A stretch of 64,000 nucleotides of DNA, from the NCBI RefSeq assembly GCF_042453785.1, contig NC_091673.1, positions 7,213,001 to 7,277,000 of the forward strand, written 5' to 3'. How positions within the stretch are numbered: position 1 is the first letter of the stretch; the number at the start of each line of letters is the position of its first letter. A model generated the notes under the pieces. That model had not been told where the DNA came from and ran no database searches. It saw only the letters and a list, made by a program, of their open reading frames with translations. Shown here piece by piece: positions 1 through 64,000 of the stretch. Both the position numbers and the translations under genes were made by a program. This stretch comes from Malus domestica. Taxonomy: Eukaryota > Streptophyta > Magnoliopsida > Rosales > Rosaceae.

Positions 1-117
1 CATCCATATTTGTTGCACCATCATCTCATTTCTTGTGACGGGGTCATGAGCAACACACACCCAACACTTAAGCAAAGTTGCATCTTTCCCGATTGACCAA
101 TTTGCTGTCTTACTCAT
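1..117 (-). CDS. PIF/Harbinger-associated MYB-like (GST-T3-like) ORF, N-terminal part, cut by window edge
   Basis: Reading leftward from an ATG at 115-117, the translation begins MSKTANWSIGKDATLLKC and continues with a VAHDPVTRNEMM segment. This matches the N-terminus of the plant Harbinger ORF2 family (MYB/trihelix DNA-binding partner of the transposase, often annotated 'glutathione S-transferase T3-like'), which starts with an NWS-x-DED-x-L-x-x-SW-x-x-x-S-x-DPVTG pattern. The frame is open to the window edge, so the rest of the protein and the element lie to the left. The A/T-rich stretch to about 340 is probably the element's 5' untranslated end, but I see no clear terminal inverted repeat there. 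It could be intact or dead; this cannot be judged from 117 bases. Confidence 0.6.
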   Translation of the reverse strand, partial: MSKTANWSIGKDATLLKCWVCVAHDPVTRNEMMVQQIWM

Positions 118-353
118 TTTTTGTAGTAACAAAAGGATTTGGGAAGCAGAAACAAATATATGAGATTTTAGTATTGAGTTGTGGTGTGGGGAAAGAAGAA
201 AATGTTTGGGTATTTATAGAAAAAAATTGAGTGTTTTTTTGGAGTTTTTTACCGTTAGAATAATTCTGACAATTGGTTTTCAAAATTAGTACCGTTGGAT
301 GCCCTTGATTGCACCACATGGCATCTGCATTATTTATTTATTTTGCAAATTTT

Positions 354-508
354 AAAAGGAAAACTAATGAAAATGGCTTGAAAACTTTAAGTTTTAACGA
401 TAAGAACAAAATAAAGGGTAAGGTGAATAGTACCAAGATTGACTTTTTAGTGTAAAATGTGGTTTTTCGTTAAAGTGAACAGTACCAGGAGCTTTTCGTT
501 AAAGTCCC
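354..508 (-). mobile_element. MULE-type MITE, family A copy 1
   Basis: About 155 bp running from AAGGAAAACTAATGAAAA to CTTTTCGTTAAAGTCCC. The same sequence recurs at 7835-7990, 34883-35040 and 50498-50649. Here it is in reverse orientation relative to the copy at 50498, whose 9-bp target duplication points to a Mutator-like origin. Flanking duplications are too A-rich to read here. Confidence 0.7.
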
Positions 509-1325
509 AAAAAAAAAACCATAGAAAATTCCCCAGATCCATTCTCTCCAAAAGATCTTTCACTCTTGCTCTCTTATTTTCTCTCCACCCGTGTTCAACC
601 CTCTTAATGTTTTCTAACTCATCAAGCTTATGCATGCCTTTACTTCTATAAACAGAAGCCTTGAGTAAGTCACCTTTCATATCCACCAAGCAGACATGCA
701 TTTACTGCATACTGAAGACTTGCTTCAACACACAGCCACTTCACTATTACGTACATAGCTGTGATAGTAAATCTATGTCATGTATTCACACAGGTAAGTC
801 AAACATAGCTGCTGCCTTCTCCTTGTAGCAATCCAATCTTGTCGTTACTTTGAAGACTTGCACCGTTACGCGCCATAACACCAACACAAGTTGGTCTTCA
901 ATTGTTGTAACACATGACACATGATATATGCGCCAATCCCAGCACAAATTGAAGCCCAACTGTCAAAGTAAAGAACAACAAAGCTCAAAATCACACGACA
1001 GCACCAGTAAAAAGGAAACTGAAAGAAAAAATAAATCAGAGAAAATATTTGAAACTTGATGCAGACTCTGAATGCAACAGTGAGCACAGTAAAATGTGCG
1101 TCATGATGCCAGTAACTAATGCCGGTAACTAAAAACATATTCCTGGAGTAAGAATATTTAGAATGTGTAGAAACTGACAGAGCCAAAGCACTTTATCCAA
1201 ACATCTATATCTATATATTCTCTCAAGTACAGATGACACTTTTTAGTTTAAACCCTAATGCAAGCAAGGTAGCAGCTGCACACTCCCTTTTTTTTCTTTC
1301 CCCATTTTATTACGTCAAGTAATTA
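509..1325. other. Intergenic, upstream of the sieve-element gene
   Basis: No coding region, RNA gene or recognisable repeat was found. Open frames here are short and have no family resemblance. Confidence 0.5.
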
Positions 1326-1335
1326 CTATATAAAC
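1326..1335 (+). promoter_or_regulatory. Candidate TATA box of the SEO gene
   Basis: CTATATAAAC lies 93 bp before the ATG at 1429, a normal TATA-to-ATG distance for a plant gene with a short leader. Position and consensus are the only evidence. Confidence 0.5.
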
Positions 1336-1428
1336 CCTATCTAGCAAATACCAAATGCAACCAACACATTGAAGCCATTGCCGGTCTTCTTCCATCCCCT
1401 CATCGCTTAGAAATCCCGACCTTCGGTA

Positions 1429-4321
1429 ATGGCACTGATACCTCTCAATAAGGGTGTCAACCCAACAAGCAGAGACGGCGGCCGTAATCGCGCTCCTCTG
1501 CTTCAAGATGGGCGCGACGGACATCGTCAGTATTCGACAACAGCTGATGATAATGCATTGATCAACCAAATTATGCTGACTGATAAATCTCATGACCATC
1601 CCTACGAAGTGCCTTCTCTTGCAGTCACACAAATTCTTCAAACCATTGAGGCCATTCTTTCACGCTTCACGAAACCTGACATCCATGATGGCACTCTAGT
1701 CCCGGTCTGTCCATGCTTAATTTTGTCACTGAATTATTATGTACAGAGAATCTTTAGCTGCTGCTAATTTAGTTTCTTTACTGTGTTGCTCATCGATTAT
1801 TTTGTTTCGATGTTTGTGTGTGAATTAGGGAGCATTAGTACCAGCAGCTATACATGCGGATTCTTTGGAGCATGAGAAGGCCCTCCATGCTAACCTGAGT
1901 ACCCTCCACGACAGCTTCGATGTTCCAAACACCGTGTTCAATGCAATTCAATGCGAGGTTTGCCTCTACATGTATACTTATTTTCCAATTGTGACGCAAC
2001 ATTATTCGTAAGTGCTATTTAAACCGACAGTTTAATAATATAACGAACTTGTCAACTTTGTTGATTGATGTAATGGGAGACAGTTAATGTCCAAATCGCT
2101 GCAAAGGGAAGATGCAAACAAGACCGCAATGGACATACTAGACATTGTGCAACACTACGATTGGGATGAAAAGGTGGTGCTTGCCTTGGGAGCATTTGCG
2201 ATCAAAGATGGCGAGTTTTGGCTCCTGGCTCAGCAATACACCACCAACCCACTCGCCAAAGCAGTTGGACAGCTTAAGCAACTGCACGAGATCTTGGAAC
2301 GTGCGGGGACTAGTTTGAAACCGAAGTTTGATGCATACAACAATCTGGTTAGGGTCATATTCAAAGTGACCAGGACCATTGTTCACTTACAGGAGATTCA
2401 CAACGACCCCCATTTGAGCCCCGAAGTCAAAGCTACAGCTGCCACTGCTCATATCCCAACAGCTGTTTACTGGACAATTCGGGCTATTATAGTTGCTGCA
2501 TCACAACTTCTGGGCATCACAGGCTCCGAGCCAGAGTAAGTTGTTTTGTGGTTTGCTCTAATTTTTCAAGTAGAAAACTGTGTCTACCTTCTCAAGTAAC
2601 TATATGCTGTATCAGGTACGTGACAGAGGCGTGGGAACTATCATCGCTGGCCCATAAGCTCGAAAACATATTCAATCACCTTGAAGAGATCCTCGACAGA
2701 TTACATCAACTTATCCGTGCGTCTTAACCTAAAATAGATAGAGAGTACTAATACTGATCAGGCTTCTCCTGTATAACTTGTTTATGTATAACTAAATAAT
2801 GGTTATGTGATGCAGAGAAGAACAAAGACGAGGATGCTTTCAATGCAATTGCACGCATCTTGGAAACACCACACATTGATAACTCGAAGCCTCTGAAGGT
2901 TTTGTTTTACAAGGATGATCAGCCTGCACTCTATGATTGCTACAACAAGAAGAGGGTTGGCTTTAAAATCTCACTTTCTTTTCTCTTCTAGGAGCCACTA
3001 TGTTTTGAATGTCTGACTCCCCCAATTAATTGAAATTTTTTTTTCTGATATACAGGTTGACATTGATGTGCTAAAAAGGAAAGTAGTGATTTTGTTCATC
3101 ACAGACCTAGACGTTATCCACGAAAACGAGTACATGATTGTCCAACAAATGTACTTGGAAAAACAACACAACCCTACAAGGCCGGAGAGCCAGTACGAGG
3201 TTGTGTGGCTTCCAATTACAGATGTGTGGACTGACGCCAAGTACCAGCAATTCGAGATGCTAAGAAATAACATAGAATGGTACACCGTGTTCCACCCTTC
3301 GGTGGTGTCTCCGATTATGGTGAGGTACATCAGGGACCCGAGGAAGTGGAATTTTGCCAAGAAGCCTCTGCTTGTTGTGATGGATCCTCAAGGCAAAATT
3401 GTGCACAAGAATGCTGTTCACATGATGTGCATTTGGGGAAGCATTGCCTTCCCTTTCACTAGCCAGAAAGAGAGAATGCTTTGGGAAGAAGAAACATGGA
3501 GGATTGAGCTTTTGGCTGATGCCCTAGATCAAAACTTATATACTTGGGTACGCACTATTCTATCGTATTTGCATCTTATATTGCCAAACTGTGAATATGA
3601 ACCCGTTGTTTAAGATATTTCTTTTTAGAATGTGCTATCGAGATTCTTAAATGTGTGATTTTTGCATGAATTTCAGATCACGGATAGGAAGTACATTTGT
3701 TTGTATGGCGGAGAAGACATCGAGTGGATCCGAAACTTCACAAAGGCAGCGAGAAATGTGGCTCGTGAAGCCGGGATTCAGTTGGAATTGCTTTATGTGG
3801 GGAAGAGCAAGGCTAAGGAGAAAGTGGTGAAGAACATCATCAGCATCATTCAAGCTGAGAAGCTAAGCCACACCCTTGAGGTGAACCTCATTTGGTTCTT
3901 CTGGATTCGTCTCGAGAGCATGTGGCAGTCCAAAGGACAAATCCTAAGCGAGCAAAGCAGAACCCAAACTGATCATTTGAAAAGCGATCGTATAATGCAG
4001 GGGATCATATCGATGCTGAGCTTTGGCTCGAGCGACCGCGGATGGGCAGTGATCGCCCTTGGCTCAGCAGACATGTCCAAGGCCAACGGGGAGCACATGT
4101 TGAGAAGCTTGAGGGAGTACAACAACTGGAAAATAAGGCCAACTGAAATAGGGTTTACACCGGCACTGAATGAATACCTAGAAGGGGTGCATAAACAGGC
4201 TCCACACCACTGCACTAATCTTATTTTGCCTGCAACCGGAATCATGCCTGAGACAGTTGCCTGCGCTGAGTGCGGCCGTCTCATGGAGAGGTTCTCCATG
4301 TTCCGCTGCTGCACCGATTGA
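1429..4321 (+). CDS. SEOB: Sieve element occlusion protein (SEOB-like), 7 exons, 744 aa
   Basis: Phloem P-protein of the SEO/forisome family. Family members assemble into filaments in sieve elements and plug sieve plates after wounding. Proposed exons are 1429-1704, 1829-1957, 2084-2535, 2616-2716, 2816-2955, 3056-3547 and 3677-4321; all junctions are GT-AG and the joined frame is 745 codons. An N-terminal SEO domain (to about residue 330) includes the helical HKLENIFNHLEEI region. The middle part (KVLFYKDDQ, then VVILFITDLDVIHENE) is the thioredoxin-like fold typical of the family. The C-terminus carries the diagnostic cysteine motif CAECGRLMERFSMFRCCTD. Length fits the family (about 700-800 aa). 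The exon 1/2 join gives TLVP-GALVP, an odd local repeat that could mean a different exon 1 donor or exon 2 acceptor. An AATAAA lies at 4489. No frame damage was seen, so it is probably functional. Confidence 0.93.
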
Positions 4322-4488
4322 GCTTGAGCTCGACAGGCACCCGTCAGATTTTTATATACATTTGAATTTCGTAATTATATGCTGCTGCTACTTCGACACT
4401 ATGAAAATAAATGTGACATCAAAAGGTCCATATCATCTATGGTCATTAGGGAGCCTTGTTGATGTGAATCTGGAACTTGTTACTATGC

Positions 4489-4494
4489 AATAAA
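4489..4494 (+). terminator. Polyadenylation signal of the SEO gene
   Basis: AATAAA lies 168 bp after the stop codon at 4321, within the usual length of a plant 3' UTR. Confidence 0.5.
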
Positions 4495-4499
4495 GCAAT

Positions 4500-4935
4500 A
4501 TCTGCATCTTCCCTTTTGATAGTTTTGTTTTTGGTATTGTACGCCGATTATCACACTCCCGTTATTTCTCTTGTTCGAAAACTTCCGTGGCATTAATCCA
4601 CTTAAAATTCTAGATATTTTTGCTTTTCTCTCCCAGGGTTCTCTCCCCCAGCAAGCCAGATTTGAAACCCTTCCAGCCGCCGCCCCTTAGGCTCGGCGGC
4701 AGCCCGACTCCCACCTTCTTCTAGCCCTCTTTCCCTCTCCCCTTTCCTTTTCCACCCTCTGAATATTCCCTCTTCCTCCTTGATAAACTCAAAATCCTAT
4801 CCTATCTCAACCTTGGCAGTGGAGCTATGTAGGATAGAGCGAGATGTAGAAGAAGAAGCAAAAGCCTCGGGTGTATATTTTTTTCTTAATAAAATGATAT
4901 TACCTTTGCAAAAGCAAGAGAGCTATTGCTCTTAA
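4500..4935. other. Intergenic, nothing recognised
   Basis: A CT-rich stretch (about 4620-4780) with no coherent frame, then A/T-rich spacer. Confidence 0.4.
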
Positions 4936-5106
4936 GGAGAAATTTTTAATTGTGACGGAAACCTAAGTAGTATATCATGTGTTTTAATAGGAGTGATGGG
5001 CAATTTTATTTTTTAAGTTATTAACTTTTTAGTACACATATCCCACCATTTGTATAGTGACATGTGGTGTACCACTCCATGTACCGGTCACACTGAAAAA
5101 TCTCTC
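4936..5106 (+). mobile_element. MITE family B, copy 1
   Basis: A 171-bp element with inverted ends: GAGAAATTTTTAATTGTGAC at the left, and GAGAGATTTTTCAGTGTGAC when the right end is reversed. The core reads AAGTTATTAACTTTTTAG. Related copies are at 14272, 14541, 18690 and 18978, with a weak one near 13700. No coding capacity. Confidence 0.75.
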
Positions 5107-5541
5107 ATATTTAAGCCTTCAGCACACAAAAAGTGCGAGCTGGACAATCCACTAAGACCATCTTCAAAGAAGATGTCAAATTTTAAATAAAAATTTTAAA
5201 TTTGATAGCTTATATCGCACTTTGACATTTTAAAATTTTTTTTTTCTCCACCCGACATGTGAAATTAAATTATTATTTTATTACATTATTTTCTTTTCTT
5301 TATTTTTGTTTTATATATATATATATGGGTATTTTTATTAGCACCTCACATATTGTTAAATACACCTCACATAAAAATTTATTATTAAATGACATATACT
5401 TCTATATGAAATGACTATCTAGCCCACGAAAACCAAATTAGTTAAAGTAGTAGAACAATCAAATTAGTTGAGCCAATAAATTTCAAGAAACAAGTTGCCA
5501 GGAGCTCGTTGAATTCAAGTGGTTTAGCAGGCGGAGCAAAC

Positions 5542-5733
5542 ATGAAGTTTAACATTGTGAATCCCACCATTAGGTGCCAGAAGAAGCTTGAGATCGACGA
5601 CGACACCAAACTACGTGAATTATGGGACAAGAGGATCTCTCAAGAAGTCAATGGTGATGCATTGAGCGATGACGTTAGGAGGTATGTCAAAACCTACCGC
5701 AGAACATTCACAAACAAAAAAATAAAAAAATAA
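5542..5733 (+). pseudogene. Ribosomal protein eS6 N-terminal fragment
   Basis: The frame from the ATG at 5542 starts [20 protein letters not shown] and continues through [13 protein letters not shown]. This is clearly the first 40-odd residues of 40S ribosomal protein S6 (family start [20 protein letters not shown]). Similarity stops after about residue 45 and the frame runs into low-complexity lysine-rich sequence. It is a captured first-exon fragment inside a transposable element, not a working ribosomal protein gene. Confidence 0.8.
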
Positions 5734-5799
5734 AATAAATTTCAGCTTTAAAAAGTAATACTTTCACAATAATTCGAATCAAAACCAATCCATGGTACA

Positions 5800-6070
5800 A
5801 CCCTTTGGAACGTTTGATGTTTGCTTTTAATTTGGGTCTTAGAGATATTGTTCTCGAGCTCAACGCGAAGGGAGTGGTGGTGGCTGATATTACATCTATG
5901 GAGGATTGTCTGGGTCCAGAGGGTTACCATGGAGAATATACAAATGTTGGGAAAAAGTTTTGAATTTTTTTTTGTCAATGGAAGAACAGAGCTTGTTGTG
6001 GCTCATGAACTAGCTCAGTATGCAGTTCGTGCTAATGATTTTAAATCTGGTATTGAAAAGGAGCCTAGTT
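5800..6070 (+). pseudogene. Unidentified captured coding fragment
   Basis: One frame gives NLGLRDIVLELNAKGVVVAD and GPEGYHGEYTNVGK. After a shift of one base near 5955 the reading continues as NGRTELVVAHELAQYAVRAN. The composition looks like genuine protein, but I cannot name the family. It sits beside the eS6 piece inside the same nested element and is broken by a frameshift, so it is probably another captured fragment. Confidence 0.4.
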
Positions 6071-6383
6071 GGCTCTCTCCTCTTGTACTGTTTTTTCATT
6101 CCTCATGTTAATGAAAGTCATATTTTCATAAAAAAAATGAAATAAAAATCTATAAACATAACTAAATGTGCAAAAAATTGATTGAAGACTAAACCCGCTA
6201 AATGTGCAGAAAACTGAATAGAGAATACAAAAAGAAATCTTAAATTTCACAAAGAGTGTGGGTGTAAGGGTAGTATTGAAAAGTATGTGAGGTGTATTAA
6301 GTATATGAGGTGTAGTCAACAAAATGCGAGGTGTGTACAAAACAACCCTATATATATATATTGGTGAAGATCTGTTTTATATT

Positions 6384-6746
6384 TTAAAGAAACATTAAAT
6401 TAATAGAAAAATAGTAGTTTGAAGCAAAAGGAACACCTTCTGCAGAAATAATAGCAACATGGCCTTCTGCTTCAGTGGGCATTTCACCGGAGCAAATCTT
6501 GAGCAAAAACTCTTCAAGTTTTTGTGCAAGATCAACTTCCCAATTGGATTCTAGGTCACGCTCTGGTTGCACTCTATGAAATCCGCCTCCACTACTGTCG
6601 TTGCTTCCACCCGGATACTCTTCGAGTTTTTGTGAAAGATTGAGTTCCCAATTGGATTTTAGGTCACACTCTGCTTGCACTCTATGAAATCCGCCTCTAC
6701 CATCGCCGATGTTGCTTTCACCTGATTCGTCTCTGGCATAAGTCAT
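6384..6746 (-). pseudogene. Condensin-II subunit H2 (CAP-H2)-like N-terminal fragment with internal duplication
   Basis: A 120-codon frame contains two tandem versions of the same 36-residue block. One reads [20 protein letters not shown]; the other reads [20 protein letters not shown] and is followed by [15 protein letters not shown]. The second resembles the conserved N-terminus of plant condensin-II H2 ([27 protein letters not shown] type). The DNA repeat period is 108 bp, so frame is kept. After [11 protein letters not shown] the resemblance ends and the frame runs into transposon sequence. This is recognition from memory of the family and needs an alignment. It lies inside the 5156-7158 element and is best read as captured first-exon DNA. 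Confidence 0.6.
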
Positions 6747-7228
6747 CTTCTGTGAGTTGGATTATGCATTGGCGCATTGTGGAGGTGTTGGATTCACATT
6801 TGGTGGAGACTAGGGTTTTTCAATTTGGGGGTTTTCGAAAGTGATGATTTTTTAGTCGAAATTGGTCCACATAGTGTGTGATAGATGGAAAATCAAAGAT
6901 TTTCTTTGTAATTGCAATTCGTGAGCTTGGTCTTGGTTCAACAGGAAGATGGGTAGATCGAGAGAGGGCAAAAAAAAATTAATAAGTAATTAATTAAAAA
7001 TTATTTGAAGCTACCGTCAAATTTGACATCAACCTTTCCTGCTGCCTTTCCATGTCATGCCATGTAGGATTTGACATTTCGGTTGGAAAATTATAGTGCT
7101 GTTTTTTGTTACTATTATTGATGATGTGGACATTTTAACATCTCATTTGAAGATGCTCTAATAGCTAACCACTGAAAAAAAAATAGTTATAACATAAATT
7201 TAAACTTCTAAACTCAGTGATTAAGCTG

Positions 7229-7405
7229 CTATTTAGTACTACAATTTGGTAAGCATTTGTCTTCATTTATAAATGAGAGATCGTAGGTTCGATTCTTGCC
7301 AAAGACGAATTTGAACCACATTATTGCTAGTCCATTGTAAGACCAAGCCCGCCCCCTCTCCCTTAATGTGGATAATATTGTTTGTTCAAAAAAATAAAAT
7401 AAAAC
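7229..7405 (+). mobile_element. tRNA-derived SINE with 16-bp target duplication
   Basis: A perfect 16-bp direct repeat CTCAGTGATTAAGCTG flanks the insert (7213-7228 and 7406-7421). Inside is a B-box-like GGTTCGATTC, a conserved GACGAATTTGAACCACATTA body and an A-rich tail. All three are hallmarks of retroposed SINEs. A diverged second copy is at 35051-35190. Confidence 0.85.
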
Positions 7406-7429
7406 CTCAGTGATTAAGCTGAAAAAAAA

Positions 7430-7834
7430 CCCCACAATTAACAGATTTTATCACTCCATCCTTCCCACTCAAAAGTTTAGTTTCTGCTGTCTTTCTCTCT
7501 TTTGGCCTTTTGTTTTGGCTTTCCTTAAGCTTTGTCCCTTGAACTTTGTCTCAATTTCCTTGAGCTTGCTCTGTTGCTACTTTCCTTTACACGTCCTCAA
7601 CCACCGATCTCCGCTACTCGACCTGTGTGCCTCCCCTCAAGTGTTAGGTGGTTGTTAAAGTGTGCTTAGTACTATTTGGTAGGATTATATGAGCGCTCAC
7701 TGCCGGTTTCTATTGATCCAATTGTTTTGTTAGTTGTTTCGTTGTTTCGTTGGTTCGTTTCTTGTCCAACCATTCACCGTCAAAGTAAATCAAAATCCAA
7801 AAGTCACGTGCCATTACAATTAGGATTAAACAAA
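7430..7834. other. Intergenic, nothing recognised
   Basis: Pyrimidine-rich open frames without family resemblance. Confidence 0.4.
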
Positions 7835-7990
7835 AGAAACTTTAACAAAAAATTCCTTATATTGTTTACTTTAACAAAAAATCACATTTTTACATTAAAA
7901 AAATCAATTATGATATTATTCACTTTACTCTTTATTTTATCTTTATTAAAATTCAAAAATTTTAAACCCTTTTCGTTAATTTTCTTTAAA
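7835..7990 (+). mobile_element. MULE-type MITE, family A copy 2
   Basis: Diverged copy of the element at 50498, recognised by GAAACTTTAACAAAAA at the left, TTCACTTTACTCTTTATTTT in the middle and TTCGTTAATTTTCTTTAAA at the right. Confidence 0.65.
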
Positions 7991-9055
7991 CAAAACCAGG
8001 CTAGACAAGAAGAAGCCAGAAGAGTGTTCAAACAGCCAAGGGTTGGTAATCAACTTCTGGTTTGTTAAACACGATAAAATGCTTCATCAATGCACAAAGT
8101 TAAACACGATTAAGACAGACCCAAATCCAAATTAGCAACAAAAAAACAGGAACACAAACGAATCAAAAACCTTAAAAACAAAAAAAAAATTAAGGATTGA
8201 AATGAGCTCAGACACATCCCTTAATAATCAGCTTCTGGTTCTACTAATTACCAGATCAGAACTACAGCCAAGGGTTTGTTTCATCGTCATTGCTCAATCA
8301 TTTTCAAATTTCATACAAAAAACATTATTAAAAAAAAAGAATAATAATAATAATAATTTGTACCAGGAGACAGGTAACACGGTGCAAAAGCAAAAAGCAG
8401 ACACGGTGCTGTTTAGTGCTGGTAATTCTTAATTTTAATCTACGCTCCGGAAACTAGAACATCCCCAACACAATCGAAATTTACAGGGCGTTCACCATAT
8501 GAAGCAACTACGACAATTTCGAAGAAAACACCGACAGTGATTTGTAAGACAACGTCTCGACTCCGGCCCAAAACCAGACAACAACCTACGACCATTTCGA
8601 AAAATGCGTAGCTGTTTTTGATGAATTTGGGATGGAAACCGAAGCTGATTTACGCTTCCGTTGACACGTCCTTCTGGAATTACAAAGCAGCCGATGAACG
8701 TAACGCCTATCAGAAGCGACCCCCAAACCCTAAATTAGAATACTTGTAAGTGCTAGTCGGAGTAAAAAAATGGAGTTGCAAACCGAGAGGAGCGGCGGCT
8801 ACCGAAGTTAGGGTTGGGGGATGGCAGGGACGCGGGTTTATATCGAAGAGTGCGGCGGGTTGGACGTACACCAGAAACCCTTGGTTTTTGTGGTATAACG
8901 ATAATGCCATTAGGGCCGCGGAAGGAAGCTTTTGTAGTTTGCGGGTCTGGGCTTAGTTGTAGTCTTGGTTGGGTTGGGCCTGAGCCCGTTTGTTTAAGAT
9001 CCAGGCTTCAATCGCGCAACTTTGTGAGGAACTCAAGCAAGAAGAAATAAAAACG
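7991..9055. other. Intergenic; promoter-like segment on minus strand at about 8700-8860
   Basis: No gene is supported. Read on the minus strand, 8700-8860 has a TATAAA-like motif (near 8840), then AACCCTAA (a telo-box, common in ribosomal and translation gene promoters), then a GCCGCCGCTCC leader. The downstream minus-strand frames are only about 40 codons and unrecognised. It may be a captured or decayed promoter, or a non-coding transcript. Confidence 0.3.
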
Positions 9056-9062
9056 AAAGTAT

Positions 9063-9069
9063 AAAAAAA
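9063..9069 (-). terminator. Pol III terminator of the tRNA gene
   Basis: Seven A on the plus strand (T7 on the transcribed sense) immediately follow the tRNA 3' end, the standard RNA polymerase III stop. Confidence 0.75.
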
Positions 9070-9141
9070 TGCCCCCATGCAGGATCGAACTACAGACCTT
9101 CAGTTTACAAGACTGACGCTCTACCACTGAGCTATAGGGGC
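9070..9141 (-). tRNA. tRNA-Thr (anticodon UGU), intronless
   Basis: On the minus strand the 72 nt fold as a complete cloverleaf. The acceptor GCCCCTA pairs with TGGGGGC. The D arm is GCTC-AGTGGTA-GAGC. The anticodon stem TCAGT/ACTGA closes the loop CTTGTAA, giving anticodon TGT (Thr). The variable loop is AGGTC, and the T arm TGTAG-TTCGATC-CTGCA contains a good B box. There is no encoded CCA, as expected for a nuclear gene. The plus strand holds a poly-A run just beyond the 3' end (Pol III stop) and a CAA motif lies a few bases upstream of the 5' end, as is common for plant Pol III genes. It is unlike the plastid trnT, so I call it nuclear. Confidence 0.93.
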
Positions 9142-9728
9142 TTCTTGATACAATTCTCGAAAATTTCATATAATTAATCCTGCTTACACCTTCAGAGCCC
9201 ACTTGGTTTTTCTTTTTTTTTTTTTATTTTAATTTTTGTTTTTAATTTTTTATCAAGAGCCCACTTAGTTTTGAAGTAAGAGGCTTAGCTTTTGGGTCCC
9301 TGAATTATGAATTATCGGCAGGGACAAGCACAAGCACTAGTTCTACATTGATCAACTTTTAAGCTGATATATAAATATAAGGGTTTTTATCATAAATAGT
9401 GTTTGAAATTGACACATTCTATGAAGATAGTCCAAACAATTGAAAATCAATCAATCTAGTCCTTGAAAATGGATGCTGCAAATCAATATGGTCATTCCGT
9501 TACTATTCTGTCAAAAAATCTATTATATGCTGATGTGACACTATATAGATTAAAAATGCTTAAATAATAAAAAACAATTTTTTAAATAAAATTAAAAACG
9601 AAAAAACAAGAAGTTGAACAGAGTGCGGTAACAAAACCCACACAAGAACTTTGACCAAAAAAATAAAAAAATAAAATAAAAAACCCAACACATAAACCAA
9701 TTAATTAATTTTAATCCCATAGTTACCA
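9142..9728. other. Intergenic; AT-rich with a possible old repeat at 9380-9620
   Basis: 9380-9620 has the look of the start of a common plant repeat (GGGTTTTTATCATAAATAGT), but a second end was not found. Confidence 0.3.
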
Positions 9729-10062
9729 CTACGGAAAACCCTTATCCTGCTCCAGCTTCTCCATTGTTGGAGCCTGCAAGCTAATCTCCACATCAATGCT
9801 CCTCCTGCCGCGCTTCCCCCGGTACAAATACACCATCCCGTCGAGCTGATTGTTCGACCCGCTTCTCATCCCCTTGGGTTTTCCCCATCCAAAATCCACC
9901 TCATAGACCTGGAATCTTGGCCAACTCCCCACCGCCACACATTTCACTTCCGCGTCCTTCAACTCGAAAAGCTTCTGCGAGCTCTTCCACTTCGTGTTCC
10001 TCTAATCGATCCTTTCGCATTGTGCCCCTCGATTGCCTTCTGGATGATCGATTCTTTCGCGT
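9729..10062 (-). pseudogene. BAHD (HXXXD-type) acyltransferase C-terminal relic
   Basis: The minus-strand reading contains ELKDAEVKCVAVGSWPRF, then YEVDFGWGKPKGMRSGSNN, then DGMVYLYRGKRGRRSIDVEI. The DFGWGKP motif is the conserved C-terminal structural motif of BAHD acyltransferases, which transfer acyl-CoA groups to alcohols and amines. Upstream residues (IIQKAIEGHNAK) need a shift of frame and pass a stop codon before joining the DFGWG frame. The N-terminal half with the HXXXD catalytic motif is absent. It is a truncated, frame-damaged copy. Confidence 0.8.
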
Positions 10063-10822
10063 TTTTAATTATATTAAAATAAATTTTGTTTTTTATTATT
10101 TAAATACTTTTAATTTATGTGATAAATATTTAATTATATTTGTGAAACCCAATTATGCGCTACCTCAGTACATAACAGATTTTTTTACGAAATGGTAATA
10201 AAAGAACCACATTAATTGACGACACTCATTTTTTCAGACTATATTTATTGATTTTCAATTTTAAAGTTGCGATAAAAATCCTAAATATAATTGTTAGTGA
10301 CACTTGTGGGCCAATCACTTTTACAGCTAATTGAAATTTGTCACTCGGACTCGGACGTCTGTCCGTTTCAGACATGTCAAATTCTAAAGTTGCGTGCCAT
10401 TGCATTTGATTTGAGTATAAAATTCCATGGCTTTTCGTTATTTTCTGGTCAACTCTGAAGAAACTGAAACAAAAGCGCAGAAAACAACCAGGAGTACAGA
10501 AATGTGAAATCCATGCCCACCCACCCCACTCGGCCGTCTATGTTCTAACCAGCAAAAGTCTTCTGCCTATGTTTGGCCGACCCTAGAATATTCTTGGCTC
10601 GGATGTTTAAACCTTAATCAACAAGAGCAACTTCCGTATTACAATAACGTCACTATACCGATATCTCAAGTTATCATACATTATTACGTAGAAAAATTAA
10701 AATACATAACAATATATAATTGTATCAATAACATTCACTATATATGTAAATTTCAGATGTCTGAAAATACTAGTTTGAACTTTGATCAATGTTTTAAGTT
10801 GTTGTGAAGTTGAGATTCTACA
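10063..10822. other. Intergenic, nothing recognised
   Basis: AT-rich, no coding or repeat structure identified. Confidence 0.4.
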
Positions 10823-10831
10823 ATAAAATTA

Positions 10832-12071
10832 AGGGTAAATTACATAGTAACTCCACATGTTTGAGATCTATTACAACCTCATACAACATCTTTAAAACAT
10901 TTCACTTTCATACCCCACGTACTATTTTATTTCAAAATAATACATCCATTATATTTTTCATTCATTGATCTGTTAAATGCTGACGTGACTACCAAATGTG
11001 TGCCACGTGACAAAAATAATAATAATTATTATTATTTTTTTAAACTTGAATCTTCTAAAAATAAAAATAAAATTAAAATCCTTAGAAAACGCAGAACCCA
11101 CCCCCACAACATCTCCCCCCCCTTCTTCTCCCTCCCAAGCCTTCCAACCTCCTCCCTTTCCTACACTCTCTTCACCTCCCCTCCCATCCAAAAACCCACC
11201 CCGCCCCCACCTTCCCCGAGCCCTCTCTCCTCTTCACCCCCACCCCTTCCCCCCCCCCCCCGACACCCACCCTCGCACCCGCACCCACCCACCCTCTTCC
11301 CTCCTCTACACACCCCACTCCTTAAATCCACATTCATTCCTCCTATTTTCACCTCACGAACCCGGCAATGGCGGCGTAAACGGGTTATGGGTTTTTTTTT
11401 CTTTTTTTCTTTTTTCTAGGTTGCAGGTAGGGGGGTCGGGGGAAGAAGATGAAGATGGGGGAGAAGATAAGGGATGAGGAGGGGGAAAGACAAACTAAAG
11501 GGGTTTTTTTTTTTTTTTTGGTGGGTTGCAAGGGGAAGAAGATGAAGATGGGGGAGAAGGGAGGGGAGGAAGAGGGGGAAGACGAACTGAAAGGGTTTTT
11601 TTTTTTGTGGGTTGTAGGGGGAAGAAGATGAAGATGGGGGAGAAGAGAGGAGGAGGAGGGGGGGAAGACGAATTGAAGGGTTTTTTTTTTTTTCTGGGTT
11701 GCAAGGGTAAGAAGATGAAGATGGGGGAGAAGAGAGGAGCAGGGGGGAGGGAGGTGCGTCTACGTGGGTCGTGGGGGGATAAGGTTTCTGGGTTTGGGGG
11801 TTGCGGGGAGGTGTGTTTCAGCTTTTGTTTTTGGTTTTTTTATTTTTTATTTTTTTTATATAAATTTAGAAGATTCAAGTTTTTTTTTTTAATTATTATT
11901 TTTACCATGTGGCAGCCACATCAGCATTTAACGGATCAATGGATGAAAAATCTAACAGATGTATTATTTTGAAATAAAATAGTACGTGAGGTATGAAAGT
12001 GAAATATTTTAAAGATGTTGTATGGGGTTGTAATAGACCTCAAACCTGAGGGGTTACTATGTAATTTACCC
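10832..12071. mobile_element. Mutator-like non-autonomous element with about 240-bp TIRs
   Basis: The left 240 bp (from GGGTAAATTACATAGTAACT) and the right 240 bp are inverted copies of each other, both including the CATTTAACGGATCAATG-type segment. 9-bp direct repeats flank it: TAAAATTAA at 10823-10831 and TAAAATCAA at 12072-12080, one mismatch. Long TIRs and a 9-bp target duplication are characteristic of MULEs. There is no transposase. The interior is C-rich at 11097-11340 and G/A-rich with tandem repeats at 11395-11790. The proline-rich and glycine-rich frames over it are composition artefacts. Confidence 0.85.
11395..11760 (+). repeat. Purine-rich tandem repeat, about 4 units
   Basis: Four units of roughly 80-110 bp share GGGGGAAGAAGATGAAGATG, followed by GGGGGAGAAG, a poly-G/A tract, GACGAACTGAAAGGG and a run of 10-18 T. 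Unit length varies mainly in the T run. The array is inside the MULE-like element. Confidence 0.85.
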
Positions 12072-12074
12072 TAA

Positions 12075-12480
12075 AATCAATTAGTAATATAAGAATTAGT
12101 CCAACCTCTTATAAGCATGTGCATAGTTGGTCCCTCACAGATGTGGGACTTTATCTTCACATTCTCACACACATCTTTGTGTGTGGCGAATTTTTAAGCC
12201 TAACACATGGACAACAAGCACGGGAGGTAAGGAGTGACATAGAACACGTGTGGTCGTTGAGTTTCACATGTGGAAGAATCTGCTCTCATACCGTGAAAAA
12301 AGTTGAGGCACCATATATTAAACTAATTGGCAATATGAAGAGTAGTAAGCAATGTGAGATTCATTCTCAACACGTCTCTAATGTGTGACGAATTTTCAAG
12401 ACTAACACGTAAATAACATAATTTAAGTAATATGAAACACGTGTGAGAGTTGGACTTCATATTAAATGGATTGTTGTAGA
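12075..12480 (+). repeat. LTR-like repeat fragment (possible solo LTR), copy 1
   Basis: Carries CCTCTTATAAGCATGTGCA, GATGTGGGACTTT, GTGTGGCGAATTTTTAAGCC and GAACACGTGTGGTCGTTG. These phrases resemble a widespread plant LTR type ('Xttataagc...gatgtgggactt...'). A diverged copy with the same order is at 45608-45875. No ends or target duplication could be set. Confidence 0.45.
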
Positions 12481-13699
12481 CAGCCATATACTATAGTTTC
12501 ATCACATATGATATGAGAGAGGTTGGTTGAAACTCGAAAGAGACAGTGACCTTGTTTGCTTGCATGCAACAACTTTCAGAAAAACTGGGACATAAAGAAT
12601 AATAAGGCCACTAGCTACTTGAATTGTTTGTGGATAAGAGTTTTAAAAGGAAAAGATTTTCTGATCATCTGCAGTGCCAATGCCATAGTGGAGAACAATG
12701 CTCCCATCATGTTTTTGGATTTCTTTCTTTCTTTCCAGTGTCCTGAAGAGGAGCACGTACGTCTACAATAACATTAATACATAAAATTTATAAAAAAAAA
12801 TTATATATATGCGCAAACAACTGGTAGATATTTGATGGAACAGTAAGGAAAAGATAAAATGGATGAGATTTGTAGGCCAGCAAGTTGGCAACTTGAGCCA
12901 GAAAGTAGCTACATATATATATATTGTGATGCGAATTGGTCAATGACTCAAATGTAGAGGAATATTACTCATGGTGCATATCCTCACTTAACTACAAACA
13001 AAATAATATGATACAACGAATGACATCTTACACTCAAAGAGCTATTTCTTTTTGCATTTGTAAATTATAGTCTCACACGTTTTTCACATCGACAAAATGA
13101 CAGAGAGAAAAAAAGTTTAAATAACTCCAACTATTGCCGAAGCTTTTTATGATAAAATTTCACATCAATCAGACTCTCCAGGTGGCACTTAACAAGTTGG
13201 AGACAACGGTGTCACTAAAAAGATATTTGATCTGTGTCTCTTTGATAATTTGACATGACTATGATGGCAACTCACAAAAATCACAATATATAAGAAAGCA
13301 TACATGTTCTGTAGAGAGGTCAACGACTCAAACGCTAGTGAATTAGTAAGAGGCTTTCGATTCATACTGAATCCAAAAATGCGTTATTAATCACTAGGGT
13401 TTGTCTCCTGTCTGAAGGTAGCCATCGGTCGATAATAATTTAGAATGGTTGTCCTTCTTGTTGCAGATTAATCCACGCAATATGTTCAAGGAGGAAGATT
13501 TAATTAATTGAGAGATTTATTGTCTTAAGAGATGTACCCAATGGCTACTTATCCAAGCTCCAAACCACAAAATCCAAACAAGGGTTCAACACTATTATTT
13601 CTTGATATTATTTCGTCAGGAGATTATTTCTCAATTTATTTTCATTCCAAATTGAGTTTAATTGAATAGAAAATTAGAAATCAATTGGTTATATTTAAA
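12481..13699. other. Intergenic, nothing recognised
   Basis: AT-rich; no gene or defined repeat. Confidence 0.4.
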
Positions 13700-13850
13700 T
13701 CAAAAAATTTCTCATTGTGACCGAAATACGGAACGGTATGCCACATGTTATCTTATAATTTGTGGAATTTTTTTTTTATGTGCCCCTCCAATTATATAAT
13801 TACCTATGGTGTACCATTTCGCGACTGCACACTAAAAAATCTATCATCTA
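13700..13850 (+). mobile_element. MITE family B, weak copy
   Basis: Starts TTTCTCATTGTGACCGAAA and ends CTGCACACTAAAAAATCTAT, with the GGTGTACCA motif between. It is strongly diverged from the other family B copies. Confidence 0.4.
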
Positions 13851-14271
13851 AATCGCCTTCAGTTACAAAAAGACAATGAGGAGACAGCTTGGTATTAATT
13901 AATCTTAAGCTTTTGAAGTTGTCTACTAATTATATCCAAACAAGCCGAAACTGAGATTGATGAACCACTAAACCACCATCTAATTAAGCCTCAAATGTTT
14001 AATACATCTGTGTGGATTTGCGTGTAAAACAAAACTAATATATATACTCATTATTCCATAAAGCACCCAGAGTTTCAGAAGTACCTCACCAATTAATAAT
14101 GAGTAATTTCGTGCAAGACTACTAACTTAATCTTAATTAAGTGATCCTAATTAATTAAGGTACTTGGAACAAATTAAGGCGCAATGCAAGGGGAGACGCA
14201 AAGGGTGCTTTGTGATATGGAATGCATTGTACATCTAATTTCCCAATCGATATATGCATGAACACAATTAC

Positions 14272-14442
14272 GTGAGATTTTTCAATGTAATCGGAACATG
14301 AGATGGTACACCATATATCATTATACAAATAGTGAGATATGTGTGTTAAAAAGTTAATAACTTAAAAAATAAAATTTCTAACCATTTATATAAAAACACG
14401 TAATGCACCACCCGTGGTCCGATCACAATGAAAAATTTATCC
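14272..14442 (-). mobile_element. MITE family B, copy 2
   Basis: The reverse-oriented core AAAAAGTTAATAACTTAAAA lies between GTGAGATTTTTCAATGTAAT and GATCACAATGAAAAATTTAT, the inverted ends of the family. Confidence 0.7.
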
Positions 14443-14540
14443 ACAATTACAAGTTAAAGTTAATTAAAATATTAGTAACAAGTTTTTTTAGACATTGATT
14501 GGTCGATTAATCACGTCCTTGGAGGGTGTTATGTAGTAAA

Positions 14541-14709
14541 GGATAAATTTTAATTGTAATAGGAACACAAATGGTACACCACGTGTTTTAATAAAAGTGT
14601 TGGAATTTTTTTTTTTTAAGTTATTAACTTTTTAGCACACATATACCACCATTTGTATAATGACATGTGATGTACCACTCCGTGTACCGATCACATTGAA
14701 AAATCTCTT
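14541..14709 (+). mobile_element. MITE family B, copy 3
   Basis: Runs from GGATAAATTTTAATTGTAAT to GATCACATTGAAAAATCTCT with the forward core TTAAGTTATTAACTTTTTAG. Confidence 0.75.
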
Positions 14710-15104
14710 CCAATATAACACATGGATTAACAAAGTGTTTTTTGTCTTCATCTGCTGAGGTCTAGTACTCTTATTCCAGGTCTTCAATATATTATTCTTC
14801 CAAATCAAGGTAATTGAAAAGGGCTGTAGATTAAAACATTTAATTATTTCTGCAATTTTCTTTTAGGGTAAAGAACTCCCTTGACTGTGTAAAAGAGTAA
14901 TGTTAATGCATGTTACATGCGTATATATTTCTTTGGAATGCACGTCATATTTTCTATACCACATTTGTACTACATTTTTAATCAAGGTAGAACTCACCAA
15001 TACATAAAATCTCATCTCTATTAGAGAGACGGTACATATGTGGTATGAAAAATATGTAAGAGTTGCATTTTTGTGGATTATTAGTGAAGTTTACGTTTAG
15101 GATA

Positions 15105-15271
15105 AAGGTAATGGACTAAATTTGTAAGCAAAATTTATAAACCAAATGATATGTCACCAACAGAAAATGAGCATGCTTATTAACGCTTAAGTAATAATCT
15201 AGTCATCAACTTCTATGTCACTTAGTTTGCAATATTTTGTCTACAAATTTAGTCTTCCTAACATTACCCTT
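15105..15271 (-). mobile_element. MITE family C, copy 1
   Basis: About 165 bp with inverted ends based on GTAATGTTAGGAAGACTAAA (right end, reversed) and an internal ATGATATGTCACCAACAGAA. The same order in opposite orientation is at 15919-16073 and 29351-29929. Confidence 0.7.
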
Positions 15272-15292
15272 AGGTTTATGAGTTATTTTGAA

Positions 15293-15491
15293 GGAAATGG
15301 ATCATCTATAGATCCCTTTCACCTAATCATCCTCATCAAATAATCTGGACCATTAAAATTTGATCCAACGACTAAAGTTATTATAACTTTTAAAGTGGGC
15401 CCATATTTTTAGCTGTTAGATCAAATTTCAAGAATCTGAATTGTTTGATGAGGATGATTAGATGGAAATGATTCGGAGATGATCCCTTTCC
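15293..15491. mobile_element. Palindromic MITE with 9-bp target duplication
   Basis: Inverted ends: GGAAATGGATCATC at the left and GGAAAGGGATCATC when the right end is reversed. Inverted similarity continues through CTAATCATCCTCATCAAA. A perfect 9-bp TATTTTGAA flanks both sides (15284-15292 and 15492-15500), suggesting a Mutator-like origin. Confidence 0.85.
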
Positions 15492-15918
15492 TATTTTGAA
15501 ATATTAGTCGTTTTGAGTTTTATGGGTTTCGCTAAAAAATTTGGTGACGTGGGGTTTATAAAAAAAAAGAATTAGGGAATTTTTATTTGATAGGAATCAT
15601 TAAACGATTAAATAGTGATTGATTTTGCAAATTATTTTGTACTGCCCTTGATTGAAACGTTAAAAAATTTATATGATTTTGGATCCCATTTGAGGAAGTG
15701 TCTTAACTATGTGGTCGTATAAATAAATAAAATGATGACATCTTGATTAGATTGATCACTAAAAACTCACATAAACAAACGTTAATTAGAGCGGAAAATA
15801 TCTAACAAGCCATGCAACTAATTAATAGTATTTTTAAGATTATATATTTACCCACAATCACACAAGTCATCGTCTGCTTCATCCATACAATACAGAAAAA
15901 CTATTCTATATATAACAA

Positions 15919-16073
15919 GAGTAATGTTAAGGAGACTAAATATATAAACTAAAGATTGTAAACTAAATGATATGGAAGTTGATAATTAGATTATTAGTTA
16001 AACGTTGTAAATCATGCTCATTTTTTATTGATGACACATCATTTAATTTATAAATTTAATCATAGCATTATTA
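15919..16073 (+). mobile_element. MITE family C, copy 2
   Basis: Starts GAGTAATGTTAAGGAGACTA and ends near TTTAATCATAGCATTATT. The shared flank ATATAACAA (8 or 9 bp) follows the right end and precedes the left end, so a hAT (8 bp) or MULE (9 bp) origin cannot be separated. Confidence 0.75.
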
Positions 16074-16429
16074 ATATAACAATGAAAAAATTACACTGGT
16101 GGGTCCCAAAATAATGATAAAGTTTATAAGAAAATGATGTAAGTGTTTTGTCCTCTTAAATGATATCTTTTCGTTTGATTAGATGTAGTTATGTGAGTTT
16201 GTAAACATGGAATTGTTTTTCTGATGAGTAGTGTTGTTCGTTTTATTTTAGACCAAATCGGATTAATGGTCTCAGCTGATAAGGTTTTCGAAAGATAATT
16301 TATTTAGTAAAAAATTACAATTTCAAACCTTGTGTTAAAGATTATTAACAAATTTAACCAAAAAGGAGATTTCGGTTAATTGTCAGTTAAAAGGGGTTAT
16401 AAATATCCGACCATACTCTTTCGCCTGCT

Positions 16430-16454
16430 TCTCTCTCTCTCTCTCTCTCTCTCT
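16430..16454 (+). repeat. (CT)n microsatellite
   Basis: About 12 CT units directly followed by TGTGTAATTG. Confidence 0.9.
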
Positions 16455-17272
16455 GTGTAATTGTACCTCCTCTCAGCCATCTCTCCAGGCTCACACATTT
16501 ATTCAGTCTACATACAAATGCATCCTCTACACATCTCTCAAAAACCCTAACCCTAAACCCAAAGATTTTTAAGGACTCCGAATTTGGGGGAAGTGGTTGG
16601 GAAGGGAAGCCTATGATTTAATGGAAATTGGAAGCGAAAGGTATGGGGGGAAGAAGGTGAACGGGATAAGGGGTGGCGAGTAGGTGAAGATGGGAGGCCT
16701 AAGGATAGAGACAAGTAGATGGGAGGGGGGGTTGTGTTCGGTGGTGGAGGAACAGGGACGGCATCGTCTTCGGCTGTCTTGTGGGGAGAAGATGGTGTGG
16801 GGAAGCCTTTTGGGTGTCACCCTCCAATGTCTTTTTCTTCCTTGTTTTTTTTTTTCATTGTTTTTTCCACTAAGAAATTAGGTAAATGTTTGTAAATGTT
16901 TCTTCTAAGATGGAAAACGTTATGAGTCTACGGTGGAGGAGGAGATGACGGTGGAGGAGAAGAGGCCGCGGGAGGGGAGGTATAATTACACAGACAGAAA
17001 GAGAGGAAGAGAGAGGAAGTTGGAGCTGCTGCAATCACATTGCTAATCAATCTATTTTTTTTTAATAGTTGCTAATCAATCTTTTAATCAACGTACCAAA
17101 ACACGTCTGAAAGACATAAACAAACCAAAAGATTGCGGTATTTGCGTAACATGCAACAATTATCTAACAAATCACATCTCTATCAAAAATTAAAAAATAC
17201 AAATCACATCCATAAAACCAGATTATGATCGCAGTAAGCTTTACGTAAATTGTAATTAATTAATCTAATCAA
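16455..17272. other. Intergenic downstream of the WD40 gene
   Basis: Contains an AACCCTAACCCTAAACCC telomere-like motif at about 16544 and GA-rich sequence to 17020. No gene is supported. Confidence 0.4.
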
Positions 17273-18586
17273 TTACATTTTCAACTGAGACAGTGGGCCC
17301 GGCGTACTGTTCACATTCGAAACCGAGACGTGCCACACCTTCACTTCTCCATCCAAGCTCCCACTGTAAACCGTAACGACGCCGTTCGACTGCTCCTCTT
17401 TAACCGCCACTAACGACTTCACCGGCTTCACGTGCCCCTCCAAAACCGCCAAACAACAAAAACTCCCGTCCTCGCCGCGTTGCCACACCCTCACCGTCCG
17501 ATCAGCCGACCCACTGAACAACAAATCCCCGACGTTGATCATACACAGTATAGCCTTCCGGTGACCTCTCAGCGCCCCCGTCACCGCCATATGGTTGGCG
17601 CTGTCCTCCCTCTCCCACACCAGGATTGAACGGTCGCAAGCCCCCGAAAACAGCACCGATCCGTCGTCGTTTATGGCCAAAGCGTTCACTGCCGACTTGT
17701 GCTTCTCCAGCGTCGCCACCAACACGTGGCGCTTCTCCCCGAACGGTTTGGACCACACCCGGATCCGACAATCCGCCGACCCGGTGTACACCGTCCCGTC
17801 GTTCGACACCACCACTGCGTTCACGGCGTCCTCGTGCGCCTTGACTGACTCGACGCAGCGGAGATCCGAGTCCCGCCAAATCTTCAGGCTCTTGTCCCAG
17901 GATACTGAGTAAATCAGGCCGTTGTTGACGGCGATGCCGGTGACGGCGTCAGCGTGTTGGATCCAGAGGCATTTCTTGTGGCGGCGGACGGTCACGTAGT
18001 TCTTGGGGAGGACGAAGCGGCGCAAACGGTCGTTGACGGTGGGGAGGGAGTTGAAAAGCTTGTGCTGTTTTCCCGCCGTCAACTGCCAGACTCGGATTTT
18101 GGAGTCCTGGTGCGAAGTGAAGATATTACCGTCGGAAAAATTAACGGACTTAACGGATCCCGAGGAGGCATCGTGGGCGTTGAATGAATCGAGAAGCGTG
18201 TGGTCCGTACGATCGTAGACGTTGATCTCGTGGCCCGATGCGGCGTAGAGGAGGTTGTGGTGGACGGCGAGGCATGTGATTGGGAGGGAGGGACGGCGGG
18301 GCGGGAGAGTGGCGAAGCAGAGGTGGGAGACGGAGAGGTCGAGGGGGTCTAGAGGGGAGAGTTTCTGGAGGGAGAGGACAGATGGCAGCGTCTGGAGGGA
18401 GAGGTTGCTTTGGAGGCTGCTACTGCCGTTGTCGCTTGCGCTGGTACTAGTGCTGGGAGTATCGGAGGAGCTGCTGGTATCGGAGGGTTTGAGTTTCGCC
18501 CGAGACGGTGACGTCTCAGGGTTGGAGAATGGGACGGTGGAGTGGCGGGTGGTGGAGGAGATGGCTAGCCAGGATCGGAACCTCAT
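17273..18586 (-). CDS. JGB: JINGUBANG-like WD40-repeat protein, 437 aa, intronless
   Basis: A single uninterrupted 438-codon frame from an ATG at 18586. After a Ser/Thr-rich N-terminal 95 residues come seven WD repeats, roughly at 101-128, 143-171, 213-240, 251-282, 298-330, 343-372 and 386-426. They end in typical WD/VW signatures such as DSKIRVWQL, DKSLKIWRD, DCRIRVWSK, DRSILVWER, DRTVRVWQR and DGEVKVWHV, so a complete seven-blade propeller is expected. The PKNYVTVRRHKKCLWIQHAD segment between blades 2 and 3 is typical of the plant JINGUBANG group. Arabidopsis JGB restrains pollen germination through a TCP4-linked jasmonate route; that role is inferred here only by family. The gene is markedly GC-richer than its surroundings. 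The minus-strand start is supported by a TATA-like motif about 50 bp upstream. Confidence 0.92.
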   Translation of the reverse strand: MRFRSWLAISSTTRHSTVPFSNPETSPSRAKLKPSDTSSSSDTPSTSTSASDNGSSSLQSNLSLQTLPSVLSLQKLSPLDPLDLSVSHLCFATLPPRRPSLPITCLAVHHNLLYAASGHEINVYDRTDHTLLDSFNAHDASSGSVKSVNFSDGNIFTSHQDSKIRVWQLTAGKQHKLFNSLPTVNDRLRRFVLPKNYVTVRRHKKCLWIQHADAVTGIAVNNGLIYSVSWDKSLKIWRDSDLRCVESVKAHEDAVNAVVVSNDGTVYTGSADCRIRVWSKPFGEKRHVLVATLEKHKSAVNALAINDDGSVLFSGACDRSILVWEREDSANHMAVTGALRGHRKAILCMINVGDLLFSGSADRTVRVWQRGEDGSFCCLAVLEGHVKPVKSLVAVKEEQSNGVVTVYSGSLDGEVKVWHVSVSNVNSTPGPLSQLKM

Positions 18587-18632
18587 GGCGGCGTCGGTGA
18601 TATAAAAGCTGAGTGAAACTTCGTGTGTTTTT

Positions 18633-18641
18633 CATATATAG
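18633..18641 (-). promoter_or_regulatory. Candidate TATA box of the WD40 gene
   Basis: CTATATATG on the minus strand lies about 50 bp before the ATG at 18586. The leader would be very short. Confidence 0.4.
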
Positions 18642-18689
18642 ATAAAGAAGATTTTGGACTGTAGGAGTGTGAGGGTAACGCGTGGAGGA

Positions 18690-18836
18690 GAGATTTTTCG
18701 GTACCAAATAAGTACATCATATATGTCATTATATAAATTGTGAAATATATATTATTACAAAATTAATAACTTAAAAAATAAAATTTCTGACTATTTACAT
18801 AAAAACACTACTCGTCTTTCCGTTACAATAAAAAGG
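18690..18836 (-). mobile_element. MITE family B, copy 4
   Basis: Starts GAGATTTTTCGGTACCAAAT, with core AAATTAATAACTTAAAAAAT. It sits about 100 bp upstream of the WD40 start codon, within the presumed promoter. Confidence 0.65.
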
Positions 18837-18977
18837 TAAGGGTACGGTTGGTACGAGACTCGGATGTTTCATAAAGGACGAGTTTTGCTGGTAGGGTTAG
18901 TTTGGTAATATGGGGGTGTGGATGGAGTGGGGTCCATGTAGGGTAGCTCAGCCAATTGGGGGTTACCAGGTAATACG

Positions 18978-19120
18978 CGTCAGGTACATCATGTGTCATT
19001 ATACAAAAGATGACATATGTGTATTAAAAAGTTAATAACTTAAAAAATAAAATTTTTCACTACTTCTATAAAAACATATGATGTTCCATCCGTGCTTCCG
19101 TGGTAAAGAAAAATTTCTTG
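18978..19120 (-). mobile_element. MITE family B, copy 5
   Basis: Core AAAAAGTTAATAACTTAAAA with GTACATCATGTGTCATTATA on its left. The left terminus is eroded. Confidence 0.55.
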
Positions 19121-19324
19121 AGAAGAAGGAAGAGGGCGGCTTTGGCAATTGGCATTTGCTTTTGGGATTTAAACAAGAGGAAGATGCTAAAGCCGTAAAG
19201 CGATATTGGAATTTGGAGGTCAAAACTCTGGGCTGCTTGTTCCACCAAGTTGGCTTTGGTCTAATTCTTATCCGTGTCTGAGCTGTGACCAGTAGGATGA
19301 GACTGTATTATTAGGATAGTTTCT

Positions 19325-19620
19325 TCGTGGAGTGTGACCAGGGCATGATTCGGGTGACTTCAAGATATGAGAAGGTATCCTGTTTTTGGTGAATGTTGTT
19401 TTATGGATGACGAAATATAAATTTGAATTTTTCTTCTTAATTAGGGAGAGGCGGTTGTATTTTATGGCATTTTTCGTGGAGTGAGGCCAGAACATGATTT
19501 AGATGATATCAAAATATAAGAAAGTATCTTGTTTTGGTGAGAGTTGTTTTATGAATGACGTGACCGAAGCATAAATTTGAACTTTCTTCCTCAATTAGGG
19601 AGAGGCGGTTGTTTTATGGT
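19325..19620 (+). repeat. Tandem duplication, 2 units of about 148 bp
   Basis: Both units contain a CCAG-(G/A)-(G/A)CATGATT start, a TATGAGAAGGTATCCTG or TATAAGAAAGTATCTTG segment, and AATTAGGGAGAGGCGGTTGT. No coding content was recognised. Confidence 0.7.
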
Positions 19621-20138
19621 TGACCTTGGTTGCGATTGTAGGACGTATGATATGCGGTAGTTTTCATGGATGTTTGAAACTTTAGGTTGAATGAAAGTCA
19701 TCCTACTTTTTTCGGAATGCTGCTAAGTAAGGTATGAAGATTCAAAGTTGATATTAGTTTCTTAATCACGTTTCTACAACTATGAGCTTCTGAAAATAGG
19801 GTTGAATACTTCTTTTTGTTACCACTATCTCTCAAGGTCAACACTACGTCGACACTATTCTTTTAATCAAATAAGGACAAATTCCTTAGCTGGGATTTCG
19901 TTGTTCAGTAAGCGAGATATCATATATCATCATACGCGTATAATGACCGTGTATTGACATATGTCTATATTTGTGTGTTTTTGTCCTTTTTTGGCTCTAT
20001 GGTATGAGGGGTGCTATGTAGGCAATATACGGTCACTATACAAACAAGACGAAGGTATTATTGATCCAGCTTTAGGGAATAGTGGAGCGGAGTTCCTCTT
20101 AAGATGAGGCTCGTGTGTGCAAACATTGAAACACACAA

Positions 20139-20506
20139 TGTTTATACCAGATTTAGGGCCTCGTATTTAGACCTCTTATAAATACTTGGGGGAGACTTAA
20201 ATGTGATTATGTAATAAAAGAAGGGGCAAATATGTAATAAATGAGGAGTCCTTATTCTATAAAAGGACCCCTCACCCTCACAATTGGGGGATGCTCATTC
20301 TCACCATGGGAGGCCATTTTCTGGAGCCTTCTCACCCCTCTCATATTCAGAGGTTCTCTCCCTCACCTCTCAGATAAATACATAATCAGTGTGGACGTAG
20401 CCCAAACCTTGGGGTGAACCACGATACATCTTGTGTTATTTACATTTCATGCAGATTCACGGTAAGATTTATGTTGTTCCAAGACCTCCGGTTTTGTGCA
20501 TCAACA
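20139..20506 (+). repeat. 5' LTR
   Basis: 368 bp from TGTTTATACCAGATTTAGGG to GTGCATCAACA. A promoter-like TTATTCTATAAAAGGACCC lies at about 20251-20269. Confidence 0.93.
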
Positions 20507-22082
20507 TTTGGCGCCGTCTGTGAAAACGACACGAAAAGCTATGTCGGTCCTCTCTCAATTTTTCACCTCCGTCGTGGATCTGCAAAACCAAAACTCTCTC
20601 TGTCGTGCAAGCAAAACAACTTTCACTTTTTTATTGTTCTCTTTTCTTTGGGCCTCTTTCTCTATCTTGTTTTTTGGGTTGAGTGCTTCTTAGTCATTGA
20701 GATCTGCATCAAGATGGGTGGTCCGGTTGTGGTCATTGGCTTGTCCTGTTTTCTCCCACCTTGCCAGAAAAACAGCAAAACAAAAAGAAATCAAAACAAA
20801 AAGATGGGGTCTCTCTTGGTCAGTCATACAAAGAAAACAAAAAGATGGGGTCTTTCTCCTCTCTCAGTCAGTCCCCCGGGTGCTGCGAAAAGACTCCATG
20901 GAAGTTGAGCTCCGCCGATGCTGAAAGAGGAGCTAACGCTGCAGACCCGCATCCCAAAGTGACATTCCTTCGCCACCGGGAAGGAGAACTAGTTCTCGCC
21001 TTCAGGACAAAAAGAAACCCTAGAAGGAAATCCCGGTCCGCAAAAGAGTTGCATTACTCGATAAGCACATAAACAGAGACCGAGACCAAGACCAAGACGT
21101 TTTTGGTTGCGCTGCTTGTCGTTTTGACTACTTAGACATTGGGGTTCGGGTGAGCCTGGATGTTCCGGCTGTACTTGGTGAAAACCCGCCACTATGGGGT
21201 GGCCTCAAAATCTCGTTCGAGTTTTCAGAAAAGTTTCAGCATGGATTGCTTGTCCACGATAAAATCGTCAACCTCTTTATCTTCCCCATCTAAATTCCGT
21301 AAAATCTCGTTCAGGAACCCTCAGAGCGAAGGTTACTACAGCAGTGTGTATTTTGTCAGCAAGAAAGCGGACCTCTCGGAAGGTGTCATCGTCCAACCAC
21401 CTGACAAGGTCAAGGTCTGTGTCAAAAAAAACAACAAACCTCATCGGCTCATCTCTCTCTCTCTCTCTCAGTTTCCTTCACAGACAGTATAGAACTCAAA
21501 TAGTGCTGGACCACGGCACCGTATGCATGAGAGTTGAACTTGGAGCTGGGAAGCTCTAGGTGGAAGGTAAAGTGTTGTGGGACCTGTTGGGCAGAGAACC
21601 CACATCATGAAAGGGTTATCACGGCATGTGCGCCAGTCCACTATGCCTCCACCTTTCCGAGACCTACGATGACGTTATCCAGCAGTCGGTAGATCTGAAG
21701 CGCCGGGTAAACAGCACCGTTTTGCATATAGGTTTTATGGTGAAGGAAGATTGCATGAATGTGCTGGAGACGTGGGAGGGCGTGAAGGGTTGGGTCATGC
21801 CCGAGAGGAAGCAAGTTGAGGTTATTCAATACGTGGCAACCCTCATTACACAGCATCTCAGAGGCTGCAAGTCGAGATATCAATGGCTCCTAATTTTCCC
21901 ACATGACGCGTAAGCAACTCAGTGGATGAGTAGTGGATCAATCAGTACTCCACATGCTTTAGCTGAATTCGTTGCCACTTTCATTATTGTCTTTGCCGAG
22001 AAGACTCTGCTTTTGCTCTTGGGAAGATCAGCAAGGATTTTCTATTATTAACTATGTTATTATTGCCTACCATTTTCTAAAA

Positions 22083-22345
22083 GAAAGCGAAAGCAAAGCG
22101 GAAAGTGAAAAGAAAAAAAAAAGGATACATGTGAGTATGTCTGCAGGTGAAAAGAAAAAGCATGCATTTATCCCTCAGACAGCTCAACCACTCCCACAAA
22201 AGCAAAAGCAAAGCAGAAAGTGAAAAGAAAAAAAAAATGATGCATGTGAGTATGTCTGCAGTGAAAAGAAAAAGCATGCATTTATCCCTTAGACAGCTCA
22301 ACCACTCCCACAAAAGCAAAAGCAAAGCAGAAAGCAAAAGAAGAT
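22083..22345 (+). repeat. LTR-element internal tandem array 1 (about 115-bp unit, 2.3 copies)
   Basis: The unit contains AAAGCATGCATTTATCCCT, CAGCTCAACCACTCCCACAA and GTGAGTATGTCTGCAG. Copies begin near 22083, 22203 and 22316. Confidence 0.85.
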
Positions 22346-22574
22346 AAAAAGAAGCAGGCATAATTACGGTGGTGATGGCATACGGAAAAGAGAATTATGG
22401 GCATGACCCGTTGAGCAGATGGTCGGATTTATTTCTGAATGATGTAATTTATTATCTTTCAGAGACATCTGTATAAACCTCATCAGAGGGTAATAATAAA
22501 ATAAAAAAGGGCAAAGCCCAAAATAAATGGGCTGGCATGTTGTGGAGAGCGAAGGCCCATAAGCCCAAAATAGC

Positions 22575-23040
22575 ACCAACCAGGTCATCAAAAGTACGCC
22601 CAGTACTCCACAATTATTCGGTAACCCGTCGGTATTACCACCAACTAGGTGACCAAAAGTACGCCCAGTACTCCACAATTATTCGGCAACCCGCCTCTAT
22701 TACCACCAACCAGGTGACCAAAAGTACGCCCAGTACTCCACAATTATTCGGCAACCCGCCTCTATTACCACCAACCAGGTGACCAAAAGTACGCCCAGTA
22801 CTCCAAAATTATTCGGCAACCCGCCGCTATTACCACCAACCAGGTGATGAAATGTACAACCCGTACTCTAATATCATTTGGCAACTAAGCATTCATGCCA
22901 CCAACTAGGTGATGAGATGTACAACCCGTACTCTAATTTGGCAACTAGCAATTCATGCCACCAACTAGGTGATGAAATGTACAACCTGTACTCCCCTTCA
23001 TGCCACCAACTAGGTGATCAAAAGTACGCCTAGTACTCCA
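22575..23040 (+). repeat. LTR-element internal tandem array 2 (about 65-bp unit, 8 copies)
   Basis: The unit reads ACCAACCAGGTGACCAAAAG, then TACGCCCAGTACTCCACAAT, then TATTCGGCAACCCGCC. The GTACG/GTACA motif recurs near 22594, 22659, 22724, 22789, 22854, 22919, 22979 and 23024, so spacing is 65 bp for most units. Later units change CGCCC to CAACC. Confidence 0.9.
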
Positions 23041-23335
23041 AATTATACATGAGCATTACTCATGTCATTCATACATAAACATTCATGAACATCACTCATG
23101 ACAATCATACATAAACATTCATGACCATCATTCATGTCAACATTCATAAGCACCACTCATGTTAACATTCATGAGCATCACTCATATCAATCAGCTTCAA
23201 AAGCTTCATTTACAAAAGTTCCAGCTTCGAAAGCTTCATTTACAGAGCTTTAGCTTCAAAGCTTCACTTGCAAAGCTTCACCTACAAAGCTTCAGTGCAA
23301 GATATACAAATACCGCATCCGAACAACCGCCACTT

Positions 23336-23945
23336 CGGCCCATACATGGATTCAATTTGAAGTCTCCAGCCAACAGACTCTATTGACCGAAGACTTAGGG
23401 GACTACACTATACACCATATATTAGGCCTCAACTGGGCCTCATGAAAAATACTTGGGGGACTCTAGCCCATCATTTATGTATTGAGAAGCGAGCCCTTAT
23501 TTTATAAAAGGGACTCATTCACCATCATTAGAGCAGCATCAACTCTAGCCTATTATTCATGTACTAAGGAGTGAGCCCTTATTTTATAAAATGGACTCCC
23601 TCACCTTCATTAGAGAGCAACGTCGCCAGCTGAGCAACCACCTCGTCGCGAGCATCATTTATGTATTGAAGAATAAGCCCTTATTCTATAAAAGGGACTC
23701 TCTCATCTTCATTAGAGCGCAACGCCGCCAGCTGAGCAACCGCCTCGCCGTGAGCATCACTCATAACCCATCACTTATGTATTGAGGAGCGAGCCCTTAT
23801 TCTATAAAAGGGACTCCCTCACCACCATTAGAGAGCATCGCCGCTTACTAAGCAACCGCCTCGCCGCGAGCATCAACTCTAGCCCATAATTTATGTATTG
23901 AGGAGTGAGCCTTTATTCTATAAAAGGGACCCCTTCACCTTCAAG
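23336..23945 (+). repeat. Second polypurine/LTR-start copy plus five TATA cassettes
   Basis: 23336-23460 repeats, with divergence, the sequence at 24080-24215 that spans the end of the interior, the purine tract and the start of the 3' LTR. It is followed by five irregular repeats (about 80-118 bp apart) each containing GAGCCCTTATTCTATAAAAG and GGACTCCCTCACC-type sequence. These resemble the TATA region of the LTR. Confidence 0.8.
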
Positions 23946-24155
23946 CGCCACAAGTCGAGCCACCAAGGCAACATTAGCCACGAGCCGAGCGACCTCGCAG
24001 CATGTGCTACTTCTAGTTGAGCATCATTTCAGATTGAGCACCGCCTCATACCGAGCATCAATTCAAGACAATATCTAGTTACTTCGGCCCACACATGGAC
24101 TGAATTTCAAGTCTCTAGCCAAAAGACTCTCTTGACTGAAGACTTGGGGGACTAC

Positions 24156-24520
24156 TGTTTATACCATATTTAGGGCTCGTATTTAGACCTTGTATAAATA
24201 CTCGGGGGACTTAAATGTAATTATGTAATAAAGGAAGGGGCAAATATGTAATAAGTGAGGAGTCCTTATTCTATAAAAGGACCCATCACCCTCACAATTG
24301 GGGGAGGCTCATTCTCACCATGGGAGGCCATTTTCTGGAGCCTTCTCACCCCTCTCATATTCAGAGGTTCTCTCCCTCACCTCTCAGATAAATACATAAT
24401 CAGTGTGGACGTAGCCCAAACCTTGGGGTGAACCACGATACATCTTGTGTTATTTACATTTCATGCAGATTCACGGTCGGATTTACGTTATTCCAAGACC
24501 TCCGGTTTTGTGCATCAACA
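24156..24520 (+). repeat. 3' LTR
   Basis: 365 bp matching the 5' LTR, with most differences in the first 130 bp and around 24476-24495. Confidence 0.93.
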
Positions 24521-24525
24521 CACAA

Positions 24526-25489
24526 AATTATGGTAGTTGGTATAATTGGTAACATATATTTTTATCTAGTGATTTGGCCATGGAAGACTGTAAAGCTGTG
24601 AACTGATATCTGTTCTAGCAAAGTGGAATCCCTTTATTGTCTTAAACACTAATAATATAATCCGCAAGATTACAAACCTTAATGTCTACTAACATGACGT
24701 TTAGTTCATTTTTAGATACACATATGTAGAGCGATAACTTTAAATAAAGGATTTGGAATCAAACTTGAATTGTCACCCTCAAGTGGTAGTTTTTGTTGCA
24801 GAATTAAAGCTTAATTAATCAATCTAGTTAATATAATTTTTTACAACTTAATTAAGAAAATTATCTGGCTTTTAGCCTATGACAACTCATGGAGTGTAAG
24901 CTTACCGTATGGGGTTAAAAGGTGGCATTGCAGCTTATGATGTGACCAGCATTACCAAGAAATCAGATGTCAACTGGTAACTATCAACACAGAAATCGAG
25001 TTCAGATAAACTTATCTCCTCCTTTTTAACTATAAAAAAATTGATGCAATTTCTCTAATAGTTAGGATCTTTCTCTTCAATACTCTGTGTTCCAGAATCA
25101 AATTATCCTTCCCTTATAGTATAAATTAGTGTAGAACATCACTTGTTTCCAAAAGAAGTTTTTGCAAGACGTTCTGACTATGATACATCAAGATCAAACT
25201 CGACATTCGAAATCCTGAATAAATTTTGAGAAGAATTGGAATGCATCTTAAAATGTCGAATTCGGATATATTGAGAAGCTTGAACTACTCTTACGTTGTT
25301 ATCTGTTGAAATGAATAGATTTAATGACCACGCAGAGATGGTCTCAGTTGTTCTAAGAGCAAGTTGGTACAATCTTTGATTATTGACATAATTAACCTTA
25401 ATTTGTTTCATCAATACATTGAACTTGAACATTGTCTGCATGTTCCAGTAGTTCATGTAGATTAATATCTGTTTGTCTTTTTTTTTTTT
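24526..25489. other. Intergenic, nothing recognised
   Basis: No family resemblance in the short frames. It may include decayed 3' sequence of the adjacent ABCB relic. Confidence 0.35.
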
Positions 25490-27080
25490 CCATATGTTTT
25501 GTCTGTGTGGGGACTGATTGCTTTGTAGTTTTTATCAGAGAAGGGTTGGCACCTCCAATGGCAAGCAGCTCAGAGTGTGATCCTTTTTCTGCAACCTTCC
25601 CATTAACTATCACAGCGATGGAGTCTGCTTTCTTAATTGTGGTCAGCCTGTGAGCTACAACTACTCATGTTCTACCGACCATCATCTTCTCCCATGCTTC
25701 TTGGACTAAGTTTACCGACATGCTGTCAAGAGCGCTGGTTGCTTCATCCAACAGATGAATTGTTGGGTTCTTTAGGATTGCTCGAGCAAGTGCTATTCTC
25801 TGCTTCTCGCCTCTGGATAGCTGCACTCCTTTTTCTCCACAGTAAGTCTCGTATCCCTCTGATGTTTATTATTTAAGGCAACTTATGTAGTTGTATTTGT
25901 CACTTTATCTTTGTACTAGTAAAACTTAGTATTTAAACTCTCTGGTTTTTTATTTTTTTTTTCCCTGATGGATTCCGGAATACTGATGAATTAGAATTTA
26001 TGTTTTTAGATTTAGGCTTTTGTCAATCCTATCTATCCTGTTTCTTGCTACGTCAACAACTGTTTATGAAAGTGTATGTGTTGTAAATGGAGTAAATAAA
26101 TTGTAGCCATAGCTTATAAATTCATGAGCATTGGCAAGTTTTGCAGCCTTCCTTACTTAAGTTACTGTTGCATTTTCTTTACTATACACAATGTTTTCGT
26201 GGATGGTTCCTCCGTACAGAATAGGCTCCTGGCTTACCAAAACAATTTGTGACCTCAGTTTCCTCAAATTATAGAGCTTGATGTTGCATCCATCTATCGA
26301 TATTGATCCATTTAGCGGGTCATAAATTCTTTTGATCAAGCCAATGACAGTGGATTATCCGGAACCACTCTTTCCCACTAGTGCTATTATATTTCCAGTT
26401 TCTATTTTCGGATTCAGCCCCTTGAGCTCATCTGGTCCGCCCTCACTGGGTAAGCGAATACAACATATTTTAGTTCTATGTGACCCTTGAAACTCTTCTT
26501 TTATCCCTTCAGGCTCTTTGCCACCACACATGTTCTTCCGACCATCATCTTGTCGAGCCTTTGTTGGAATAGTCTCCGACACACTGTCGAGGGCACTTGT
26601 TGGACTATTCTCCAACACACCATCATCTTGTTGGGTTTTTCAGAATTGCTTGAGCAAGCACTATCGTCTGCTTTTGGCCCCCGGATAGCTTTACTCCTCT
26701 TTCTCCACAGTAGGTTTGATATCCATCTTTCGTAGCACTGCATAGAAAGGTGCCTTCTCAGAAAGTAACAAATGTTATGTGTCTCAGTTTTAATGAGAAG
26801 CTAGAGAGATGTATAATGTATGTGTACCTTATAAATTCAGATTCTCTATAATTCTCTCTAATGTAAACTACGTTGCCATGGATTGTTCCTGGGAAAAGCC
26901 TTGGCTCCTAAGTCACTACTCACCACCGCGATATGTGACCTCAGCTGCCTCAGGTTGTAGTTCTTGATGTTGTTTTGATCTATGTACACCGATCCCTTTA
27001 CTGGTTCGCAAAGTCTTTCAATTAATCCGATGACAGTGGATTTACATGAAAATCATCTCTTCTGGCCTTACCGGGTGAGC
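25490..27080 (-). pseudogene. ABCB/MDR-type ABC transporter pseudogene, two nucleotide-binding domains collapsed together
   Basis: Read leftward from 27080 the order is as follows. First, ELTNVVLAHPVRPEE and then [20 protein letters not shown], the start of one nucleotide-binding domain whose Walker A is deleted or garbled. Next, an [22 protein letters not shown] signature with ALDSVSE. Then a second domain start, GNIIALVGKSGSG (Walker A) followed by a stop, [20 protein letters not shown] and [16 protein letters not shown] (Q-loop). Finally, a signature/Walker B/H-loop portion and [19 protein letters not shown]. This is the B-subfamily (P-glycoprotein-like) pattern. The membrane domains that should separate the two domains are missing, and several stops and frameshifts are present. 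It is not functional. Confidence 0.85.
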
Positions 27081-27698
27081 CAAAACCACATTCGTCAGTT
27101 CTATACATGCAGTGATGGTTCTGTAATTGAGTAGAGTAGCCTAGTGCTGCATGTTAAAAACTTAACAGTAGCCACAAACAAGTTGCATTTTCTCTTCTGT
27201 CTCTTACTTTGTTGTTCACAGAATATAAAGGAAACGGTAAATATTTACCAACCATACTAACATGGTTATTGAACAGGCGCAGGCCAAGTCCACACCCTTA
27301 GTTTGATATTCTTCATTCTTCACAGGTATAAAGGTTACGCTACTATTAAATTTCATCCAATGATCAAAGGTGCTTAGTCAAATTATCCACAATCCAATCC
27401 ACCCTTGCATTTAGATTTAGTACAAAAAATTAATTTTTAATGTAGGAAGAACAAAGTTACAATCATAATGGAGAGGTTGAAGTTTACAAATAGAAACCTA
27501 ATACTATGTTTGGACGAGGAATTTAGGCCAAATTAGTCAGAAATGTCCTACAAAAGATAAGTGGAGGGATTTGAAGAGTAGATATAACAAACTAAGGGGT
27601 TGAAGAATGCCTATTTGATGTGAGTAATTTATACATAAATCTCTTATTTAAATTTTTGGAATGATCATGTAGTGCATTTTACATTCCTCCATTTAATG
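27081..27698. other. Intergenic, nothing recognised
   Basis: AT-rich; no gene or defined repeat. Confidence 0.4.
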
Positions 27699-27712
27699 TT
27701 TTGATAGAATGA

Positions 27713-27879
27713 CTTTTTTTTTTAAAATAAAAAGACCAACTAGTGACTTCGCCACCGTAGTCCATCCTTCTAGGGGCCGAGAATGAAGACTCACAAAGGC
27801 ATTTTAGCCTCCCCAGGCCACCATCATGATGAGCCGTGTAGAATACGGATTTGAATTTCGTCTCCAACTACTAGATCAC
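27713..27879 (-). mobile_element. SINE-like retroposon, second family, 14-bp target duplication
   Basis: A perfect TTTTGATAGAATGA flanks both sides (27699-27712 and 27880-27893). On the minus strand it starts near AGTGATCTAGTAGTTGGAGA, contains a B-box-like ATTCAAATCC and ends in an A-rich tail (T run at 27714). Its body differs from the SINE at 7229. Confidence 0.75.
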
Positions 27880-27893
27880 TTTTGATAGAATGA

Positions 27894-28500
27894 TGATATC
27901 AGTTTAGCAAAAAAGTATTCTACAAGTCTGATAACATTATCATATGTTTGTTGTATCCAAAAGTAATCTTCTGATCATGAAAAAGATAACAATGGACAAA
28001 ATGCAAAGATAGAGAATCACGCAAGTTTCACTTCAAATTATCAACCTTTTGGAAAAGTTTTCGGTTTCATGCCAAGACAGGCAAGTCCTAAGCGCCGTAC
28101 TGCACCCGTAGATAGGCTTGCAAGAAATCGTGCCCTAAAGCTCAGCAACAATGCATAACCGATTTGTCACCATCTACAAACAAGTTAAACTAGGTCGCGT
28201 GTTTGGCATGTAGGCACAAGATTTAAACCAATAAAATACATATTCCGCCTCCAAAAATAGAAAAGCTTTTTATAAGATGTATCATTTTACACGATATATT
28301 ATGTGTAGACGACATGATTGATATGTCTCACTTCTTAAATATATTAAAAAAAACACATTAATTAAAGTGTGAGAAAATATAATAGCATCACGTAACAGTA
28401 TTTAGATGAACTTCTGAAAAAGACGACCACCTTTTCTCCATATTTTCTCTCTACAGCTAATAAAGTTGGTACGTACTCATAGTGCTTATCCCACTCGAAA
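27894..28500. other. Intergenic upstream of the cysteine protease
   Basis: No repeat or gene recognised. Confidence 0.4.
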
Positions 28501-28504
28501 AATG

Positions 28505-28512
28505 TATATAAG
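28505..28512 (+). promoter_or_regulatory. Candidate TATA box of the cysteine protease gene
   Basis: TATATAAG lies about 105 bp before the ATG at 28617. Confidence 0.5.
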
Positions 28513-28616
28513 ATCGATATGCTGCCATTGCTAGTGCAGATCAAACACCTCCGTCTCCCATAATTCTCAAAACCCTAAATTTCATATTTTCTTGATTACA
28601 ATATTATTATAGAGTG

Positions 28617-31292
28617 ATGAACTTGGGGAAGTTTATTTTGGTTGCCCTAGCTCTAGCTCTGGTCCTTGTCCTGGTTGAGAGCTTTGAATTTCAGGAGAAG
28701 GACTTGGCTTCTGAAGAGAGTATGTGGGATTTGTATGAGAGGTGGAGGAGCCACCACACAATCTCCCACGACCTTGGCGAGAAGCGAAAGCGCTTCAATG
28801 TTTTCAAGGGGAACGTGAAGCATGTGCACAAGGTGAACCAGATGAGCAAACCCTACAAGCTCAAGCTGAACAAGTTTGCAGACATGACGAACCATGAGTT
28901 TGCGAGCTCCTATGCTGGCTCGAAGGTTAGCCACTATAGATCACTGCATGGCAGCAGAAGGGCTACTGGCTTCACACATGGGATGACCGACGATCTTCCG
29001 GCAAGTGTTGATTGGAGGAAGAGTGGAGCTGTCACTGGAGTTAAAGACCAAGGCAAATGTGGTAAGTCTCTTATAATTGAGCAAAATAAGGGGACGTTGG
29101 GAAATCCCTCAATTAGAATACTTTTGTTCATAAGTGCTTTTTTACAGGTGAGTCGATTGTTTTTTATAAATATCCATGTTCTTAGAAAGTAACTTCTAAG
29201 TGTTTTTGTTACACATAGCCGCTTTTTAATATTTTCTACCAACCATTATTAGAAACACTTTTAGTTATCTGAACAGCATTCCAATAATAAATAGTACTTC
29301 TACTTTTATATTTAAAATTGACCCTAAAAAGGTTTTTGAAGTGCACATATGAGTAATGTTAAGAAAACTATATTTTGCAAACTAAAAGATATGTAAGTTG
29401 ATGATTGGTTTATTACTTAATAATTGATAAACGTGCATATTTCTACTGGTGACACATCATTTAGTTTGCAATTTTAATCTCTAAATTTAGGGGGTGTAGT
29501 CAAACTAAGATTTTAAAGGATTTTAAATGATTTTAAAAGTAATAGATTTGATAGGATTTAAGAGGATTAAAGACTCCTACAAAATTCATATGGATTTTAA
29601 AGAATTTGAATGGATTGTGATGGATTGTGGTGGAAGGATTTGAAATCCTAGGGGGTGAGGTTTGATTTTTTTTAGTCTTGGTTATATATATTTTTTGCTC
29701 TCAAATCTCACAAAATCCACAACTTATTGAAATCCTCCAAAATCTTAATTTTTTTAACACACTTAGGTTTGGATGGATTTTAAAATCCTTTAAAATCTTT
29801 TAATTGACTACACCTAGATTTGATTGGATTCTAAAATCCTTTAAAATCTTTTAATTGACTACACTAAGATTTTAAAGTCTTTTAAAATCCTCTCAAATCC
29901 GAGTTTGACTAGTCTTCTTAGCATTACTCGCACATATTTACAAACTTTCAGCGGGAAATTGGCAGTTGAGCATGGATGATTATCAATATATTATGCGGTT
30001 AAAATCAAGAGCTGAATAAAATTCACCGCATGGTAATTTGATGTTATAGGTAGCTGCTGGGCATTTTCAACTGTAGTTGCAGTGGAGGGCATCAATCAGA
30101 TCAAAACAAAGCAGCTAGTTTCTCTGTCTGAGCAAGAGCTGGTTGATTGCAACAGAGATCCAAACGAAGGGTGCGAAGGTGGATTGATGGAAAAAGCATT
30201 TGAGTTCATCAAGAAAAATTGTGGAATAACAACGGAGCAAAACTACCCTTACAGAGCCAGTGATAATCCTTGTGACTCATCCAAGGTGAAAAATTAATTA
30301 CCCATTTCAATATTTATGTTATTCGTATGAGTACTACACTATACTCTTCTTACTTAACTTCGTGTTAAATTTGCAGATGATGAATTCTCCTCTGGTGCAA
30401 ATCGATGGTTATGAAAACGTACCTGAAAACGATGAGAATGCCTTGATGAAAGCTGTTGCAAACCAACCTGTGTCAGTTGCACTTGATGCTGGTGGTAAAG
30501 ACTTCCAATTCTACGCGGAGGTAAACTAGCTTCTAATAAACCAACTAGGCACCAATAAAGTTGATATTTCATAAGTTCCTATCCACACTCCTAGTAATAT
30601 ATAGCATCTAGTACAGTAAACAATCTGAATAAAAAGAAATTATTAGATACGGTCGTGCGTGTCACGTCACTTATTTACTGAAGACACATAAAAATGAGAC
30701 CTTATCATTGAAGTCCACCAAAGTGTGCACATGTGGAGTCCGAATGCAATGTGAGAAGTCATCATTTTGCTTTTTTGGACAAATAGATAACATGACACAT
30801 ACGATTGTACCCAATAATCTCTCCCTAACAAGTCAATCACAGGAATTAAACTATTATATCTGAAGCATATAAATTCTTTTCAAAAGCATGGACATGTTTT
30901 AGTTTCCAACTTTACCCATTCTGGTACAATGCTCCTCGAATAAGTGCAGAATGACAAAGTAGGAGTGTAACAAAGCATCGTCGAACATGTATTTATGTAG
31001 TGTCAAATGAGTCGTTAATGTTTTAAATTTGCAGGGTGTGATGAATGGAGACTGTGGAACAGAACTGAATCATGGAGTGGCAGTAGTGGGATATGGAGAG
31101 ACTCAAGATGGAACCAAGTACTGGATTGTGAAGAATTCATGGGGAGTTGAATGGGGAGAGAAAGGTTACTTGAGGATTCAACGAGGAGTTGATAAAGAAG
31201 GAGGGATGTGTGGAATTGCTTTGGAGCCCTCTTACCCTATGAAATCATCACCAAACAACACCAGAAGAAGCTCATTCAAGGATGAATTTTGA
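28617..31292 (+). CDS. CEP: Papain-type cysteine endopeptidase, CEP (KDEL-tailed) class with C-terminal KDEF, 360 aa
   Basis: Exons 28617-29061, 30050-30285, 30377-30520 and 31035-31292 join to 361 codons through GT-AG sites. Residues 1-22 form a signal peptide ([20 protein letters not shown]). The inhibitor prodomain carries the ERFNIN-type [20 protein letters not shown] stretch. The mature part starts near [20 protein letters not shown]. Catalytic residues are all present: oxyanion Gln145, Cys151 (GSCWAFS), His288 (LNHGV) and Asn309 (KNSWG). The sequence resembles plant KDEL-tailed endopeptidases (CEPs), which are stored in ER-derived vesicles and released in programmed cell death. The tail here reads SSFKDEF instead of KDEL, which may weaken ER retrieval. 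Intron 1 (988 nt) contains a MITE inside which a second element has inserted. The frame is undamaged. Confidence 0.93.
29351..29929 (+). mobile_element. MITE family C, copy 3, interrupted, in protease intron 1
   Basis: The left half starts GAGTAATGTTAAGAAAACTA and reaches ATCTCTAAATTTAG at 29490. The missing right end AGTCTTCTTAGCATTACTC appears only at 29911-29929. The sequence between is another element, so this MITE is split by a nested insertion. Confidence 0.8.
29490..29912. mobile_element. Element nested in the intron MITE
   Basis: Ends are inverted: TAGTCAAACTAAGATTTTAA at the left and TAGTCAAACTCGGATTTGAG when the right end is reversed. GGATTTTAAA-like motifs repeat in both halves. 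It is A/T-rich with no coding capacity. Exact ends are uncertain by a few bases. Confidence 0.7.
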
Positions 31293-31852
31293 TGATGCCA
31301 GTATATATATACGTACACACGCATATCTATATAATATATATAGTTTAATTGGTAATTTTAAATTTCATTGCCAGTTTAGTAGGCTTTGTCATAAATAAAA
31401 AAAAATAAAAAATAAAAAAAATAAAAAGAGAGGTATAAAATCTTATAAGATATGTTATAGTGTGTGCGTTTGTGTTGTACTGTATTTACCTTTTATTTAG
31501 ATGAAAATAAATGTTTGTTGATGCTGAAAAATGAAATGAAATAAAGAGTTGAAATCAGTTATCATATAAGGTTATGTCAATTCAATTTTAAGGCAAGTAG
31601 TGGATTACCCTTGTAGTTTTGATATTTCTCTTGAATCATCTGCTTTTATAAGCTCCGCTTTCTTTTTAGTTTACCTTAGATTAGTAACATTGATTGTAAT
31701 AAAAAATAAAAAATATTTTTATTCAAAAACTGAACACAAAGAGGATCCTCATCCGAAATAAAGGGTGGCAGCAGCCTGACAATTAACAAGATGGCCACAA
31801 CAACTACAAGACATGACACTGAAACAGGGTAGTGGAGGAGAAATGTCTGATG
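31293..31852. other. 3' flank of the protease gene
   Basis: AATAAA near 31506 is a candidate polyadenylation signal. The rest is unassigned. Confidence 0.4.
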
Positions 31853-31860
31853 GTCCGGTG

Positions 31861-33613
31861 CAAGGAACAAAATGCCAATAATATCGGCGATATTTCGCCG
31901 GTATTATCGGTTTTTCACGGTACTGATATTTTAATAGGTATCCAACTAGTCAAAATATCGCGATATTTTGGAACTGTGCTACTCAGAGAAGAACGCCGGA
32001 GCTTCTACTGCTCCGGCCAATTACAAACGCAAACCTTAGACTCCGATCTAATTACCAACGTGAAGAGGAAAGAGAGAGGAGTAAGTTTATACACTTGGTT
32101 CGTCGTGAAATGGCCGAAGGTGTTCGGAAAGCTCCTCAACAGTCACGGGTTCGCCGGAGTTGGGTGAGCTTTCCCCCGACCTGATCTCGTTCCATAACAC
32201 GCACTCAAGCTTACCTCACTGGAGAAAATGAAGAAAACTCGCCGGAGGTTTCTGGGTTTCGTCGATCTTGCAGAGACAAGAGGAAGAGAGAGAAAGACGA
32301 GGTTTTGATGGTGATGCCGTCTACGGAACGATGGTGTGGGTGCCGTGTACTAGGGTAATCACGGGAGAAAGAGTGAGAGTGATGAGAGGGTTTCGAGAGA
32401 GAAGAGAGTGTGCAGAGAAGGAAAGAAAGAGAAGAAGAAAGAAAGGGGGTCTCGAGTAGGATCTGGTTGATCTCGGTGACGATGGTGACAAAGCCGGAGG
32501 AGGGGAGGCGGCGGAGGGAGAAGGAGTAGGAGGAAACGAAGAGGGTTTTGCAGGGTCGGAGATTGCGAAGAGGGAGAGGAGGGCGATGAGGAGGAAGAGG
32601 GATCGTTGACTCGTTCTCTCTGTCTTCTCTTCTTTCTCGTTTCAATTGGTAATTTAGGGATTTAAGCAAGTTTCAGGCCCCCAAATCATCTACTTATATT
32701 GCCCCAAAAAACTCCAAGTAATTACAACATCGTATTAGAATTGTAATTGATCCTTGTTAGATTTGGTTTAGAAATTCTATGTAATTTAGTGATTGTTTCA
32801 TATTAGGTTTAGATTTGAATTTTTTACTCCATTCAGATTTTAAAGGATTATAATAGATTTAAAAATTTATGAATTTTGATGAAGTTTAATAATTTTTAAA
32901 ACTTTTATGTAAAATTTTAAGTGAATTCCCTCAAATTTTCAGGGAGCGATTTGAGAATGTTTAAAATATTATGTGAAATATTTCTAATTTTTTCGAGTTT
33001 CCCAACTTTTTAAAAATATCTTCGAATCAATTTCTAAATGAATACATTTGGAATGTATGAATTTCTTAAAAATCATGATCGAATACCCCTTAAACTTTAA
33101 AGAATCACTTAAAATCCTGATTAAATGCCCTTAGATTTTTAAGGAGAATTAAAATGTTTATAAGCCCCAATTGGATGTACCGCTTAATTTAACTAATTGA
33201 TACAACACAACAAAACCAGTTAAGATTACAAATTAACACAAAAGACGACTTGATGCGAGGTCATATCTAAAAAACTTGCCGCAATAAGCCACAATTGGTG
33301 TGTTTAAACTTCTTTCATTAATTATTACATATTTTCTACACTCACAATATTTGTCAGCTCGCTATATAATCAACTTGATAATGTTAAATCCATCATGCAA
33401 TGCATTTCCTTCCAATTTTTTGTGATAAACTAATAGATAATTGACTAAATAAACATCCTGCAAAGTTTCAATAAAAATTTCCAAGTTTTTCTTACAATTT
33501 CCGTGGTTTCCATGTAATTTTTATCGATATCGATATTATCCCGATATTTTCATCGATATTTCCGTGTTTTCAGACTACCGATATTTCCGATATTACCGAT
33601 ATTGAATACCTTG
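31861..33613. mobile_element. hAT-like non-autonomous element
   Basis: Flanked by 8-bp near-repeats GTCCGGTG (31853-31860) and ATCCGGTG (33614-33621). Ends begin CAAGG on both strands, and sub-terminal regions share AATATCGG/CGATATT motifs in inverted order. Size is 1.75 kb. The only long frame (32211-32669, minus) is Ser/Arg/Pro-rich and unrecognised, so no transposase. Eight-bp targets and short TIRs fit hAT. Confidence 0.7.
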
Positions 33614-33621
33614 ATCCGGTG

Positions 33622-34882
33622 GCTGCGCCGTGCGCCTATAGCGAATGGACATGGATGGGAGGGATGCTACTAAAATTTTTATGCGGATTTTACATATTTT
33701 TTTTACTCTGTAATATGGTATAATTCAAAATCGTTCATTTTTTAACTTCTCTTTTTATAGATTGATTTTATAAATAAAAAAATCAACTAAATCATAAACT
33801 GTTTAATATAGAATAAAATTATATTATATAAATAGATGTGACATATTGCCTACTTAATTTTCTCGTGAAAAAAAGTTGTACTCTCTATTACATTAGGCAA
33901 ACAAAGTAGATAAAATTATACTTTATTATTTTCTTTCATGTATAACATTAATTTTTAATTTTTACCTTTTAATTTTGTCATCCTCCTTCACATAAAGATA
34001 TCATACGATAAAAAGATACGCGAAACTCCATTATTGTAGGCAATGTTGCCAACTTTGGAGGGTAGGGAAAGTTTGTTTACTCTGCCTGCTCAATTGACTA
34101 CTTTATAGAGCTTGATTTTGCTCAAATGTATCATAAAAAACAGTTTGACTGCTCTTTTGATTACACCATAACTCTGCAACCCTAACTGGTAGGGATCATT
34201 GAGGGTTTAAGGCTTTAGAGCCACATGTATTGCCATATCACCCAACTTTTCTATCCTCGGATTCGAATTACCTGTCACCAACTTCACGAGCAACCCTCTC
34301 TCTCTCTCTCTTCCCCCCTAGGTACGCAGATTACTGAGCCAAACCTCTACAGGCGATGGCAAAACATGGACGCAGCTGCAGTCAGCTTACTATTCCAAGC
34401 TATATGTTTGGCAAAAGTTACTTGCTTTTTGTTCAGTACTTTAGCAGAAGAATTGTCCATATAATCACGTGTAAGTTGAAGAGTATGTATTATTGACACG
34501 ACGAAACGCAGCCAATATATTTGTGTTTAGAATCTTTGATTTATGGAATAAGTTCTCACACTTTACTAGTGTTTTTTTTGTTGTCAAAACACTTCATTAG
34601 GGTTGTGCTACCGGCTACTAGGACTTACATTGAGAGGCTGCCTGAACAGTGGTACTAGTATTTGAAGAAATCAGAGACTTGCGGGCAGGCATGCATACTT
34701 CTGGGCGGACAGTCACAGACTTGATCGTAAATTAATATCATCTGACTACATCGTTAACTTATATCCCAGAAACATGCAGTGCAGATAGGGTACATCACAT
34801 AAACAGACCAATGCCATAGAAAATACTATTCATTTCTTCTCAATCTCCTTTTATGGAATAAACACCGAACCAAAAAAATTAT
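33622..34882. other. Intergenic, nothing recognised
   Basis: AT-rich with a short (CT)n at 34298-34311. No gene. Confidence 0.4.
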
Positions 34883-35040
34883 GGAACTTTAACAAAAAAC
34901 TCACGGTACTATTCACTTTCACGAAAAATCATATTTTTACACTAAAAAGTCAATCCTAATACTATTCACTTTACCCTTTATTTTGTCCTTATTGTTAAAA
35001 CTCAAAGTTTTCAAACTCTTTTCTTTAGCTTTCCTTAAAA
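34883..35040 (+). mobile_element. MULE-type MITE, family A copy 3
   Basis: GGAACTTTAACAAAAAACTC at the left and CTTTCTTTAGCTTTCCTT-type right end, with ATTCACTTTACCCTTTATTT between. Confidence 0.75.
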
Positions 35041-35050
35041 AATATTTATA

Positions 35051-35190
35051 CTAAAGGATGGGGAAATGAGCTAAGCATCACAATGAGCTAACAATAATGT
35101 GGTTCGAATTCGTCTTTGATGATAATCGAACTTAAAATCTCTCACTTACAAATAAAGAGAAATATTACTATACCGTAGTACCAAGTGACC
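35051..35190 (-). mobile_element. SINE copy 2, same family as 7229
   Basis: On the minus strand it repeats the conserved order of the 7229 copy: AAGTGAGAGATTTTAAGTTC, CAAAGACGAATTCGAACCAC and ATTATTGTTAGCTCATTGTG. It abuts MITE family A copy 3. Target duplications were not found. Confidence 0.75.
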
Positions 35191-35388
35191 CATAATCCTA
35201 TTATCATACTACCATATATATGTGCATGCTACAAAGTAAATGTACAGCTAAATTGTATGAATATTAAACAGAAAATGATTAAACGATTTTTTTTTTGTTT
35301 AATAGGAAAATGTACGGCTGACCAAACAATTGCAGTACGTACAAAATTCAAAGCAGAATATTGCTAGCGAGTTGTTTAAACCATCTGA

Positions 35389-37340
35389 GACCATCTTTAA
35401 CCCTTGAACTAAAAATTAAATTTTTTAGTCCGAAAAATTTAACTTTTAGTCTAAAAATAGTTTTTCTGCTCTAATCATTTTAGCCCGGCATTATTAAAGA
35501 ATGAACTTAGGCTCATTTTTTTCTTAAATTAACTTTAAAAAAAATATTATGTAGACTATCGTAAATTAATTTTATGAATATTTTAATATAAAAATATTTA
35601 AATTTCGATAAATATTGAAAAATTACTAAATCTACTTTACATCAAAATGTGGAATAATAAGTACAATAATTATTGAAGACATCTAGATTAATAGAAATAA
35701 TATTAATACACACGACAATTAATAAAGTTCATAAACTTAATACAATTGAAAATTCTTAAACTACATAAACTTAATAATGATATTCACCATCTTGATTTTG
35801 TGATGGTGGACTTGGGATATAGCATTTAGATGAATTATCATCTTGAAATATACTCCTTCTGGCATCCCTTTGTAAAATTTCCCTTTGTTTACCACGTAAG
35901 TACTTCTTCCTCTATGGAGTGTATTTGTTGAGGTCATCCATCGTCAAATTTATTTCTAACCTCTCTTGCTCCCTATCCCCTTCTTCCTTCATTTGCAAAT
36001 GCATTTGGGCCACTTCTTCGTGGCGAGCGTTATGGGTTTTACTCAATTTTGCAATTCCGGTAGCAATGTGTCCACTCGAAGGATCTTGGGACTTCCCTTT
36101 TCTCTTTGCTTCCTTTTGCTTATCTCTTCCCGGGGACCTTGCAAAAGAAGGAGTTGGGGTCATTTCATCGACATCTTCATTGACACCTTCATCTCCGGCA
36201 TTTGTCGGTGCGGCTTCACGTTGAAATAATATTCTCCATTGTTGGTCCGCATCAGTTTCCCACCTCGGACAATCCTTGAGGACTTCCTAAGCATGTTGCA
36301 ACTTAAAAACTTGAATTTTTGGTGTTACTCTTGTCTTGTAAATTTCCATTGCTTTGTCACCTTATGCAAAAAATACATAAAAATAATTAGTTGCAAAATA
36401 ATATTATATACATGACAAATAAAATATTAAGAAAAAAACTTCCACTAGCCATGCCAACCACAGCTCTCTCCAAGCTTCCCTTCCATAAAGTGCATGATTT
36501 GTTGATAGTCATCCACCAATCGTAAACACCACCACTGTCCCTCCGGCCGCCGTTGCAGTTCTCTTGAAACTTTGCAATGATTTTATCCCACAAAACCTTT
36601 TTATTTTGATTTGTGCCAACTGCACCATCTTCGCTAACAGAAACTCATGCAAAGCATAAAGCAACATCTTCCTCACATGTCCAATTATGACCTCTAGTAT
36701 GCTCTCTTGCCATGTTAAACAATTTGGAAATGGAAAGAAATGGTAGAAAGATAAATTGGAAGAATTGTAGGAGAAAATTGAGTTTTGTATGGATGTTTGA
36801 ACAAATATATAGGTATTTATAGGGTTTTTTTGATCAATTTTGAGTTAAATAATTTTTTTTTTAAATTATTTTAGCCGTTGCATTTAAATTTGGGTTGTTA
36901 GAAATTTTTTTTTACCGTTAGATTTGATTATATTCAATTTCAGCTATTGGATTCAATGTATTTTAAAATAACATATTTTAAAAAAAATAAATTTTGAGTC
37001 TGGATCGTTGGAACAACTAACGGTCCTTAAATGGTGGTCGTTCGATGCGGAAAAGAGCCATTGGGCTCAGGGAAGTGGCCAACATGGGCCCTGACAGTGG
37101 GCCCTCCGCTGTTAGGAGCTGAATTGATGCGGGCCGTGTGGGGCGCGTCGGCGAGTGGGCGGGCCGAGAGTGGCCCAAATGCAGGCGAGTCCACGCGTTT
37201 TGGGATGGGGGGGATTTGGGGGGGTATTTGGCCCAATTTTAGCATTTGGCTTTTAGCCAAATGTTTTAGCTTGGGTTGGGTGGTGTTTGGGGAGGAATAA
37301 ATGGGGTAATTTGGCATTTAGCCCAGGGTTGGAGGATGCC
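35389..37340. mobile_element. PIF/Harbinger element with only the MYB-like ORF
   Basis: TIRs are GACCATCTTTAACCCTTGA at the left and GGCATCCTCCAACCCTGGG when the right end is reversed. The 3-bp TGA flanks both sides (35386-35388 and 37341-37343). Size is 1.95 kb. It carries the decayed MYB-like ORF at 35771-36713 but no DDE transposase. Confidence 0.8.
35771..36713 (-). pseudogene. Harbinger MYB-like (GST-T3-like) ORF2, degenerate
   Basis: Starts MAREHTRGHNWTCEEDVALC from an ATG at 36713. It then hits TGA in place of the expected Trp, and continues with KKVLWDKIIAKFQENCNGG. After shifts it reaches PGRDKQKEAKRKGKSQD and HEEVAQMHLQMKEEGDREQE, and near the end DDLNKYTP-stop-RKKYLRGKQREI. These are the MYB/SANT-like N-terminus, the RP-x-GRDKAKK motif and the C-terminal coiled region of the ORF2 protein that partners Harbinger transposases. 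At least two stops plus frameshifts make it a pseudogene. Confidence 0.8.
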
Positions 37341-37581
37341 TGAATTCGCGGTATACATTTTTTAATTTCAAGGGTGAAAATTAGCTACAATTTTTACAGT
37401 TCATATTATTTTCCATGATAAAAAATCTGAATTGATGTAGAACAAATAGCATAATGGAACAAAGAAAAAATAAACTATTGAAAGACAATGATACAAGTGG
37501 CAGTTTGCGGATTTAGCATCCGAGTTACGACTTGGGCTCATAATACGTTTTCGAAAAGGGAATGACGCCATGATTAAAACT

Positions 37582-38529
37582 AAGGGTGGGAACGGGTTGG
37601 GCCGGGCCTAAAATTAGAGGGACTAGACCGAACCCACTTGAAAATACAACGGGGTGGAGCGAGTCAGATTTTACTATTTTAAAACTGAGAACCGGACCTA
37701 ACCCGGCCCGTATCAAACGAGCTGGTTCTTACGGGTACACTTTTTTTTTCCCTTTAATTTGCAGTATCCCAGAACCCAAATTCCCAGTCGAATTTACACT
37801 CGATCGAGTTCTGATTCGAGTTCGAAATCTAATTAAAATAGGAAGAGGGCGCCGCCGGAGACAAATCAGTGAACTGGGGGATGGCGCTACCGGAGACAAA
37901 TCAGAGATGAATCAGGACAGGAAGATGGCACATCGACATCACCCCATCCAAGGCTCCAAGCTTTTTCCTTAGCCGCTGCGAGAAAATCTTGCAAGCGTCC
38001 ATCCTCAAATCAACAACTGCAGCCAACGCGACGAAAGCCCTTGCATCTTCCGTGTAGTTCTAGTTCTACACGCTCACCTCCACTGCAGTTTGCAGTAGTG
38101 CGTTTAGGTTTGTTTGTAGCAGTGATGGTGATTGCTGCAGATGAGAGGGGAAGGAGAATATGGGTGATTGTTGCAGCGGCATGTAGTACTTGTGCAGAGG
38201 AAATGGTTGCTGAAACGAAGAAATCAAGATCAAGGTCGAGTTCAAGACAAGGAGAGTCGGCAGGATTCTGGAATTCGAGATCGAGACGAGAAGAGTCGGG
38301 AGGATTCTTCTGGAATTCAAGTCCTATGTGTTAGAAATCAACAGTGGAGATTTAAGCTCCCTATAATGAATGGTTGAAACGGTTCGGGCCTGGGGCCCGT
38401 TTTCTCTTAAATTTGTACCCTCCCCACCCCATTAATTAAATGGCCCCGCCTCGCCCCTCCCCACTAATTAAATGGCCCCGCCTTGCCCCGCCCCGACCCG
38501 CGAGTCCAGGACCCGTTTGCCCAGCCCTA
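37582..38529. mobile_element. hAT-like element with GGGCTGGGCAAACGGGTC-type ends
   Basis: The left end AAGGGTGGGAACGGGTTGGG and the reversed right end TAGGGCTGGGCAAACGGGTC are imperfect inverted repeats, with GGCCCG/CGGGTC-rich subterminal arrays. No transposase. I could not find a clean 8-bp target duplication, so the class is inferred from the end sequence. Confidence 0.55.
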
Positions 38530-38675
38530 ATTCAAACTCACAGCTTTGTCGTGTTATATAATGAATTTCAGTCAACCTTCAAAACTGTGTTTAAAGTTTT
38601 GTAATAAAAATCAAATCTTTCGATTTTCGTTCGATTAATGTTTAATTAGTCATTTCACTTCCTGGAAGTCCTGGA

Positions 38676-39464
38676 AAAATTCTAAAATGTGAATGTGGAG
38701 ACTTTCCCTTTCTCTCTCCGTGAGAGACCTTCCCTCTGTGTGAGGGTTATTCTCACCGATCTGTGTGAGTGTTTCTCCATCGCGTTCAATTCCGGCGCCG
38801 CCGGTCCTAGCTACGGCTGGGATCGGTGGGTTTTCTTTTGTTTCTTTCTCCTTCTCTTTCTCCTCTTCCTTTCGCCGTTTTGTTCCCTGGGTTTATTAGC
38901 TGATTTGCCTTCTTCTCTCCCCTTTGTTGTCTCTCCTCTGACTTCCTCCAACTTCCAAGCTTCAGTCTCCCTTTGTAGCACTTTGTTGCGATGTTTTGAG
39001 TTGGTGTGCTTTGATCTGGTGCTTGCACTGGGTCGGGTGTTCCTTGCACCCCCACCTTCTCTTTGTTGTCTGCCCTTATTGGCAGTGTTGCTCATGGTTT
39101 GCCATGAGCTTCTTTCCCTTGGCTGTCGATTCTCTGGTGTCTGAAGCTGGTCTTGGAGTGAAGCTTGGCGTTGGTTGCTGATTTCGGTGAGGCGCGGTGT
39201 TGTTTGGGGTGCGACTTTGGCTGAATCGACATGCACGGCTACGGTTTTGGTGGTTGCCGCGACGGCTATGGCGGAAAACGCGTCGGCTCCGGTTGTTTCT
39301 ATGTTTCTTTGCTTTCGTCTCACATTTTGGTTGGGCTTCTGTTGTTTGTTTGTGTTTTTTGTTTTTGGGCCTCTGTGTTGTACATTTTGGGCCCTTGTGT
39401 TGTAATGCTGGTTGTGGTTCATATTTTGGGCAACCTTGCCCGAATTTCCAAAAAAAAAAAAAAT
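38676..39464 (+). mobile_element. Retroposed sequence (LINE-derived or other) with poly-A tail and target duplication
   Basis: AGTCCTGGA occurs at 38667-38675 and again at 39465-39473, directly after a run of 13 A. The insert is pyrimidine-rich at its start and ends GCCCGAATTTCC before the poly-A. There is no reverse transcriptase; the long frames over it are low-complexity. Length and features fit a non-autonomous LINE derivative or a processed non-coding transcript. Confidence 0.6.
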
Positions 39465-39916
39465 AGTCCTGGACCAAAAAGACATATCCTAAAAGTCATT
39501 TGAGTTGTAAGCCGGTTGTAATCTTTATTTAAGGCATGTGGATGTATTAATTTGTTTTCATTGAATCATTAGTCAATTCAACCCTCTTGAGATTTATCTC
39601 AATTTTATAGTAGTTTACAGACTAGTTCTTCAAGGGATTTATGCTAGTAACCCTTTTGATTACTCCGTGCTACGGCACGAAAGATTATAAATTCAGCAGC
39701 ATTAAGGAGAAGATGAAGAAAATACACTAGATTAATTCAAACTACATTAGCAAAACAAGAAATCAATACGAGCCCTTTGCAATTTTTCTTTCTTTCGAGA
39801 ATATAAGCTAGGCAACTTTGCACTGAAAAAGAAAAAAGAAAACTTATAAAACACGATATAACATGGCGGTGGTGGTAGCCGCCGCTGGCTGCCTTTTTTT
39901 TCTAATGAACATATAG

Positions 39917-42900
39917 CTAGGTAGGTGGTAGTTGTCTATCTTGTTCATCATCATCGTCAGCCACGGCGCCGCCGTTCTGGCTGCTGTCGTCGTCCGTATC
40001 ACACGCGGACACAGGCGCGTCGTAATCAATATCGTGATGGTGAGGTGGCGGGAGCAGGAGAGAAATGGAGGAAGAGGAGGAGGTGGTGGAGGAGTGGGTT
40101 TTATTATTAATTTGGACGCCAAGGCCAACAATGGGAAGTGGTTCGGTCAGTTGCTTCCCGTCCCGAGGCGGAGAAAACACCACTGGCAGGTAGTGCTCCA
40201 TGTCGCACGGGAACTTCGAGTTCTTGAAATGCTCCTTCAACGCCTCCAATCCCTTCACATTAATTAATATTTATAGCTAATAATAATTAGCAATTTTGAT
40301 AGTGGATTATGCTGAAATAAAAATGTTTAACGAGGAAATTAAAGTGACTTGTTACCTGAACTCGAGCGTAGGTGACTTGGCAGATTTTCCTGGAATTGAA
40401 GACCTCCCAATGTTGATGGTGAAAGGCTTTGTACAGCCTCCACGTTGCCTGCGGAGTCGTCATGTTCACGAATCCATATCCCACATTGCACTTGTTGCTG
40501 TGCTTTCCACACATATGAATTCGACCCATGAATTTGATATTTGACAAATGTGTACCAGAACATACAAAATTTTAATCACAATTTTGGAAATAAAATTTAC
40601 ATCGAGAGAAGATAAAATGATCGCAGAAGCATTTTGGTGACGAACTTCAAACCACTTTTCATTCAAAAATGTTACTTTTATTATCTAATTGTAGCATCAC
40701 TTGTATCATCTCTCTCATAGAGATGAGACTCATGCGTTGGCAGATCCTATCTCTATTACAGAGATAATACAAATGATGGTACAGCTAGGTGATAAGTATA
40801 GCATAATTCTTTGGATATGATTTTTTTTCCTTCCTAATCTCTCTTCCCTTCCCTCCACTCCTATTAATCGGTTCTAGTTAAGCTATGCCAATATTTTATT
40901 TTAAAGTCTTTTATATAAAAAACAAAAAACAAAAAAAAACAAAATGTGAGACGAAAAGAAGGAAATGAATTATAATAGAAATGGAGAGAATCTTAATTCC
41001 TACCTTTTTGGTCGCCGAAGAGAATGTTCATATCTTTACGAATATCAAATAAAAATTTATGACCAAGCCGATAGACAATTTTGTAAATTATTCATTTCAA
41101 AAATTAAAGTTGATGTTTTTATCATGACTTTTTATATTAGCACCCCACAAAATGTTGAATACACCTCACATTAACATTTAATATTAATGACTTATTTACT
41201 TTATTATGAATGATAATTTTGACCTTATTAGGTTTAAAAAATAATAATTTTTTTATAAATACACTACAAATCTCTTTTAACGTATTATTTATCTATTTCA
41301 ACTATCAAAATCCCTCTCATTTTCCATTGTTGAATAAAACCCTAAGCAATGAAACTATAAACATGTTGATTGAGAAAAATTATTTTTAACGAATGGAGCA
41401 CGAAATCGGTGTTTCGAAAGCTTTGAAATCATTATTATTGTTATTAAAAAACGTTCCAATGAGTCTAAACATTTTTTTAAATCATTCAATTTGAAATCAT
41501 TTGGCAAACTAAAGTTCATATAGTTTGAAATCATTCGGCAAAATTAAAAATGAGTGTTATAAGATTTGAGAAATGTGGGATGTATAAAAAATATGGGATG
41601 TGTGTAGAAAATGTAAGATGTATATTAAGAATGTGGGGTGTGAGGGTATTATGGGGAAGGAAGTGGGGTGTATTAAGATAATTTTTAATTGAAAAAATAA
41701 ATGTGAGGTTTATTAAGTACGTGAGGTTTATTCAACAATTTGTGGGGTGCTAATATAATAAGCATTTCATCATTTTAGCTAATTCACCTATATATAATTT
41801 ATAGGTATAATTTTGATATTTCTAAAGAAATCAATTAATAAAACAAAATAATAAATAGATTAAAAGAAAAGGAAAGTTACTTGAAATCAATGGGAAGATA
41901 AACGAAATCGTAGGAGGAGAAAGGCTGCTTTTCATCATCACCACCACCGTGATCGCCGGCGCTAATGATCTGTTCATTACAGTGGATACAGTGGTTGTCC
42001 AGCATGTTCAACAGCAGCTTCTGACTGCCACAATAATCCACCACCAAAAAAAAAACAATTTCATCACCATCACAGCAAAAACAAAAACTGAAAAAAATAA
42101 GAACAGAAATATGAATTGCCCTAAAAATTTTAAACTGAAAACGTTTACCTGTATTTATTGGGTATGTTCTTGATCATGACGGTGGTTCTGGTATCTCCGC
42201 TGGTGGATTCCGACAAGGCATCTTCTTTGATTAAAAATTTAGAATCTAACTTCTTCGCTTGTCTTCCCTTCTTCCCCCTACTGCTCTTCGGCTGCTTCGG
42301 ACTCGTTGCAGTGGCTTCAAGGCTCTGCGAGCTCCCGCAACTCATCTTCTTCGAAGACGAAGACCACCTCTTCTCTTGAATTGCATCCAAATTTAAACCC
42401 GCCATTTTGGATTCAACATTGTTTCTGATAATTACCATTCCCTTGCTGCTGCTAGAACTACTTGATCTATTATTGCTCCTAGTCGATGAAAATTGGATTT
42501 GCGATGAGGATGTACACAGACGAGGCTGCGGCCCCGCCAATCTAAAACTGTTCGAGCGTCTAGAGAATTTCACAGCCAATTCCGCCGGCGGCAGCGGTGC
42601 AAAGAGATTGTGAGGCGAAAGTAGAGTTGGGGCAGTGTGAGCCACCGCATTAAAAAACTTCCGGCTGTGGCCACCGGGCCGACTGAATTGAATCACAACT
42701 GATTTTCCGTTGATTTCTTTGCCGTTCATCTCCTCGAGAGCTCTCGCCGCGTCTCTGACGTCGAAGAACTCGATGAATTTTTGGTGCTTCTTCGATGGCG
42801 TCTCTCTCAATTCCTTCACAGCACCTGATAAAACTACAAAATTACACCCGACAAAATTGAAACAAAATCCAGGTCCCATGTTCTTCCATTTGCCATGAAA

Positions 42901-43719
42901 AACGTAGGACAAAGACCCATGAGACCTACTCCTTAATTATCCCCACAAAAATCCGGAAAAAATAACGTGAAAAAATAAATTAAGGGAGGAAATGCTACCA
43001 AAAGCTTGGAATATGTCTTTGAGAGCGGAGGTGGTGACAGCCGGGTCCAAATGGAAAATGACGATGGTGCCCTGATTGTGGCCGTCCAGGACGGCTTTCA
43101 AGGCCGGAAAGACGAACTGGGCCCACACGGCCTGCCCCGCGATGAGGCCGCGACCTGGAGGAAACGGAAGCGGGAAATTAGGAGGCGGCAGAGGTGATGT
43201 GGCCGTCGTGAACGACAAGGTGGCGTAGTGGTTACGAATCCTGTCTTCCTGCTGCATGTACTGCTCCCGAATCTCCCGCAACGCCCTCTCTGCATGCCTC
43301 AGATCGTAGAAATGGACGGTCACGATACCGTCGCACGCCCTCTCCATCTGCACCCACCTCACCTCCCCGAACCCCTCCAACTCCCTCCGCACAGTCCCCT
43401 CGCTGACGTCACTCGAAACCCCGTTCAGAAGCACTGCCCGTGTGGCGGCCGCCGTCGGAGGCGGCAACGGTGCGCATACGGTAGCCCCCGCACTAACGTA
43501 CGCGGCTGGCGCGGAGAACGGAGCGTAAGGTACAACTTCGCTGATTGGCGGGGGTGGGTAGGGATAGTAAACCTGGTGGGGAGATGGAGACGGTGGTAGC
43601 AGTTGTGGCGGCGGCTGTGGAGGTCCGAAGATGGGTATTTGGTTCTGGTTACTGGGTCTGAACTCTTGGGCTCCGGGGTCCAGACTTCCCGGAAACCGTA
43701 CAAAGCTGGTATCTTCCAT
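39917..43719 (-). CDS. TE1: Terminal ear1-like (Mei2-like) RNA-binding protein, 5 exons, 672 aa
   Basis: Exons on the minus strand are 43719-42999, 42824-42149, 42024-41881, 40497-40356 and 40252-39917; all junctions are GT-AG and the joined frame is 673 codons. I chose the Met giving [20 protein letters not shown], the conserved TEL start. An in-frame ATG 111 nt upstream would add 37 unconserved residues. A proline-rich N-terminus is followed by RRM1 (about 94-152, [11 protein letters not shown]), RRM2 (about 217-300, [10 protein letters not shown] to [10 protein letters not shown]) and the Mei2-type RRM3 (from about 454, [13 protein letters not shown], then [10 protein letters not shown] and [13 protein letters not shown]). 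The C-terminus is rich in Asp/Ser. TE1/PLA2/TEL proteins control leaf initiation and timing in the shoot apex. The large intron 3 (41880-40498) holds a TIR element. Confidence 0.93.
41132..41758. mobile_element. TIR element in TE1 intron
   Basis: The left end TATATTAGCACCCCACAAAA continues as TGTTGAATACACCTCAC. The reversed right end reads TATTAGCACCCCACAAATTG, then TTGAATAAACCTCAC, giving about 40 bp of TIR. The interior is A/T-rich with extra GGGGTGT motifs. It shares its ends with the eS6-carrying element at 5327-6350. Confidence 0.75.
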
Positions 43720-43896
43720 GTGGTGGATGATGTCGGAAAACCACTGTAAGTAAGAAAAGGCGTGATTTTCCGGTGAATAAAAACTGGGAGATATTAGTTG
43801 GTTGTCTGTTGCTCTCTGGTCAAATTCCACAGCTATCTTCCCGTGTAACAGTACATCTCTCTCTCAGGAAAATGGAACTGGGATCATCTCAAGTGT

Positions 43897-43905
43897 GATA
43901 TAAAG
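43897..43905 (-). promoter_or_regulatory. Candidate TATA box of the TE1-like gene
   Basis: TTTATATCA on the minus strand lies about 180 bp before the chosen ATG. Confidence 0.35.
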
Positions 43906-43908
43906 AAA

Positions 43909-44054
43909 GGGGTGCGCTATCCACACACCCTATTTTACTTCTCACACACCTTGATAATTTATGTCCGTTGATCTTCTTCAATTCATCCGATCCAACGGTC
44001 GAAAATTAAAAAAGTGTGTGAGAAGTAAAATAGGATGTGTGGATATCACACCCC
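43909..44054. mobile_element. MITE family D, intact copy
   Basis: Inverted ends: GGGGTGCGCTATCCACACAC at the left, and GGGGTGTGATATCCACACAT when the right end is reversed. Inverted similarity continues into CTATTTTACTTCTCACACAC. Length is about 146 bp. It lies immediately upstream of the TE1 promoter. An interrupted copy is at about 50402-50670. Confidence 0.8.
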
Positions 44055-45607
44055 TAAAGAAAAGCAGGCAGAGCACAAATGTGTCCAGAACACAGAGACG
44101 TTATACCACACTTTTTTTTATTTTAATAAACGATGTTAATTACACTAAAAGTAAGTACAACTAGATACCACACACGTTGTATCTTTTTCTAAAATTTAAC
44201 TGTTATTACAAAAATTAAAAAGTTCAAAACTATTATAATAATTTAAAAAAATGATAAATTTTGAACCCGATTGCATATACCTTCCTATTGATTATTTTTA
44301 CATAAAGAATTTTATTTTTTAATTCATGCACTCGGGTAATCCTCATACCCTCCTACTGATTAATTTTACATAAAAATTTTTATTTTTTAATTATATAATA
44401 ACATGTAATACATTTTTTTTAAACACGTGATATAATAATCCTTTTCCACTACTTTCTTTTCAAACCAAAGTTGCTGAAAATGTACTTCTATCCATTTAAA
44501 ACACGCCGTGAAATTACCATACTACCTCGGAGTTATCAGATTTTACCGCGGGCATTGTTAGTACGTCGGGGTTATGCTGGTAATTGAGTCCCAGTAAAGG
44601 ATGAGAAAGAACGTGGGCCGTACACGTGGAAGAGAGGACGAGTGAAGTGTGTGAAGATGCGCGAATGAAGGGGATGGGAGGCTATGGAGGGAAAGGTACA
44701 AGCTATTAAGTCGTGAGTTGTGACACAAAAGAAAAGAGGGATTTCCGTAAACGGACGATAATTATTGCTCTGCTACACCTGCATGTTACTTTTTGAATCC
44801 GGATCCTCGTCGTCGGATTCTCTCGGCAAGAATCTCGATAATCTTTAAATCGTGTTTGTTAATTGTACATTATATGAAATCATTATAAATATTTTTATTT
44901 AAAAATAAACATAAATGGTACTTGATAAAAATTAATAACATGATGTACAATAAACAGACATTATTCACGAATCTTCAAGATCTGAAGATGATCTTGTTGG
45001 GTACCATTTAAGGAAAAATAACAAAAAATCTTTAAAAACTTTAGGTTTAATCAAAAGAACAAATTAAATGTGTAAATAAATAGTATCATGAGTGAGCTAG
45101 AAATGTCTTTAATGTTAAAAATAAAAATTATCATAAATGTTTCATTCATTAAAACTTCGTACTTTCTAACGCAACCTTGTTTTGACCAATCACCCTTGTT
45201 TTCTTTTCATTTTTCTTTTTTCTTTTTGTTATCTATCATATGTTTTTTGCTTTAAAAAAATGTACTCCTTGGTATCTTGAGGCTTGAGATTGAGATATAC
45301 ATTTTTTTATGTCTTCGTCATGCAAGCGATATTGGGGGACGGTGTTCAAATATGGATGCTCGAGTAGTGCACGATTAATGTTCTTATAATTACTTGATTT
45401 ATAAGCCTTATGATTTGATGGAATAAATATATATACTGCTTTATTTTTATTCTTGCAATTAATTGAACATTTAATTATTTACTGGTGAACAAAATAATTA
45501 AATTTATGTCATATAGTATTGGAAATCTAGGGGCTACATTAAAAGAATAATTAGGTTAAATCTCTGAGTCAAACAAACAACGAGAGAGAATAATAATATT
45601 TGAATAG
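44055..45607. other. Intergenic; possible very old MITE family A copy at 45005-45110
   Basis: 45005-45110 keeps the order AAGGAAAAATAAC, AAAAACTTTAGGTTTAA, AATAGTATCATGAG of reversed family A, but many changes make this tentative. The remainder is unassigned. Confidence 0.3.
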
Positions 45608-45875
45608 ATCATTAACCTAAAATCAATTGATAATACGATGATTTGTCCAATTTACTTATAAGTTTATGCAACGTCTTTCATTTTCTTGATGTAAAATTAA
45701 TACTCTTAACATACTCATTCAAGTGCGGTAAATTTTGAAGCCTAGTACGTAAACAATACATATTGATCAGTGAAGTAAAGTACGTGTGACCGTAAACTTC
45801 AAACACGAGATAATTTGCTGATATCATAAAAAATGTTAAAGCTTCACTATAATACCAATTAGTACTCTCAGCAGT
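45608..45875 (+). repeat. LTR-like repeat fragment, copy 2
   Basis: Same motif order as 12075-12480, with ACTTATAAGTTTATGCAACG, then TTTTGAAGCCTAGTACGTAA, then ACGTGTGACCGTAAACTTCA. Strongly decayed. Confidence 0.4.
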
Positions 45876-45902
45876 CGTTTTACAAGTGTATACATGCAAC
45901 AT

Positions 45903-47360
45903 GGGAAACAGGAAAAGCTTTTACTTGCTTGGTTCAAGAATGTCCGCAGATTGTTGGCATTACCACTCGCTAATTATTATTTCCAATTCTTTTAATTTGT
46001 ACAATATATATGTTTAGTCATCGTATTACTCCGATTCGTACATAGTTTGGTTGATGTCTGCAAGGAAGAAGGTGCTTCGCGGTATTCAATAAGCACACTG
46101 GAATTGGGAGTTGAAGTTCCATTTGTGTGATTTTAGTAAAACTGATACTTTTTATAAATTTTCTGTTATCTCATGTTTTTTGCACAATAAAGTAATGTTG
46201 ACGTTAAACTGTGATGTAGCAGAGAATTCATAGAGTGTCATACTTTAAGAAAATCTCGTTAACGTATCTCTTTAAATCTTTCTTCTTTAAGCTCTTCATC
46301 ATGCATTGAACTATTTACTTTTAATCGTTTTTTTTTAGATTATCTCTATAAAAAGTTAATCATCAAGTAAATGAATCAACCTTTTTTAGTTAAAACACTA
46401 AAATTATTACAATGGTAATTAAGGATGACTCGAATAATAGACAATTATGATTATCCAGTAACATTGTAAGATTGCAACACTAAACGAGAAGTTGGAGGGA
46501 AAGGTGTAGACGAGATAGTTGTTTACATCCTCCTTCAAGATTTATGTTCAATCTCTACGTTAGACTCTCATCATTCGATATAAGAATGCACCTTACATTT
46601 AGAGTATTTTTGCACATAACACATAGAGAAGTTTCATTGGGTAACGCAAGAACAAGTATGTTCATTGGTCTGCCACGTATACAATATGTCTTCAGCCAAT
46701 ATCGAGTTACTATGAGCATTAATTTAATTCAAAATCAATTACAATATGTGAAGGAACTGAAAAAAAATTTCAGTTTTTACTCAAAGTTTCATAGTTTATC
46801 ATTCGATGAGAGATAATATCACATGTCTTAAGTTGTCCAAATTAATCAATATGGCTCATTTGTTCAAATTTAATTGTCTTTTTGGATTGCTTTTTAAATG
46901 ACTAAAATACATTTTTATTATCAAAAGCATTTCTAAACATGTTTGGTAACAACATTTAAAAGTATTATCAAACACGAGTTTAGGGTTTAGAAACGTCTTC
47001 TTAAAACACACTTTAAGCCTTAAATTCGTGCTTTCAGGTCCTAGAAGTAATTTTTAGTAAAAATTTAATGCATTTTTAAAAGCAATTGTAAGAAAATCGC
47101 TTTGGACATAAATATTTCTTACAAAAAACAATCTCAAACGAGCTCTTAGATCTCAAATGTGATCAAAATAACATTTTTCTCCACCCATAAATCCCTATTT
47201 TTAATCCCAACAACAACAATACAAGCTCAAACTTCGAATTGCTTCCACGAAGATCCACCCAACTTCCATCTTTTCTTTCGAGACATAAACAAATTAAGAT
47301 TAACTCGAACAAAAATTGTGTAAATCTAGTACTAGCTATTAGTATATATAGGAAATATTT
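45903..47360. other. Intergenic, nothing recognised
   Basis: AT-rich; short frames only. Confidence 0.4.
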
Positions 47361-47362
47361 AA

Positions 47363-47741
47363 GGGGAGGGATCTTCATTTTTTTTATAAAAATGGGGATT
47401 AGTTGTGGGGTTCACACTACATCGAACTTTAATGATCCGAATCGTCTATTTTTCAAGTTGCACCTCATAGATTATCCTTGCAAAATATTAGCCAAATCGG
47501 AAATGTTTAAGACATCTAATTGGGTTCAAATAAATTGACGAATATTTTGTTATATAAGAAATAATGAAATTTTATATTGATAATTAAATAGACAAATGGT
47601 TTCGAGTTGAATTGAATTTTTACAAGGATAATCTATGAATCGAGACTTACAAAATAAATGTTTCGGATCGTTGAAGTTCGATGTGAAGTGAGTCTCACAC
47701 CTAATTCCTATTTTTTGAAAAAAATAGAGATCCCTTTGCAT
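47363..47741. mobile_element. Hairpin-type MITE with about 150-bp inverted arms
   Basis: The left arm (GGGAGGGATCTTCATTTTTT, ACATCGAACTTTAATGATCC, CATAGATTATCCTTG) and the reversed right arm (AAAGGGATCTCTATTTTTTT, ACATCGAACTTCAACGATCC, CATAGATTATCCTTG) match in order. No target duplication was read with confidence. Confidence 0.7.
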
Positions 47742-48172
47742 AAAGAACCTGAGTATATATATATTAGTTAAGAGTAGCACACGTGCGCCGTAGTTTCCAC
47801 TATCCAGTCATGGGGTCCAAACATGAGATGAGACTACCAAGGCCGGCCCGACCTTAATATCCCCAAACATCGATACTTTGCATGCTCTTGTCTCCCTCTC
47901 TCACATTAAGGTACGTGCAAACATTTCGATACGGTCTTATTTCTTTACTATCTATCCTCCTCGTTGTGGTCCATCTGCATTATTTAATCCTCCTCAATCT
48001 TTGAGTTTGGTAAGAACTGCACCATATGTAATTGCACCACTACATCGTATATATTGTCCCACTAATGTCAGTGTGGTAATTAGGGTTATATGGTTACTTC
48101 GTTATTACATATCAAAAGCTAAATTATATTCCAGAAAGGCGGATAATACATTGTCACTGAACTTTGTGACAC
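47742..48172. other. Intergenic, nothing recognised
   Basis: An open frame at 47878-48237 has no recognisable domain. Confidence 0.35.
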
Positions 48173-48180
48173 TTGGTGTC

Positions 48181-48909
48181 CAGGGACGAGCCAGAGATTT
48201 ATATGAATTGGGACATCCTCAAACAACAAAGTTATAATTAAAAAGCTTAAGAATTTACTAAACACAATAATTATATATTAATCTAGAAAGTTTTTCATAC
48301 AACATTCCCTTACAATATCCCTTGATGCGTTTTCATATTCTAAAAGCATTATATGACAACATCATTACCAATACCATCAAATATCTCTCTCTATTTATAA
48401 AAATAATCATGTTATCATTCATCCATTAATCACCCATCCGATTTCTCAATCGATTCTTCAGAAATTTCATGGCCGAAAATACTATTTCAACGGTTGCAAT
48501 AGCAACTGAAAGAGTTAGTGCTAATGTTATAAGCAAGTAAACCAGGAAATACACCTTGTGTTTTTTGCATTGAACCTTTTTTTTTTTTTTTGCAAGGTCT
48601 CCAATCTCTTTTAAACCTAAAAACTCAATGCTAGACCGCATATCCACAATAAAAAGGAAACTAAAACTCAATGCTAGACCACATATCCACAATAAAAAGG
48701 AAACATAGATGGAATTTTTTTTTGGGGGGGGGACAAGCGGTCCCCCACTATACTTTTTTTTTTATATATAGACCAAAACAACGTCGTTTAGTTCTGGATT
48801 TAAAAATAAAAAATAAATAAGAATTAGAATGCATACAATTTTTAACATTTTAAAAAAAAAAATCTCAGTGGGGCATCCCCCCCTAAGCCCCACTGTAGCT
48901 CCGCCCTTG
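48181..48909 (-). mobile_element. hAT element remnant with transposase C-terminus
   Basis: A perfect 8-bp TTGGTGTC flanks both sides (48173-48180 and 48910-48917). The ends CAGGGACGAGCCAGAG and CAAGGGCGGAGCTACAG (reversed) resemble plant hAT ends. The transposase fragment at 48240-48560 lies in the minus orientation. The interior also has a 44-bp direct duplication (CTCAATGCTAGACC at about 48627 and 48671). Confidence 0.85.
48240..48560 (-). pseudogene. hAT transposase dimerisation-domain relic
   Basis: The minus-strand reading VYLLITLALTLSVAIATVEI continues as VFSAMKFLKNRLRNRMGD, the C-terminal hAT dimerisation motif of the TTF-type zinc-finger transposase group. Beyond an in-frame stop, decayed remnants (REIFDGIGNDV, NMKTHQGIL) follow the expected family order. 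Everything upstream (zinc finger and catalytic region) is gone. Confidence 0.8.
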
Positions 48910-49141
48910 TTGGTGTCTCAAGTTCGATTCACACAGAAGCAAACATGATATATCATTGTAGGTGGATTAAGGACATGTTGTATTTTTGCCAATATCCTAT
49001 CGTCTGACTAAAAAAACAATGATAAACATGGTAAAATGCATTATTATTTTGAAGAATTGTTGAGATAATGGGTCGGTTTTGTGTGTTCATACAAAGGTAA
49101 TGTTTTTGTACACAACTTATTAGCTAACTAGTCATATATAG

Positions 49142-49878
49142 GCTTATTTTTAGTTACGCTCTCTGAAACTTGATTTCGATCCCACTTTGGCTCCTAAAAC
49201 TCTAAAGTTGCGACTTTACTCTCTAAAACTCAATATTCGCTCCACTATGCCTTATTTCTGTTATTCCGTTAAATAACCGTTATGTTGAGGCTTATTTGTA
49301 TTTATGCTCTCTAAAACTCGATTTTGTTCCCACTTTGCCTCTTAAAACTCAAAAGTCACTACTTTTCTCCTTAAAACTCAAAATTCTCTCCACATTGCCT
49401 TATTTCTGTTGACGATGCCACGCCTTCATCTTTTCCTGATTCTCTGTCTTTCCTCATCTTCCTCTTTCCATAAACAAAATCCAAATTCCTCATTTTGCCC
49501 TGGCTCATAAAAATAGCGAAATCAATGGAACTAATGATAAGGTGGCTAGAGATGGAGAGAGAATAGATGAATGTATGAACAACGTTTAGAGAAGGGGACA
49601 TAGGGTTATTTAACTGAATACACATACACAAGCAAAAGTGAAGTGAATATTGGATTTCAAGGAGTAAAGTGACGACTTTTGAGTTTCAAGAGGCAAAGTG
49701 GAATCGAAATCGAGTACCAAGAAGTGTAGCTAAAAAAAATTTATTCTAAAAATGCATGTTTTAATCCACATCAACATATTTGACAGTTTTTTACGAAAAT
49801 AACATAAACATGGCAAAATAAGTTTTAAAAAGTAAAATGAGATCAAAATCGAGTCATTGAGCATAACTAAAAATAAAC
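49142..49878. mobile_element. TIR element with inner repeat of its own ends
   Basis: Outer ends GCTTATTTTTAGTTACGCTC and, reversed, GTTTATTTTTAGTTATGCTC. A second, similar pair lies inside (from about 49289 GCTTATTTGTATTTATGCTC to about 49735). Motifs such as CTCTAAAACTC and CACTTTGCCTC recur in each arm. No coding content. It may be one element inserted in another of the same family. Confidence 0.6.
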
Positions 49879-50401
49879 CGTATATATTGTTGTGTTCCCC
49901 ATTTGCTTCACATGATTCATGGGCCACTGCGCTCTCTCTCTCCCTCGCACTATAATTTATAATGGAGCCCTTTTAATGGCACACAGAAGTGAAAGAGATG
50001 TTTCCTCATTTGTTTTAATCTCCATCGACCCTATTTTAAGGAGTTGAGTCACACACAATTGTGAAAAAGTTGAAAGCGGGCAAACAAACAAGAGACACAT
50101 AATTAAGGAGACATTCCCTATGCACCTATGCTGCTGCCTTGCCATGCTATAGCCTTTGTACCATCTTTTGTTTCTTATTCCTGTGCCTTCAACATAAAGT
50201 GCTCCCCACCAATGTATAAAGCTGTCGAAACAAAGATAGGTCACCACTACTCATCACTTCATTATGGTCGAGGCCAAATCTGATAACAATAGCATGTGCG
50301 AGTCCACGACTTATAACTGTTGATACATTTGAATTATACAACGCATCAATAGTTAAGATTTGTTTGCTCCTTAGTTGCCACTCACCGGTTCATTTTGGAT
50401 A
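49879..50401. other. Intergenic, nothing recognised
   Basis: No gene or defined repeat. Confidence 0.4.
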
Positions 50402-50670
50402 AGGGGTGTGGATCTTATTTTACTTCTCACACACTCCTTGATAATTTCTGTTCGTTGATCTTCTTCAATTCATCCGATCAAATGGCAAAAAATTAAAGGG
50501 AACTTTAACGAAAAGCTCCCGGTACTGTTCACTTTAACGAAAAACCACATTTTTACATTAAAAAGTCAATCCTGGTACTATTCACTTTACCCTTTATTTT
50601 GTCCTTATCATTAAAACTCAAAGTTTTCAAGCCCTTTTCATTAGTTTTCCTAAAATTAAAAAAGTGTGCG
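50402..50670. mobile_element. MITE family D copy interrupted by MITE family A
   Basis: The left part matches 43909-44000 (TTATTTTACTTCTCACACAC, TTCTTCAATTCATCCGATC, AAAATTAAA). After 152 bp of family A, the family D sequence resumes as AAAATTAAAAAAGTGTGCG and then decays. Confidence 0.8.
50498..50649 (+). mobile_element. MULE-type MITE, family A copy 4, with 9-bp target duplication
   Basis: Ends GGGAACTTTAACGAAAAG and, reversed, AGGAAAACTAATGAAAAG. AAAATTAAA flanks both sides. The uninterrupted site exists at 43909-44054, where AAAATTAAA occurs once, which proves the insertion. Confidence 0.9.
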
Positions 50671-50934
50671 GACAGTAGCTTGCTTGAGTTGAAAATTTTT
50701 GGCCGATTGAAAATCGTTTGCACTCTGATCACCACTCATCAGTTAATTATTGATAAGGCCAAATGTAACAACTTCTTAGAGAGATGATACAGACAATCAC
50801 ATGTGCGAGTTGCCGACTTTTAACAGTTGATTCCATAATTCAATTTCTAGTCATTGATACAGATAGGTCTCATATAATCATGTATAGGCTTTATTTGATT
50901 GGCCCAAGTATGAGCTACTCCTAAGTGGTAGATA

Positions 50935-51286
50935 GGCCTGGCAATTACTGACACGACCCGATAACCCGACACGACACGACCCAAAATTAACAGGTGTTTG
51001 AGTCGACACGATAACGAATCGGGTATTATCGGGTAACCCGATAAGCACCTGTTAAGATAACGGGTTGGGTCGGGTATACACGTGGGTAACACGATACACG
51101 ATAAGCAGAATATTAATTTAATAATTTTATAACCCTAAAAAATACTATAATAATTATATATAATAATTTAACAATTTTATACCCCTAAAAAGTTTAAAAC
51201 TATAATTATATATATATATATATATTAAATTAACTATAATAATTATATATACTATAATAATTATACCCCCAAAATATTAACTATAA

Positions 51287-51325
<39 letters not shown>

Positions 51326-54300
51326 TTTTAAATTAAATTTTATACCCCTAAAAAAACTATAATAATTATACGTACAAAATAAATAGATTTAAATCTACAT
51401 AATAAATATATATATATATATATATACACACACCATTGAACTTGATGGGATACACGAAACTAATTTCAACGATCAAACCGTCAAACTTGTTTGTATATGC
51501 TTCGAGATCGCATATGCCAAAAATCACAAAAAACAAACATTCAGAGATCAAGTAATGAGGCAAAACATTTTGACGGTGATAAAACAAAAAATCACGATTT
51601 AACGGTTATTTTAACTTCGATTTTGATGATTTTTTACAAGTACACTTTTTGACCCTATACAAATACAATGAATGAATTCGATCGTCAATTTAAAATATTT
51701 ACACATGTGGATACCACAAAATCTTATGTTATACTTAATGAAAGTATAAATAAACTCTAAGTGTTAGTGAATCTATCGTTTTTATGGAATACGAATTCTA
51801 TGAAACTAATTTCAACGATCCAACCATCAATCTTGTTTGTATATGCTTCGAGATCGCATACGCCAAAAATCACAAAAAACAAACATTCAGAGATCAAGTA
51901 ATGAGACAAAACTTTTCGACGGTTATAAAACAAAAAATAACGATTTAACGGTTATTTTAACTTCGATTTTGATAATTTTTTACAACTACACTTGTTGACC
52001 CTATACGAATACAATGAATGAATTCGATCGTCAATTTAAAATATTTACACAAGTGGATACCACACAATCTTATGTTATACTTAATGAAAGTATAAATAAA
52101 CTCTAAGTGTTAGTGAATCTATCGTTTTGATGGGATACGAATTCTATGAAACTAATTTCAACAATCCAACCGTCAATCTTATTTGTATATGCTTCGAGAT
52201 CGCATACGCCAAAAATCACAAAAAAAAAACATTCAGAGATCAAGTAATGAGACAAAAAATTTCGACGGTTATAAAACAAAAAATCACGATTTAACGGTTA
52301 TTTTAACTCCGATTTTGATGATTTTTTACAACTACACTTGTTGACCCTATACGAATACAATGAATGAATTCGATCATCAATTTAAAATATTTACACAAGT
52401 GTATACCACAAAATCTTATGTTATACTTAATGAAAGTATAAATAAACTCTAAATGTTAGTGAATCTATCGTTTTGATGAGATACGAATTCTATGAAACTA
52501 ATTTCAACGATCCAACCGTCAATCTTGTTTGTATATGCTTCGAGATCGCATATGCCAAAAATCACAAAAAAATAAACATTCAGAGATCAAGTAATGAGAC
52601 AAAACTTTTCGACGGTTATAAAACAAAAAATCACGATTTAACGGTTATTTTAACTTCGATTTTGATGATTTTTTACAAGTACACTTGTTGACCTTATAAG
52701 AATACAATGAATACATTCGATCGTCAATTTAAAATATTTACACAAGTGGATACCACAAAATCTTATGTTATACTTAATGAAAGTATAAATAAACTCTAAG
52801 TGTTAGTGAATCTATCGTTTTGATGGGATACAAATTCTATGAAACTAATTTCAACGATCCAACGGTCAAACTTGTTTGTATATGCTTCGAGATCGTATAC
52901 GCAAAAAATCACAAAAAATAAACATTCAGAGATCAAGTAATGAGACAAAACGTTTCGACGGTTGTAAAACAAAAAATCACGATTTAACGGTTATTTTAAC
53001 TTCGATTTTGATGATTTTTTACAACTACACTTGTTGACCCTATACGAATACAATGAATGAATTCGATCGTCAATTTAAAATATTTACACAAGTGAATACC
53101 ACAAAATCTTATGTTATACTTAATGAAAGTATAAATAAACTCTAAGTATCTATCGTTTGGATGGGATACGAATTCTATAAAACTAATTTCAATGATCTAA
53201 CCGTCAATCTTGTTTGTATATGTTTCGAGATCGCATATGCCAAAAATCACAAAAAACAAACATTCAGAGATCAAGTAATGAGACAAAAATTTTTAACGGT
53301 TATAAAACAAAAAATCACGATTTAACGGTTATTTTAACTCCGATTTTGATAATTTTTTACAACTAAACTTGTTGACCCTATACGAATACAATGAATGAAT
53401 TCGATCGTCAATTTAAAATATTTACACAAGTGGATACCACAAAATCTTATTTTATACTTAATGAAAGTATAAATAAACTCTAAGTGTTAGTGAATCTATC
53501 GTTTTGATGGGATACAAATTCTATGAAACTAATTTCAACGATCAAACCGTCAAACTTGTTTGTATATGCTTTGAGATCGCATACGCCAAAAATCACAAAA
53601 AACAAACATTCAGAGATCAAGTAATGAGACAAAACTTTGCGACGGTTATAAAACAAAAAATCACGATTTAACGGTTATTTTAACTTCGATTTTGATAATT
53701 TTTTACAACTACACTTGTTGACCCTATACGAATACAATGAATGAATTCGATCGTCAATTTAAAATATTTACACAAGTGGATACCACAAAATCTTATGTTT
53801 TACTTAATGAAAGTATAAATAAACTCTAAGTGTTAGTGAATCTATCGTTTTGATGGGATACGAATTCTATGAAACTAATTTCAACGATCCAACCGTCAAA
53901 CTTGTTTGTATATGCTTCGAGATCGCATACGCCAAAAATCACAAAAAACAAACATTCAGAGATCAAGTAATGAGACAAAACTTTTCGACGGTTATAAAAC
54001 AAAAAATCACGATTTAACGGTTTTTTTAACTCCGATTTTGATGATTTTTTACAACTACACTTGTTGACCCTATACGAATATAATGAATGAATTCGATCGT
54101 CAATTTAAAATATTTACACAAGTGGATACCACGAAATCTTATGTTATACTTAATGAAAGTATAAATAAAGTCTAAGTATCTATGGTTTGGATGAGATACG
54201 AATTCTATGAAACTAATTTCAATGATCCAACCGTCAATCTTGTTTGTATAATTTGAATGGTTTTTAATGTTTGGTTTTTCTATACTTAGTTTATGCGGAA

Positions 54301-54870
54301 GAGAGTTCTGACGTAAAAAACCTTACCGAAAACATCATCAACAGAACTCTTGAAGGCAATAGATCAAGCCAAAGTTCCAATATAATTTCCCCATGATGAT
54401 CGATGAAAATTGAGGATTTTGTAAAAGAAATAACATTCAAACTTTGAGTTCTATTGGCAAGGTTTAAACTTTTGAGAAAGGCTTCACAACCTTGAAAACA
54501 AAAACTCTTTCATTTTGCATATCCTTGCACATTTAATATTTTGTAATAGACTAGTGTATGGATGTTTTTTTATTAGGCTCTTATTTTCGAGTGTAGATTT
54601 AGTACTTAAATGACAAATATGTTTTAATGTTTTGAAGTAATTTTTATGTGGTAATGTGTGGTATGTGCAAATTTAAGAAAAAAATATATTTTTCTTAACG
54701 GGTCATAATGGGTCATAACGGGTCGGGTCACTTTACCCGTTGGGTAAAGTGACCCGACCTGTTAAGGACCCGTTAAGATAACAGGTGTGACACGACACGA
54801 CCCGTTAAGATAACAGGTGTTACACGAAAACGACACGAACACGACAGACACGACCCGTTTGCCAGGCCTA
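50935..54870. mobile_element. hAT-type non-autonomous element containing a satellite array
   Basis: A perfect 8-bp GTGGTAGA flanks both sides (50927-50934 and 54871-54878). Ends are TAGGCCTGGCAATTACTGAC and, reversed, TAGGCCTGGCAAACGGGTCG. Subterminal regions are rich in ACGACACGACCC and ACGGGTC motifs in inverted order. Size is 3.94 kb. No transposase. Contents are TA-rich microsatellites (51205-51430), the 346-bp array (51441-54250) and about 450 bp of unassigned sequence. Confidence 0.9.
51441..54250 (+). repeat. Satellite array, 346-bp unit, 8 full units plus a partial
   Basis: The anchor GAAACTAATTTCAACGATC recurs at 51456, 51802, 52148, 52494, 52841, 53179 (variant), 53525, 53871 and 54209. 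Spacings are 346, 346, 346, 347, 338, 346, 346 and 338 bp. Each unit also has GCTTCGAGATCGCATACGCC, CATTCAGAGATCAAGTAATG and AATGAATTCGATCGTCAATT. The 338-bp units lack GTTAGTGAA. Units are very similar by eye (mostly single-base changes). No conserved coding frame. Confidence 0.95.
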
Positions 54871-54878
54871 GTGGTAGA

Positions 54879-55158
54879 CTGGGAATATTGGGTGAGACAA
54901 AAAGGTTCTTCAGACCATCAAGTTTTGCTTCCCCTTACCTTGGTACCAGGAATATTGCCTGCTCCTCTTGTTTTGTTCATGCCTTTGGTTTGCCACCAGA
55001 CCAGCTCACCCACAAAACACACACACATAAAGCATAACTGCATATAAACTATATACAACTTATATAGAATTATAGAAAGAGCAAATAGAATCTTGGAGTG
55101 TGTGCGCATTGCGCACCATGTCGTGTCCTCCTACTGTGGCGAATCGTTTTGCAACTGC

Positions 55159-55197
<39 letters not shown>

Positions 55198-55892
55198 TAT
55201 ACGCACATGTATATATACGTACATTCGTTGGGACAAGTGTTCCTTTCTTATGTCTTTTTTTATTGGGTACGGTATGATTCGTTTGGAAGTGCTTTTAAAA
55301 TGATTGAAAGCGTGTTGACGAAAACGTTTTTGAAAGAAATCCTAAGCAAAAATGCAAGTGAATATTGGAAAGACATTTAAAGCGCTTCCCGAACACAAAA
55401 AAAGCAAGTGAACCCCAATCCAGATTTACAGTCCCAGAGAGAGCGAGAGAATTTGTTGGCATGGCACATGTAACTTGCAAATTTGAAAGATCTTTATCAG
55501 GATAAGATGGTGTTAATTGGGTAGAAGTATTCAAAATATTCAGAAGCCCAATTTAAGATTTTGGGCCATAGGCTTAGGTTTGTATTTATCCTCTGCCAAA
55601 CAGTTTTGGGACGGATCAGCCCGGAGTCCGATCTCAAGCCAGGCCCATACCAAATAAACTCATAGGTCTAATAAGCCCTCGGAGTTGGCCCGACCGCTGT
55701 AATAGGTGAAGATTAAGATACATCCAGAGTTCGATTCGCTCCAATTTAGACAAAAGAAGCTCGTATGTGTAAAATGACACTAGTTTGGACGTCGAACATT
55801 TCTCTATAATTTATCAATTTCGATACAGAAGGTTGGATGAAAGTACAATGGAGATACAAATGCCTTAAACGGTTGAAGTGAATTCAGTGGAC
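54879..55892. other. Intergenic; (CA)n(TA)n microsatellite at 55158-55197
   Basis: No gene recognised between the hAT element and DCD2. Confidence 0.45.
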
Positions 55893-58214
55893 TCAACTCC
55901 CTCTCGACTTGGACAGTCCAGTTTTGAGGTTAGAGAAGTAAGATCTGTACCTCTGTGCTAATCCAAACAAGCCTAGAGTGCCTCCAGTGTGAATCATCAC
56001 CACCGTTGCACCTCCTTCTGCTTCCTGTTCACGAAGGATTGTTGCCATCTCCCACGCAGCGAGTGTATACACTGGATCCACCAAAATACCGGTTTGTTGT
56101 GCAATGTGTTGGCATGCCTCTACTTCCCCTTCTAAAACATTGCCAAACCTGACAGATATAGGGCAGGGTTTAACTTATATTACGGAAAACAGATGAATAC
56201 ATAAATGAAACATTGTAGAAGCTGTGGAGAGGATGACAGGCTACTCACTTTCTTGGATGGCGACGTTCTACCCAGTGCACAATTCCTTTATCCATTTCAT
56301 CGAAGCAGCTGTCAATTTGAGAACCAAAATGCCTCTTGAAATCGGAAATCAAGCGCTTCTCCTGATGTTTATACCCGTCAACTGTATCAGCTAGCATCAC
56401 TGCGGTAACCTCCCATGGAAGCCTGACAGGACGAAAAAGAAATAGTTTAAATGCGGCAATAGATAAAAGTCTGCTTGCACAAGAAGCTATGTTATTTAGA
56501 TGACATTTTTAACATGTTTGAGAAATAATACGTATGAGAACATACCCCAAACATATGGCTCCAAGTGCTAAACCAACAGCAGTTGTCCCAGTTCCAGAAT
56601 CTACAACAAATCTCAAGGGCCTCTCTTTCCCAAGTAAGTGATTCTGGGATAAGTACTGCACTAGGCGAATCAGACCTGAGAAAACAAATTAGGAGAAAGC
56701 AAGATTGAGCCGTCAACGATGTGTGAAATTGCAGACATGAAACAAGAAGCAGGAATGTTGGGGGATTGGATTCAAAAATCAGATGTGCTTACTGACATCC
56801 AATAACTATGTAACACCCCCTCCCCAATTAAAAGAATGCGGATATGTATACATGGAACCAAAAAGAGGTTTATTTATTCCTAAAAGTTAGGTTACCTAGT
56901 AATGCTACAACATCTCCTGCACCTTCGTTAACAATTGCAATTTTACGAGGACGGTCACTCCTCCAAGCATCCTTTTGCAAAAAATTCTGAGAACCATCAT
57001 CTTCTCTCAAAGAAGCCTCCAAAATATCATCAAACCATACGACACTACTACTACTGCCTGCCAAATCATCAGCATGGCTCTTTAGCATCTTTTCCCTGTT
57101 GGCATACAGAGATCTCGGAACATATGTGACACTGCCATACACTGTTGAAATCAAGTTATAGCCGGTCAGTATTTCTGGCTGCTCCCCTCGTAGAAGCAAG
57201 TGTGGTTTTAGTCCTCTCTCTGAACATGAAACAGCTGCAAAACACAAAAATCGCCATATATGAGCAAGGATGCACATAGCTCTTTACACCAAAAGAAGCA
57301 TGTCTGAGAGAGCAAGATTATCAGAGACTATATCCCATAGTAATTGCAGCTAGAAACTACCTACCAACAGCTGCTGTATGTGCGCTTTGACAGCCTCCGC
57401 ATGTGACCTACATAAACAAAAAAACGTAGCTGAATGCCATTTGGTCTCAAAAGGAATTCAAATTCAACAAATCACAAGTTGACTATTGAGTTTGCATGAT
57501 GCAATGTAATCATCCCTCACAATCTTAGAAGGATCAGAATCTCACCACATCAGTCACGGAATGATCTTCCACGAGGGGAATCAGCGCGTCCAACTTTCGC
57601 GCCTTATTACCATTTATCAAAGGATGCAACAAATCATCCCTCACAACAAAAAAAGACGGTTCTTGATCATTCTTGCTCATCATAAAAGATGGGTTGGTAA
57701 TGTTGGAGAAGGAAACATCAGACAAGGCTTTGCCTGGCTCTGCTACTTTGTTGCTAGAAAACACTATTTGGTGAATTTTGGCATCAGGGGCAGGCAATGC
57801 CCATCTTCTATCAAGCAATTTTGACACAAAATCTCCACCACTCAAATTCAAATTGGAAACACACTGCCAAATTGGGGGTAAAAATAAAACACTCATCAAT
57901 CTGCAATCGTCAGGAGTGAGCAACACACATTGCAACAGTTTAATTAAAATCCCAAGTCATGAGCATGCCCGACCGATTAAATTAAGCAAAGGGTTTTCGT
58001 TTTAATCCAACTTTAATCCAGAACTAATATGCAAAATCCAAAACTTAGTCCAACCCATTACTTGCAACAGAAAGCTTAGCCTAGCTTCAATGGTGAGAGA
58101 TAGAGAGAGAACCTGAATCCGACGGCCTTTCGAAACGACGCCGGAGTGAAAGCCGCGGTTAATTGCTGCCGAAATCGCGCTCTTACTGGTAAAGCATTCA
58201 ACTTTCATCCTCAT
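55893..58214 (-). CDS. DCD2: D-cysteine desulfhydrase 2, mitochondrial (PLP enzyme), 7 exons, 453 aa
   Basis: Minus-strand exons 58214-58113, 57863-57546, 57407-57365, 57234-56896, 56675-56546, 56422-56249 and 56148-55893 join through GT-AG sites to 454 codons. The fold is the ACC deaminase/D-cysteine desulfhydrase family of tryptophan-synthase-beta-like PLP enzymes, which convert D-cysteine to pyruvate, ammonia and H2S. The PLP lysine is expected at Lys121 in [15 protein letters not shown]. Further family blocks are [52 protein letters not shown] and [16 protein letters not shown], then the phosphate-site-like [16 protein letters not shown]. The first 34 residues are basic and hydroxylated ([20 protein letters not shown]), as in a mitochondrial presequence. 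Two ATGs (58214 and 58208) are in frame; the first is used. Its 5' region faces unassigned sequence at 58215-59076. Confidence 0.92.
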
Positions 58215-59076
58215 CGCACCAGCAGATAATTGAAAGGGGATGATGAACTGGAGTTTATTATTAACCGTACGATGACAAGCCGTAAAGATCGAATGGCGGG
58301 AAATGGGTTTAGGGTCCCACCGGGTTCAAGGTTTTATCAAATTTACCGTCTCATCTAACACTAAAACCCCCCAAAAATGAATCCTCGCCGCGCCAGTATC
58401 AGAACGTCGCCGGAGGAGCTCTCTCTGAGTCGGGTCGGGGCTCCGAGAAGATGAGGTTGCCCGCGCTTCAGTGGAAGATGAAGTGCGACCCGGCAGAAGG
58501 CATGGAAATGAGGCCCGTCGTCAATCTTTCTTTTATTTTTCCATACACTATTCAGTTTCATGTAAATTGTTCGAATGCTTGTGCAGTTTGAACTTTGAAC
58601 ACACGATACATGTAATGGTAAACGCTCTTAACCACGTAACGCCCGATCTGATAGGCAATGCCTATTTCTAATGAGTCTCAACAACATTTATTTACATTTC
58701 ACCCTCCTTTTGACGAAAACTAAATTCACCACGTGACATGCGTTTACTGGATGAACAGTTCACTTTTTAAACTCGTAACATCACTTTTTAAACACGTAAC
58801 ATCACAGTATAGTTTTTAACCAAATCCGAGTAAGAATTTTACCATGAAACAAAGAATGCTCCAAAGTGGAACATTAACGCTGACCAGGAGGAGCTCCATG
58901 GGCGATGTCATGTCCCAAATGAAGGCGTCGAGAAGACAGAAACCATTAGCAAACTATCATTACGGCCCCAAGGGTTTTTTTCTATACAACACAGCCTACA
59001 TTAAACTCGGATTTAGGGTGGAAGAAGCGAAAGATAACCGTAATCTAATACAACAAAGGTCGGGCCAAGAGATGCC
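58215..59076. other. Intergenic between DCD2 and the ORP gene
   Basis: 58380-58520 is GC-richer with small frames (for example from an ATG at 58451), but no family resemblance. 58840-59076 is probably the 3' UTR of the ORP gene on the minus strand. Confidence 0.4.
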
Positions 59077-62000
59077 TTACTCTTCACCAGAACACGAAGG
59101 CAAATCGCTACGCTGGCCAAAAATATCAGGAATTCCATCCCAGTTCTTCTCCCTAGTTTCCCAATACCCTCCCACATAACTATAACAACCCTCCTCGTCT
59201 TTCCGAAACCATCTTGGCTGCCACCCTCTCTCTTGCAACTTTCTTGCCTGCACAAAATTATCAACAGTTGCTAAATACAATTTCAGAATAGAATAAAAGT
59301 TTACAAATAAATTACACTGCCTACAGAAGCCCATCAATTCCCCGAAAACACCAGGGAAATGGCTTTAGCTACAAATTCAGTTTAGAGCTGAGTCCTGAAT
59401 CTCAAACTCTCAAGATTATAGGCCAGATATGAGATTGAAGTCATTTTCATTTCAATTAAATTCAAGCGGACATTAGGCTCGCAATTAGAAGCAAGAACGC
59501 ATGAAAAGAGGAAGATGAATGGATGAATAATGGATCAAAAGGAGAAAGAGGATGTACAGGGGGTACCTGTCTTTGAAGCTGTTCAAGTCTTAGCTTCTCT
59601 GCATTTGCCAATTCATATTCACCATTCTCCAAATGCCTTTGATCTGGCCTTAGCCTTGAGTCCGTCGGCGGTAACTTCTCCAATAAGCCAGGTGTCAGTT
59701 CATTAAGGGAAATTGCAAAAGGGGAGAAATTGTATCTTGTCTTGGTAACATAGTCATCTCTTTCCCAGAGAAGCACAGCCTCTGTCATTGGATCATAACC
59801 ATTTGGTTTTGTAGTTGGATCTCCCAGCACATAGTACATTGCCTCGTCCCACTTACCCACCAACATTGCTACATTCTCTCCAGTTCTATTGTCTTGAACA
59901 AATCCATGAACCTGAAATTTCATGAATTTATGTAAAGCCCAGCAATGGCTAAAAACTAAGCGTAACATAAACATGAAAATCGGGCCGCCCTGGGGAGAAT
60001 TTAGACTTTAGCTAACCTGATGTGGATTTCGGTCTATGATAGACTGCTCCTTGAACTTCAGCTTGCAGGAATAATTGCCACTGCCCCTGATGCGCATGGT
60101 GCCGTAGTGGTCACAATAAATTTTTCCTAGTATGATATTGTATATAGAGGTAGTGACCTTGCTCCACTGAAATGTCTCCCCGTCCTCAAACTGCAAGGAA
60201 AGGGTACCCACAGGATCAAGCTGAATAGAACGCCCCCAAAACTTGCCTTTGAGATTGGATTCCGCCCAGAATTTCCAACCTCTTCCTTCACAATGACAAG
60301 CAACAACCATTGGGTGGTGACTCACCTGAGTGCAAGCTCATCCTTGTTAGCCAACAATCAATGGTTCATAAACATTTGACAATTATCTGTGATGCTTCAA
60401 ATTCAATGAGTCCTAACAACACAAAGCAACAAAGAGGCTACTTTTATCTTTTACCGTTCTTTATACTTAATGGACAGAAATCCATTCAAAAGGGTACTAC
60501 TAGACATCAATACTAGAAAATTTGACAACGTGCATAACCTTTTCAGAGAAAAAACGAAGTCCTTTATCTGGATAGTCAGCCTCATAGGTCTCCCCGAGGA
60601 GAGGATTAAAGGGTTTGCACTGCCGACCTTCTGTTGATGCATAGCCAGATACAGCAAAAGCTGCAACGTTTAGAATTCTCATTAAATCATTCCCCTGCAC
60701 CACATGAAGTCCAAATTAATTTGAATACTATGAACAACACTCCCTCAATCCAAATTAATTCATGTCCCAAAGTTCAGACAATTAGGTGATGCATAGAAGG
60801 GTACAACAGAGGACCTTACCTGCTTTCCCCATTCTGATGCTCGATCAACCAAGTTTGAATATTCGAGATCTTCAAAGCACTTTTGCAACGATGAGAGTGG
60901 TTCATTAAAATAAACAGGAAGACAAACTCCAGACAAGTCCTTCCCAATATTATCCTTGATAATCGACCACAAGCCAATATGCTTCTCTTTCTCCTTGGGT
61001 TCTGGCAAATCATCCCTCCTTTTCACATATGGATATTTAATTGTCTTGATCTCCTCAACTCCATGCAATCGACCAGAAAAGAAAGAATCTCTTTCAAATA
61101 TACAACCATTTCCCAAACCTTCCTTGCTCCGACAGGAAGCACTTCTTTGAGCATCTGAAGACAAAATAATTCATATCAAATTATGTTTCTTTAATTAATC
61201 AGAAAGAAAGATTCTCTATCGTATACCATTTCCCAAGCCTTCTCTACTCCGATAGGAAGCACTTCTTAGAGCTTCTGAAGACAAAATGTCATGTGTATCG
61301 AAATATGTTCCTTCATCTTCGTCTGTTTCAACATCTGCCCCATCTTGACTTTCGTTATCTGCATCGGAATCACTTGCACTGCCCTCAGATAAGACGGAGT
61401 AGAAATCTGTGGCATGAGCAAAACCATAATACAATCAAAACTAAAGGTCAAATTTAAATTTTCATGATAATAAATCAGAAACTGTGTATGTGGCTTGAAA
61501 CCTTTCCAGTACTACCGACACTTAAATCATCATTATACATCTCATATGTGAAAACAATGAGTTCAACAAAATACTATGATAATGGAAAGATAACTGACCA
61601 CTAAATCTCCCATTCCCCTGTCCATATGACTCACGCTCCTTTGTTTCATCCACTACTGTAGTTTCCAGCTCTATTTTTTCTGTCTGCAAAAGGAAATTTA
61701 GATAGGGATTTACTTTCCGACTAGCAAGCTTTCCACCACCCCTTATTGCGGCACATGTATAAAGCAGAAACTTAGTGATTAAATGCATGGAAATACCTCT
61801 AATTGCCTCAATGACTCCAACAGCATCACATGTTTACGCCGAAGACCCTTCAACTGATTTTGAAGCTCTGACACTTCTAAGAGCATAATTGACTCGCAGT
61901 CTTTGATCACCGGCTCACCAATTCCCTCCTGTGCTAATCTTAGTCTTAGCTTCTCTGTTGAAACAACTATATCTTCCGAAGGTACCAAATCATTGCTCGT

Positions 62001-63095
62001 AAACACTCTAGGGAAAAGATCTTTAGCACCCAGCAGTGCCTCGATCCATGTAGCTCGGTCCTCTCTGGTCACACACCGCAAATGAAGAGTTTTAGTTCCT
62101 GTGAATATGGAAAGCCGTTTATCATCTGATTTGCTGGCACGAATTGAAGAGACCTGTAAACCAGACCACTTCGAATTCAGTAACCAAAAACCAAAAACTC
62201 AAAAGTACAGACCGTGCGCATTCGAGCACGCATTTTTATGCATCATCAAACAAAACACAAGCATTCGTCTCAACGTATTCGAGTTTTTGTTGGTCCTTCA
62301 AGATTGATGAATACTTTTGGTGGGTATCAATCAATGTTTTATAAAAATTCCATGAAAAGTGTAGGAATATTAAACATTTTCTGTAGCTTTCGAGTCCCCC
62401 CACTCACATTACAAATATACAAACTCAGCAAAAGGCCCCAGATAATCCCAAAAAATAAACTCAATGCATACATACTTCTCATTTGCTAAATATAGCATCA
62501 GCTAAAAATAGCATTTCTACTATATCCCAAACAATGGCTTCACATTTCTGTGATAAGCAAAAGCTCATACCTTCAAATGCACTTCTCCGAAAGGCTTCCA
62601 CGGCCTCGCCGCCGGACCTCCGAGCCGATTACTGCCCCAATTCGCCTTCTTCATGTACCTCAGCGAGTTCTCTCCGATCACCCTCAATCCCTTCTCTCTC
62701 ACCTGGCTAACCAAAATCTTGTCCGGTCCATGAACCTTGTAGTACGAAAACACGCCGTCTTCGAGCACAAACCACCGCGACCGCCACCCCTTCCCGTAGT
62801 TCACCCACTTGTACAAAATCCCAGCCAAGCTGCCGCACACGCCGCCGCCAAACACCTTCGAATCCCTAGCTTCGCTGATCGTATCCTCAACCTCGTGGCC
62901 CGCGGCGGCGGAAGCCCTGTCCGATTCGGTCCCGGCCGACGAGACCTGAGCCGAGTAGCTCGGCTTCGAGCCGTAGCTGACGTTCCGGATCGGAGCCTCC
63001 GAGGCTACCTGGCACTGACCCGACTGCTTGGCAGCCACCGGCGTGCCCCGGTCCCGATCGATCGAAACCGGCGCAATGCAGCACAGCGGGTTCAT
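59077..63095 (-). CDS. ORP1C: Oxysterol-binding protein-related protein, ORP1C/1D-like, 9 exons, 820 aa
   Basis: Minus-strand exons 63095-62571, 62153-61797, 61683-61599, 61406-61227, 61154-60820, 60694-60539, 60325-60017, 59911-59567 and 59247-59077 join to 821 codons through GT-AG sites. The start [16 protein letters not shown] is the conserved ORP1 beginning. A PH domain (about 88-222, [20 protein letters not shown]) is expected to bind phosphoinositides. A coiled coil follows (about 262-294, [20 protein letters not shown]). The lipid-binding ORD (about 430-790) contains the family fingerprint as EKVSHHPM at about 543-550, together with [16 protein letters not shown] and [18 protein letters not shown]. 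ORPs exchange sterols or phosphoinositides at membrane contacts. The acidic linker (exons 4-5) contains a 120-bp tandem duplication that creates a 72-nt intron and a repeated peptide ([16 protein letters not shown] and [16 protein letters not shown]). Confidence 0.93.
61084..61323 (-). repeat. 120-bp tandem duplication across ORP exons 4-5 and the intron between
   Basis: Plus-strand columns at 61084-61203 and 61204-61323 align at a constant offset of 120 bp. Strong blocks are CCATTTCCCAA, CTCCGA-AGGAAGCACTTCTT, GAGC-TCTGAAGACAAAAT and, weaker, the flanks. The 72-nt intron (61155-61226) is made of the right part of one copy plus the left part of the other. Confidence 0.85.
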
Positions 63096-64000
63096 CTTCA
63101 ACCCCAATCAGACCATCCAATCAGACAAAAAACGAATCAGATCCTTGCAATCCTTATCCCATGCACATGCAGCGCCGATCACACAGCTCCGATTTGTAGA
63201 AATGCAGGACCCGATCCGAAGCGAAAACGAACCCGTTTCGGAAATGACATAAAATTCTCGGAGCTTCTGGTTCTAGAGAGAGAAAGAGTTATGGAGAGCT
63301 CCACTCACACAGATCCATTCAGACACTTCTGCTGCAGCTGCTCAGTACTTACATATTTAAATAACTTTAATTAATTTAATTAACAGCTAAAAATTGGCGT
63401 GATTTAAATAATTAATGGCGCAATTAATGTAAATGCATGGGGTTTGGTTTATGGGTTTTTGGGTTGGGGAGGCATAATTGTGGGTGGAGGCAGAGCGGGG
63501 ACAGCTAACGTGCGCGTTTGTGCGAAGCTGCTAGTGATTGCTGTTGTCCGGTGGGAATTATGAATATCCCTTGTGAAATTACGCCACTACCCTTGTATGT
63601 TTGGCGGGTGTGTAGTGAGTGGATGGGGATGTTTTGGATAATTCGGAGGCTTTTGAAAGCGACGAGTGAACGGACGGACCGGGGTGTCCGTGGAGGGAAC
63701 GGGGGAGTGGTCGGGTGGGCTGGAGAGCATCGTGGACGGTGGAGCTTCGGGGCAGTTGGCCAATCGATGTGCTTACCGCGAGTGGCTGTTGTTGACTTGC
63801 GATCAATATGTTCAAATTTGGGCTCATTAGATCGGCTGTCATCATGTCGTGGCAGAAATTTTTCAATGTGAACGAAACACAACAATACACATTACATAAT
63901 TGGAGAGAAATTTTTTTTCTCTAATTGTATAATAACATGTATAGTTTCCTCAATTTTAACTCAATTAAAGTAATAATTTCTCAAGTAAAAATTTGTAGTC
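63096..64000. other. ORP gene 5' flank and window end
   Basis: Minus-strand leader and promoter of the ORP gene, with a TATTTAAATA motif near 63353. Beyond 63480 a GC-richer stretch with no recognisable gene. Confidence 0.4.

Follow-up and report, generated by a model that had tools for sequence, protein, structure and literature searches.

Intron 4 of an ORP1D-like gene in the apple genome appears to be built from former coding sequence. The reading favored here, to which a probability of about 0.86 is assigned, is that a coding exon was partly duplicated in tandem and that the pairing of a donor in the first copy with an acceptor in the second turned the stretch between them into an intron, before the contig 13 and contig 16 homoeologues parted. 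The gene lies in a window of 64,000 nucleotides (the whole stretch of DNA that was analysed; contig 13, 7.213-7.277 Mb), and the analysis was extended by searches of the window's own assembly, which comprises 651 Mb in 19 contigs.

The gene model was made by hand, with eight GT-AG introns and a frame that stays open over 820 residues (Table 1). At the protein level, the plant ORP1-type layout is present, a PH domain being followed by an Oxysterol_BP domain (Pfam E-values of 5.8e-127 for Oxysterol_BP, 3.8e-16 for PH_11 and 2.5e-08 for PH). The ORP1D-type motif pair is found as well, with DFYSVLS at residue 323 and TYFDTHD at residue 356. Arabidopsis Orp1d has been described as carrying DFYSV-S 30 residues ahead of PYFDT-D, both motifs being termed FFAT-like and DFYSV-S the weaker of them (PMC3261905), a pattern that the gene studied here shares. 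A survey of cotton reports 8-10 exons in most ORP genes, without their positions (PMC9830788).

Table 1. Positions, within the window, of the ORP1D-like gene and of the features discussed in the text
Feature	Position	Strand	Description
ORP1D-like gene	59077..63095	(-)	9 exons, 820 aa, PH and Oxysterol_BP domains
Exon 4	61227..61406	(-)	180 nt, phase 1 at start and end; encodes DFYSVLS and TYFDTHD, both FFAT-like (cf. PMC3261905)
Copy 1 of tandem unit	61193..61313	(-)	121 nt; coding as far as 61227, then 5' half of the intron
Intron 4	61155..61226	(-)	72 nt, phase 1, GTATAC...TTTTGTCTTCAG, 24% GC, three in-frame stops if retained
Copy 2 of tandem unit	61067..61191	(-)	125 nt; 3' part of the intron as far as 61155, then coding
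Exon 5	60820..61154	(-)	335 nt; begins with the second coding copy, then the stretch leading into the sterol-binding domain and the first part of that domain

The tandem duplication spans exons 4 and 5 on the minus strand. In a gapped alignment its two copies, between which one base stays unaligned, reach a score of 65.5, while 1,000 dinucleotide shuffles gave 18.0 at most and 10.5 on average; the ungapped blocks shared by the copies measure 63 nt (89% identity, spacing 120 nt) and 23 nt (83%, spacing 125 nt). The initial annotation had placed two 120-bp copies head to tail at 61084-61323. The tandem copies are real and that placement closely approximates the extents given in Table 1, but the units are not strictly 120/120, the 5' half of the intron taking a 5-nt gap against copy 2.

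The source sequence of intron 4 was found directly beside it by alignment and shuffles, with 71 of the 72 intron bases falling inside aligned copy 1 or aligned copy 2. The intron's 5' half corresponds to the coding sequence that follows GLGNG in copy 2, and its 3' half to coding sequence in copy 1. When the halves were aligned separately, the 3' half scored 19.5 against the copy-1 exon, which none of 5,000 shuffles attained, and the highest score at an unrelated place in the window was 16.0. For the 5' half the score against the copy-2 exon was 16.0, attained by one shuffle in 5,000, and the highest score at an unrelated place, near 35600 on the minus strand of the window, was 15.0. By itself the 5' half looks like a weak, marginal match, and it becomes convincing because it stands in register with the remainder of the tandem unit. 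Together, the alignments support the descent of both intron halves from coding sequence, as had been proposed earlier, and they place the donor in copy 1 and the acceptor in copy 2, in keeping with the suggestion that the two sites were drawn from different copies. The idea that the former coding run TTTTGTCTTCAG would now act as pyrimidine tract and acceptor is likewise borne out by the alignment of the copies.

Intron 4 is predicted to be spliced out, and the junctions 61227/61154 put forward by the initial annotation agree with the hand-made model. The in-frame TAG that it saw early in the intron exists, but it is one of three stops met on straight reading. The donor agrees with the consensus at 5 of 9 positions, the lowest value among the eight donors of the gene; that of the contig-16 homoeologue agrees at 6 of 9 and is joint lowest with three others. 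Novel introns of Drosophila have been reported to have weaker splice sites (PMC2809761). In both homoeologues, candidate branch points fitting the YTNAY motif are found at distances of 21, 40 and 44 nt from the end of the intron. The GC content of the intron is 0.24 on contig 13 and 0.26 on contig 16, compared with 0.43 in exon 4 and 0.40 in exon 5 of the contig-13 gene. In the donor region, copy 1 of the contig-13 gene has five bases fewer than copy 2 (now GTATAC) and copy 1 of the contig-16 homoeologue one fewer (GTGTGT).

Within a single unit, the acceptor-like site lies 48 nt from the donor-like site and both are in phase 1. Splicing of the copy-1 donor to the copy-2 acceptor would therefore add 48 nt, or 16 residues, whatever the length of the unit; the net gain of 16 residues after removal of 72 nt, claimed earlier, is confirmed from the frames. 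No duplicated AGGT of the Rogers type underlies the two sites: the donor ATG/GTATAC and the acceptor TTCAG/ATG occupy separate positions of the unit, and 16 residues are added. Intron 4 is well supported by sequence as an exonic tandem-duplication intron that falls outside the classic AGGT form.

The assembly search revealed a match on contig 16, at 7.350 Mb, that shares the duplication. Its GT...AG intron measures 77 nt (predicted junction 7350611/7350533), contains stops and, not being a multiple of three, would shift the frame if retained. When spliced, this gene is intact, with 9 exons and 819 residues (Ks 0.203 and Ka 0.027 relative to the contig-13 gene), and its GT and AG occupy positions corresponding to those on contig 13. 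In the segment that begins at about 25.6 kb of the window and extends 20 kb past it (to 84 kb), the listed matches of at least 150 bases mostly follow the order of contig 16, 7.305-7.375 Mb; several listed matches are out of order and are probably repeats. Apple Chr13 and Chr16 are both reported to be almost collinear with Gillenia Chr04 (PMC8558331), with which the pairing of contigs 13 and 16 as homoeologues would agree if contig number stands for chromosome number, as it presumably does. Comparison of the two homoeologues gives a Ka/Ks of 0.16 (Ks 0.26) for the part ahead of exon 4, 0.05 (Ks 0.31) for exon 4 itself and 0.13 (Ks 0.15) for the 438 codons of exons 5-9. For the 16 extra residues the ratio is 0.87, a figure resting on only 4 changes.

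A search of the assembly with the conserved part of the protein gave 8 matches among the 10 candidates scored, namely the two homoeologues, two partial gene copies that hold the intron and four other ORP loci on contigs 15, 8, 6 and 4; the assembly may contain more ORP genes. All four of these non-duplicated loci cross the intron-4 site in one open exon. The distance from the FDT/HDT motif to the P-x-V motif is 51 residues in the four paralogues compared with 66 (50 + 16) in both homoeologues. The rest of the gene was viewed on contigs 15 and 8, and about 3.2 kb on contigs 6 and 4. These paralogues point to an ancestral state of one unit without the intron, with the proviso that they belong to this same genome, where intron loss could have occurred. 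A pattern search of non-plant genome contigs (68 matches) and viral contigs (10 matches) gave no relative among these matches.

The partial gene copies (matches at C13:28835999-28836318, within C13:28829001-28839000, and at C10:10880777-10881093, within C10:10873501-10883500) hold exons 2 and 3, part of exon 5 and introns, among them the new intron at 93-94% identity. Exon 4 is mostly missing from them, a stop codon is present, and both show the five-base gap at the donor. They have common breakpoints and flanks and are about 93-95% alike over kilobases, as if one derived from the other or both had been carried by a mobile element. A tandem array occupies positions 51456-54250 of the window (period 346, about 8 copies, 94% matches), and arrays about 82-86% like it start no more than about 200 bases from either partial copy, a hint that an element formerly close to the ORP1D-like locus picked up a gene fragment. 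In C13:28829001-28849000, a direct repeat of 2,491 nt, 100% identical over the part compared, was observed at 10740-13230 and 17510-20000 of that stretch, 6.8 kb apart; it may represent a recent duplication or an LTR element of young age.

The age of the gain was approached by comparing four units, that is, two copies in each of two homoeologues; the two partial copies (C10 and C13b) were left out of both the site-pattern count and the distance ratio, as they have lost most of copy 1 to deletions. Informative sites group the units copy by copy in 15 cases, by chromosome in 0 and crosswise in 0. The mean distance between copies is 0.249 and that between homoeologues 0.091, a ratio of 2.75 (bootstrap 1.80-4.52 in 2,000 resamples, with a share of 0.0 at or below 1) which, over a region of about 120 columns, serves as a guide and not as a date because constraint differs between intron and exon. 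Site pattern and ratio therefore place the duplication before the homoeologue split, and on this evidence the gain predates the duplication of the contig 13 and contig 16 chromosomes. By these distances Gillenia, and perhaps Prunus, both of them outside the genome doubling, would be expected to carry it too. The earlier description of the intron as recent in the lineage is not supported: duplication and intron recur in the contig-16 gene, and 15 of 15 informative sites indicate that the copies arose ahead of the separation of the two genes.

The aligned sequences, their reading frames, the contig-16 homoeologue and the four paralogues lead us to infer the following order of events. A single coding exon of the ORP1D-like gene would have begun ahead of the FFAT-like motif and reached into the first part of the sterol-binding domain, and by chance would have held the acceptor-like TTTTGTCTTCAG 48 nt upstream of a donor-like AATG/GT, both in phase 1. 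A tandem duplication of about 125 bp in that exon would then have enabled the spliceosome to join the copy-1 donor to the copy-2 acceptor. Removal of the intervening stretch would leave exactly 48 nt, lengthening the protein by 16 residues in frame, and the spliced stretch would thereafter have been free to accumulate stops and frame-shifting indels. All of this would have taken place before the contig 13 and contig 16 homoeologues parted.

Several other explanations were weighed. Were the stretch left unspliced, the duplication would have broken the gene and the protein would stop after the PH domain and the FFAT-like region. The weak donor fits such an outcome, but the frames are open past the intron in both homoeologues, and the Ka/Ks of 0.13 over the downstream codons is hard to explain without intron removal. 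Unspliced RNA would moreover contain stops in both homoeologues and a frameshift in one, and the GT and AG positions match between them, all of which makes a broken gene very unlikely. Slightly less probable again is an older intron at this site, with a later duplication copying exon and intron edge, as documented in plants for potato RdRp (PMC4974935). Here the 5' half of the intron corresponds to copy-2 coding sequence, marginally when taken alone, and the 3' half to copy-1 coding sequence; therefore, neither half needs an older intron, and the site is free of one in 4 of the 4 paralogues found.

A young gain could also have been passed to the second homoeologue by gene conversion, a process that occurs between homoeologues of polyploid-derived genomes. 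The homoeologous units differ by 8-9% plus indels, however, and the copies are 2.75 times as distant from each other as the homoeologues are; the copies would therefore already have been old when the two loci parted, and conversion is held to be just as improbable as the older intron. Assembly errors can produce tandem copies too, but in the contig-13 gene 23 of the 119 sites aligned between the copies differ, and the intron is present at 4 places of the genome, three of them 88-94% identical to intron 4 of contig 13, so an artefact is scarcely credible. Accordingly, the preferred reading remains the creation of the intron from duplicated coding sequence ahead of the homoeologue split.

A possible consequence concerns exon 4, which holds both FFAT-like (ER-tethering) motifs and which intron 4 separates from the beginning of the sterol-binding domain; each of the four paralogues has its FDT or HDT motif and that beginning together in one open exon. 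Exon 4 (168 nt in the homoeologue) is in phase 1 at both ends in both genes and is thus a frame-neutral cassette, a symmetry that alone is not special because exons 2, 6, 7 and 8 are likewise frame-neutral. Skipping it keeps the frame open in both homoeologues with loss of the YFDT-D motif. Coding copy 1 of both homoeologues also keeps the acceptor-like TTTTGTCTTCAG (61275-61286) in phase 1, so that it is a candidate in-frame alternative acceptor for intron 3; splicing to it would remove 132 nt (120 nt in the homoeologue) and yield an in-frame product without YFDT-D. A further reading, held to be unlikely, is that the intron gain made the FFAT-bearing half of the old exon a stand-alone, frame-neutral cassette that can be skipped. 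If such a cassette were used, one chance duplication would have given a splicing switch for the ER tethering of a lipid-transfer protein via VAP.

Among titles and abstract openings, with subscription journals mostly outside the coverage, no published account of intron 4 was found. By its alignments the intron belongs to a known kind, the exonic tandem-duplication intron; unlike in the closest plant case found, potato RdRp, both of its splice sites would have been taken from coding sequence. Intron 2 of that potato gene (PGSC0003DMG402000361; Ma, Lan and Niu 2016, PMC4974935) resembles it as a plant intron that arose through tandem duplication, involving inserted exon sequence and a cryptic donor of exonic origin. 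According to that account, however, an intron that was already in place supplied the potato acceptor, pyrimidine tract and putative branch site, and splicing is confirmed by RNA-seq reads, whereas splicing of the ORP1D-like intron is predicted from sequence. Unlike the potato event, the one described here dates from before a homoeologue split. As both homoeologous genes preserve it, they allow a comparison of how the splice sites were remodelled once the intron had been gained.

The model of Rogers (1989) and the vertebrate ATP2A1 intron, as described in PMC4974935, share with intron 4 the derivation of both splice sites from an exonic tandem duplication, but that model involves a duplicated AGGT and an unchanged peptide, while here the sites are 48 nt apart and not at an AGGT, and 16 residues are gained. 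Added DNA that partly still codes has been reported in Bap170 of Drosophila pseudoobscura, where 218 bp were gained, 206 are spliced out and an imperfect 8-residue repeat is left on each side of the intron (PMC2809761); that case differs in being an animal gene and in its smaller coding remainder. Tandem-duplication introns at novel positions in Drosophila likewise involve duplicated coding sequence of which one copy became intron, but as reported they are centred on AG/GY proto-splice sites (PMC2891723), whereas the ORP1D-like donor and acceptor lie at separate sites. This arrangement shows how such duplications can be tolerated, the frame being decided by the shared phase of two cryptic sites and not by the length of the duplication.
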